Shown here one piece after another: positions 1 through 36,307 of a stretch of DNA of 36,307 bases; within the stretch, counting starts at the first letter, position 1; each line of letters begins with the position of its first letter. This DNA is from a virus. The stretch covers positions 1 through 36,307 of the IMG/VR virus record IMGVR_UViG_3300031857_000620, one strand, 5' to 3'. Under the pieces are notes generated by a model, which was given only the letters and a program-made list of their open reading frames with translations, was not told where the DNA came from and ran no database searches. The position numbers and the translations under genes were made by a program.

Positions 1-80
1 AATGCTGTTCTGGCTTTATTGACTTCATCACCTCTGATGATGTATTCAACGACAATCTGATTGGTACTTAAGGTACTCAT
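1..80 (-). CDS. Probable tape measure protein, N-terminal fragment
   Basis: The minus strand opens with ATG at 80 and stays open for 26 codons to the window edge (MSTLSTNQIVVEYIIRG...). The family cannot be proven from so few residues. The beta-strand-like start and the position after terminase, small structural genes and a candidate tail-assembly gene fit a tape measure protein, which sets tail length in siphoviruses. The start overlaps the stop of the ORF at 77-187 by ATGA. A 9-bp inverted repeat lies just upstream. Only the N-terminus is present; the rest is beyond the left edge. Confidence 0.45.
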   Translation of the reverse strand, partial: MSTLSTNQIVVEYIIRGDEVNKARTA

Positions 81-187
81 AGTTTCGCATTGGACTTGTT
101 AGCTTTAAGTGTTGCTACCCAATGCGAGTACATCAGATAGTAAGTGTAGAGGGGTTGTTCGACCAATCCAGAAAGGTCTGTTCCCAT
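77..187 (-). CDS. Small ORF overlapping the tail-assembly-like gene in the -1 frame
   Basis: This is a 36-codon ORF (MGTDLSGLVEQPLYTYYL...NAKL). Its first 55 bases lie inside the end of the 248-aa gene, in the -1 frame, and it ends in an ATGA overlap with the presumed tape-measure start. The position matches the small second product that lies just before tape measure genes in many siphophages, often made by a -1 frameshift (lambda G/GT). The composition, rich in Leu and Tyr with a basic end, looks protein-like. It could be an independently started gene, a frameshift extension, or a chance open frame. I see no clear slippery heptamer. Confidence 0.45.
   Translation of the reverse strand: MGTDLSGLVEQPLYTYYLMYSHWVATLKANKSNAKL
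85..127 (-). repeat. 9-bp inverted repeat just upstream of the tape-measure start
   Basis: TCGCATTGG at 85-93 is the reverse complement of CCAATGCGA at 119-127, with a 25-nt loop. On the minus transcript the hairpin ends four bases before the ATG at 80, so it could affect translation or stimulate a frameshift. It lies inside the small overlapping ORF, so part of it may be coding coincidence. Confidence 0.4.
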
Positions 188-879
188 CCCTTCTGCAAAG
201 CTAAGATTTTCTGAGTATCTTCGTTTGAAGTCTCTGAGGCTAACAATGTAATATGATGCTCTAACATCTTCAAGTTCATTAGTGTTTCGCCCTTTAAATA
301 AGTCGCTAAACTCCTCTGTAACTCGTCTCCAGTAGTCAGATATTGATTTTCCGGCAGACTCAAAAAAAAAGTAGGAACATCGGCATTTTTAGCCCAATGT
401 TCGATCTTAGCCTTGTTGTAGTCGTGCTGATAGCCAAATGGGTTCTCTGTCTCGTCAAAGTATTTGACCGTTGCTAGTTTCAACTGAATCTGGACTGAAA
501 TAGCCAGTTCTTTACGTTCTTTTAACCGGGCATTCAGGATGCCGATTTCCATTAGTTTCTTGTTGGTCTTGATCTTTTCGGATTCAAGGACGGCATCTAC
601 GGCTTTGCAATGGGAATCCAGGAACACCGGATTGACTGCCGCATCCAATTCCCGATAAATGTCAATCGCTGCGTACATCCTCTCGTAAGGGATGTTAATA
701 TCGTGCGAGAAACAGAAGTAGTTCCGGTTGCCAGAAGTGAACGCAAACTTGATCTTATCCCAATGCTTGCGGTCGGCAGTTCCATTGTACTGAGGAATTA
801 CGGGTTCAGCTTGTTGCGTAAGAATACCAGTAGTTTGAGGATTGCGTGATTTAAACCAAGGCCAAAGATTGAAAGCCAT
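133..879 (-). CDS. Hypothetical protein, candidate tail assembly chaperone
   Basis: A 248-aa soluble protein with no family I recognise. The N-terminus (WPWFKSRNP) is basic and aromatic. The middle, about residues 75-150, is helical and charged (VLESEKIKTNKKLMEIG, LKERKELAISVQI). The C-terminus is acidic. Its place directly before the presumed tape measure gene is where siphophages keep tail assembly chaperones, and a -1-frame ORF overlaps its end as in lambda G/GT. The start at 879 overlaps the preceding membrane-protein gene by 82 bases. The function is inferred from context only. Confidence 0.7.
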   Translation of the reverse strand: MAFNLWPWFKSRNPQTTGILTQQAEPVIPQYNGTADRKHWDKIKFAFTSGNRNYFCFSHDINIPYERMYAAIDIYRELDAAVNPVFLDSHCKAVDAVLESEKIKTNKKLMEIGILNARLKERKELAISVQIQLKLATVKYFDETENPFGYQHDYNKAKIEHWAKNADVPTFFLSLPENQYLTTGDELQRSLATYLKGETLMNLKMLEHHITLLASETSNEDTQKILALQKGWEQTFLDWSNNPSTLTI

Positions 880-1127
880 ATTGACTGATTAAATATGAAA
901 ATAGAGAAAATTAGAAACTGCCAAGCACCCGAACAATACACACATTCACCTAATGGCTTTGCGATGTTTATGGGTAGCTTTTGGATTTGAGATAGGTATG
1001 ACTGCCCAAATGGGTGATCGTCCAACAGATGATCTATAAACAAGGATAGGAACGCTGACAGAATCGCTATCAACGTCAGGTACAATAATGCAGCACCCTC
1101 TCCGCTTGCCGCCACAGTTGGATTCAT
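798..1127 (-). CDS. Small membrane protein with GECVYCSGAW motif
   Basis: A 109-aa integral membrane protein. There is a hydrophobic segment at about residues 13-33, a CxxCxGxW motif at 60-69 (GECVYCSGAW), a second membrane segment at about 69-92 and a basic C-terminus. The motif at a membrane boundary recalls DUF1360-like proteins (CxxCxGFW), which also occur in phages; their role is unknown to me. The ATG at 1127 was preferred over 1137, which opens a different Cys/Arg-rich frame that looks like a shadow. The end overlaps the next gene by 82 bases. Confidence 0.65.
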   Translation of the reverse strand: MNPTVAASGEGAALLYLTLIAILSAFLSLFIDHLLDDHPFGQSYLSQIQKLPINIAKPLGECVYCSGAWQFLIFSIFIFNQSIWLSIFGLGLNHAILKLLVFLRNKLNP

Positions 1128-1139
1128 AGTTTTTCATGG

Positions 1140-1295
1140 TTAAAACAAAAGGATTGAAAGTATGACAACGATTGCCAGAACCAGAAGGATTTTAAAGGCT
1201 GAATTATCCCTTTCAGGCTTTGGCTCGTCCTGATTCAGCAGCATATCAACCGCCTCATCGTGCGTATAAACATTCAGTCCGTTCTGCTTTCTCAT
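1140..1295 (-). CDS. Small single-pass membrane protein
   Basis: A 51-aa ORF (MRKQNGLNVYTHDEAVDM...). It has a polar, acidic first 33 residues followed by a strongly hydrophobic C-terminal segment from about residue 35 to the end (FKILLVLAIVVILSILLF). The start lies two bases after the stop of the 131-aa gene, and the ORF fills the gap before the next membrane protein, so coupling is tight and the gene is probably real. The topology suggests a tail-anchored protein. No family is recognised. Confidence 0.65.
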   Translation of the reverse strand: MRKQNGLNVYTHDEAVDMLLNQDEPKPERDNSAFKILLVLAIVVILSILLF

Positions 1296-1297
1296 AA

Positions 1298-1693
1298 TCA
1301 GTAGCCCCCTGGTATCTCGTTGTAGAACGCATTGACAAACGCAATCGTTTCATCCGTTGATCCGTTCACAACTTGGAAGGTGATGCAATTATACGTTTTT
1401 CCGTCAATTGCAACAAATGTCAATTGGTTCAGGTCGATTCCAAAAAACTCAATCTGATATGGGCCACCAAAACCGGAAAAGAAACCCTGCGGAATCAATG
1501 TGTTGTCCAAATCAATCTGAATGTGCGTACCACCGATGACCTCAGAGGTCTGATAGGTCACATGGTTCTGGCCGTTGCTAATCCTGATCTTAACCGTTTC
1601 GTCTGAATATCCAATCGGCAGATAAACCAAGAGCGTTTCAAAGCAACTTATCAGAGGCTCACAAATCGAATAGCAGGTGTCGCAGCATTTCAT
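1298..1693 (-). CDS. Hypothetical protein, possibly structural
   Basis: A 131-aa protein. The N-terminus is Cys-rich (MKCCDTCYSIC), followed by alternating hydrophobic and polar residues of a beta-sandwich type (VKIRISNGQNHVTYQTSEVIGGTHIQ cluster, then THIQIDLDN and FFGIDLNQL). It is three bases downstream of the terminase large subunit gene. The beta-rich composition and position between packaging and tail genes suggest a small virion protein, but no motif decides this. The paired cysteines near the N-terminus could bind metal or form disulfides. Confidence 0.7.
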   Translation of the reverse strand: MKCCDTCYSICEPLISCFETLLVYLPIGYSDETVKIRISNGQNHVTYQTSEVIGGTHIQIDLDNTLIPQGFFSGFGGPYQIEFFGIDLNQLTFVAIDGKTYNCITFQVVNGSTDETIAFVNAFYNEIPGGY

Positions 1694-1695
1694 AT

Positions 1696-2991
1696 TTACA
1701 GATCAATAAAGGATGCAATTTCGTGAAAATTCGTGAAAACAAAATATCTGAATTCATCCAGACTATGGGATAGGTTCGGGTTCTTTGTTTTCCACGGGTC
1801 TAATGATCCATTCCGGTCTACTTGGGCTTGCTTCAAGTCCTCAATCGTCAGGTCGTTCTCATCGCTGATTTGAACTTTGCACAATTGGAAGACCATGTTG
1901 GTAATGACTCTTGACTGGATGTGTGACGGGTTAGCCGGGGCAACCTGAATCTGGTAATCGTTCAGTTGTAGATGGGCTTTAATGGCCGTGTATGCTGAGA
2001 TGTTGTCGGATGTAAACGCACTCTTGTTTTGCCCGGATGCGTCACCGTTGATTATGAATCTGGCTTTTGGATATTCGGCTTTGATCGTTTCACATAAGAC
2101 CCGAAGATCCCCGATTCGATAGGTTTTTATTTTGCTGATTACGGCATAATACTTTTGACCAGGGGCATTCTTCAGGAACTGATAAACTCCGCAGGTGTTT
2201 GTTACGTTAAAGTCAAATGACAAGTAAAGGTCATATTGTGGAACAACTTGAATCGGGCCTTTTACAACGTGCTTGCCAACGTCAAAGGCATAGGCAAAGG
2301 TCCGGTCAATGTCTTCAATGCCCCAGTCACCCAATGCCCAAACCTTGTATCTGCGTTCACCTTCCATCCCGTGACCTTTGATCCGAAGCAATCGTTCGTG
2401 CAATGCTTCCCGGTCGATAGTGTAATTATCCCAGAAAGTTGACTTGTGGTAAATGCAATCCGGTTTGTCAATGTTGTCATCCACTTCCTTTTTTAACCAA
2501 TGATTGATGGATTCCGGATTCCAGTCCATTATCAGACTGATCTTCACACCGGATTCACCTCGCAGGGTTGTGTCGATGTAATCCACATCTTCCCGTGTAA
2601 ACTGGTTGGCTTCGTTCAACCATGCAATGTTGGCCCCTTCCACACCTTTACCCTTTTCAGCCTTATCCATTCCCAAACCTCTAAACCAATTACCCGTATG
2701 CTTGTTGATGATCTCAAAGTGATTCTTGCGGATGATGAAATCATTCTTGAAATGCTTGTAAATTAGGTTGGTCAGCAGAGTGAACGTAGAACCTTCAATG
2801 TCTGAATAGACCTTTCTGGAATGGATGACATTGAACTGTTCCGGTTTGAACGAATGGTAGATTAGCTTTCTGGCGATGTTGTGGCTTTTGGCCGATTGCC
2901 TTGTGCCGTAGTGACCTTCTTTGGTGTACAAGGTCTCAATGAAAGGCCAATACCATTTAAGCCAAAATTGACGTTCAAAATGATAATTCAT
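1696..2991 (-). CDS. terL: Terminase large subunit (ATPase and nuclease)
   Basis: A 431-aa phage DNA-packaging motor subunit that translocates DNA into the prohead and cuts concatemers. The ATPase domain has a Walker A motif GTRQSAKS at residues 29-36 and a Walker B-like NIAWLNEA at 121-128, with Asn where Asp is usual before the catalytic Glu127. MDWNPES follows at about 155-161. The C-terminal RNase H-like nuclease shows acidic clusters in SFDFNV, INGDASG and SLDEFRYF. The length is normal for Terminase_3/6-type proteins. The small subunit lies directly upstream with a 57-bp gap. Confidence 0.95.
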   Translation of the reverse strand: MNYHFERQFWLKWYWPFIETLYTKEGHYGTRQSAKSHNIARKLIYHSFKPEQFNVIHSRKVYSDIEGSTFTLLTNLIYKHFKNDFIIRKNHFEIINKHTGNWFRGLGMDKAEKGKGVEGANIAWLNEANQFTREDVDYIDTTLRGESGVKISLIMDWNPESINHWLKKEVDDNIDKPDCIYHKSTFWDNYTIDREALHERLLRIKGHGMEGERRYKVWALGDWGIEDIDRTFAYAFDVGKHVVKGPIQVVPQYDLYLSFDFNVTNTCGVYQFLKNAPGQKYYAVISKIKTYRIGDLRVLCETIKAEYPKARFIINGDASGQNKSAFTSDNISAYTAIKAHLQLNDYQIQVAPANPSHIQSRVITNMVFQLCKVQISDENDLTIEDLKQAQVDRNGSLDPWKTKNPNLSHSLDEFRYFVFTNFHEIASFIDL

Positions 2992-3048
2992 TCCCTTTTT
3001 TAGTGGTTATGCTAATTTACTCCGGTGTCAATGTTATCGCATCAGGAT

Positions 3049-3495
3049 TTATTCACTCGGTGGTGTCGGGCCTGAGATGGTCACGGTGAGATTTGTTGGA
3101 ACCGGATCGCCATCGTTTAATCTCAAATCACGGGCAATAATGTTCGGATTTAATAGCCCTGCCGCAGCCCCTTCAAACTTTTGGGTGTACATTATTTTTT
3201 CTATGCGTGTGATGATTTGGGAAAATTCTTTATAATCTGGATTTGATTTGTATTCTCTGAGCGAATCAATATCAAGATATAATTCCAATCCCGACCAAGT
3301 AAAAGCCCTGATTTTTGGCTTTTGCACTTGTGTGGCATCCTTGCCGACAAAGTCAATTTCAATTAATGGATTGTCAAAGCACCATTGGAAATACTCTTGA
3401 GCAGCTTCCCAAAGTAGTTCAGGTTTGGTGAATAACTTATCTCTTCCATGTTTAGTTCTACGCTTCCAGAATTCGTTTCCGATGGGTGCGGCCAT
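3049..3495 (-). CDS. terS: Terminase small subunit
   Basis: A 148-aa protein resembling the gp3-type DNA-packaging proteins common in Bacteroidetes phages. An N-terminal stretch reads FWKRRTKHGRDKLFTKPELLWEAAQEYFQWC. A central TWSGLELYLDIDSLREY segment resembles a helix-turn-helix, and a helical region before the Pro-rich tail contains FEGAAAGLLNPNIIARDL. It recognises phage DNA and feeds it to the large subunit. Position immediately upstream of terL supports the call. The C-terminus (SGPTPPSE) is short and flexible. Confidence 0.88.
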   Translation of the reverse strand: MAAPIGNEFWKRRTKHGRDKLFTKPELLWEAAQEYFQWCFDNPLIEIDFVGKDATQVQKPKIRAFTWSGLELYLDIDSLREYKSNPDYKEFSQIITRIEKIMYTQKFEGAAAGLLNPNIIARDLRLNDGDPVPTNLTVTISGPTPPSE

Positions 3496-3537
3496 AGTGT
3501 TTAAATTTAAGTAGTGCCGTTCTCACGGTATGATTTT

Positions 3538-3567
3538 AAGACTAATTGACTATTTCTTTTTAGCTGC
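3538..3567. repeat. 30-bp direct repeat, copy 1
   Basis: A 30-base block at 3538-3567 is repeated exactly at 3735-3764. On the minus strand each copy holds the last codons of a Lys-rich small gene (AAKKK, stop) and the bases after it. See copy 2. Confidence 0.9.
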
Positions 3568-3711
3568 CTTCTTAGCCGTTTTAGCGGCTTGCCTGAAGTC
3601 GGATGCCGATGGTGCGGCCTTAGAGCCGACACGATTCATCTTCTCGTCAGAACCTGCGGCAATGCGTTTCTTTTTTGCGTTGATGTTGGCGTACAATCCG
3701 GGCTTCTTCAT
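3550..3711 (-). CDS. Small basic phage protein (MKKPGLYANINAK family)
   Basis: A 53-aa Lys/Ala-rich protein beginning MKKPGLYANINAKKKRIAAG, with SDEKMNRVGSKAAPSASDF in the middle and a KKAAKKK tail. Proteins of this pattern recur in Bacteroidetes phages; their role is unknown to me. The high positive charge suggests nucleic-acid contact. It lies between the terminase small subunit gene and another Lys-rich small gene. The last codons and 3' flank are identical to those of that neighbour. The ORF on the opposite strand here is a shadow. Confidence 0.75.
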   Translation of the reverse strand: MKKPGLYANINAKKKRIAAGSDEKMNRVGSKAAPSASDFRQAAKTAKKAAKKK

Positions 3712-3734
3712 TGCTTTTGTTTTTTGCAAAGATA

Positions 3735-3764
3735 AAGACTAATTGACTATTTCTTTTTAGCTGC
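3735..3764. repeat. 30-bp direct repeat, copy 2
   Basis: Exact second copy of the block at 3538-3567. The two copies are 197 bp apart, so recombination between them would remove exactly one small gene. They probably arose by duplication or gene conversion between two Lys-rich gene ends. Confidence 0.9.
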
Positions 3765-3890
3765 TGCTTTGGCTTTTTTAGCAACCGACAAGGCAATTGC
3801 AACTGCTTGGGGTTGCTTGCGTCCAGACTTCATTTCAGTCTTGATATTCTTGCTGATGGTCTTATCGCTATATCCTTTTTTGAGTGGCAT
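3747..3890 (-). CDS. Small basic phage protein (MPLKKGYSDKTISKNI family)
   Basis: A 47-aa protein beginning MPLKKGYSDKTISKNIKTEM, then SGRKQPQAVAIALSVAKK and an AAAKKK tail. This resembles the short proteins often labelled DUF6496 in phage genomes; the family function is unknown to me. The start at 3890 was chosen over the upstream 3950 because the family begins MPLKKG, and the upstream residues would cross a terminator and promoter. A TATATTTG -7 element at 3908-3915 lies just upstream. The C-terminal codons and flank duplicate those of the next gene. Confidence 0.8.
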   Translation of the reverse strand: MPLKKGYSDKTISKNIKTEMKSGRKQPQAVAIALSVAKKAKAAAKKK

Positions 3891-3907
3891 AATTGAAATT
3901 GTTTTTG

Positions 3908-3915
3908 CAAATATA
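3908..3915 (-). promoter_or_regulatory. Bacteroidetes-type -7 element upstream of the 47-aa gene
   Basis: TATATTTG on the minus strand fits TAnnTTTG. The only TTTG upstream is in the arm of the terminator hairpin, 14 bp away, which is shorter than usual, so the promoter may be weak. Confidence 0.4.
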
Positions 3916-3945
3916 AAAAGAAAAAGCCTCAAATTATGAGGCTTT
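3913..3945 (-). terminator. Intrinsic terminator overlapping the end of the 63-aa gene
   Basis: On the minus strand AAAGCCTCA and TGAGGCTTT (9-bp perfect stem, 5-nt loop) are followed by TTCTTTTT. The loop contains the TAA stop of the 63-aa gene. Confidence 0.85.
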
Positions 3946-4125
3946 GACAAGTGCTGAATTTAATTCACGTTCCTGCTTCATTTGTTTGACCAGGTTCTTG
4001 ACTGCAATCTTCAATCTGCTTGCGTACTGAACCGGAACGCGAAACGCTATCGTTGTCGTTGGCTCTCCGGCCTTGCGTCCGCATCCTGATTTGCGAGGGC
4101 CATTGTTTGGGATTCCTTTAGGCAT
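3934..4125 (-). CDS. Small, possibly DNA-binding protein
   Basis: A 63-aa protein beginning MPKGIPNNGPRKSGCGRK, then EPTTTIAFRVPVQYASRL and a helical, charged C-terminus. The pattern of a basic Gly/Pro-rich arm, a beta strand (TIAFRVP) and two helices resembles ribbon-helix-helix-like proteins of Bacteroidetes phages. Its start overlaps the end of the 56-aa gene by 8 bases, and its stop is embedded in a terminator loop, so it ends the small-gene operon that starts near 4949. Regulation of the operon is possible but not shown. Confidence 0.7.
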   Translation of the reverse strand: MPKGIPNNGPRKSGCGRKAGEPTTTIAFRVPVQYASRLKIAVKNLVKQMKQERELNSALVKAS

Positions 4126-4288
4126 AGTAAACGGTTAATAGTTTGCCATTTTTCAGGATGGTGTACGAATTGGTTCCTTCCTTTGTTCTGCTATCTGGAT
4201 TGTCCAGACAATTCGGAAATCGAGACCTGATCTGGTTAAATGAATTCAACCACTCTTTTTTTGTTGCTTTTTGAATTACTGTTCTCAT
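4118..4288 (-). CDS. Hypothetical protein
   Basis: A 56-aa ORF (MRTVIQKATKKEWLNSF...) ending GKLLTVYYA. The N-terminus is basic and likely helical, and the C-terminus forms a strand-rich NSYTILKNGKLLTVYY unit. It overlaps the next gene by 8 bases (ATGCCTAA), consistent with translational coupling, and follows a GC hairpin after the 80-aa gene. No family is recognised. Confidence 0.6.
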   Translation of the reverse strand: MRTVIQKATKKEWLNSFNQIRSRFPNCLDNPDSRTKEGTNSYTILKNGKLLTVYYA

Positions 4289-4304
4289 GATTATTTTTTT
4301 GATT

Positions 4305-4332
4305 GTTTGAAAATGAGGGGCCGAAGCCCCAT
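4305..4332 (-). terminator. GGGGC-TTCG-GCCCC hairpin between small genes
   Basis: On the minus strand GGGGC and GCCCC enclose a TTCG tetraloop (4317-4330), followed by TCATTTTC. The stem is very stable but the U tract is poor, so this could be a weak terminator or an RNA-processing or stability hairpin. Confidence 0.5.
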
Positions 4333-4340
4333 GTTGATTA

Positions 4341-4583
4341 TTAGAATAAAGAAGCTATTTCGTTTGATGTTTTTAAATATTCTGATTCTGCCTTCTGCTT
4401 GGCCTCTTTCATGTTTTCAGCCATTTCTTCTCTCTTTATATATGGATTTGACAACGAACCTCCACAACTATTAACAGCCCAATAATAGCCGCCATTACTC
4501 CGATCAACTACAAGCCAAATTCCGTTTTTAAGGCGGCATTCTCTCCGAAAATGGCCGCCATTTTTCACCCAATTAAATAACAT
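4341..4583 (-). CDS. Hypothetical protein
   Basis: An 80-aa protein with a Trp/Gly-rich N-terminal half (FNWVKNGGHF, GIWLVVDRSNGGYYWAV) and a helical charged C-terminal half (KREEMAENMKEAKQKAES). Its start overlaps the end of the 107-aa gene by 11 bases, placing it second in the operon from the promoter near 4970. No family is recognised. The opposite-strand ORF is a shadow. Confidence 0.65.
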   Translation of the reverse strand: MLFNWVKNGGHFRRECRLKNGIWLVVDRSNGGYYWAVNSCGGSLSNPYIKREEMAENMKEAKQKAESEYLKTSNEIASLF

Positions 4584-4896
4584 TGCATTTATATTTTTGC
4601 TTTATCAGACTTAAAAACTCAGATGATCTACGATTCCATCCGGCTAATGCAAATTCTGCATCTGCTTCTTTCCCGTCCTTTAAAGAGTTAATATAAACAT
4701 CATGAAGTCTTTCCGCTTCATTTCCGGCTTCTTCAATCTTCTGATCAATAGTCCGTCTGTCGAGTGATTTAAATTGTTCAAAAGGGATTGAAAACATCAA
4801 AACAGATGTTTTGTCAGCAGGATTGATTCCAGATGCTTTTAAGTAAGCATTAAACCCTGAACGAGAAGCAGAAAAAGAAAGAGGGGAAACTGACAT
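4573..4896 (-). CDS. Hypothetical protein, first gene of its operon
   Basis: A 107-aa protein with Ser/Phe-rich start (MSVSPLSFSASRSGFNAYLK) and a long helical middle (RTIDQKIEEAGNEAERLHDV, KEADAEFALAGWNRRSSEFL). It may be helical or oligomeric. It follows a consensus Bacteroidetes promoter with a leader of about 50 bases. No family is recognised. Confidence 0.65.
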   Translation of the reverse strand: MSVSPLSFSASRSGFNAYLKASGINPADKTSVLMFSIPFEQFKSLDRRTIDQKIEEAGNEAERLHDVYINSLKDGKEADAEFALAGWNRRSSEFLSLIKQKYKCNVI

Positions 4897-4955
4897 AACT
4901 TAAAAAAGTTAACCCTGATTAGCGGGCCGCTATTATCATCTATCTGATGACGGGT

Positions 4956-4986
4956 CAAAAATACAACTACTTTTCATTTCTGCAAA
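4956..4986 (-). promoter_or_regulatory. Bacteroidetes-type promoter for the minus small-gene/terminase operon
   Basis: On the minus strand TTTG at 4986-4983 and TATTTTTG at 4963-4956 are separated by 19 bp, a full match to TTTG-N19-TAnnTTTG. It would start transcription near 4949, about 50 bases before the 107-aa gene. The leader contains a GC-rich palindrome near 4920-4932. Confidence 0.75.
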
Positions 4987-5029
4987 CTTTTTTAAGAAGA
5001 AATAGAAAATATTTTTTCAATTATTTTTA

Positions 5030-5066
5030 TCCCTTTGATTTTCAGGCCGTTTTGATTGTATAATTT
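5030..5066 (+). promoter_or_regulatory. Possible promoter for the lysis cassette
   Basis: The plus strand has TTTGATT near 5034-5040 and TATAATTTTTTG near 5059-5070. This resembles a TTTG-N21-TATAAT(TTTTTTG) arrangement; TAnnTTTG is not exact. It is the only promoter-like sequence before the lysis genes. The intergenic region is AT-rich and divergent from the operon starting at 4896. Confidence 0.4.
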
Positions 5067-5085
5067 TTTGATGGACATTTGTTAA

Positions 5086-5451
5086 ATGGTACAGATAAAA
5101 CACTTCACTTTACGTGAGTTTGATTCACCTGATGCCCCCGGAAGCGGTTCAGCTATGCAATCAGACTTTCTCGTTAAACTTGACAAGGCCCGTGAATTAT
5201 GCGGATTGCCTTTTAAGATCAACTCAGGCTTCAGGACTCCGGCTCATAACAAGGCGGTCGGTGGTGGTGAACCGAATTCGGCACATACCAAAGGTTGGGC
5301 GGCTGACATCGGTTATTCATCCGGTACGGAAGGCTATCGGATTCTCACTTCACTTCTGGCGGTTGGGTTCAACCGGATTGGTGTTTACAAGTCATGGATT
5401 CACGTTGATTGTGATCCGTCATTACCTGCTAAAGTCATCTGGTCAAAGTAA
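5086..5451 (+). CDS. Endolysin-type peptidase M15 (zinc D-Ala-D-Ala peptidase)
   Basis: A 121-aa single-domain protein of the Peptidase_M15_3 type, which cuts peptide cross-links of peptidoglycan. It shows SGFRTPAHN (47-55), NSAHTKGWAADI (64-75) and WIHVDCD (104-110). By family knowledge His67, Asp74 and His106 would bind zinc. There is no signal peptide, so release would need a holin, and the next three genes encode membrane proteins. The following gene starts in a TAATG overlap. Confidence 0.92.
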   Translation: MVQIKHFTLREFDSPDAPGSGSAMQSDFLVKLDKARELCGLPFKINSGFRTPAHNKAVGGGEPNSAHTKGWAADIGYSSGTEGYRILTSLLAVGFNRIGVYKSWIHVDCDPSLPAKVIWSK

Positions 5452-5789
5452 TGAAGCTTCTTACCACCTTCGTGTGTAACCTTCGGCAGGATACGTTTCA
5501 GGCCGTTGGTGACCAATGCTCGTATTGGTCTATGAGAATGATGTATTCACTTGCCGATGTCAACATTGGCTTCTCATCATTTGAGTCATTCTTGTTCTAT
5601 CATGGTTGGTTAATCCTGCTTGTTTGGCGTTGCTTCAATGCGGCCCTTGACACCTACAAGCGTGTCAGGGATGTGAGTAAACCGGAATGGGAAACACAGA
5701 TCAGACCTTTGATTCTAAAGGATGCAATCAATCAACGCAGATTATCATTTTGGGCTAAATTTTTAAAGTTTATCAAATCAATTCTATGA
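5451..5789 (+). CDS. Lysis-cassette protein with one membrane segment
   Basis: A 112-aa protein with a hydrophobic aromatic segment at about residues 42-63 (FESFLFYHGWLILLVWRCF) and a basic C-terminal half (INQRRLSFWAKFLKFIKSIL) that could be amphipathic. It is translationally coupled to the peptidase (TAATG) and to the next gene (ATGA). A lysis role is inferred from the neighbours; it could be a holin, antiholin or unrelated accessory protein. No family is recognised. Confidence 0.7.
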   Translation: MKLLTTFVCNLRQDTFQAVGDQCSYWSMRMMYSLADVNIGFSSFESFLFYHGWLILLVWRCFNAALDTYKRVRDVSKPEWETQIRPLILKDAINQRRLSFWAKFLKFIKSIL

Positions 5790-6097
5790 AGTATCTAATT
5801 ATCGCAGTTGTGGCTCTTTATCTGGGTCTGGCTGCAATCGAACAACAAATTCAATCTGGCATTCAGAAACGCTCAAAGATTGACCGGAAGGTTGATTCTT
5901 TGATGTTGGTGCAGTCCGTCAGAATCCAGGTGTTGCAGAATGGCAATGACTCGCTACAATCTGAGATTGAAAAATTGGCCTTGTGTATTCAATATCTGGA
6001 TTCAGTCAATCTTTCAAAGAGTTCAAAGGTTGAGAGAGCAGAGAAAAGAGGTCGGTTTATTGGTGGCCTGATTAAAGGGATTTTCCCCGGCCTTTAA
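5786..6097 (+). CDS. Membrane-anchored coiled-coil protein, spanin-like
   Basis: A 103-aa protein with an N-terminal membrane segment (residues 2-18, KYLIIAVVALYLGLAAI) then a Gln/Lys/Asp-rich helical region with coiled-coil character (about 19-75) and a short Gly-rich C-terminal segment (RFIGGLIKGIFPGL). This architecture resembles i-spanin/Rz proteins, which link inner and outer membranes in the last step of Gram-negative lysis, a plausible need in a Bacteroidetes host. No overlapping Rz1-like lipoprotein was found. It overlaps both neighbours. Confidence 0.65.
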   Translation: MKYLIIAVVALYLGLAAIEQQIQSGIQKRSKIDRKVDSLMLVQSVRIQVLQNGNDSLQSEIEKLALCIQYLDSVNLSKSSKVERAEKRGRFIGGLIKGIFPGL

Positions 6098-6312
6098 TGA
6101 CCTTTCAGAGGTGGATGGAAGCAATAACCTTTGCCGTTGTCACATTGATGACGGCAGGGCTTCTATTCGGCTTGGGATGGCTTTATAAATTCGAAAAGGT
6201 AGACAAGTCAGATGCTATACTGATTTATGTTTTAGGCCAGTTCATTACTGGCTTTTGGGATTTGGTTAAAAAGCGAAACCGGATTGAATCGCAACTTCCA
6301 AAGAGTGAGTGA
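6097..6312 (+). CDS. Putative holin, two membrane segments
   Basis: A 71-aa protein with membrane segments at about residues 8-29 (AITFAVVTLMTAGLLFGLGWL) and 40-56 (AILIYVLGQFITGFWDLV), a short charged loop and a basic C-terminus (KKRNRIESQ). Size, two hydrophobic helices and position at the end of the lysis cassette fit a small class II-like holin. It begins in a TAATG overlap and is followed by a terminator hairpin. The holin call is inferred from topology and neighbours. Confidence 0.65.
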   Translation: MTFQRWMEAITFAVVTLMTAGLLFGLGWLYKFEKVDKSDAILIYVLGQFITGFWDLVKKRNRIESQLPKSE

Positions 6313-6345
6313 AAAAAGCCCCTGCCAATGGTAGAGGCATTTTAT
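6312..6345 (+). terminator. Intrinsic terminator after the lysis cassette
   Basis: GCC-C-CTGCC (6318-6326) pairs with GGTAG-A-GGC (6330-6338), a mostly paired stem with one mismatch and a 3-nt loop, followed by ATTTTAT. It lies just after the putative holin stop. Confidence 0.7.
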
Positions 6346-6401
6346 CACGTTCTCTAAATCCCTACTTGCCTCTTTTTAAGGCAATCAAAAATAGCTATAA
6401 T

Positions 6402-6626
6402 TTATCCGAATGTATCATTGTAATACATCTCACCCGTCCGCAAAGGGTTCCATATCACATCATCCTCAACTCCGCTCCGGTAGGCTTCGCTGATCTGGTT
6501 TTTCTCCATTTCCTTTGACTTTTCAAACATCCCGTTCAAGGCGTGCCAATCAATGATCATAAACTGTGAATCGCCATAGGATTCCAGTTCTTTTTTCAGT
6601 CGGTCGAGTGCGGTCTGGTGTGTCAT
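6402..6626 (-). CDS. Small phage protein ending YYNDTFG
   Basis: A 74-aa protein, helical and charged (ALDRLKKELESYGDS, EKSKEMEKNQISEAYRSG), ending MYYNDTFG. Short proteins with an EAYxxG...YYNxTYG ending are common in Bacteroidetes phages, with no known function that I can state. It is the last gene of the minus early region and converges on the lysis cassette. The plus-strand ORF across it is a shadow. Confidence 0.7.
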   Translation of the reverse strand: MTHQTALDRLKKELESYGDSQFMIIDWHALNGMFEKSKEMEKNQISEAYRSGVEDDVIWNPLRTGEMYYNDTFG

Positions 6627-6674
6627 TTGCTTACAATTTTACTTTAATTGCGTAAAGCGATATGTTATAAGCAA
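6627..6674 (-). repeat. Nested inverted repeats between small genes
   Basis: TTGCTTA at 6627-6633 pairs with TAAGCAA at 6668-6674, and within the loop CTTTA pairs with TAAAG. They lie between two minus-strand genes. There is no U tract, so this may be a stability element or chance. Confidence 0.35.
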
Positions 6675-6958
6675 TTGCTAAGAACCTGCTTCCAATTGAC
6701 TTTTTCGCCACAATAAGGGCAGTAAACAAATCTGCTTAAATATCCTTTTCTACCATCTACTATTTGACTTTTAGTTTGTGGTTCTCCATTCAATAAGCCA
6801 TACTTTTTAAAAGTTGGTTGAATGTTTACAATCCTTTCTACTTCATAATCAATAGTAGATTTGTTTACTTTTTCTCCGCTAAGAAATCCTACTAAGCAAT
6901 CGCAACTGCTTATAACATCGGTTTTGCAATAGTGGGGCTTTTGTGCTTTATTGGTCAT
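6665..6958 (-). CDS. Small protein with C-terminal CPYCGEKVNW motif
   Basis: A 97-aa protein. The N-terminal half has scattered cysteines (HYCKTDVISSCDCLVGFL) and the C-terminal half has VYCPYCGEKVNW, half of a zinc-ribbon. Proteins with this terminal CPYCGxxxxW motif recur in Bacteroidetes phages without an assigned function. If it binds zinc, the other ligands may be the CDC cysteines. It sits among small early genes. Confidence 0.7.
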   Translation of the reverse strand: MTNKAQKPHYCKTDVISSCDCLVGFLSGEKVNKSTIDYEVERIVNIQPTFKKYGLLNGEPQTKSQIVDGRKGYLSRFVYCPYCGEKVNWKQVLSNCL

Positions 6959-7034
6959 TTGTACTTCTATTTAAGTTTAGTTGTGGGTTGAACATTTGTG
7001 CCTTGAAACCCCACCATCGCAAAGCCGAGAACCG

Positions 7035-7286
7035 TTATAAATGTTCGTCAAGAAGTTTGAGTATTGCCATCCAGTTCTGTTTTGTCTTAAAGTATACCTC
7101 CATCTGCATCGGTCCGGCCTTCTCACGGTTCAGGTAGATGTCAAGACCATAAAGGTCTGTATCGTCCTTGTAGGCGTAATATCCGGCAAAGTCAATCTGG
7201 TTGAACGAGAACATCACAAAGTCATCCACATAGACCTTTATACGGCCATTGTAGATTTTCAAAGAGTAGGTGTGTTCGTGCTTCAT
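7035..7286 (-). CDS. Hypothetical protein
   Basis: An 83-aa protein, mostly beta-strand-like (HTYSLKIYNGRIKVYVDDFVMFSFNQIDF), followed by a short helix (QNWMAILKLLDEHL). Its start overlaps the stop of the preceding 72-aa gene by 4 bases (ATGA), in a run of coupled small genes. No motif indicates a function. Confidence 0.7.
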   Translation of the reverse strand: MKHEHTYSLKIYNGRIKVYVDDFVMFSFNQIDFAGYYAYKDDTDLYGLDIYLNREKAGPMQMEVYFKTKQNWMAILKLLDEHL

Positions 7287-7501
7287 TTGTCTTTCAAGTA
7301 AAATTGGACCTTTTCTTCAGTCGATAATCCGATCAATTTATTGGCTTTGACCCAATAGTAGAAGTTCTTCAAATCTGCGGCCTCTTGGTTCTTCAGACAA
7401 TAGGCCGCAAAGTTAATCACCATCTCAGGGTAGTAAGGCCATTCCTTGTTCTTGGCTTCCCACTCTTCGAAGAACCGTTCAGCTTGCTCCTTATGTGTCA
7501 T
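7283..7501 (-). CDS. Hypothetical protein, paralogue of the next gene upstream
   Basis: A 72-aa protein whose residues 13-39 align without gaps with the 100-aa neighbour: W, N, WPY, I, F, CL are shared at the same spacing (EEWEAKNKEWPYYP... against KDWIKDNPGWPYDS...). The domain is followed by a Trp/Lys-rich helix. The two genes overlap by four bases (ATGA) and look like a diverged tandem duplication. Function is unknown. Confidence 0.75.
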   Translation of the reverse strand: MTHKEQAERFFEEWEAKNKEWPYYPEMVINFAAYCLKNQEAADLKNFYYWVKANKLIGLSTEEKVQFYLKDK

Positions 7502-7800
7502 ATCAGGTAATCTTTAATCAGATTGGGTTTGCGTTCAACTATGGACTGGAATAATCGTTTCTGGCGGTCTTCGGGCATCCTGAGGAAGTTCACCAAAAGA
7601 ATGATGTTAACCTGATCCCACCAAGCCCCGTTCGAAGCCTCCTCAAGTTCATGGTACTTATCCAACTCTTTATGAAGGCAGAACTCCCCGAAGTGAATCA
7701 TTGTACTGGAGTCATAAGGCCAACCAGGATTGTCTTTTATCCAATCTTTATAATGCTTTTCCACCACTTCAATATTGATTGCGTCCATTTTAGTACTCAT
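7498..7800 (-). CDS. Hypothetical protein with WxxxNxxWPY domain
   Basis: A 100-aa protein. The N-terminal domain, about residues 18-46, shares the pattern W-x3-N-x2-WPY-x5-I-x-F-x3-CL with the downstream 72-aa protein. The extra C-terminal part (WWDQVNIILLVNFLRMPEDRQKRLF) is helical. It starts the group of three overlapping small genes. No promoter matching the consensus was found in the 95 bases upstream. Function is unknown. Confidence 0.75.
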   Translation of the reverse strand: MSTKMDAINIEVVEKHYKDWIKDNPGWPYDSSTMIHFGEFCLHKELDKYHELEEASNGAWWDQVNIILLVNFLRMPEDRQKRLFQSIVERKPNLIKDYLI

Positions 7801-7895
7801 TGTAAGATTTATTCAATATTTAATTGTAAAAAACAATGATTAAGCCAGATATATTAGTTAGCAATGCAATTATGTGGATTTTTTGAGTCAATTAA

Positions 7896-8060
7896 TCATT
7901 TATTTTCGTTCAATTCTTGTTCTTTTTCTCGAACCGCCTTCATCAATAAATCACGAATTAGCTTTGAACGGTTCATTTGCCCAAATACGGCAAGAAATCG
8001 GTCCATCTGCTCATCGCTAAATGTTGCGGTTATCTTCCTGATTCCGTTGTATTCGGACAT
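7896..8060 (-). CDS. Ribbon-helix-helix-like DNA-binding protein
   Basis: A 54-aa protein beginning MSEYNGIRKITATFSDEQMD, with RFLAVFGQMNRSKLIRDLL and a charged helix. A strand (KITATF), a helix, a turn with NRSKLIR and a second helix is the pattern of Arc/MetJ-type ribbon-helix-helix proteins, which act as small transcriptional regulators. The start at 8060 was chosen because it is 4 bases after the preceding stop; 8090 is the alternative and would add ten basic residues inside that gene. The regulatory role is inferred. Confidence 0.65.
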   Translation of the reverse strand: MSEYNGIRKITATFSDEQMDRFLAVFGQMNRSKLIRDLLMKAVREKEQELNENK

Positions 8061-8064
8061 TTTC

Positions 8065-8313
8065 TTAGTCTTTTTTTGGTAGTGCTGCATAGCTTATTTC
8101 TTTGGTTTTTAATCGTTTATGGTCTTTTAGAATCCAGAAAAGTGAATCGTAGAATTCAGCATTGGCTTTGTGTTCCTGGATTTGGCTTTTTGTCTTGAGT
8201 TGTTTGGCTTTGTCATAATGATGGTCACGTTTCCTGATCACCGATTCCATCATCTGTTCAATCAACCGGATGTCCTTTGAATTGCCATTACCTGATTTGT
8301 TCTGGTTTGTCAT
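8065..8313 (-). CDS. Hypothetical helical protein
   Basis: An 82-aa, strongly charged, mainly helical protein (LIEQMMESVIRKRDHHYDKAKQ, QIQEHKANAEFYDSLFWILKD). It may form a coiled coil. It starts within the last 26 bases of the 54-aa gene that follows the helicase. No family is recognised. Confidence 0.65.
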   Translation of the reverse strand: MTNQNKSGNGNSKDIRLIEQMMESVIRKRDHHYDKAKQLKTKSQIQEHKANAEFYDSLFWILKDHKRLKTKEISYAALPKKD

Positions 8314-8452
8314 TTTTTAAAATGTCTTTAACCAGGGTGATAAATATCGAAATGTCCATCTTGGTGACAGATTGATCCTTTACCCGATTCTGCAAGGCAT
8401 TCACGAACGGCAGAATCTGCAGGCAATTGTCTTTAGAAAGTGGTCTGTGCAT
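8288..8452 (-). CDS. Small protein after the helicase gene
   Basis: A 54-aa ORF (MHRPLSKDNCLQILPFVNAL...), likely all-helical. It overlaps the helicase 3' end by 20 bases and the next gene by 26. The tight overlap on both sides supports a real gene. No family is recognised; location beside the helicase suggests replication or an accessory role, but nothing in the sequence shows this. Confidence 0.55.
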   Translation of the reverse strand: MHRPLSKDNCLQILPFVNALQNRVKDQSVTKMDISIFITLVKDILKNDKPEQIR

Positions 8453-9773
8453 GGTAGTCACTAAATTTCATCAAGTTTGAATCCCATTTCAACGCCAGTA
8501 ATTTAGTTTCTCCGGCCCGAAATTTAGCTATTGAAAGTATGCATAAGTTTTCCGTCTCATACTCGTCACCCTCGACCATTGTAGTTCTGGATTCCCTGAA
8601 CTGAGGATAGTAACCCGGTCGCATCAGGAACCAGATCGAATCAGCATCTTGTTCAATCGCTCCCGACTCTCTGAGGTCAGACAGTTGCGGCATCTTATCC
8701 GTCCGGCTTTCAACGGCTCTCGATAACTGGGAAAGGGCAATGATTGGGATTTGTAAGTCTTTGGCTAATATTTTTAGCCCTCTGGAAATCTCGCTAATCT
8801 CGGATTCTCGATTGCCTTTCTTGTTGTCCGATGACATCAGTTGCAGGTAATCCACGCAGAGCAGTTTGATTCCGTATTCCTTCTTCCAGATGTGCGCCCT
8901 CGTCCGCAATCGTCTCAGGGTCATTCCGGCTTCATCGTTGATGTGCAAGGGCCATTTGTCGATTTTGGATGCGGCATCGTATAACCGTTGACGATCATAG
9001 TTGTCATATTTGTCGTTTCGGATTTTATAGGCAAATACATCCGACTCCAAAGAAAGCAACCTTTGAACCAGTTGAGTCTGGCCCATTTCCAGACTGAACA
9101 TCCCCACCGGAATACCTCGCTTGCAATAGGACTGTATAAGGCTCATCAGGAAGGCCGTTTTGCCCTGCCCGGGCCTTGCACCCATTACAATCAAATCCGT
9201 GTCAACAAGGCCGCCCGTAGCGGCGTCAAGCGTATGTAGTCCGGTTGCCATACCTGCAAGTCCAGAGATGTTTTCAATCTCCCATTTTTCCCGAATTTCA
9301 CGCAGGGTTTCGGAAATGCTTTTTTCGTCTTTCACGATTACCTGGTTAATCAGGTTTTCAAGTCCGGCCTGAACTTTGGCTACACGTTCAAAGACATCAT
9401 CCACATCATTGACGGATGATGTGAGCAATTGTTGTGCGAACGAACCGATTCCACGTTTCACGTATGCTTCCAAAAGAAAACGGATGTGAATGCTGAAATG
9501 GGCGGCAGAAGATAGTTTCCCGGCCAATGTGGTTAGGGTTTTGCCACCTCCCATTGATTTATAATTTCCGGCCTTCTTTGTCCATTCGGCAATGGTCAGG
9601 ATGTCGATGGGCTTGTTGTCATCATAGAGGGCTTTCACGGCCTGATAAACGATCTGGTGCTTGTCATCTGTAAAGACATCTGCAGAGTTGACCAGAGAAA
9701 AGAATTCAATCTGTGCGTCCTTGTCGATCAGGACCGCACCGAGGATGACTTGTTCAAGTTCTGCTTGTTTCAT
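8433..9773 (-). CDS. dnaB: Replicative DNA helicase, DnaB-like
   Basis: A 446-aa hexameric replicative helicase that unwinds DNA 5' to 3' at the fork. The N-terminal DnaB domain spans roughly residues 1-100. The RecA-like domain carries Walker A GARPGQGKT (198-206) and Walker B LLCVDYLQL (304-312), followed by SQLSRAVESR and the LRESGAIEQDAD motif typical of DnaB. The length is normal. The gene starts in a 4-base overlap with the upstream DnaD-like gene, a usual pairing of helicase with loader or initiator. Confidence 0.95.
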   Translation of the reverse strand: MKQAELEQVILGAVLIDKDAQIEFFSLVNSADVFTDDKHQIVYQAVKALYDDNKPIDILTIAEWTKKAGNYKSMGGGKTLTTLAGKLSSAAHFSIHIRFLLEAYVKRGIGSFAQQLLTSSVNDVDDVFERVAKVQAGLENLINQVIVKDEKSISETLREIREKWEIENISGLAGMATGLHTLDAATGGLVDTDLIVMGARPGQGKTAFLMSLIQSYCKRGIPVGMFSLEMGQTQLVQRLLSLESDVFAYKIRNDKYDNYDRQRLYDAASKIDKWPLHINDEAGMTLRRLRTRAHIWKKEYGIKLLCVDYLQLMSSDNKKGNRESEISEISRGLKILAKDLQIPIIALSQLSRAVESRTDKMPQLSDLRESGAIEQDADSIWFLMRPGYYPQFRESRTTMVEGDEYETENLCILSIAKFRAGETKLLALKWDSNLMKFSDYHAQTTF

Positions 9774-10450
9774 TTGTTTATTGTTTTGGAAGAAAAGGCC
9801 AGAGGGCCGATTGGGGCTTGTTGGTTAGGGTCATATTTTATTTTCATGTGTGTAATGGCATTTTTCATTTTTGATTTCCAATTAGTTATCTCTGTGCCAA
9901 AACCATCTTTCCAACCATCAAATACCCATTGTTCATATTTTGCTTTCATATTGAATTCAAGACCTGGAAATTGTTTTGAAAGTTCAGATTTATAGTAAGC
10001 TAAAAATTCTTCTTCGGTCGGAATTATCGGCTTTTTACTTTTTGGTTTTTTAGGTTCTTTTTTATCTTCTTTTTTATCTTCAATTACATTTTCATTTTCA
10101 TTTACCATATGTTCCACATATGTATCAGATATGTTATTCATATCTTCTTTAGGTTTTCCCTTTCTATTTTCACTTCTACTACTACTGTAAGCCTTTCTTT
10201 TACAGATACTTTCAGCAACCCAAGCAATTTGAAAACCACCCTCAACCTTAGTCAAAACCATTTCAAGTTCTGACTTTTCATCTTCACTCAATCGTTTTGT
10301 AAAGAAATTTAGTTGTTGTTGTGAAATACATATGTTTCTCATATGTTCACACATGATACGATCGTAAGCAACCTGAACCGATTCGGAAAGGCATTGAGTA
10401 TCTCTGAGATAATCACCAGGATAAAACAAGAATGCAGGGTCTTTAGCCAT
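9770..10450 (-). CDS. DnaD/DUF1376-like replication protein, probable helicase loader or initiator
   Basis: A 226-aa protein. The N-terminus (DPAFLFYPGDYLRDTQCLSES, then YDRIMCEHMRN) resembles the DUF1376-type winged-helix start of phage replication proteins. A Lys/Glu-rich linker runs from about residue 95 to 145. A C-terminal domain includes FLAYYKSELSKQFP and YEQWVFDGWKDGFG. Overlap with dnaB by 4 bases implies a joint function, such as helicase loading; this is inferred. The gene is more AT-rich than dnaB, which could indicate different ancestry. Confidence 0.75.
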   Translation of the reverse strand: MAKDPAFLFYPGDYLRDTQCLSESVQVAYDRIMCEHMRNICISQQQLNFFTKRLSEDEKSELEMVLTKVEGGFQIAWVAESICKRKAYSSSRSENRKGKPKEDMNNISDTYVEHMVNENENVIEDKKEDKKEPKKPKSKKPIIPTEEEFLAYYKSELSKQFPGLEFNMKAKYEQWVFDGWKDGFGTEITNWKSKMKNAITHMKIKYDPNQQAPIGPLAFSSKTINK

Positions 10451-10682
10451 TTTCTAAAGTGTTTTGATTGTCAAAATAATCCTTTAGAAATAAGTAAAGT
10501 TCTCTTGTGTTTTTATCATCAAGTTCAAGTTCAACTTCCTTACCATTACTTTTTGCAGACCACCATTTAAGACTAATACAAAAAAATGGGGCTAAATCAT
10601 CTTTTTCAACCTCAAATCTTTCACATCTCTCTCTGAGTTCATTTTTGTAAAAGAATCTCCATGTTTTTTTAAAACTTATCAT
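10443..10682 (-). CDS. Hypothetical protein, first gene of the replication operon
   Basis: A 79-aa protein, rich in Phe, Trp, Glu and Lys (TWRFFYKNELRERCERF, LELDDKNTRELYLFLKDYF). It overlaps the DnaD-like gene by 8 bases and follows the structured RNA at 10691-10800. It may fold as a small alpha/beta domain. No family is recognised. Like its downstream neighbour it is AT-rich. Confidence 0.65.
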   Translation of the reverse strand: MISFKKTWRFFYKNELRERCERFEVEKDDLAPFFCISLKWWSAKSNGKEVELELDDKNTRELYLFLKDYFDNQNTLENG

Positions 10683-10690
10683 AAAATGTT

Positions 10691-10800
10691 ATAAAACAGA
10701 AAAGCCTTTATGTGCCGTTCCGGGTCGCAGTCCGTACTAGGCTCATAAAGGCAAAAAAAGATGAAAGATTTTCTGATGCTGCGACCCATCAGCCTTTCGG
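10691..10800 (-). ncRNA. Structured leader or small RNA with loop-loop complementarity and terminator
   Basis: An ORF-free stretch between a consensus promoter and a terminator-like hairpin, read on the minus strand. Hairpin a is GCC-GAAA-GGC (10801-10792). Hairpin b has stem CTGATG/CATCAG (10792-10787/10778-10773) and loop GGTCGCAG (10786-10779). Hairpin c pairs 10752-10740 with 10716-10704 (9 bp, one mismatch, 3 bp) and is followed by TTTTCTGTTTT. The loop of c contains CTGCGACCC (10730-10722), complementary to the whole loop of b. So an 8-9 bp kissing interaction is possible. It lies just before the replication operon, so it could be an attenuator or a separate RNA of about 110 nt. Confidence 0.65.
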
Positions 10801-10805
10801 CATTG

Positions 10806-10834
10806 CAAATATACTAAATTTTCATTTCTCCAAA
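10806..10834 (-). promoter_or_regulatory. Bacteroidetes-type promoter for the structured RNA and replication operon
   Basis: On the minus strand TTTG at 10834-10831 and TATATTTG at 10813-10806 are separated by 17 bp. The -33 element lies in the 3' end of the 93-aa gene. Transcription would start near 10800, at the first hairpin. Confidence 0.65.
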
Positions 10835-11103
10835 AAGACTTCCAGATATTCTATTGGATAATAGTGGGCATCTTCTCCAATTTGTACCAGAAACCACACA
10901 TCATAATTCGGATCAATTACCACGTTCACAATCCTGCCTTCTTTGTCTTCGAAGTTACCTTTGGTAATCCTGCAAGGCTTATTCATATACGGCTTCGCAA
11001 TGGCCGTTTTGATCAACGCCTTGGCCTCTGCATATTCCTGTTCAGCCTTTTGAATGGCTTTCAGTAAGGGTTGCAACGTGGATTTGATTTCTTCTTGTGT
11101 CAT
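10822..11103 (-). CDS. Hypothetical protein, coiled coil plus small beta domain
   Basis: A 93-aa protein beginning MTQEEIKSTLQPLLKAIQKA. The N-terminal third is a charged helix; the rest is strand-rich (PCRITKGNFEDKEGRIVNVVIDPNYDVWFLVQIG) and resembles a small SH3-like barrel. The start at 11103 was chosen because it lies two bases after the preceding stop; the longer frame to 11166 would run through that gene. It ends just before the promoter for the structured RNA. Function is unknown. Confidence 0.7.
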   Translation of the reverse strand: MTQEEIKSTLQPLLKAIQKAEQEYAEAKALIKTAIAKPYMNKPCRITKGNFEDKEGRIVNVVIDPNYDVWFLVQIGEDAHYYPIEYLEVFLEK

Positions 11104-11105
11104 GA

Positions 11106-11606
11106 TTATGAGCGTAAAAATATGAAACCGAAAAGAGTCGTGAAGAACATAATCCAACCCACCCATGTAAGTACCTTGGTGTACTTCTGATCGTTGTGGA
11201 GTTCTTCGTGATCCTTCTTTAAAGTTTCAAATTCGTTCTGGTAAAATTCCAAATCGCCTTTCATCAACATGATTTCAACTTTCTGGTTCTTAACTTCCAT
11301 TTTTGACACCAGTTCACCACTCTCGGCAAGTCGGCATCGCTCCAGAAGTTCCTCGTTGGATTGCTTCATAATCTTATGAGCTTCATTGGCCCATTTGTAC
11401 TTGGTTTCAATGGTTTCCAGTTTTTTGGTGATTTCCTGATTCTCAGCGATCATTTGATCTTGAACGAAGAAGAACTTTTCCTCCCAAGAATTACTCTTGT
11501 CTCTCCAGTATTCAACCTGCTTCCGTCTGGATTCAGACTTCTTTTCCAACTTATCAATTCTGGTTAATAGGCTTTCTTTCGCCTTGCCTGTTCCAATGGT
11601 ATCCAT
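11106..11606 (-). CDS. Coiled-coil protein with C-terminal membrane anchor
   Basis: A 166-aa protein beginning MDTIGTGKAKESLLTRIDKL. Residues of about 15-135 are almost all charged heptad-like helix, predicted coiled coil, and the C-terminus is a membrane segment (VLTWVGWIMFFTTLFGFIFL) followed by RS. This is a tail-anchored coiled-coil protein with the bulk in the cytoplasm. The start at 11606 was chosen because a promoter lies upstream of it; the 21 extra residues of the longer frame would be encoded in the promoter. No function can be assigned. Confidence 0.7.
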   Translation of the reverse strand: MDTIGTGKAKESLLTRIDKLEKKSESRRKQVEYWRDKSNSWEEKFFFVQDQMIAENQEITKKLETIETKYKWANEAHKIMKQSNEELLERCRLAESGELVSKMEVKNQKVEIMLMKGDLEFYQNEFETLKKDHEELHNDQKYTKVLTWVGWIMFFTTLFGFIFLRS

Positions 11607-11630
11607 GATTTTTGTTTTTGTTATTTTTTG

Positions 11631-11662
11631 CAAATCAATAATGTATTTTTTTCTGTTGCAAA
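11631..11662 (-). promoter_or_regulatory. Bacteroidetes-type promoter for the coiled-coil gene
   Basis: On the minus strand TTTG at 11662-11659 and TTGATTTG at 11638-11631 are separated by 20 bp; the -7 element has one mismatch to TAnnTTTG. It lies just upstream of the ATG at 11606. Confidence 0.5.
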
Positions 11663-11665
11663 TAA

Positions 11666-12058
11666 TCAAGATAAATATTTATCAATTTCATAAATCACCT
11701 GGTCTAGGGAGTAGCTGACGAGGACGTGCCAATTGTGGGCTATGAAGTGCCTACGCATTTCATTCTGGTGATCGGTGCATTTATTTTTGCCCACCTTCAA
11801 TTCAATGGCAAATCCGTAACAGAACTTCCTCGGTTCCAGAATCAGGATGTCCGGTATTCCGGCCTTGACTCCCATCGCTTTGAGTTTTGCGGCTTCAGCT
11901 ACGTTCCTATGACCTCCGTTCGGACAATGAAACCATAGCACACCTTTAGCATCCAAGTATCGAGCAACGGCCTTCTGGAAGTTGTCTTCTGATCCAACAT
12001 ACGGGGCAAAAGGCCCAATCTTTTTTATCGGCAAAAACTCCATACTAAAACCCGGCAT
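11666..12058 (-). CDS. VRR-NUC domain nuclease
   Basis: A 130-aa stand-alone VRR-NUC protein, a PD-(D/E)xK nuclease fold common in phages and thought to act on branched DNA. It shows a leading acidic EDNFQKAVARYL helix (about 24-35), the HCPNGGHRNVAEAAKLKAMGVK segment (44-65), GIPDILIL (67-74) and AIELKVGKNKC (84-94). The PD...ELK residues are the expected catalytic set. The start at 12058 is followed by a second Met at residue 6, so the true start is uncertain by 15 bases. It diverges from the plus-strand gene at 12117. Confidence 0.88.
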   Translation of the reverse strand: MPGFSMEFLPIKKIGPFAPYVGSEDNFQKAVARYLDAKGVLWFHCPNGGHRNVAEAAKLKAMGVKAGIPDILILEPRKFCYGFAIELKVGKNKCTDHQNEMRRHFIAHNWHVLVSYSLDQVIYEIDKYLS

Positions 12059-12068
12059 TTATATTTTC

Positions 12069-12098
12069 TTGCAAATTGCTCTTTTTTACTTTTCTTTG
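12069..12098 (+). promoter_or_regulatory. Promoter for the helix-turn-helix-like gene
   Basis: TTG at 12069-12071 and TTTCTTTG at 12091-12098 are 19 bp apart. The -7 element has one mismatch (T for A at position 2). It precedes ATG 12117. Confidence 0.5.
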
Positions 12099-12116
12099 CA
12101 AATCTGAAAAATAGAT

Positions 12117-12344
12117 ATGGCAAAGACACAGATACAAACAACGCTAACAGTAACGGAATTTTTCCGAATTTATGGCGTTCCAAAATATACGATTTCAAAG
12201 AATGCGGAACTATTTGATTGGGCCGACAAGATCGAAGGATGCAAACCTAAACTCATCGACAACGATAAAAACAAACGTATTGCGGCTGAACTGGTCGGCA
12301 ATATGGGCAAACGTGGCCCACGTTTAAAACCTTCATATGGGTAA
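12117..12344 (+). CDS. Small protein with helix-turn-helix-like N-terminus
   Basis: A 75-aa basic protein (MAKTQIQTTLTVTEFFRIYGV). The stretch TVTEFFRIYGVPKYTISKNAELFDW resembles the helix-turn-helix of excisionase/AlpA-type proteins (helix, GV turn, xTI second helix), with a basic C-terminal tail (GKRGPRLKPS). A role as a regulator or DNA-binding accessory is inferred. It has its own promoter and terminator, so it is a one-gene unit, as expected for a regulator. Confidence 0.6.
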   Translation: MAKTQIQTTLTVTEFFRIYGVPKYTISKNAELFDWADKIEGCKPKLIDNDKNKRIAAELVGNMGKRGPRLKPSYG

Positions 12345-12368
12345 CTCTAATCTTGGGTTGAAGTAAAG

Positions 12369-12397
12369 TAGGTCGGATATTCTGACCTATTTTTTTG
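12369..12397 (+). terminator. Intrinsic terminator
   Basis: TAGGTC (12369-12374) pairs with GACCTA (12384-12389), followed by seven T. It terminates the 75-aa gene unit. Confidence 0.8.
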
Positions 12398-12416
12398 TCT
12401 TATTTTCTTTTTTTTG

Positions 12417-12446
12417 TTGCAAATAGAAAGAATTGTTTTATCTTTG
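12417..12446 (+). promoter_or_regulatory. Bacteroidetes-type promoter for the SSB-like operon
   Basis: TTG at 12417-12419 and TATCTTTG at 12439-12446 are separated by 19 bp. A 25-base A-rich leader with AAACAAACAAAAAA precedes ATG 12472. Confidence 0.8.
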
Positions 12447-12471
12447 TCGAAAGTTTTAAACAAACAAAAAA

Positions 12472-13134
12472 ATGGCAATTACCGCAACCAATTCAGGCGG
12501 CTCATCTTATGAGCCAATCCCTGCCGGAACATATCTGGCAAGGTGTTATTCAATGGTTCAAATAGGAACCGTAAAAGAAGAGTTCCAAGGTTTGGAAAAA
12601 ATGGTCAATAAGGTTCGCATAACTTGGGAACTTCCGACCGAACTCAAGGTGTTCAATCCTGAAAAGGGAGAACAACCGCAAGCGATCAGTAAGGAGTTCA
12701 CATTGTCCATGCATGAGAAGTCAAGCCTACGGGCCTTTCTGACCTCTTGGAGAGGCAAGGGCTTCACGGAAGACGAGGCGAAAGCCTTCGATGTCACCAA
12801 GTTGCTCGGAGTGCCTTGTATGCTCTCAATCGTTCATGAACCAGGCAAGAAAGACCCGTCACGGATTTACGATAAGATTGCTTCAGTTAGCACGGTAATG
12901 AAGGGCGTTATTATGCCGCCACAGATCAACCCATCGTTCGAATTCACTCTGGAAAACTTCGACCAAAACAAATTTGATTCGTTGCCGGACTTTTTGAAAG
13001 ACAAGATTCGCCAGTCGAAGGAGTACAAGACCATGATCAGCCCAGAAATTCGTCACATGGAGGAAATCAAGAACAAGATTGAGAATTTCGGCCCTGCAAG
13101 TCAGGAAGAAGATTTTGACCCCATGCCTTTTTAG
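12472..13134 (+). CDS. Phage single-strand DNA-binding-like protein
   Basis: A 220-aa protein of a type widespread in Bacteroidetes phages: EPIPAGTYLARCYSMVQIG near the start, TWELPTELKVF, then SKEFTLSMHEKSSLRAFL, SWRGKGFTEDEAKAFDVTKLLG and a C-terminal helix. It ends in an acidic, aromatic tip (EEDFDPMPF) like that by which bacterial SSB recruits partners. The beta-rich core, the acidic tip and the pairing with a small recombination-type gene suggest ssDNA binding in replication or recombination. This is inferred; no OB-fold motif is certain. Confidence 0.75.
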   Translation: MAITATNSGGSSYEPIPAGTYLARCYSMVQIGTVKEEFQGLEKMVNKVRITWELPTELKVFNPEKGEQPQAISKEFTLSMHEKSSLRAFLTSWRGKGFTEDEAKAFDVTKLLGVPCMLSIVHEPGKKDPSRIYDKIASVSTVMKGVIMPPQINPSFEFTLENFDQNKFDSLPDFLKDKIRQSKEYKTMISPEIRHMEEIKNKIENFGPASQEEDFDPMPF

Positions 13135-13146
13135 AATCAAATAACC

Positions 13147-13611
13147 ATGAACAACATTGAATTAATCAAATCCGGTCCCCAAACGGGGGCCGAGATTACA
13201 GAATTCCAGAACGAAATACTGGATTCAGTTAGTAACGGCTTTGAAGACCCGTTATTCCTCATTGTAAAGCTTAAGGCATTGAGCAAGGCTCTGGATGGAG
13301 CAATAGACTCAATCCAAGAATTCGCCTTGTCAGAGGCCCAGAAACACGGCAAATCATTTGCCATCTATGGGGCAAAGGTTGAAGTGAAAGAGATGGGAAC
13401 AAAGTGGTACTTCGATAAGACGGGTGATCCGGTCATTGCCCGAATTGCCGACCAGAAAGAGCAGATCAGCAAAGCCGAAAAGGACCGCCAGTCTTTTTTG
13501 AAAACTTTAAAGGAAAAAACCTCATTTTTGGATGAGGAATCAGGAGAGGTCTTTACGGTTTATCCTGCCCGAAAAGAGTCAAAAACGGGAATTGCGATTT
13601 CCATAATTTGA
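13147..13611 (+). CDS. Hypothetical protein, partner of the SSB-like gene
   Basis: A 154-aa protein, 12 bases after the SSB-like gene. The N-terminal region is helical (ITEFQNEILDSVSNG, LKALSKALDGAIDSIQEFALSEA). A strand-like section (FAIYGAKVEVKEMGTKWYF) and a charged helix follow (QISKAEKDRQSFLKTLKEK). The pattern resembles accessory proteins that accompany recombination genes in phages. No catalytic motif is visible. A strong terminator follows. Confidence 0.7.
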   Translation: MNNIELIKSGPQTGAEITEFQNEILDSVSNGFEDPLFLIVKLKALSKALDGAIDSIQEFALSEAQKHGKSFAIYGAKVEVKEMGTKWYFDKTGDPVIARIADQKEQISKAEKDRQSFLKTLKEKTSFLDEESGEVFTVYPARKESKTGIAISII

Positions 13612-13640
13612 GAATTGGTTATTTTTTTGGTTGAATAGAA

Positions 13641-13675
13641 AAAAAAAGAGGGGTTTTTGACCCCTCTCTTTATTT
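13641..13675 (+). terminator. Intrinsic terminator with a promoter element in its loop
   Basis: AGAGGGG (13647-13653) pairs with CCCCTCT (13661-13667) around a 7-nt loop, followed by CTTTATTT. The loop contains the TTTG that serves as -33 element of the next promoter. Confidence 0.85.
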
Positions 13676-13686
13676 GATTATCTTTG
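13656..13686 (+). promoter_or_regulatory. Bacteroidetes-type promoter for the first HNH unit
   Basis: TTTG at 13656-13659 and TATCTTTG at 13679-13686 with a 19-bp spacer. Transcription would start near 13693, just before the 5' arm of the long stem. Confidence 0.8.
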
Positions 13687-13692
13687 CAAAGT

Positions 13693-13799
13693 AATAAACC
13701 AATGGACGAGATTGGTATAAGAAACTGGCAGCAATGCCACAACATAGCCTCAGATTGGAACGACTCGTCCTCGTTTTGATTTGGGGCTTTTGTTTTAAA
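13693..13799 (+). ncRNA. HNH-associated 5' RNA element, copy 1 (stem plus pseudoknot)
   Basis: The leader before the HNH start at 13800 holds GGACGAG (13704-13710), complementary to CTCGTCC (13764-13770). Inside it is a TGGCA-GCAA-TGCCA hairpin, then AGCCTC (13746-13751). AGCCTC can pair with GGGGCT (13783-13788) downstream of the stem, crossing it as an H-type pseudoknot. A spacer ending TTTTGATTT precedes GGGGC, and a T-rich run reaches the start codon. The same order of elements occurs before the second HNH gene at 20197, so a cis-acting regulatory RNA is likely. Confidence 0.65.
13702..13779 (+). CDS. Possible 25-aa leader peptide in the HNH leader
   Basis: An ATG at 13702, about 16 bases after the -7 element, opens a 25-codon frame (MDEIGIRNWQQCHNIASDWN...) with a TGA at 13777-13779. 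It covers both arms of the long stem and the inner strand of the pseudoknot, and it stops 3 bases before GGGGCT. Translating it would unfold the element, as in leader-peptide attenuation. The second copy has no equivalent separate ORF, so this may be chance. Confidence 0.3.
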   Translation: MDEIGIRNWQQCHNIASDWNDSSSF

Positions 13800-14375
13800 A
13801 TGGAAGAAATCTGGAAAAGTGTAAAAGGTTATGATGGCTTTTATGAAGTCTCAAACCAAGGCAGGGTAAGAAGTGTTGATCGGTTTGTGATGCAGGTATT
13901 GAATGGCGTTCAAACTAAATGTTCGTATAAAAGCAGGATGCTGAGATTTACTATTGACAAAGCCGGATACCCAATGGTAACACTTAGTGCATTGGGTAAG
14001 ATTAAGACATTTCGAATTCACCGATTAGTAGCCGATGTATTTATTGAAAACCCAGAAAGCAAAAAAACTGTGAACCACATCAATGCGATTAAAACAGATA
14101 ATCGAATTGAGAACCTTGAATGGGCAACACAGTTAGAAAATAATCAACACGCAATTAATAAGGGACTTGGGAAAAGAACTAACATAAAAGGTAAAGTAAG
14201 AAGAACCCCCATTTCTCAATTTACATTAGATGGAATATGGATTGCAGATTTTAAATCAATTGCAAGTGCTTCTGAAAAATATGGATACTCAGGTTGTTGT
14301 GTAGGTAGATGTGTTTCTGGCAAAACAAAAACATCTCATGGATTTTTATGGAAAGCAAAAGGGAGCCTGATTTAG
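13800..14375 (+). CDS. HNH homing endonuclease (NUMOD4-HNH-NUMOD1)
   Basis: A 191-aa free-standing homing endonuclease. NUMOD4 spans about residues 3-50 (EIWKSVKGYDGFYEVSNQGR). The HNH nuclease spans 73-117 with HRLVADVF and VNHINAIKTDNRIENLEW. NUMOD1 spans about 137-186 (PISQFTLDGIW, GFLWKAKG). Such enzymes cut DNA at specific sites and promote their own spread. The start at 13800 is the NUMOD4 start; an upstream in-frame ATG at 13734 lies inside the structured leader. The gene is more AT-rich than its neighbours and has its own promoter and terminator, a self-contained mobile unit. Confidence 0.9.
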   Translation: MEEIWKSVKGYDGFYEVSNQGRVRSVDRFVMQVLNGVQTKCSYKSRMLRFTIDKAGYPMVTLSALGKIKTFRIHRLVADVFIENPESKKTVNHINAIKTDNRIENLEWATQLENNQHAINKGLGKRTNIKGKVRRTPISQFTLDGIWIADFKSIASASEKYGYSGCCVGRCVSGKTKTSHGFLWKAKGSLI

Positions 14376-14386
14376 ACTCCCTTTTG
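14357..14386. terminator. Bidirectional terminator between HNH and capsid genes
   Basis: AAAAGGGAG (14357-14365) pairs with CTCCCTTTT (14377-14385) around an 11-nt loop. U runs follow on both strands. The HNH stop codon lies in the loop, and the capsid gene converges from the other side. Confidence 0.8.
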
Positions 14387-14389
14387 TAT

Positions 14390-14452
14390 TTAATCGTAGC
14401 CGTCTGAATATCCGTCTGAATATCCTCCTAAACCGTCTACGATTGTGTAAAA
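14390..14452 (-). other. Candidate -1-frame extension of the capsid protein
   Basis: Past the capsid stop (14437-14439) the -1 frame stays open for 15 more codons and encodes DGLGGYSDGYSDGYD, ending at TAA 14390-14392. A 12-base tandem repeat encodes the repeated GYSD. The capsid frame has TTTT at 14452-14449, where tRNA-Phe could slip back one base. T7 gene 10 makes a minor capsid form by -1 shifting near its end. Alternatives are a recent frameshift mutation or a non-coding repeat. Confidence 0.4.
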
Positions 14453-15576
14453 GCGGCTTCGAAAACACCGTTTACACCATTCAGACGGTCAGTTGATTTG
14501 AACAACTCCATTGAAGGTGTGTAGATTTCGAAGAACTGGTCGATGAAGACCGCATAGTTTTCGCTGCACTCATCTGGCAGGATACGCACATCCACGTTCA
14601 CGTTTGGCAATTGTGGGATTGGCATAGTGAATCGCTTCATTACTCCAATGTCACCGTAGTTGCCTACGTATTGCATAAACGGAAGATAAAGCATTGAACC
14701 CGGCATGAATACGATAGCATCATCTTCAGCACCCAATTCAGTTACTACGTTCTGATCTTGGAATAAACGCATTTCTTGTCCGGCAGCCGCACGTACAGAG
14801 GCGAAGTCGAAACCATTTGCACCCGGTCCGAAATACCTTGAATCTTGTTGGAAAATCCGATCTAAAGCACCGAATCCAGAGATTACGTGAGGCGTTCCGT
14901 TGAAATTAGTCTTTCTCATATCCTGACGGAATTTCATCAATTCACCTGGGTTGATTGAACCTGCACCGTTGGCGTAGGTTGCACCATTCTGAACGGCATA
15001 TGAATTGGTAGCAGCACCACCGACATAAGTACCCTTGGCAGCAAGTGCATAAGCAAGAATCTTCTTGTTGACTGCCTGAATCTGAGCATCCATTGTCAAT
15101 TGGAAATCGCTGAACATCTCACGGATTACGGAAAGTTCAGTTGTAGCCGATCCCATTTCAGAGGCTTTCATAACGATCTGACGAGGGTCTTTAGAACCAG
15201 TCAAACGTACAAGTTCAGAGTAGGATGCATCATATTGACGAACGGTTGATTCGTTCAACAAGAATCTTGAACCAACATAGTCAGAGATGGTTACAACCTC
15301 CTCTTCGTACAATAGTTCTGAACCAGGAGTACATGATTTAGAAGACACGGTATCAGCAGCAGTCTGGCGTTGCTTGGTAACAACACGAACTTGCTTTTGC
15401 GTTCCGGTTCCGTCATCATTTGCCAACCGGATGATTTTACCAGTTGCAAGGTTCTCAGCAGTATTTAACGCTCCCAAGGCTCCGGTATTGATACCGACCG
15501 TCTCAGCGTTGTTGATCATGTTAGCCGTGAGTGACGTAAGCACCCCAAGGCTAATATTATTTATAGCAGTAGACAC
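14437..15576 (-). CDS. Major capsid protein (HK97-fold candidate)
   Basis: A 379-aa protein with no signal peptide, placed directly after a scaffold-like gene, the usual order for capsid genes. It has the mixed composition of HK97-fold capsids: a basic, Thr-rich N-arm (RVVTKQRQTAADT), a long helix (VIREMFSDFQLTMDAQIQAVNKKILAYALA) and a beta-rich C-terminal half (FTMPIPQLPNVNVDVRILPDECSENYAVF). No N-terminal delta domain is evident. It starts with GTG at 15576; no ATG is nearby. The -1 frame past its stop encodes a GYSD-repeat tail. Confidence 0.85.
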   Translation of the reverse strand: MSTAINNISLGVLTSLTANMINNAETVGINTGALGALNTAENLATGKIIRLANDDGTGTQKQVRVVTKQRQTAADTVSSKSCTPGSELLYEEEVVTISDYVGSRFLLNESTVRQYDASYSELVRLTGSKDPRQIVMKASEMGSATTELSVIREMFSDFQLTMDAQIQAVNKKILAYALAAKGTYVGGAATNSYAVQNGATYANGAGSINPGELMKFRQDMRKTNFNGTPHVISGFGALDRIFQQDSRYFGPGANGFDFASVRAAAGQEMRLFQDQNVVTELGAEDDAIVFMPGSMLYLPFMQYVGNYGDIGVMKRFTMPIPQLPNVNVDVRILPDECSENYAVFIDQFFEIYTPSMELFKSTDRLNGVNGVFEAAFTQS

Positions 15577-15599
15577 GTTTGTAAATGTGATTTACTGAA

Positions 15600-16496
15600 T
15601 CAATCCATTGAAGGAATGTTCAGGTTCGCCAGAGCATTCGCAATTAACGGATGCTGTTTAGGCTGATTGCTTCCACCACCGTGAACGGGGGCGGTATAGT
15701 TTGGAGTGGGTGAAGGATTGGGGTTGCCACCACCTGACTCCTTCATAAGTTTATGTTCTTGCAAAATTACAGAATGCAAGTCATTAAATCCAAATTCTTT
15801 ACCGGACAAGACAAGAGGCAGACTTTCATCTTTGGCTTGCACCAGTCTGGCGTTTTGCGTTTCAGGATCAAATACAAGTTTGGCATCATACTTTTGCAAC
15901 TGGGCAGATAGTGCGGCATTGTATGTTGCCTCCCTTGCGATTTCAGGGATGGCATCATTCCATTGAATCCCGGCAAGTTTGCCCTGCATCCAGAACTTTT
16001 GGAGTTTCTCATTGGCCGACCGTTGGGCCTCTGTTAGCTTCGATTCATACTGGCTTCTGGTATCTTCCAAAGCCTTTTGAGCCTCTGCAATCTTACGCAC
16101 ATATTCATCTGACCCGGGCTTGTGCTTCTTCGCATCGTCCATTTTGGCCTGATACTTTTCCAATGCCTTGGAAATCCTTTGCCCGGTTGACTTGGATGCA
16201 CCTTTGATTTCTTCGATTTCGCTATCTTCGAAACCGGATGATTTCAACTGATCCCAGAATGAGGATTCCAGACCATTGAACGCCTGACCCGTGAAATGGT
16301 TTTTCAAGTCCAAATTAGCTTTGGCTTGTCCAATGTCCATCAGGTTGGTCCGCATCACATCAATTACTGAATCCGGTAATTCCAGACCTTTTAGAGTTTC
16401 AGCAGCAGATCCGGCAAGGGCCAAATCAAATTCCTGATTGTCACGAATCCCGGCCTTGGCCGCAAATTCTTTAATAATGTCCAGTACGTTTGCCAT
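15600..16496 (-). CDS. Scaffolding protein candidate
   Basis: A 298-aa helical protein upstream of the capsid gene, where phage scaffolds lie. A central coiled-coil region (about residues 95-165: GQRISKALEKYQAKMDDAKK..., EKLQKFW) is followed by a region with ENPETQNARLVQ-like strands, a Gly/Pro/Asn-rich linker near 255-280 and a short C-terminal helix (HPLIANALANLNI). Scaffolds are typically helical with a C-terminal capsid-binding helix. A maturation protease was not recognised. Its start overlaps the previous stop (TAATG). Confidence 0.75.
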   Translation of the reverse strand: MANVLDIIKEFAAKAGIRDNQEFDLALAGSAAETLKGLELPDSVIDVMRTNLMDIGQAKANLDLKNHFTGQAFNGLESSFWDQLKSSGFEDSEIEEIKGASKSTGQRISKALEKYQAKMDDAKKHKPGSDEYVRKIAEAQKALEDTRSQYESKLTEAQRSANEKLQKFWMQGKLAGIQWNDAIPEIAREATYNAALSAQLQKYDAKLVFDPETQNARLVQAKDESLPLVLSGKEFGFNDLHSVILQEHKLMKESGGGNPNPSPTPNYTAPVHGGGSNQPKQHPLIANALANLNIPSMD

Positions 16497-16897
16497 TATG
16501 ATTCGGATTCGGTGGTTTCAGATGATTTTGCGGCCTCTTTTTCGGCCTTCTTTCTGGCCTTCTCAGCATCGAGGATTGCCTGAATTACTTCAGGATTGGC
16601 AAGTGCTTGTTCCTTCAGGGCATCCAATGAAAGAGGGTTTGTATCCGGCCTTTCAAAGGTTCCGTTTGATCCGGCATAACCTTTCGCATCAAATCCCAAA
16701 GGTTGAATCCGTTTCCAGATGTATGGCCGTTGATTGAATGGAGTAGTCAGTAATTTCAGGGCCGTCTCAGCATTAACTGAAACGATTCCTGCAATCTCTA
16801 TTGACCCCGTTGAACTGTTGGTTCTTGTCCGAACGACATTGACCCGTGTTTCACCCTTGGCAATCGCCTGACGGATGTAATTTAATTTATCTGACAT
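16496..16897 (-). CDS. Hypothetical protein in the capsid operon
   Basis: A 133-aa protein with a mixed N-terminal half (RQAIAKGETRVNVVRTRTNSS, GIVSVNAETALKLL) and a helical, very charged C-terminal third (DAEKARKKAEKEAAKSSETTESES). The acidic Ser/Thr tail is probably disordered. It overlaps the scaffold start by one base, so it is probably co-produced with the scaffold; a head decoration or assembly role is possible but unproven. Confidence 0.7.
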   Translation of the reverse strand: MSDKLNYIRQAIAKGETRVNVVRTRTNSSTGSIEIAGIVSVNAETALKLLTTPFNQRPYIWKRIQPLGFDAKGYAGSNGTFERPDTNPLSLDALKEQALANPEVIQAILDAEKARKKAEKEAAKSSETTESES

Positions 16898-16907
16898 AGT
16901 TATTCAC

Positions 16908-17576
16908 TTATTGAGTGTGCTTGATTAAAGAGGGGTTGCAGAGTGTTGTTTTGGCCTGAGTTGCCACATGGTTGCCCTGAAACCCGATTGACTTGATGCG
17001 GTCTTGCAACCCGGTCAATTGCCAGTCAATTCCACCAGTCTGAACCTGAGTTCCATCGAGGAACACTTGAGCCGCCTTACGGTTTACAACGTAGGCATGA
17101 GTCAACCACATTCCAGAACCTGAGTAAAGGAGTTGAAACTTGTCTGGCAGGATGTGTTTAAATTCGTTCTTAATGGATTTGTTATTGGTGATGTACCCAA
17201 GGTTCAGGTAATCGAATTCAGGTAACTGATCATAATTCTCAATCAGATGTTGAAAGTTCATCCCGAATCGGACATCATCCTCCAGGATTAAACACGTTTC
17301 AGCATCGGATTCAAGAAATTGCATCCAGACGGCCCGATGAGATGCAAAGCACCCGATTTCGCCCTGACTTATGTTTTGCTTCCGGTTGATCCGCTTGGTG
17401 GAGTTGTCCACATAGTGACTATACTTACAACCATTATTGGCATCCACAATGGTCGGAATCTGGCCGGACTTTGTCAGGACACCACCGATGCGGTTGAATT
17501 CTTCGAACAGATGTTTTCTTCTGTTGGTCGATTTTTTTAGGCTGATGATGTAAATCTGATCGAATGGTAGCACCAT
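16908..17576 (-). CDS. Glycosyltransferase family 25 protein
   Basis: A 222-aa protein of the GT25/LOS-biosynthesis type. It shows IYIISLKKSTNRRKHLFEEF (9-28), the GEIGCFASH motif (72-80) and the LILEDDV motif (96-102), typical for GT25 enzymes that transfer sugars to lipooligosaccharide or protein. The length matches small phage or bacterial GT25 proteins. It lies inside the capsid operon, so it may modify a virion protein, or alter the host surface. A TAAATTTG -7 element lies just before the start, with a leader of only a few bases. Confidence 0.85.
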   Translation of the reverse strand: MVLPFDQIYIISLKKSTNRRKHLFEEFNRIGGVLTKSGQIPTIVDANNGCKYSHYVDNSTKRINRKQNISQGEIGCFASHRAVWMQFLESDAETCLILEDDVRFGMNFQHLIENYDQLPEFDYLNLGYITNNKSIKNEFKHILPDKFQLLYSGSGMWLTHAYVVNRKAAQVFLDGTQVQTGGIDWQLTGLQDRIKSIGFQGNHVATQAKTTLCNPSLIKHTQ

Positions 17577-17580
17577 TTTG

Positions 17581-17588
17581 CAAATTTA
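17581..17588 (-). promoter_or_regulatory. -7 element before the GT25 gene
   Basis: TAAATTTG on the minus strand matches TAnnTTTG, but no clear TTG follows at -33. The ATG is 4 bases downstream, so any transcript would be nearly leaderless. Confidence 0.3.
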
Positions 17589-17589
17589 C

Positions 17590-17820
17590 TTAAATTCTCT
17601 TATATTTCTTTGCGGCACTTTTTACCGACTTTTTGCCCTCGCATCCCCACGCCTTACGGCTTAAATCATTCGGGCATGGTGGGTTTTTACACTTCTTGAT
17701 TCCGGCTGACCTCGCACAATAACTGTCACCTTTGGGAGTACCTGGTGCAATGGAGTAACCCTTTGCCCCAAATTTTACGGTCTTGCCGTCTACCTTTGCT
17801 TTGAATTTCTTTTCAGCCAT
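17590..17820 (-). CDS. Small Cys/Lys-rich phage protein
   Basis: A 76-aa basic protein with a KVDGKTVKFGAKGYSIAPG start, PKGDSYCARSAGIKKCKN, a PPCPNDLSRKAWGC motif and a Lys-rich tail (KKSVKSAAKKYKRI). Several Cys (CARS, CKNPPC, GC) could bind metal. Such proteins with GDSYCARSAGIK and LSRKxWxC are common in phages; I cannot name a proven role. It lies between the GT25 gene and head-tail genes. Confidence 0.75.
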   Translation of the reverse strand: MAEKKFKAKVDGKTVKFGAKGYSIAPGTPKGDSYCARSAGIKKCKNPPCPNDLSRKAWGCEGKKSVKSAAKKYKRI

Positions 17821-17823
17821 GAT

Positions 17824-18291
17824 TTAGCATTTAGGGCATACAATGGTTTCTACATTAGTGAAATCAATTGAGAAGAAATACGTCTCAAAGTTGTGTTCCG
17901 TCAGTCCGAAGTAGGTCTGAGCGATTGACTTTGCGTTGTTATCGCTCCCGGTGTATTTAATCCCTGCAATTGAATTGACCAGAACGGCAAGGTTGAATTC
18001 AGCATCCGGCCCTTTGGCGTTGCCGATCAACTTATAGGATACATTCCGGCTCAGAACGGTCTGGTTGCCTCCCTTCAACTGACCAGTAGGCTCCGATCCA
18101 GTCCGAACGTAGAACATTACTAAATCATAGTTGTCATTGACTGAGCAGGGCTGATTGTCTTTGACAGATGCATAGTTAGCACCTTCGTTTTCCAAGATGA
18201 CTTCATGGCCTTCACCATAGTTGAGGCATTGATTGCCAAACATGGTGCAGATTTTATCGTTCAGTTTTTGGATGTCGGATTTGATGGTCAT
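17824..18291 (-). CDS. Hypothetical protein, head-tail connection candidate
   Basis: A 155-aa protein with beta-strand character (YDLVMFYVRTGSEPTGQL, ETYFFSIDFTNVETIV) and a CPKC ending. It overlaps the gp10-like gene start by 4 bases. In siphophages the gene after a gp10-like protein is often a tail terminator. The fold and family cannot be confirmed. The terminal CPKC may be a partial metal-binding site. Confidence 0.6.
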   Translation of the reverse strand: MTIKSDIQKLNDKICTMFGNQCLNYGEGHEVILENEGANYASVKDNQPCSVNDNYDLVMFYVRTGSEPTGQLKGGNQTVLSRNVSYKLIGNAKGPDAEFNLAVLVNSIAGIKYTGSDNNAKSIAQTYFGLTEHNFETYFFSIDFTNVETIVCPKC

Positions 18292-18758
18292 TTTGAAAGT
18301 AGTTTTTGTGCTGACTTGTTAATTGACACGAGGGCTAATTGATTTTCCAATTTACTCGGATCAAAGATAATCCCAAAGTTACCTTCATTCCATTTAGCTT
18401 TCTGGAATTCATCTGGCCCAAGAAAGCCAATACCATAACTATTTGCCCCGGTCGGGCCGGGCTTTAGGTAGTCTAACATTGTGCCACTACTGGTAAAGGT
18501 CAAATCAACAATGGCCGTTTGTCGTTTTTTCTTAGCCCTAAATCGTCCGTATGCCTTTGAGTAAGCACCATATTTCTGAGATGATTTAGTTACCATTTTA
18601 GCACCATCCGACCTTTCACCATCATTTTGAATTCGTCTTAGCATTGCGGCAACCACATCAACACAAGCCGTACGCAGTACCTTGTTGGCATCCGTAGCGT
18701 TCTGGAAGTTAGCCAGTTGTTGAGCCGCAAACGCTTGGAGTGAATTATACTTTGGCAT
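18288..18758 (-). CDS. HK97 gp10-like neck protein candidate
   Basis: A 156-aa protein. The N-terminal helix (LQAFAAQQLANFQNATDANK) is followed by VDVVAAMLRRIQNDGERSDG, a basic stretch (YGRFRAKKKRQTAIVDLTF) and GTMLDYLKPG. This pattern is like HK97 gp10-type neck proteins, which join head and tail. It is the first gene of the capsid operon on the minus strand and diverges from the plus-strand glycosyltransferase island. Confidence 0.6.
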   Translation of the reverse strand: MPKYNSLQAFAAQQLANFQNATDANKVLRTACVDVVAAMLRRIQNDGERSDGAKMVTKSSQKYGAYSKAYGRFRAKKKRQTAIVDLTFTSSGTMLDYLKPGPTGANSYGIGFLGPDEFQKAKWNEGNFGIIFDPSKLENQLALVSINKSAQKLLSK

Positions 18759-18775
18759 TTTATTTTATTTTTTTG

Positions 18776-18807
18776 TTGCAAATATGAAATTGATTATTCT
18801 ATATTTG
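18776..18807 (+). promoter_or_regulatory. Bacteroidetes-type promoter of the glycosyltransferase island
   Basis: TTG at 18776-18778 and TATATTTG at 18800-18807 with a 21-bp spacer. The leader AAATAAAACAAAAAAATTC precedes ATG 18835. Confidence 0.7.
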
Positions 18808-18834
18808 ACCCAACAAAATAAAACAAAAAAATTC

Positions 18835-19173
18835 ATGCAAACATCAGCAAATCATTTGGCCGCAATAGCCATATTGTCAAACAGTCAATTTAAGTCTTCA
18901 CTTTCGTTGAGGAATTCCAACCTTCAAAGGATTCAGGAGATCATAAACCTTTATGGGGGCAAGATCACCCTTTCCAAAATCAACGATGACACCCCCGATG
19001 TTGGGGTTCTGATTTCGTCTTGTTCGGTGATTGGCAACCTTGAACTTTGGGTTCACGTATTTGTGACAAAGTTATCGTTGATGCTTCAGAGGGATATATT
19101 AGGAGGCAACCACAAGGATTTTGAACCGGGTACAAACCTGACAATTATTGATGACTCCTACTTTGTTTTTTAG
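18835..19173 (+). CDS. Hypothetical protein
   Basis: A 112-aa protein starting at the ATG at 18835, which follows the promoter and A-rich leader; the longer frame from 18784 would overlap the promoter. It is mostly helical at the start (SANHLAAIAILSNSQF, LQRIQEIINLYGG) and strand-rich later (VGVLISSCSVIGNLELWVHVF). No family is recognised. It is the first gene of the plus-strand island. Confidence 0.6.
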   Translation: MQTSANHLAAIAILSNSQFKSSLSLRNSNLQRIQEIINLYGGKITLSKINDDTPDVGVLISSCSVIGNLELWVHVFVTKLSLMLQRDILGGNHKDFEPGTNLTIIDDSYFVF

Positions 19174-19175
19174 CA

Positions 19176-19319
19176 ATGTTACCAAATAGAGAAACGAGAA
19201 ATGAACTGCGAGAGTCCTACCTTGGACTCTTCAGTTGGCTTATGATCACCATTTGCGTCATTATATTCTTGATTTATGTTGTAGCACCTCAACTATTAAA
19301 GCACTATGGATTCAATTAA
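19176..19319 (+). CDS. Small membrane protein
   Basis: A 47-aa ORF (MLPNRETRNELRESYLGLF...) with a charged first 13 residues and one hydrophobic segment at about 19-38 (LFSWLMITICVIIFLIYVV), then a short basic end. It begins two bases after the preceding stop and overlaps the next gene by 14 bases, so it fills the gap exactly. Function unknown. Confidence 0.65.
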   Translation: MLPNRETRNELRESYLGLFSWLMITICVIIFLIYVVAPQLLKHYGFN

Positions 19320-19506
19320 CCAGTACGGGGTTTACTATCCGAAAGGATTCATCCAAGGCGAAAAGGGCCGGATTATCAGTCAGGATTCGCAGGTTGTCGT
19401 TCTGGCAATTCATCCAGACGGCAATGTTGTGGTATGTCGATTTGGGGATTATCGGGATTCTATTATTACACATCAATCAAATTTATCAAAGTGGAAAGTC
19501 AAATAA
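19306..19506 (+). CDS. Hypothetical protein
   Basis: A 66-aa protein with strand-rich character (GRIISQDSQVVVLAIHPDGNVVVCRFGDY). It overlaps the previous gene by 14 bases and the glycosyltransferase start by 16. No family is recognised. Confidence 0.6.
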   Translation: MDSINQYGVYYPKGFIQGEKGRIISQDSQVVVLAIHPDGNVVVCRFGDYRDSIITHQSNLSKWKVK

Positions 19507-20177
19507 CAATAACTCTCACGTCCTGTGGTCGGTTTGACCTTTTAGAGAAAACAATTACATCAGTTGCTAAATTTTGGGATGGGCCGCCACCAATTGCATT
19601 TTTTATTAATGAAGATTCTGGATTGCCATTGCCAGTTGAGATTGGAGAGTTTATTGCATGGAAGTGGCCCGATTGCGAATACAAGGAATTTGCAGGATAC
19701 AAAAATCAGATTGCGGCAATTGACCGAATGTACAAGGAAGTTGAAACGCCTTATATAATGCATTTAGAATGCGACTGGGAGTTTTTCAAAACTGGATTCG
19801 TCCTGAAATCACTTTCGATTCTGGAAGAAAAGGCTCACATCATGCAAATATGGCTGAGAAGTCCCAATGACCGCAATGGTCACCCGGCAATTGGACAAGT
19901 TTTGACCACCGAGGACGGTGTAAAATATCAAATGATGAAGACGGGTTACAGAGGTGTCTGGAATGGCTTCAGTTTTAATTGTGGTCTACGCAGGTTATCC
20001 GATTACCAGAAACTTTTTCCGAATGGAATGTACGCTGATGTACATTGGTCACCATCAAACCCATTGCAAGCTGAACAGTTAGTTGGCAAGCAATACTTCA
20101 AACATGGATTCAGGGCCGCAACATTGTTGGAGGGCTTCTGCGTTCACACCGGAATTAACAGACATATTTCAGGATAA
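19491..20177 (+). CDS. Glycosyltransferase (GT-A fold), 3' end disrupted
   Basis: A 228-aa protein from a GTG start at 19491; the start would read VESQITITLTSCGRFDLLEK. The opening SQITITLTSCGRF is a GT-A beta strand followed by a phosphate-loop helix. HLECDWEFF in the middle is a likely metal-binding acidic site. The GTG was preferred because the frame upstream (to ATG 19434) lies inside the 66-aa gene. It now ends ...CVHTGINRHISG. An HNH element seems to have replaced its last residues: a matching open frame of 26 codons resumes at 20794. See the remnant. Confidence 0.8.
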   Translation: MESQITITLTSCGRFDLLEKTITSVAKFWDGPPPIAFFINEDSGLPLPVEIGEFIAWKWPDCEYKEFAGYKNQIAAIDRMYKEVETPYIMHLECDWEFFKTGFVLKSLSILEEKAHIMQIWLRSPNDRNGHPAIGQVLTTEDGVKYQMMKTGYRGVWNGFSFNCGLRRLSDYQKLFPNGMYADVHWSPSNPLQAEQLVGKQYFKHGFRAATLLEGFCVHTGINRHISG

Positions 20178-20184
20178 AATTTTG

Positions 20185-20192
20185 TATATTTG
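20185..20192 (+). promoter_or_regulatory. -7 element of the second HNH unit
   Basis: TATATTTG matches TAnnTTTG exactly. No clear TTG is found 17-23 bp upstream. The 5' arm of the long stem starts 5 bases later, at 20197, so the RNA would begin with the stem. Confidence 0.45.
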
Positions 20193-20196
20193 TATT

Positions 20197-20297
20197 GCTC
20201 GTCCGATATGAAAACATTCAAAAACCTTGCCCCTCTTGCATTGCCTATTCCTATTCAGGAGTCGGACGAGCCTTTGCATTTGGGGCAATCTTTTTTT
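20197..20297 (+). ncRNA. HNH-associated 5' RNA element, copy 2 (stem plus pseudoknot)
   Basis: GCTCGTCCGA (20197-20206) is the perfect complement of TCGGACGAGC (20262-20271). Inside the loop TTGCCCC (20227-20233) is complementary to GGGGCAA (20282-20288) beyond the stem, giving a pseudoknot. The spacer CTTTGCATTT precedes GGGG as in copy 1. It ends ATC plus seven T and then ATG at 20298. So the pseudoknot arm plus U tract resembles an intrinsic terminator right before the HNH start. The frame from an ATG at 20208 is open through into the HNH gene. Confidence 0.7.
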
Positions 20298-20786
20298 ATG
20301 GAAAATAAGGAAGAAATTTGGAAAAGCGTTGTCGGATATGAGGGGCTTTATGAAGTAAGTTCGTTTGGTAGAATTAGATCAAATTATCGACAAAAACGGA
20401 TTTTAAGACCTCAAAAAGGAACAAAATACTATCATGTCAGGTTGAGTAAAGACAAGATAATTTCTATTCATAATCTTCACAGGTTGATTGCTTTAACATT
20501 TAAAGAAAATCCTGAAAATAAAAAAACTGTTAATCACATTGATGGAAATCCTTATAATAATGCTGAATGGAATTTAGAATGGGCAACATACTATGAAAAT
20601 ACCATGCATAAAATCAATGTATTAAATTATGGAAGTCGGGCAAATCATCCAAGGGCATTATTGACCGAAAAAGATGTTGCAGAAATTAGAAATACTACAT
20701 TGTCAAATAATGATCTGGCTTTGAAATTTTGTGTTTCAAAAGACTGTATTTACAAAATTAGGCGTAATATTAATTGGAAGTCTTAA
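20298..20786 (+). CDS. HNH homing endonuclease (NUMOD4-HNH, C-terminal DNA-binding helix)
   Basis: A 162-aa free-standing endonuclease. NUMOD4 spans about residues 6-48 (EIWKSVVGYEGLYEVSSFGR). The HNH part spans 60-100 (HRLIALTF, KKTVNHIDGNPYNNAEWNLEW). The C-terminus (LTEKDVAEIRNTTLSNNDLA, then KIRRNINWKS) resembles a helix-turn-helix DNA reader and differs from the NUMOD1 end of the first HNH protein. The start at 20298 is the NUMOD4 start; an earlier in-frame ATG at 20208 lies in the structured leader. AT-rich codon use and the missing partner sequence around it support recent transfer. Confidence 0.9.
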   Translation: MENKEEIWKSVVGYEGLYEVSSFGRIRSNYRQKRILRPQKGTKYYHVRLSKDKIISIHNLHRLIALTFKENPENKKTVNHIDGNPYNNAEWNLEWATYYENTMHKINVLNYGSRANHPRALLTEKDVAEIRNTTLSNNDLALKFCVSKDCIYKIRRNINWKS

Positions 20787-20793
20787 CAACTAT

Positions 20794-20874
20794 TCATCCA
20801 TGTACTCCAGGATGTTTACATCTAACTTTCCAGAACATAAAGACTTTTTTGAACAACGAATATTGAAATCATGA
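20794..20874 (+). pseudogene. 3' remnant of the glycosyltransferase gene
   Basis: This frame (SSMYSRMFTSNFPEHKDFFE...) stays open for 26 codons and ends TGA at 20872-20874, in an ATGA overlap with the next gene's ATG at 20871. All other genes in this island overlap in the same way, so it is most simply the original end of the glycosyltransferase at 19491. Joined to GINRH at 20165, it reads GINRHSSMYSRMF... in frame. An independent 24-aa ORF from ATG 20800 is a less likely reading. Confidence 0.6.
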
Positions 20875-21551
20875 AAATCCTTTATAAGGTCACTTCGAAA
20901 TCAAGGCCCGACAATCTCAAACGAACATTGCTGAACATTCAGACAATGGCAGTCAATCCCGATTACCTGATCTGTTTGACCTTGGATGAAAATGATTATA
21001 CGGTCAATAATCCAGAATTCAAAGAATGGATTAATCAGAACTTTTTTATTGAAATGCATTCTTTTTACGGCAAATCAAGAAACAAGATTGATGCGATTAA
21101 TCGAGATTTAGAACATTTCACCCATTGGGATATTCTGGTCAATGTTTCGGATGATCAGGTTTTCACGATTAAAGGATTCGACAAGACCATTGAAGACGCA
21201 TTCATGTTCAAAGGTGACACGGATCTGTTTTTGCACTTTCGTGACACGAACCATCATTTGCCCGGCAATGCACTATCAACCCTTTCAATCATTGGACGGG
21301 ATTACTTCAACCGGGATGGGTACATTTATCATCCGTCTTATAAGAGTGTCTGGTGCGATAATGAAGCTACTGAGGTCGCAAAGCAACGAGGATGTCACAG
21401 GTTCATTTCTGAGCCTATCTTTGACCATCTGCACCCGGCATACGGTAAGGCTCCGGCCGATCAATTGTCACGGAAAACAGAAAGCCCAAGTCTGCACAAG
21501 ATTGATCATTCAAATTTTATCAAACGTCAAAAACAAGGATTTCCAAAATGA
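20871..21551 (+). CDS. Glycosyltransferase-like protein
   Basis: A 226-aa protein with a GT-A-like start (KILYKVTSKSRPDNLKRTLLN) and an SDDQ acidic motif at residues 93-96 (DILVNVSDDQVF), a plausible nucleotide-sugar metal site. The C-terminal part has a His/Trp-rich stretch (YKSVWCDNEATEVAKQRG, FDHLHPAYG). The function, transfer of a sugar to a virion or cell-surface acceptor, is inferred from fold and neighbours. It overlaps the next gene by ATGA. Confidence 0.75.
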   Translation: MKILYKVTSKSRPDNLKRTLLNIQTMAVNPDYLICLTLDENDYTVNNPEFKEWINQNFFIEMHSFYGKSRNKIDAINRDLEHFTHWDILVNVSDDQVFTIKGFDKTIEDAFMFKGDTDLFLHFRDTNHHLPGNALSTLSIIGRDYFNRDGYIYHPSYKSVWCDNEATEVAKQRGCHRFISEPIFDHLHPAYGKAPADQLSRKTESPSLHKIDHSNFIKRQKQGFPK

Positions 21552-22165
21552 TATTTTCGCAAAACAACGAGCAGGAAGTTATCCTGGATTACTTCAAGAA
21601 TCAACCGGAAGGATGTTTTCTTGACATTGGGGCCAATGATGGGCAGACTTTATCAAATAGTCGGGCATTGGCCTTGTCTGGTTGGTCTGGCGTATGTGTT
21701 GAACCTGCACCTGATCCATTCCAGAAACTTGAAACACTTTACGATGGCTCAAAGGTTCTGGTCTTCGAATGTGCAATTGGCAAGGAAAACGGTAAAATGC
21801 CTTTTCACATTTCAGGCAGTCACTTACACAAGGGCGATTCTGGTTTACTATCCACTCTTGAACCGGATGAGATGAAACGATGGCAAGGAACAGAGCAATT
21901 TGTCGAATCAGAGGTTGATGTACTTACATGGCCGTCCTTTTATGCCGGATGTAGTGTTAAGACATTTGATTTCATTTCGATTGATGCTGAAGGTCTGGAT
22001 TTCTTTATTTTGAAAGAAATGAACTTGAAAGAAATGGCAACTAAACTGGTTTGTGTTGAATACAATTCAAACAAAATGATGAAATCGGCTTTTCATTCAA
22101 TTTTTACCCACTTCGGGATGAGACCAATTCACACCAACTTTGAGAACCTGATTTATGGATTGTAA
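21548..22165 (+). CDS. FkbM-family methyltransferase
   Basis: A 205-aa SAM-dependent methyltransferase of the FkbM type. Motif I FLDIGANDGQT spans 24-34 and the acidic GVCVEPAP follows at 48-55. The typical FkbM segment DFISIDAEGLDFFIL spans 141-155. FkbM enzymes methylate hydroxyls of sugars or small molecules, so this one may methylate a sugar added by the neighbouring glycosyltransferases. It overlaps its neighbours on both sides (4 and 11 bases). Confidence 0.9.
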   Translation: MIFSQNNEQEVILDYFKNQPEGCFLDIGANDGQTLSNSRALALSGWSGVCVEPAPDPFQKLETLYDGSKVLVFECAIGKENGKMPFHISGSHLHKGDSGLLSTLEPDEMKRWQGTEQFVESEVDVLTWPSFYAGCSVKTFDFISIDAEGLDFFILKEMNLKEMATKLVCVEYNSNKMMKSAFHSIFTHFGMRPIHTNFENLIYGL

Positions 22166-22751
22166 ATTATCAATCCTTATTCCGTCCACTATTGACCGAA
22201 AACGAATGACGGATTTACTGGTTGAAAATGTCCAGAATCAGATTAATGATTTGGGCGTTGCTGATCAGGTTGAAATTATTGTGGACATGGACAACAAAGA
22301 AGTCTCAATAGGCTTTAAACGCCAGAGGATGCACGTAAAAGCCAAAGGTGAATATGTTGTGTCAATTGATTCAGATGATGCGGTAATGACCGATTATCTG
22401 ACTGAAATATGGAGAGGAATAAAAGAACAACCAGACTGCATAACCTTTGAGATTTCTTGTTCTGGAACCAAAGGTAAAAGGGCCAATGTTAGCAATAATT
22501 ACCCCGATTGGATGGATGGTATAGATGGTTATGATTACGTCAGAACACCTTATCACAAAGTACCAATCAAGCGTTCTATTGCTTTGCAAATTGGGTTTAT
22601 TGACCTGAGATACGGTGAAGATTATGACTTTTCAAAAAGGCTCAAAAAGTCTGGATTAATCAAAACAGAATACCACATTTGCAAACCATTGTATCATTAT
22701 CAATATCGAAACGCACCTTTCAGAGTAAAGTATGGATTTGACCGAAAATAA
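22155..22751 (+). CDS. Glycosyltransferase family 2 protein
   Basis: A 198-aa GT2 protein. KLSILIPSTIDRKRMTDLL opens the GT-A fold (4-22), an acidic DSDD motif lies at residues 72-75 (YVVSIDSDDAV), and a catalytic-base-like YGEDYDFSKRL follows at about 165. This is a short GT2 that lacks a C-terminal membrane region, so it is probably soluble. It overlaps the FkbM gene by 11 bases and the next gene by 20 bases. Confidence 0.85.
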   Translation: MDCKLSILIPSTIDRKRMTDLLVENVQNQINDLGVADQVEIIVDMDNKEVSIGFKRQRMHVKAKGEYVVSIDSDDAVMTDYLTEIWRGIKEQPDCITFEISCSGTKGKRANVSNNYPDWMDGIDGYDYVRTPYHKVPIKRSIALQIGFIDLRYGEDYDFSKRLKKSGLIKTEYHICKPLYHYQYRNAPFRVKYGFDRK

Positions 22752-23412
22752 GCCCGTTATTATTAACGCTTGTGTTGGTGGTGGTTGGTATGGGGCCGGA
22801 ACTGATAGGCTAGTCAGAAGCTTGAATCAAGTTGGTTGGGCCGGAACTATTTTGACTTGGAAAAACCAATGGCCTAATGATGAATTCCCGAAGGATTCAA
22901 ATTATCATGTCAAGTGTTCGGCATTCATGGAAGCAATTAACCAAGGGTTCACTCACATCCTTTGGTGTGATTCGTCTGTTTGGGCTTTGAATGATCCAAT
23001 GACGATTTTTGACATCATTGATGAGCAAGGTTTTTTCTTTTGGTCATCTGGTTACAATTGCGCTCAGACTTGTAATGATTTTAGCTTAGAGTACTTCAAG
23101 CTAAATCGTAATAAAGTAGAAAGTTGGCCTGATCTTGCAACTGGAATCTTTGGCGTAAATCTTCAAAACGCAAAAGGTAGAGAGTTTATTCATAGATGGA
23201 TGAAGGCTTGTCATGATGGGGTGTTCAGAGGTTCAAGAAACCATGATAATCAAAGTTCCGACCCTAGGTTTCTTTTTCACCGTCAGGATCAATCAGCCGC
23301 TTCTTTACTGGCATCCATTCTTGAAATGCCTCCAATGGATCAAAATTCACTTTTAGGTTATTATCGCAAGGATATGCCAGATTCATGGGTATTTACTTTA
23401 AGAGGAATATGA
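22732..23412 (+). CDS. Glycosyltransferase-like protein
   Basis: A 226-aa protein beginning MDLTENKPVIINACVGGGWY, with a GT-like Gly-rich start and ILWCDSSVWAL at about residues 76-86, where a DxD-like acidic site would sit. The C-terminal part has HRQDQSAASLLASIL. It resembles GT-A enzymes, but I cannot name the family with confidence. Its ATG lies inside the previous gene and it overlaps the next by ATGA. Confidence 0.7.
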   Translation: MDLTENKPVIINACVGGGWYGAGTDRLVRSLNQVGWAGTILTWKNQWPNDEFPKDSNYHVKCSAFMEAINQGFTHILWCDSSVWALNDPMTIFDIIDEQGFFFWSSGYNCAQTCNDFSLEYFKLNRNKVESWPDLATGIFGVNLQNAKGREFIHRWMKACHDGVFRGSRNHDNQSSDPRFLFHRQDQSAASLLASILEMPPMDQNSLLGYYRKDMPDSWVFTLRGI

Positions 23413-24074
23413 AATTGATAATTCAATCAAAAGATACTCCCCATTACCGTTCACATGGATTTGGGGCTTTAATGAATAAGGCATTGCGCCTTTGTTGGTT
23501 GCACTTTGAGCAATATGGCAACTGGAATATTGAGTTTCAGGATTATCAATTGGAAGACCTTTTTACAAACCCTGCATTTGGAGAATCAGAATTTTATGTA
23601 AAGGATTTGATTTGGGATGGTGATGGTCCAAAAGATATTGATAAAAACAGATTAGCTTTTGAGAGTTGTTTTAGAGATAGATGCCTACTACCAAATACAA
23701 TGGGCGTTTATGATTGGATAGGCGTTCATGCCAGAGGAACCGACAAAGCGACCGAATGCGAATTGGTCAGTATTAAAACTATTTGCCAACATATTAATAA
23801 ATTTAACGATAGAATATTTTTGGCAACTGAAGACCAAAATCGGTTTTTAAAATTAAAAGCGATTTATGGTAAGCAAATTGTTTCATCTTTTCCAACTAAT
23901 TTAAGTCATCATGTAGTTGGGGAAAAAAGATTAAAAATAAATAAAGACGCATACGTTGATGCTAGAATTCTATCTCAGTCTAAAGTATTTCTTGCGTGTA
24001 ATTCAAACCTTTCAGAACTTGCCAAGGCAATGAGGCATCCAGATTTACCAATAATTGATATGCAAATCCTTTAG
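23409..24074 (+). CDS. Fucosyltransferase-like protein (HxRGxD motif)
   Basis: A 221-aa protein with IGVHARGTDK at residues 104-113, matching the HxRxxD motif of GT11/GT23-type fucosyltransferases that bind GDP-fucose. The C-terminal NSNLSELAKAM is in the place of the family's conserved S/T-E-L end. The start at 23409 gives the ATGA overlap with the previous gene; 23385 adds eight residues (MGIYFKRN) inside that gene. The substrate is unknown. Confidence 0.75.
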   Translation: MKLIIQSKDTPHYRSHGFGALMNKALRLCWLHFEQYGNWNIEFQDYQLEDLFTNPAFGESEFYVKDLIWDGDGPKDIDKNRLAFESCFRDRCLLPNTMGVYDWIGVHARGTDKATECELVSIKTICQHINKFNDRIFLATEDQNRFLKLKAIYGKQIVSSFPTNLSHHVVGEKRLKINKDAYVDARILSQSKVFLACNSNLSELAKAMRHPDLPIIDMQIL

Positions 24075-24104
24075 TTAAAATGTAAAAAGATAAAAGTGCT
24101 GAAA

Positions 24105-24132
24105 GGCCGGACTACTTTAGTCCGGTTTTTTT
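24105..24132 (+). terminator. Intrinsic terminator of the glycosyltransferase island
   Basis: CCGGACTA (24107-24114) pairs with TAGTCCGG (24118-24125), followed by seven T. The end abuts the stop of the convergent 350-aa gene, which it also shields. Confidence 0.9.
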
Positions 24133-25183
24133 ATGGCCGTCTCCCTGATGTCGAAATCATGGCCTGATCATCGCAATCGAAGCACAAACCCTCATTGGCA
24201 AGGTTCAACTGTTCAGCCCAATTGTTAAGGGCTTCTTTATAACCGTCCTCAAAGGACACATAAGCCCGTTCAGTCAATTCCCGATTCGATTGGGTGAAAT
24301 AGTTCACCCTTTGTGATCCCAGTTTAAACCGGAGGATTGAGGCCGATAATAGATTGCCCCATGCTTCAGTCAAGAACTCACGCTGACCGCAGATAAAGGC
24401 ATCCAGAGAGCAGAGCAGTTCAGCATCCCAGTAGATGGCTGACTGACTCCAGTCGTTATTCCAGTCTTGCCCTAAACCGTAGTTCAATGGGGCCGTGACC
24501 GGGAAGATATTGAAACCGGAAGTATTCAACCATGAATAGTAACGAGATGCACATTGGGCATCCATCCCCTGCCAGTTCCAAGAACCATTATCAATGAATT
24601 GACCCGTCAAGGTTGGGAGGTTTGTGCAATCAACTAGCATGGCAATGTTGATTTTGTCGAAGACCAGATTGAAGGTTTGGTTTATAGTGATGAAGTTCGC
24701 CCCTGGTTGAACCGTCACCGTCTTTTGATAAAGCACCGTTCCGTCTTGACATTGAAAGAACTTGATCACCACATTATCAACGGCCACATTGCCGGAATTG
24801 TAGATGTATGCTTTCTTCACTCTCAAGGCGGCATACTTCGATCCGGCAATTGATGTGAATACACCTTTGTAAATCGCTTCTGCCGGAACCGGATTGATTT
24901 GTTGCCATTGTTGAACAAACAACTTGGAAGTCTGGAATAGAACCTGATCCAATCGGGCAGACGCAAAGTCCTTCAATGCCTTTTGAACACCCGTCTTCAG
25001 TTGCAGATAAGCCGTCTGTTGAACATCATTCCAGACTTGGGCAAAGGTCACTTGATCAGACGATGCAACCTTGTCAAGTAGTTCCGTACTCATTCCCGGA
25101 TACTGATTGATGTACACCCCTGATTCTGGTTCAACAGTCGAGCAACCCCGTAATCCGATGAAGTCTTGAAGGCAAATGTTCAT
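24131..25183 (-). CDS. Structural protein, head-tail connector candidate
   Basis: A 350-aa protein beginning MNICLQDFIGLRGC, with ESGVYINQYPGMSTELLDKV. The N-terminal CLQDFIGLRGC...YINQxPGxS pattern recurs in virion proteins of Bacteroidetes phages, downstream of portal and head-morphogenesis genes as here. The rest mixes beta strands (VKKAYIYNSGNVAVDNVVIKFF) and helices; six or more Cys occur in the C-terminal half. Function as a connector or head completion protein is inferred from position. Confidence 0.7.
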   Translation of the reverse strand: MNICLQDFIGLRGCSTVEPESGVYINQYPGMSTELLDKVASSDQVTFAQVWNDVQQTAYLQLKTGVQKALKDFASARLDQVLFQTSKLFVQQWQQINPVPAEAIYKGVFTSIAGSKYAALRVKKAYIYNSGNVAVDNVVIKFFQCQDGTVLYQKTVTVQPGANFITINQTFNLVFDKINIAMLVDCTNLPTLTGQFIDNGSWNWQGMDAQCASRYYSWLNTSGFNIFPVTAPLNYGLGQDWNNDWSQSAIYWDAELLCSLDAFICGQREFLTEAWGNLLSASILRFKLGSQRVNYFTQSNRELTERAYVSFEDGYKEALNNWAEQLNLANEGLCFDCDDQAMISTSGRRP

Positions 25184-25212
25184 GGCTTAATTTTTTTGTA
25201 AAAATAGGTGAA

Positions 25213-26082
25213 TTACTTCAATCCGGTTAGCCCTCTTTGTTCAGCTACCCGATATTGAGTTTTAGTAATCGGAAAATAGTCGTGGCGGCAGTTGTAACCC
25301 CCTAATAATGAGAAGATTGTGGATTTTGTAGTGCCTTTCGAACGTCCATCCCAATTTCCAAGATTGGCCCAGTTTTCCACTTCCGATTTCTTGAAGTAAC
25401 GACCTGCACGGGCCTTGCAAAAAGAACGTGAATCCCCGATGAGCGTACCACTATAATACCCGTACTGCAAATTTAAGTCCTCTGCAATTGTCTGGTTGTA
25501 TTGCCGTGAAAAGGCCATGATACTGTCGTTGGTCGTTTGTGAAACATATCTATTCAGATACGCCTTCTCTGTTTCAGTTCCTTCAATAAACTGCCTCATT
25601 GTTTTTTGCAATAGGGTTTTATTGGTCGTTCCGCTTGCATTGGCTAACAAGGTCTCTTGTATGGCATTCGCAAAGTTATTCCTGATGCCAGACCCCAAAA
25701 GCATATCCTTTGTGATTTCAACATTGGCTTTGAGGATTTCCTGATACAACACCTCTTTCGCATTAAACCCGTCAATCAGTTCCGAAAAGTAAAGGTCAGA
25801 CAGCTTCTTCAAATCCTTGAATCCATCCAGAACCCGACCAACCTCTCTGACATATTCAGGATTGGTGACAATGACATTGGTCAATTGTGTTTTCAGGCCG
25901 ATGATGGCCCTGATATTTGCGGCCCGTTTCTTTGGGTCAAGTGGCAGATCGTTGGTTAGTTCAATAACCTGGTCGGACAAACCTTTGAAGATTTCCGGTA
26001 ATCGGGAATTCATGCCGTTCTCCAGTTCAGCCTGAAGAGTCTGAATCCTGCGGATTATCTCAAGTTGTTTGTCTGAAATCAT
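25213..26082 (-). CDS. Phage head morphogenesis protein (SPP1 gp7/Mu F-like)
   Basis: A 289-aa protein. A long helical N-terminal part is followed by a C-terminal domain with SRSFCKARAGRYFKKSEVENW and a terminal GYNCRHDYFPI. This is the pattern of SPP1 gp7/Mu gpF proteins: a helical part that contacts the portal plus a Cys/His-containing NCRHxxxP tail. It starts one base overlapping the portal stop (TAATG). The role is a minor head protein that aids portal placement or DNA ejection. Confidence 0.82.
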   Translation of the reverse strand: MISDKQLEIIRRIQTLQAELENGMNSRLPEIFKGLSDQVIELTNDLPLDPKKRAANIRAIIGLKTQLTNVIVTNPEYVREVGRVLDGFKDLKKLSDLYFSELIDGFNAKEVLYQEILKANVEITKDMLLGSGIRNNFANAIQETLLANASGTTNKTLLQKTMRQFIEGTETEKAYLNRYVSQTTNDSIMAFSRQYNQTIAEDLNLQYGYYSGTLIGDSRSFCKARAGRYFKKSEVENWANLGNWDGRSKGTTKSTIFSLLGGYNCRHDYFPITKTQYRVAEQRGLTGLK

Positions 26083-27908
26083 TACCCACCAATTGGCATA
26101 ATCGGAATGATGCTTGCCTTGATTTCAGCAAGTTTGTCTTGTGCGAGTTTACGCACATCTTCACGTTGAATCTTACGATCCTTGTCCAACCACATCATAT
26201 CAGCCTCTAACAACTGATTCACAAAGGCCGGAAGGTAGGCTGATGTTACGTAATCCAACTCACTACAACCCATTGAATCTTTCAGGACTAACTTCTCCTC
26301 ACTCGTCATGTAGGGCAGAGGGTCAATGATTGTCTTGGCTTTTAGCAACTTCAATTGATAGCTATTTTCACCAAATACTTTCTCGGTGTATTGCCTTGTC
26401 AATCCGTTTGTGATAATCGGGTCAAAGCCTGATTTGATTGACTCAGATAGGTTAGCTGATAGCACCTCGGTGGTAATGATGTCATAGTCGGTCGGGATTA
26501 CAACGGTCGGAATGTTTGCCTTTATCTGGTCTTTGTTGATCAATCCGTTGTCAATCTCAGAGGCATAGCGTTGCAGGAATATCAATTCAGACATTTTTTC
26601 AATCAGGTAACCAAAATGAATCGCTACCTGAAAAAAGAACGTATTGATTTCCTTTCGGTCGTATTGTTTAGCGATTCCAGATTGGGCCGCAGGAACATTG
26701 GCAAGCAACTCCAGACCGATGGCCTGAAAGCCTCTGTAAATGTCATCATCAATCTCTTGCTTTTGGAACTTCAACGCTTCAATGTCCAACTGGATATATC
26801 CGGCAGGCGCACCCGTTGGAGTCTGAACATCTGGATTCGTTGCGTTCTTCTTCTGTAAATTGATTTCAATAGATGCAAACGGACTACCCTCAGAGGCCAG
26901 ACCGTTACCGTTGCACGTGTTGCAAGTGGATTGAGTGTTATCACTCTTATTGATCCGCATTCCCGTGCCATTGCAGGTCTTACACGGTGAGTTCTTGTAT
27001 CGCCAGAAGATTGGGTTTGAATGGAGAGCCTTGTTGACAAGAAAGTCATCATTCATGAATAGAGCATCATTCCACGCAGGAAGGCAAGGCGTGAGGACTG
27101 AATTGTAAACCAATTGACCATCTTCAACCTCGTATATCACAGAGCCAACCGTTACAACTGGAAACGCTTTGAAATCATGGTCGATGAAGTATTGGTCAAA
27201 TGGGTCAACATCCTTTGCGTAGGGCTTGATCTGACGGGTTAGAACCAAGCCCATTTCAGTAATGGTCAGGAACTGATCCCACTTCATGTAGTTCCCGTTT
27301 ATGTCCTTGGCCTTGTACTGATCCAATTTGACAATCAGAGTGTATTCATCTTTGAAAAGTATGTCCTCTTCTTCAAATATCTGAGGGAATGGTTCTTCAA
27401 AGTTGATTAAAGCCCCTTGGTTCAATGGCTCTTTGATCCATGATTCAATATCAGGCCCGATGAATATTGCGGCATTTGGGTTCTCCAGGTACTTACATAA
27501 ACCAATTGAAAAAACGAATGTCTCGATTGACCCGTACAGAGGCAAGTCGTACATCAGATAGTTTTTCAACGACCCTTTTGGGTTGGTCTCAGCGATTCCC
27601 GTTTCTTTGAAATCCTCTTTGAACTGGACTTTGAAGTCATCAGCTTGTTGGATTTTCTGAAGTGTTGTAAAGACTCTTCCGGTTGCCGTTCTGGTCTTTG
27701 GTTGCCATCGTTCCTTGCGATACAACCGCATCCAAGGCTGCTCACCGGGATGCTGAACCCGAAGCAATTTCTTAGGGTAGTCCTCGTCAAAATGTGGTTC
27801 AAGTTCTTCCGCAATTTCACGGATTTCCTCCACGTATTCAGACTTACCCTCACGGATTTTCTCGTCCATGAGCATTTGAGCAATTACCCCAAGAAATACT
27901 TCGTTCAC
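26082..27908 (-). CDS. Portal protein with DnaJ-type zinc-finger insert
   Basis: A 608-aa protein in the portal position, after the tail genes and before the head-morphogenesis gene. Residues 309-316 (CKTCNGTG) and 329-336 (CNTCNGNG) are two CxxCxGxG repeats, the zinc-binding unit of DnaJ, inserted between the N-terminal and C-terminal halves. The C-terminal part is helical (FQKQEIDDDIYRGFQ, then FQVAIHFGYLIEKMSELIFLQR). The length is in the upper range for portals. The portal call is from position and composition, not a decisive motif. Confidence 0.72.
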   Translation of the reverse strand: MNEVFLGVIAQMLMDEKIREGKSEYVEEIREIAEELEPHFDEDYPKKLLRVQHPGEQPWMRLYRKERWQPKTRTATGRVFTTLQKIQQADDFKVQFKEDFKETGIAETNPKGSLKNYLMYDLPLYGSIETFVFSIGLCKYLENPNAAIFIGPDIESWIKEPLNQGALINFEEPFPQIFEEEDILFKDEYTLIVKLDQYKAKDINGNYMKWDQFLTITEMGLVLTRQIKPYAKDVDPFDQYFIDHDFKAFPVVTVGSVIYEVEDGQLVYNSVLTPCLPAWNDALFMNDDFLVNKALHSNPIFWRYKNSPCKTCNGTGMRINKSDNTQSTCNTCNGNGLASEGSPFASIEINLQKKNATNPDVQTPTGAPAGYIQLDIEALKFQKQEIDDDIYRGFQAIGLELLANVPAAQSGIAKQYDRKEINTFFFQVAIHFGYLIEKMSELIFLQRYASEIDNGLINKDQIKANIPTVVIPTDYDIITTEVLSANLSESIKSGFDPIITNGLTRQYTEKVFGENSYQLKLLKAKTIIDPLPYMTSEEKLVLKDSMGCSELDYVTSAYLPAFVNQLLEADMMWLDKDRKIQREDVRKLAQDKLAEIKASIIPIMPIGG

Positions 27909-27912
27909 GTTA

Positions 27913-28761
27913 TTAAGGAGCTACGGTTACAGTTACTACTACATCCAATGTTCCAAATATACATCCGGCAGAGTTAGTTACCTTGACGGTAATGTCAAAT
28001 GTCCCTGCTTCTGTCGGTGAAAATGAATATGCACCAGTTGTTGGATTCATTGACCCATTAAGAGAGGCAAGAACCGCAGCAGTACCTTCAACAGACCAAA
28101 TCTGATTCGGCAGAGTTTGTGAACCAAAATCATAGTTCAAAGTAGCCGTATAAGTTTCAGTTTGAAACGTACCAACTTCTCCGGCAATAGTTTCATTTCC
28201 TGAAATCTCATAGAACACACCTTCAAGAAGGGTGTCAGTATCGAAGTTTGACGGAATCGGATTGGTATCGGCTACCCATTTCACCATCGTTTCACCGTTG
28301 ATGAATTGAGTCAGGTCATTCTGGATGATTGGATCACCGATGACAGTCACTTGCGTTCCAGAGGCATCCCAATACAACTCCGGTGTGAAGTAGTACAGAT
28401 CATAGTTCTGAGACGATCGAAGGATTCTGTTGTAAGAATCAACATTGGCAATCACTTGAGCATCGACAAAGGTCAATGTGTGAGTCTTCGCACCTGGTCG
28501 ATTGATACGCATTCCCACACCCGGCAGTTCAGCCGTTTCTGGTTTTGGTTTCTCCCCTGCGATGTTCAGAAATAGAATTGCATCACCTTGAAGAGCCTGA
28601 TATAATAGCGAGTCAAGTAATGATGTTGCATCTGTCTTGTCAATCAGGCTCGACACGGTCTTCTTAACCAATGCGGCCCCAATGATCCGACCTTTATAAT
28701 CAACGTCACAACGGTAGTTCTTGTAACAAGTAACCGGAGGACAATTTAAAGTAATGTTCAT
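27913..28761 (-). CDS. Structural protein with C-terminal Ig-like domain
   Basis: A 282-aa protein. The N-terminal 200 residues contain several beta strands and a central acidic region. The C-terminal 80 residues (VEGTAAVLASLNGSMNPTTGAYSFSPTEAGTFDITVKVTNSAG with a VVVTVTV ending) form an Ig/PKD-like beta sandwich, as displayed on phage tails and capsids. It lies 4 bases before the portal start, among tail genes, so a virion surface role is plausible. The family of the N-terminus is not recognised. Confidence 0.72.
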   Translation of the reverse strand: MNITLNCPPVTCYKNYRCDVDYKGRIIGAALVKKTVSSLIDKTDATSLLDSLLYQALQGDAILFLNIAGEKPKPETAELPGVGMRINRPGAKTHTLTFVDAQVIANVDSYNRILRSSQNYDLYYFTPELYWDASGTQVTVIGDPIIQNDLTQFINGETMVKWVADTNPIPSNFDTDTLLEGVFYEISGNETIAGEVGTFQTETYTATLNYDFGSQTLPNQIWSVEGTAAVLASLNGSMNPTTGAYSFSPTEAGTFDITVKVTNSAGCIFGTLDVVVTVTVAP

Positions 28762-28777
28762 TTGAATTTTAGCGGTT

Positions 28778-30883
28778 TCAACATCCTATACAGACGTTGT
28801 TTTCAGGTTGGAATCCCTGAATAAGTGCTGAAAACTTGACTTGAGCAAGCTTTCTAAAGGAGGTTTGCTTCGAATAGTCCTGAACGGTGGCAACGTCAAG
28901 ATCACCCGAAACGAAGATGTTTTGATTATTGAAAATCAGTATGGGGTGTCTGGTGGCAGCAAACAACGCATTCCGTGTTTCAATGTCAACATAATCTGAA
29001 TGCAAATCTAATGTATTGTCTGAATAATTAGAAGGGCGTTGATACGTTCCGTCTGAGTTGCGATAAATTGACTCTTCAATCTTTGGCTTCTCACCGCCTC
29101 CGTTGATCGGTAGCCGTACCTGCTGAATCCATCCATCGTAATATTCAAACCCTTCCACCACCGAATCTTCAGATGTTCCAAACTGCCAAATGGTCGAAAA
29201 GCATTCCGAATTGTCAAGAATCAGAGCGTTGGAGAACGAATAGATTTCAGCAATCGTGTCATAAAATTGAACTATATCGTAGTTGTAAAGGCCGAAACAA
29301 TAGCATCCGTCAGGGGCGTAGGGGATTGTAACGGTTGCTTGGAATTGGGTAGCAATACAACGGCTATTTCTTTCGCCAATTCCGCCATAAGTTGTTAACG
29401 CAGATAAATTAACCGATAAAATATTTAAAGAATAGTCAACAATAAAGTTTAGCGTTACGGTCAAAAAGACCTGATTGTATGAACCCGAATAGTCACCTTG
29501 TAATGCAACATAATCTAATACTGATGCCCAGAAATCTGCAGAAGTACCACTAAAATCCATAACGGCAAAAGGAACAACGATTTCAATAGTGGAATCACAC
29601 GTTACAAAAGTTATATAAATATCAGCCGAATTTATAAAAATATCAGATATCATACCGCCAACATCAAATGTTACCGAAACCGTATCTATTAAGCCGCATG
29701 GTGGAAAGCCAACCGTTCCGATTTCCTGCACAAAGTTCAAATTCGAATCAAACAACCCAACCTTTGCCGATGTCAGCCCGAATAGATTGGCCTGACTTGG
29801 AATCACATTGAACTGATAGATGTCACCCGTCTTGATTGGCATTTGGAAGGTATCAGAGTTGTCCGGTTCACAACCGTTGTCAAACTGGATTTGTTCAAGT
29901 GAATACCAACCGTCTGGAAATAGCTGACCACTCAGAGGGGCATAGGGCAAATCCTCTGAGATGTTGTAATTGGCAAAGAAGTCATTGGTTGCCGCAGTCG
30001 GATTGAAGAACCTTTGAAATGACCAGGTTACATCAAAACGCCCAATCAGCAAGAAATCTCTCGATTCAGAGAATTGAATTGATACCCTTTCCAGAATGCC
30101 GGATGTCTCGGTTGCAGTTGATGCGGTCAGACCTCCCAATATTGAACTGAAATAAGTCTCCACATCAGAGGCAGTTGCAGACGGATTCAGGACGGTGTAA
30201 TTAATGACCCGGTCGAATAGTGTCAGGATATAGGCTTCTTGTGCCGATAGGACCGCAAACGGGTAATAAGTGACCGGGCCGAATGGATTAGCAATTGCAG
30301 GATAGCGATCAACAACGCCCGTTGTAAGGTCCAATTGCCAGTCCGATGCTTCAGCCAAAAACGAAGTAGCAATGCCCGTTGTTGCATCGAATGAATAGGC
30401 CAGAGGGAATATAGCTGCACCGTTCTGGTAATACACCTCCAAGGCTCTTCTGATTTCAAGTTCAACCGGAATCAAGGCATTGGCATACGTTGCCGTGTTG
30501 GTGATTGTACCAAGGAAAACAAACGTAGTAGAGGTTACGATGTTATCATTTAGATCAACTGTGATGCTGATCACTTGAGTTGAATCAACGGCAAACAACT
30601 GATCGTTCTGGATGTAAAAGGTCAATGTCTGGATTCCAGAAAGGACGGGCCACGGTGACGGATAGACTAACCTCAAATTCGCCCCATCCAAAGGGTTGTT
30701 ATAAGCGTCAATTGTGGTTTGCAGGAAACTAATCAATAGCCCAATCGGATCACCTACGAAAATATCATCCGTAAACTCGCCATAAACAATGTTGAGTTGG
30801 CTTGATTGCAAGTTTGATTCCGGCATGAATCCGCCATTGGACGATGCCGGACTGAATCGGTAGAATGGATTAGCCTTGCCCAT
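28778..30883 (-). CDS. Large structural protein, tail-associated
   Basis: A 701-aa protein, almost entirely beta-strand-like with many Asn, Thr, Phe and Tyr, no signal peptide and no coiled coil. A Cys-pair near the end (NNVCIGC) and several acidic loops are seen (NGCEPDNSDTF, GGEKPKIEES). It is the second-longest gene in the window, in the tail cluster. Likely a tail or baseplate component; no family is recognised. It starts one base overlapping the previous stop (TAATG). Confidence 0.7.
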   Translation of the reverse strand: MGKANPFYRFSPASSNGGFMPESNLQSSQLNIVYGEFTDDIFVGDPIGLLISFLQTTIDAYNNPLDGANLRLVYPSPWPVLSGIQTLTFYIQNDQLFAVDSTQVISITVDLNDNIVTSTTFVFLGTITNTATYANALIPVELEIRRALEVYYQNGAAIFPLAYSFDATTGIATSFLAEASDWQLDLTTGVVDRYPAIANPFGPVTYYPFAVLSAQEAYILTLFDRVINYTVLNPSATASDVETYFSSILGGLTASTATETSGILERVSIQFSESRDFLLIGRFDVTWSFQRFFNPTAATNDFFANYNISEDLPYAPLSGQLFPDGWYSLEQIQFDNGCEPDNSDTFQMPIKTGDIYQFNVIPSQANLFGLTSAKVGLFDSNLNFVQEIGTVGFPPCGLIDTVSVTFDVGGMISDIFINSADIYITFVTCDSTIEIVVPFAVMDFSGTSADFWASVLDYVALQGDYSGSYNQVFLTVTLNFIVDYSLNILSVNLSALTTYGGIGERNSRCIATQFQATVTIPYAPDGCYCFGLYNYDIVQFYDTIAEIYSFSNALILDNSECFSTIWQFGTSEDSVVEGFEYYDGWIQQVRLPINGGGEKPKIEESIYRNSDGTYQRPSNYSDNTLDLHSDYVDIETRNALFAATRHPILIFNNQNIFVSGDLDVATVQDYSKQTSFRKLAQVKFSALIQGFQPENNVCIGC

Positions 30884-31425
30884 TATGCGATCGGGAATTT
30901 AGCGTACGTTCCATAAACTCTAAGGGTGTAATCGCCTTCTGTTGCGTCCGAGAACGCTGAGAGAGCAAAACCGCCATCGTTTTGAGATGTTTTAGCCGTC
31001 AAAAATAAGTTATGCGTAGCGGGCAAATTAACCGGAAAGGTTAATATGGATGTTGTGCCTGATCCAATACTAACATCCATAGCTGCACTAAATGCTTTAA
31101 CATTACTGTCTCCTGTGCCAATAATTGACATATAACCCGTAAAGTCATATTGAGTCGCTCCGTCATCATTCATTATAATAGTAGCCGCAATTAATTGCAG
31201 ATAACTAACCCCGTCATCCTCTACCAATATGATAGGTGCGGTATTCATTCCTTGAATCGCTGCCGTATCTGTAATGGTGACATCGAACTCATAACGCATC
31301 GCAAAGGAGTCATTCACATCCTCATTATACGCCTTCTCCAATTCTGGCGTGATGTCACCAGTTGAATTATTCACGAATAGGGCTGCATTAGCCGCATTCA
31401 GTTCTTCTCTTGTTTTTTGTGCCAT
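30883..31425 (-). CDS. Tail appendage protein with shared N-terminal module
   Basis: A 180-aa protein beginning MAQKTREELNAANAALF, sharing an N-terminal module with the 373-aa gene upstream on the same strand: MAxKTRxEL-x3-N-x3-F, and later EKAxNxD with S-x-A. The rest is beta-rich (ITDTAAIQGMNTAPIILVED, TYAKFPIA). The start at 31425 was chosen because it reproduces that module; the alternative 31452 overlaps the previous stop. Probably a fibre or receptor-binding protein that docks through the shared module. Confidence 0.68.
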   Translation of the reverse strand: MAQKTREELNAANAALFVNNSTGDITPELEKAYNEDVNDSFAMRYEFDVTITDTAAIQGMNTAPIILVEDDGVSYLQLIAATIIMNDDGATQYDFTGYMSIIGTGDSNVKAFSAAMDVSIGSGTTSILTFPVNLPATHNLFLTAKTSQNDGGFALSAFSDATEGDYTLRVYGTYAKFPIA

Positions 31426-31429
31426 GTTA

Positions 31430-31645
31430 TTAAACGGTTGTAAGTGTGTCAATAATCATTTGAGCAGATGTTTGAACGACTCCGTTAATCATCGTTTCGT
31501 TAGCCGCAAAAACAACGAATGACAAGTGGACATCATTGTAAATGCATAATAAAACATTCAAATCTGAAGTGGCCTCTAAATTTGAAACACTATACTGAAC
31601 TCCATTCAATGTTAAGAGTTCATTTATGTAAATTAGTTCTAACAT
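31430..31645 (-). CDS. Hypothetical protein between tail genes
   Basis: A 71-aa protein with strand-rich sequence (LIYINELLTLNGVQYSV, LSFVVFAANETMINGVVQTS). Four bases separate it from the next gene and the stop of the previous gene is two bases upstream. Its role is unknown; position suggests a fibre accessory or small structural subunit. Confidence 0.6.
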   Translation of the reverse strand: MLELIYINELLTLNGVQYSVSNLEATSDLNVLLCIYNDVHLSFVVFAANETMINGVVQTSAQMIIDTLTTV

Positions 31646-31646
31646 T

Positions 31647-32768
31647 TTATTGTGGTGTTATTTCAATTGAGCGGATGAATGCAGAATAAGCAGCATTGCT
31701 GCAAACTGTTGTAACAATAACATATTGATTAACTGTCCAATCAATTGCACTTGAAGTAATGATTCCATTTGTAGTGTTAATGTCAGATGGCAATGATGCA
31801 GAGTTGAAAACGTAAGAGGTTAATGTTGTTGCATTTACAACCAATACACTCCTTTCCATCAATGCCCCAGTATTACTTGCAACTGCCGGAAATTGATAAT
31901 TCCCCAATATAAAAGCTGAACCGCCAGTAAATGATGCAGGGTTTGAACTAATGTAAATTCTGGTAGTTACAATGTTAAACCCTTGATTGTCCTTTCTAAT
32001 TCTCACAAGAATTTTAAAACCGTTTGTTCCGGTAAAGGTATTTGCCGGAATCAATAATGTCTTATTTATGGTTTCAACCGTTCCAGTCGCTTGCGTTTCG
32101 GTAGCATTTCGGATAAATTGAGCCAAAGTAGGTCCACCGTTGGTTGTCCAAGATAGGTTTCCGGCTCCGTCCGTCTGTGGTATCTGACCGGATACACCTG
32201 AACTCCCGATTGAATTAGCCAAAGCCGTTCCAAGTCCGACATTTACCCATGTTTTAGTCGATGAAACATATTGCAAAACCTGATCATCGGCAGGGGATGT
32301 AATTACTACCCCATTTAGTGAATCGTTGTTCAACATTCGCCAATTGCCAGAACCTTCTGAAATGAACTCATAAAGCGTTCCGGGAAGAACCTGGATACTG
32401 GTTGCGTTCGGTAGAACCAATGATGCTGAGTGAGCCAATAATGGGTCAGAAACGAAATACAACAACATCCGTGTTCCGTGTTGCTTGTTCGAAATTGAAT
32501 TTATCGTTACGTTTCCGGTTACATGGTGAAAATTACCAGTAACTCCTAAATTTAGACTGCTTGCAGATGCCAGACTATCGCCCTTATGCCATCGGACCTC
32601 TTTAGTGTGTACATTGACCCCCGTGAAGTCATTATCGTCAGAGAGTGTTGCGGTTGATTCGATCCAATCAGCGTTGAACGCCTTTTCGGAATCGCCTAAA
32701 GTATTCTTTCCGGCCCCAAATGTGGCCGTGTTGACCGTATCGAGTTCAGCCCTTGTTTTTATTGCCAT
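31647..32768 (-). CDS. Tail fibre-like protein with shared N-terminal module
   Basis: A 373-aa protein beginning MAIKTRAELDTVNTATF. Residues 1-40 match the 180-aa protein downstream: MAxKTRxEL, N, F, EKA-x-N-x-D, S-x-A. Then a beta-rich region with repeated Thr/Asn/Gly and a possible tip near the C-terminus (TVCSNAAYSAFIRSIEITPQ). This is typical of fibre or appendage proteins whose conserved N-terminus attaches to the tail and whose C-terminus meets the host. Confidence 0.75.
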   Translation of the reverse strand: MAIKTRAELDTVNTATFGAGKNTLGDSEKAFNADWIESTATLSDDNDFTGVNVHTKEVRWHKGDSLASASSLNLGVTGNFHHVTGNVTINSISNKQHGTRMLLYFVSDPLLAHSASLVLPNATSIQVLPGTLYEFISEGSGNWRMLNNDSLNGVVITSPADDQVLQYVSSTKTWVNVGLGTALANSIGSSGVSGQIPQTDGAGNLSWTTNGGPTLAQFIRNATETQATGTVETINKTLLIPANTFTGTNGFKILVRIRKDNQGFNIVTTRIYISSNPASFTGGSAFILGNYQFPAVASNTGALMERSVLVVNATTLTSYVFNSASLPSDINTTNGIITSSAIDWTVNQYVIVTTVCSNAAYSAFIRSIEITPQ

Positions 32769-32780
32769 TTTCGTAATTTA

Positions 32781-35156
32781 TTAACCCGTGAAATAATCGT
32801 CTGAATCATAATCCAAAGCTTTATAATCCCCGTTAACAAGTCCAGTTTTGGACATAATTAACTTTATAGTTGACAACCCCGAATTAGGGTCTTGTGGTTT
32901 GTTTGCCGATTCCTGAATGAATCCGTAAATGTCCAGACTGCCAGATGTAACCCTGACCAATCCGTTGCCATTGTAAGACATATCGATGAATGAACAGAGG
33001 GATTGCGGAACATCAAATTCAACCGATATCGGCTTCATCAGGTAGTCTTGTGCGGCATTGGTTAAGATGTCCGGCCCAATGTTGGTTGATTCACTCAGCA
33101 CATCAGAGGGGCCGTTTGCGACCTCCATGCAATTGTCTGGTTCAGATGTCGAATCAATCCGGCTTGAATAATCTGTGAAATACTGACCGACCTGATAGGC
33201 CAATATAGCATTGACCGTTGGAAGGCCATAGGTGTGCATTCCCAAGAACTTCCACCACCGACAAGCAATGCGAGCAGGAGAATGATAGACATTATAAACC
33301 CGATCAATCGGCCCGTTGGATTCAGCGATGAAGTTTGAGCCGTAACTGACCGTACCAGGTGCGAAGGTCTTACTTCCCGTTTCACCTTCCAATCTGTAAC
33401 CCAATCCCGGTTCAGTATCCAGATCAACCGTCACTTCATAACGATTCGTCCAGATGATGAATAGGTCGTAATCATTCGGCCTATCAGATGATCCTGAATC
33501 TTCACGAAGAAACTGCAAACGTCTGTAAAATTCAATCGCATAACCGGATGCAATGATGTCAGAACGGATGTCAAGACTAACAGATGAATTATCGGCCCTT
33601 GCCTTGTTAGCGATGAAGTAATTCCGGTCAGCGTTGATTTCAGTCAAGGCAGAAACGGCAATGTTCTTGAACTTGTCAGAGTACCCAAGTTTGACGTTGT
33701 TCACCAACTTGTCTGACATTGCATTCTGGACGATTTGACCAACTTTGAAGAAGGATTGAACGACTACGGTGTTATTGTAAAAGTAGTCAGCCTTTTCAAC
33801 TCTCAGCTTCCACGCTCCGTAGGTGTCTTGTTCGAATTGCCAACCAAGGCAGAAAATCCGGTCAAGTCCTTCGTAGAGTTTTTCAAAGGATGTTTTGATT
33901 GCATAGATGTTGTTTGCATCCTCATCAATACAACCATTGATTACTTGTTCAATTGTTGTGGCGTTTCGAATGTAGAGGCCCGTTGTGATGAAGTTATTCC
34001 AGAAGCACCCGTCTGGATCGCTGAAGGTATCAGAAACCAGACCATCAGGATCACCCGTCAATAAATAAACTGCTCGTTGTAATGCTTTGTAAACCTTCAG
34101 ACCATTGGTCTCAGATGCGTTAGCAGCAGCGTTTGTTTCGGTTAATATAACGCAACAGCTTTCGCATAAATAGGCCAGTTGCTTTGTTAAATCAGGAGAA
34201 GGAGTAGTTCCAGGAACAATGTTACCATTGAAACCCCATTGCATAAATATAAATACCCGATCATCGGGGTCTAATGTTATTTCTTGTTCAACGGAAAAAT
34301 TCCAAACCGTATCATTGGAATCATTATAATTATTTAAAGGCGAATCATATAAGTAAAACCTTTGCGTTTCAACCGTTGAATTTCGAACCTGAATCGAAAA
34401 AGTAATGTTTGCCGAATCTCCCGGTTGTCCAAATGCAGTCCATCCAAATATTCCGTTTGCGGAAACATTAAATTTTAGTGTTCGGATAAAGTCAGAGTTA
34501 TTTACAAAGGTCGGGCTTGTTGTTGTATAGCTTGTTGATATTGGATCAAATGTGTTTCCAAAAGAACCTTTGAAATCTGAATTTCTATAATATGCTGGAA
34601 GCAATGCTGCAAAGTCATCAAGGTTCCATCCGGCAAAAGTTGTGTATTCTAAAAGATCAACCTGATTCGAATAATTCCTCGCCTTACCAATCAGAAATAA
34701 CTCTTGCGTATGGGTCACAATCGTATCCAGTACAACCGGAGTTATTACATTCTCATCCAAGTCCTTTGCGGCCAAAAGATCAATCTCAACCCCCTGACGA
34801 GACAAGAAACGCTCTCTGAAATTGTCTTCAATGATCCCGACTGTTATCTCCCAACCGTTCGTATCACATACGTTCTTTTCCGTATAAATGGACATATTCA
34901 GAAAGCCCACAAAGGCATAATCTGAACCGTTTACCTTTACGTTGGACTGAATCAGGATGGCAATTTCAGCATTGATGTAATGGGCCTCATATTCGGCCTT
35001 GATCAGCTTTGCTGCTTTCCCGGTGAAGGTTAGTTCAGTCGAGAATGGGGAGTCAATGCCGTGCGATGGAAGGCGTTTTGCCGTGAATTCAATTGAATCG
35101 AACCCAATTGGCTCTTCTACCTGAGTTCCATTAAGAAAAAACTTCCATCCTGCCAT
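32781..35156 (-). CDS. Baseplate hub/tail tip-like protein
   Basis: A 791-aa protein, the longest in the window. The N-terminal region (GWKFFLNGTQVEEPIGFDSIEFTAKRLPSHGI, then FTGKAAKLIKAEYE) recurs in large tail proteins of Bacteroidetes phages, where it is read as a hub or tail-tip component. The middle has Cys clusters (CESCCVILTETNAAAN), and the end is acidic (YKALDYDSDDYFTG). A TATCTTTG -7 element lies just before the start, with almost no leader. Function as the hub that contacts fibres is inferred from position. Confidence 0.78.
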   Translation of the reverse strand: MAGWKFFLNGTQVEEPIGFDSIEFTAKRLPSHGIDSPFSTELTFTGKAAKLIKAEYEAHYINAEIAILIQSNVKVNGSDYAFVGFLNMSIYTEKNVCDTNGWEITVGIIEDNFRERFLSRQGVEIDLLAAKDLDENVITPVVLDTIVTHTQELFLIGKARNYSNQVDLLEYTTFAGWNLDDFAALLPAYYRNSDFKGSFGNTFDPISTSYTTTSPTFVNNSDFIRTLKFNVSANGIFGWTAFGQPGDSANITFSIQVRNSTVETQRFYLYDSPLNNYNDSNDTVWNFSVEQEITLDPDDRVFIFMQWGFNGNIVPGTTPSPDLTKQLAYLCESCCVILTETNAAANASETNGLKVYKALQRAVYLLTGDPDGLVSDTFSDPDGCFWNNFITTGLYIRNATTIEQVINGCIDEDANNIYAIKTSFEKLYEGLDRIFCLGWQFEQDTYGAWKLRVEKADYFYNNTVVVQSFFKVGQIVQNAMSDKLVNNVKLGYSDKFKNIAVSALTEINADRNYFIANKARADNSSVSLDIRSDIIASGYAIEFYRRLQFLREDSGSSDRPNDYDLFIIWTNRYEVTVDLDTEPGLGYRLEGETGSKTFAPGTVSYGSNFIAESNGPIDRVYNVYHSPARIACRWWKFLGMHTYGLPTVNAILAYQVGQYFTDYSSRIDSTSEPDNCMEVANGPSDVLSESTNIGPDILTNAAQDYLMKPISVEFDVPQSLCSFIDMSYNGNGLVRVTSGSLDIYGFIQESANKPQDPNSGLSTIKLIMSKTGLVNGDYKALDYDSDDYFTG

Positions 35157-35160
35157 GAAG

Positions 35161-35168
35161 CAAAGATA
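35161..35168 (-). promoter_or_regulatory. -7 element just before the tail hub gene
   Basis: TATCTTTG on the minus strand matches TAnnTTTG; no clear -33 TTG. The ATG at 35156 is 4 bases downstream, so transcripts may be leaderless. The element follows a strong terminator. Confidence 0.4.
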
Positions 35169-35172
35169 AATA

Positions 35173-35194
35173 AAAAAAGGGCCGAAGCCCCTTA
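35173..35194 (-). terminator. Intrinsic terminator before the tail hub gene
   Basis: On the minus strand AAGGGGC and GCCCTTT (one G-T pair) enclose a TTCG tetraloop, followed by TTTTATTTA. It overlaps the TAA stop of the 223-aa gene. Confidence 0.85.
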
Positions 35195-35863
35195 AGTTGA
35201 TTTTTCCTGAACGAATGATTTAATTTTTTGATGAAGAGAAAGAATATCCGTTATGCATTTCCAATCTTCTGCATCTTCTTTTGTTGTTGGTAAAAATTCA
35301 AAATATGATTTGCCTTCAGTATCCATGTTTTTCATTCTTCTCCTAAAATCAGGGTCTTTTGACTTAATATACAAATCTGCAAATTTAGCGTACATTTCTT
35401 CGGTCAATTCAAGAAACTCTTCTTGGATTCTATCTATTGCAAATCTTTCAGCATTATTAAAACCTTTTCTATAAGCCTCCAAATAATGCCTTTTGTAAAC
35501 TTTTTTCACCTCGTTATCCAGAAGGCTTGAGTGACTTAAAACCACTTTATCGCAAACTTTATTTGCAATTTTTAGAAATGATTTTAATTCCAAAAGAATC
35601 GAGACGGAGTCCTTGCCCGTTGATAAAAGATGATTTTTTGATTCACTCCTTTTAAACCCAAATCGAATTGTAATTTTAGGTTTCATTTTCATATCTGGAA
35701 ACGGAATTTTATACATTTCCAAATAGACATCAGAAAAATCATAGCCATACCTTCCTCTATCTACTTCAATGTTTATAAATATTGAAGGTTTTTCCTTAAT
35801 ACGAACGCCCTTATTAAGATAATAAAGACGTTCGTAAATTAATGAAACTGCATCTGCTAACAT
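35192..35863 (-). CDS. Hypothetical protein
   Basis: A 223-aa protein, AT-rich in codon use. The N-terminal half is strand-rich (PSIFINIEVDRGRYGYDFSDV, PKITIRFGFKRSES), and the second half is helical (YLEAYRKGFNNAERFAIDRIQEEFL, EMYAKFADLYIK). It overlaps the upstream 69-aa gene by 7 bases. No family is recognised. It is separated from the tail genes by a terminator, so it may be an accessory rather than a structural gene. Confidence 0.65.
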   Translation of the reverse strand: MLADAVSLIYERLYYLNKGVRIKEKPSIFINIEVDRGRYGYDFSDVYLEMYKIPFPDMKMKPKITIRFGFKRSESKNHLLSTGKDSVSILLELKSFLKIANKVCDKVVLSHSSLLDNEVKKVYKRHYLEAYRKGFNNAERFAIDRIQEEFLELTEEMYAKFADLYIKSKDPDFRRRMKNMDTEGKSYFEFLPTTKEDAEDWKCITDILSLHQKIKSFVQEKST

Positions 35864-36066
35864 TCCATAAATGCTATTTTACCATCAGCCTTGGTCATCA
35901 CATAATACTCCATTTGAGCCTTTACGGTTGAAACAATCTTTCCTGAAATGTTACTGGTCTCCTTGGCTTCTTTCGTCCCAATTTCCCCATTTTTTAATTG
36001 GTTAAAAGTTTCCAAAAGTGAATCACGAAGTTGAACCATGTTTTTGATCTCTGTTTTCTTTGCCAT
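35857..36066 (-). CDS. Small helical phage protein
   Basis: A 69-aa protein beginning MAKKTEIKNMVQLRDSLLETF, then NQLKNGEIGTKEAKETSN and a helix (KIVSTVKAQMEYYVM). Proteins with the pattern LRDSLLETFxxLKNGxIxxKEA occur in many Bacteroidetes phages; function unknown. The start at 36066 was chosen because the promoter and A-rich leader precede it; the longer frame to 36174 would run through promoter and terminator. Confidence 0.72.
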   Translation of the reverse strand: MAKKTEIKNMVQLRDSLLETFNQLKNGEIGTKEAKETSNISGKIVSTVKAQMEYYVMTKADGKIAFMEC

Positions 36067-36084
36067 TTTTTCGTTTGTTTTAAT

Positions 36085-36120
36085 TTGCAACAAAACTAAT
36101 AAATAGAAATAGACTTCCAA
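36085..36120 (-). promoter_or_regulatory. Bacteroidetes-type promoter for the 69-aa gene
   Basis: On the minus strand TTTG near 36119-36116 and TAGTTTTG near 36096-36089 are separated by 19 bp. An A-rich leader (AAAACAAACGAAAAA) precedes ATG 36066. Confidence 0.7.
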
Positions 36121-36132
36121 AATTAATTGCAA

Positions 36133-36159
36133 CAAAAAACCCAATCTTTTGGACTGGGT
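36133..36159 (-). terminator. Intrinsic terminator upstream of the 69-aa gene
   Basis: On the minus strand CCCAGTC and GATTGGG (36158-36152 and 36146-36140) form a stem with one G-T pair and a CAAAA loop, followed by TTTTTTGTT. Confidence 0.8.
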
Positions 36160-36205
36160 CTTTTGAACAAACAAAAAAATTATGGCTTAACCTTGTTGGA
36201 AGGCC
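36133..36205 (-). ncRNA. Candidate small RNA or attenuated leader
   Basis: A promoter (TTTG 36238-36235, 18 bp, TACCTTTG 36216-36209, minus strand) is followed, with no ORF, by a GGC-CTT/AAG-GCC hairpin, a TAATTTTTTT run, and then the terminator at 36159-36133. The predicted RNA is about 70 nt. It may be a small RNA, or a leader that limits transcription into the 69-aa gene. Confidence 0.4.
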
Positions 36206-36208
36206 CGA

Positions 36209-36238
36209 CAAAGGTACTCTTTTATTTTAATTGCCAAA
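36209..36238 (-). promoter_or_regulatory. Bacteroidetes-type promoter with no ORF before the next terminator
   Basis: On the minus strand TTTG (36238-36235) and TACCTTTG (36216-36209), 18 bp apart. Transcription would start near 36203 and hit a terminator after about 70 bases. Confidence 0.6.
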
Positions 36239-36242
36239 TCTA

Positions 36243-36305
36243 TTATTCAATATCCTCGTCTCTCTGGACTTGGTTTGAATCTTCTTTGTGAACCCTCGTT
36301 CGTCC
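36243..36305 (-). CDS. C-terminal end of a gene cut by the window edge
   Basis: The minus frame from the edge reads ...TRVHKEDSNQVQRDEDIE and stops at TAA 36243-36245. The acidic, polar end looks like a protein C-terminus and the promoter at 36238 follows it. A second frame (MDERGFTKK...) is also open from the edge, so the reading frame is uncertain. No function can be given. Confidence 0.35.
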   Translation of the reverse strand, partial: GRTRVHKEDSNQVQRDEDIE

Positions 36306-36307
36306 AT

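Follow-up and report, generated by a model that had tools for sequence, protein, structure and literature searches.

A short RNA that leads the replication operon of a phage carries two hairpins with complementary loops, the second hairpin being terminator-like, and this leader is conserved among relatives, with covariation in the first hairpin (H1), in the loop-loop (kissing) helix and in the terminator. Since the pairing persists in dozens of other phages although its letters change, the element very probably represents a kind of on/off leader for early phage genes that has not been described before. If so, an RNA-only switch stands before replication initiation in many uncultured phages; the one known relative of a kissing-hairpin terminator of this kind senses guanidine. 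The DNA analysed, hereafter the window, is the whole stretch of 36,307 nucleotides, positions 1-36,307 of IMG/VR virus record IMGVR_UViG_3300031857_000620. Its host probably belongs to the phylum Bacteroidota, as judged from the promoter type rather than from a host record.

Anatomy of the leader and of its operon

An earlier note on this DNA had described an ORF-free RNA running from a promoter to a terminator and carrying complementary loops. All of these elements were found on the minus strand (Table 1), and the RNA strand is indeed free of ORFs. The consensus promoter named there was confirmed only in its -7 element, whereas the possible -33 box, TTTG at 10834-10831 (minus), lies at a short spacing of 17 and is not conserved in relatives. 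The TAnnTTTG element was part of the search pattern that gave 59 matching stretches; it also precedes four leaders (L139, L146, L013 and L100) that were found without TAnnTTTG in the pattern. It is followed directly by CAAU and then by the GCC-GAAA-GGC hairpin. Since the scan required GCCGAAAGGC, this 5' element is present in all scan-derived leaders; a longer variant, GCCGAAAGGATCGGC, occurs in L156, a leader found independently.

Table 1. Positions of the leader elements, downstream genes and further leaders in the window.
Feature	Positions	Strand	Basis or remark
-7 element TATATTTG, Bacteroidota-type promoter	10813-10806	minus	sequence
Leader RNA, class A, ~109 nt	10805-10697	minus	covariance model R1
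5' element GCCGAAAGGC, small GNRA hairpin GCC-GAAA-GGC	10792..10801	minus	common to search-derived leaders
Hairpin H1, 8-nt loop GGUCGCAG = element E5	10773..10792; loop 10786-10779 (GGTCGCAG)	minus	sequence, fold, covariation
Putative terminator hairpin: 9-bp stem, UAGUA/GAAC internal loop, 3-bp apical stem, 8-nt loop ACUGCGAC	10704..10752	minus	sequence, fold, covariation
Element E3 CUGCGACCC, complement of E5 in terminator loop	10722..10730	minus	sequence, relatives' 7-bp loop-loop helix
U-rich terminator tract	10693..10703	minus	sequence
Variable first gene, 79 aa	10443..10682	minus	ORF starts 10682
Initiator/primosomal-type protein, 226 aa	9770..10450	minus	PHROG matches
DnaB-like replicative helicase, 446 aa	8433..9773	minus	Pfam DnaB_C E 2e-84
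Probable second leader: TATCTTTG, hairpin loop UGGACGAGA	13679..13795	plus	layout recurs in L251
Third leader: -7 element TATATTTG, 5' element GCUCGUCCGA (20197-20206)	20185..20297	plus	shuffle p 0.004

A U-rich linker of 20 nt joins H1 to the putative terminator hairpin, whose arms GCCTTTATG / CATAAAGGC (10752-10744 / 10712-10704) are followed by TTTTCTGTTTT. The UAGUA/GAA internal loop of this hairpin, conserved across the relatives of class A (see below), may resemble a loop-E (sarcin-ricin) motif. The 9-nt match claimed earlier between the 8-nt loop of H1 and the terminator loop proved to be an exact complement on the minus strand, GGGTCGCAG (10787-10779) facing CTGCGACCC (10730-10722). 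None of 200 dinucleotide shuffles folded as stably as the window leader (z = -2.6).

The identification of a DnaB gene downstream was upheld (Table 1). The name DnaD-like, formerly given to the 226-aa protein, is weakly supported: Pfam had no match, and of two PHROG matches phrog_9327 (E 0.003) is a primosomal protein and phrog_21472 (E 1e-6) is unknown. Across the relatives the order was the leader, 0-1 variable small gene, the initiator-type protein and, in most cases, either DnaB or a primase/helicase-type protein of 620-650 aa. The variable first gene is absent in some relatives and replaced by other small genes in others, and almost all leaders are followed by an initiator-type gene; single linkage places 55 such sequences in one cluster. 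The RNA heads the replication operon, and it is present in each of the 10 close DnaB relatives that have enough sequence upstream. No leader was detected by our descriptor (see below) in the distant Cellulophaga phage phi39:1, whose helicase homologue is 38% identical. In 39/39 distinct leaders the predicted intrinsic terminator lies between the promoter and the first start codon of the operon, as in an attenuator, and the distance from the end of its stem to the start codon is 0-34 nt (median 11).

Covariation and spread among relatives

Relatives were gathered through homologues of both replication proteins and through a scan for TANNTTTGCNNNGCCGAAAGGC, which together provided ~57 contigs with the layout of the window; 2 of the 59 scan stretches (L181 and L194) look like chance. 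They fall into two main classes, A and B, which have the 5' element in common, and class A resembles the window. Both sets were collected through this one 5' motif, whose own conservation is therefore not judgeable from them. In class B the terminator loop bears an additional hairpin, and the loop word (U)UGCGACC of this class faces GGUCGCA in the terminator loop.

In the window alone the complementarity is modestly unusual, 1.5% of shuffles matching or exceeding it when G-U pairs are allowed. The relatives provided much stronger evidence. Among the 19 distinct leaders of class A, the 7 loop-loop pairs were paired in 100% of cells, compared with 39-48% for slid pairings, and the named structure formed in 99.3% of cells; the sequences of each class are related, so that these cells are not independent events. 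Changes on both sides affected 4/7 pairs of the kissing helix, one-sided changes none, and 0 shuffles reached the observed score. Double changes were also present in 4/5 pairs of the H1 stem. The class A words spanned by the double changes are distinct (GGUCGCAG, GGUCACAG, GGUAGGAG, GGUAGCAG, AGUAGAGG and AGUAGCGG). Class B (12 distinct leaders), with the same limit on the independence of cells, gave 98.8% paired for its 7 loop-loop pairs and double changes in 4/7. The kissing proposed earlier is thus kept by compensatory change in both classes, and it is this covariation, beyond the modest signal of the single sequence, that shows the pairing to be real.

The descriptor combined a promoter, a terminator and an 8-nt complement, with reversed and complemented words as controls. 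It returned 16 true matches against 0 and 0 controls among the DnaD/DnaB relatives, and 50 against 12 and 3 in the GCCGAAAGGC set, which is redundant. A chance origin of the pairing was rejected on these controls together with the covariation in classes A and B, despite the modest significance in the single sequence.

The same principle, with other words, occurs in leaders that lack GCCGAAAGGC, six of them seen by inspection (L123, L139, L146, L147, L156 and L158) and five recovered by the descriptor (L124, L134, L140, L159 and L178). In a 5'-terminal form, the partner of the terminator loop lies at the extreme 5' end and not in a hairpin (window leader 3, L124, L134 and L163); L163 has a 12-bp match behind a sigma70-like promoter (shuffle p 0.002), and a similar 5'-terminal complement in L142 was not significant (shuffle p 0.66). 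L224 and L226 have a third type of leader, with a GCCGAAAGGC start and no clear loop-loop complement.

The exact word pair of the window was present in 120 contigs, mostly as chance matches. Nine of these contigs combined hairpin and terminator, whereas neither an arbitrary word of like shape nor a non-complementary control gave any such case (0 each); since the arbitrary word gave 0, word use is not uniform. Among these nine are leaders that precede initiators in unrelated phages (L003, which has a Shine-Dalgarno-like AGGAG, and L013/L016), HNH-type genes (L025 and L100) and a Mom-like gene (L059).

The check proposed earlier, a search of Rfam and with a covariance model, was answered in two ways. 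At the gathering score Rfam matched neither the window nor any of 15 loci, and up to E 10 it gave nothing credible. Covariance model R1, built from class A, fits the window at 96.2 bits (E 8e-19, the window sequence being in its training set), and the relatives covary. Isolate phages gave no significant DNA match for the leaders, and no description of such a leader was found in the openly accessible literature. A host origin was rejected, with 0 leaders in 395 Bacteroidota genomes (a search without positive control) and no structured match in GTDB contigs. The 5' element GCCGAAAGGC does occur directly after TAnnTTTGC before cellular Bacteroidota genes (L241, L244 and L248), there without the remainder of the leader.

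Further leaders in the window and leader turnover

The window contains a clear third leader and, probably, a second one, each before a NUMOD4/HNH gene. In the second, with its terminator at 13746-13788 and the gene at 13800, CUCGUCC (13764-13770) in the terminator loop faces the hairpin loop GGACGAG, a 7-bp complementarity that is not significant alone (shuffle p 0.57). In the third, with its terminator at 20227-20288 and the gene at 20298, loop UCGGACGAGC (20262-20271) pairs with GCUCGUCCGA. The earlier suggestion of control over replication genes fits the position of the main leader, but the device is not specific to replication, since related layouts precede these HNH endonuclease genes. 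The third leader also precedes different HNH genes in other contigs. In L256, L257, L259 and L260 one HNH leader was seen on several HNH endonuclease genes, as if a promoter-leader cassette moves. Leaders 2 and 3 have the word pair GGACGAG/CTCGTCC in common with roles swapped, and so could pair mutually. The HNH gene at 20298 interrupts a run of genes of ~200-250 aa at 19434-24074 (plus), some of them glycosyltransferase-like by eye.

Leaders can differ strongly between nearly identical surroundings. Between L124 and L134, identity is 94% upstream and 97% downstream of the leader, whereas the leaders themselves are 57% identical and have wholly different words. Within the window lineage, the upstream sequence of contigs that share the gene is 87-98% identical to the window, and the part of the leader behind the 5' element retains 25-44% identity wherever the leader type differs. 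Such a pattern indicates that the leader is exchanged or rewritten at a higher rate than the sequence around it, and why phages do so while retaining the surrounding genes is a question that this leader offers a means to test.

Possible modes of action

The stem of the putative terminator, which is probably functional, ends ~11 nt before the start codon, and genes so near would otherwise be promoterless. This argues for a conditional terminator, and attenuation in cis as such is likely. On balance, and with less assurance, we favour a kissing-hairpin transcription attenuator that acts in cis on early phage genes and leads the replication operon in the window. RNA polymerase would start at the TAnnTTTG promoter and make H1, with loop E5, before the terminator hairpin with loop E3; kissing of E5 and E3 in the emerging RNA could then precede synthesis of the 3' arm of the terminator. 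Without kissing, the terminator would form and the replication genes would be off. A ligand, a protein, a ribosome or another RNA might provide the trigger; no ligand-like conserved core was common to the leader classes.

The closest known mechanism is that of the guanidine-IV (mepA/GGAM-1) riboswitch, in which the loop of a 5' hairpin likewise kisses the loop of an intrinsic terminator directly before the start codon. Its kissing hinders completion of the terminator and raises read-through (PMC11611296), and its discoverers proposed that the rigid kissing structure stretches the linker and causes steric strain (PMC7736828). The phage leaders have both of its hallmarks, loop-loop pairing and a second hairpin that is an intrinsic terminator before a gene, but their words change freely, with compensation on the other side. 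They precede genes for initiators, helicases and HNH endonucleases as well as a Mom-like gene, and no guanidine export genes. For the guanidine-IV consensus, neither the window nor the 15 loci reached the gathering score of any Rfam family, and no match was listed to E 10, although Rfam 15 may not contain the family. From this geometry we adopted read-through as the likeliest outcome of kissing, so that kissing would oppose rather than help the predicted terminator; this sign is tentative. The earlier proposal that the pairing replaces the terminator stem did not survive: the pairing uses the terminator loop and leaves the stem in place, so any antitermination would be steric. No conserved antiterminator strand pairing with the terminator arms was found across the leaders. 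A candidate seen by eye in class A, 5' AAAGG with the terminator arm CCUUU, was rejected because it is not conserved in the other classes.

The opposite sign is a serious rival, though an unlikely one. With a linker of ~20 nt, kissing and the full stem are compatible on paper, so that kissing could also aid termination or be neutral. H1 would then hold a weak apical hairpin and ensure timely folding, and masking of E5 by a ribosome, a protein or an RNA would turn the genes on. The apical 3-bp stem with its 8-nt loop is indeed marginal alone (-0.4 to -2.6 kcal/mol), and the 5'-terminal leaders have E5 directly before an AUG, with a frame open through the terminator. However, the basal stems are strong without kissing (hairpin median -24 kcal/mol), and class A has no conserved leader ORF. 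The leader is well suited to testing how contact between two loops governs termination.

RNA immunity or dose control in trans is less probable still. A terminated leader would pair with nascent leaders of the same word and shut off the replication operons of co-infecting relatives, the words defining immunity groups, much as for P4 CI RNA. Trans action would explain fast turnover, such as the abrupt changes between near-identical flanks in L124/L134 and in the window lineage, and the swapped word GGACGAG/CTCGTCC in window leaders 2 and 3 is consistent with it. There is a precedent in P4, whose replication genes are under RNA-directed leader termination (PMC4825925); the c4 RNA family (RF01695; PMC2864571) had no Rfam match in the window or at the 15 loci. 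Like the P4 CI RNA/seqA-seqC leader, the phage leader is untranslated and self-complementary, lies ahead of replication genes and probably has its termination governed by RNA pairing. It differs in having no separate processed CI RNA and a single complement, inside the terminator loop, instead of two target sites, the word having no exact 9-nt match elsewhere in the window except in the terminator loop. Furthermore, intramolecular pairing should outcompete pairing in trans, and many unrelated class A phages have the word GGUAGGAG in common, which does not resemble a fast-diversifying specificity. No separate antisense RNA was found, nor was there a TTTG-N18-21-TAnnTTTG promoter match on the opposite strand near the element. 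We also consider improbable the broader view of a widespread phage RNA recognition, in which portable promoter-leader cassettes with exchangeable 7-10-nt word pairs would give specificity to dose control or superinfection immunity by RNA, with replication and homing-endonuclease genes as the objects of control.

Antisense-controlled plasmid systems differ from the cis attenuator that we favour in the origin of the partner. In pT181/pIP501-type attenuation, which likewise combines a terminator in a replication-initiator leader with loop-loop RNA contacts, the partner is a separate antisense RNA, whereas that of the phage leader is in the same transcript. Control of the ColE1 RNAI/RNAII or CopA/CopT type, cited in the earlier note, is disfavoured on similar grounds, both partners being on one strand and in one transcript with a terminator ~11 nt before the start codon.

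Very unlikely is a put-like element, in which the folded leader would bind RNA polymerase so that this and later terminators are ignored. HK022 putRNA is a precedent for a two-hairpin RNA in a phage early leader (PMC9378689) that acts on elongation, and the conserved 5' GNRA hairpin and loop-E-like motif could form a binding surface. No sequence core is common to all leader classes, however, and the leader ends in its own terminator. HK022 put has neither kissing with a terminator loop nor a terminator of its own. Least likely is an independent, stable sRNA that regulates other targets in trans and only happens to adjoin the operon: it would fit the own promoter and terminator, but the terminator is always immediately followed by a start codon, the genes behind it would be promoterless and the words are too variable for a fixed target.

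A leader peptide as a general feature was rejected, open frames being present in most class B and 5'-terminal leaders and absent from class A. In class B and the 5'-terminal leaders, a frame of ~28-29 codons (MK...) starts in the linker and stays open through the terminator (L184 520, L213, L220, L234, L124 2684 and window 20185), and is sometimes in frame with the HNH gene.
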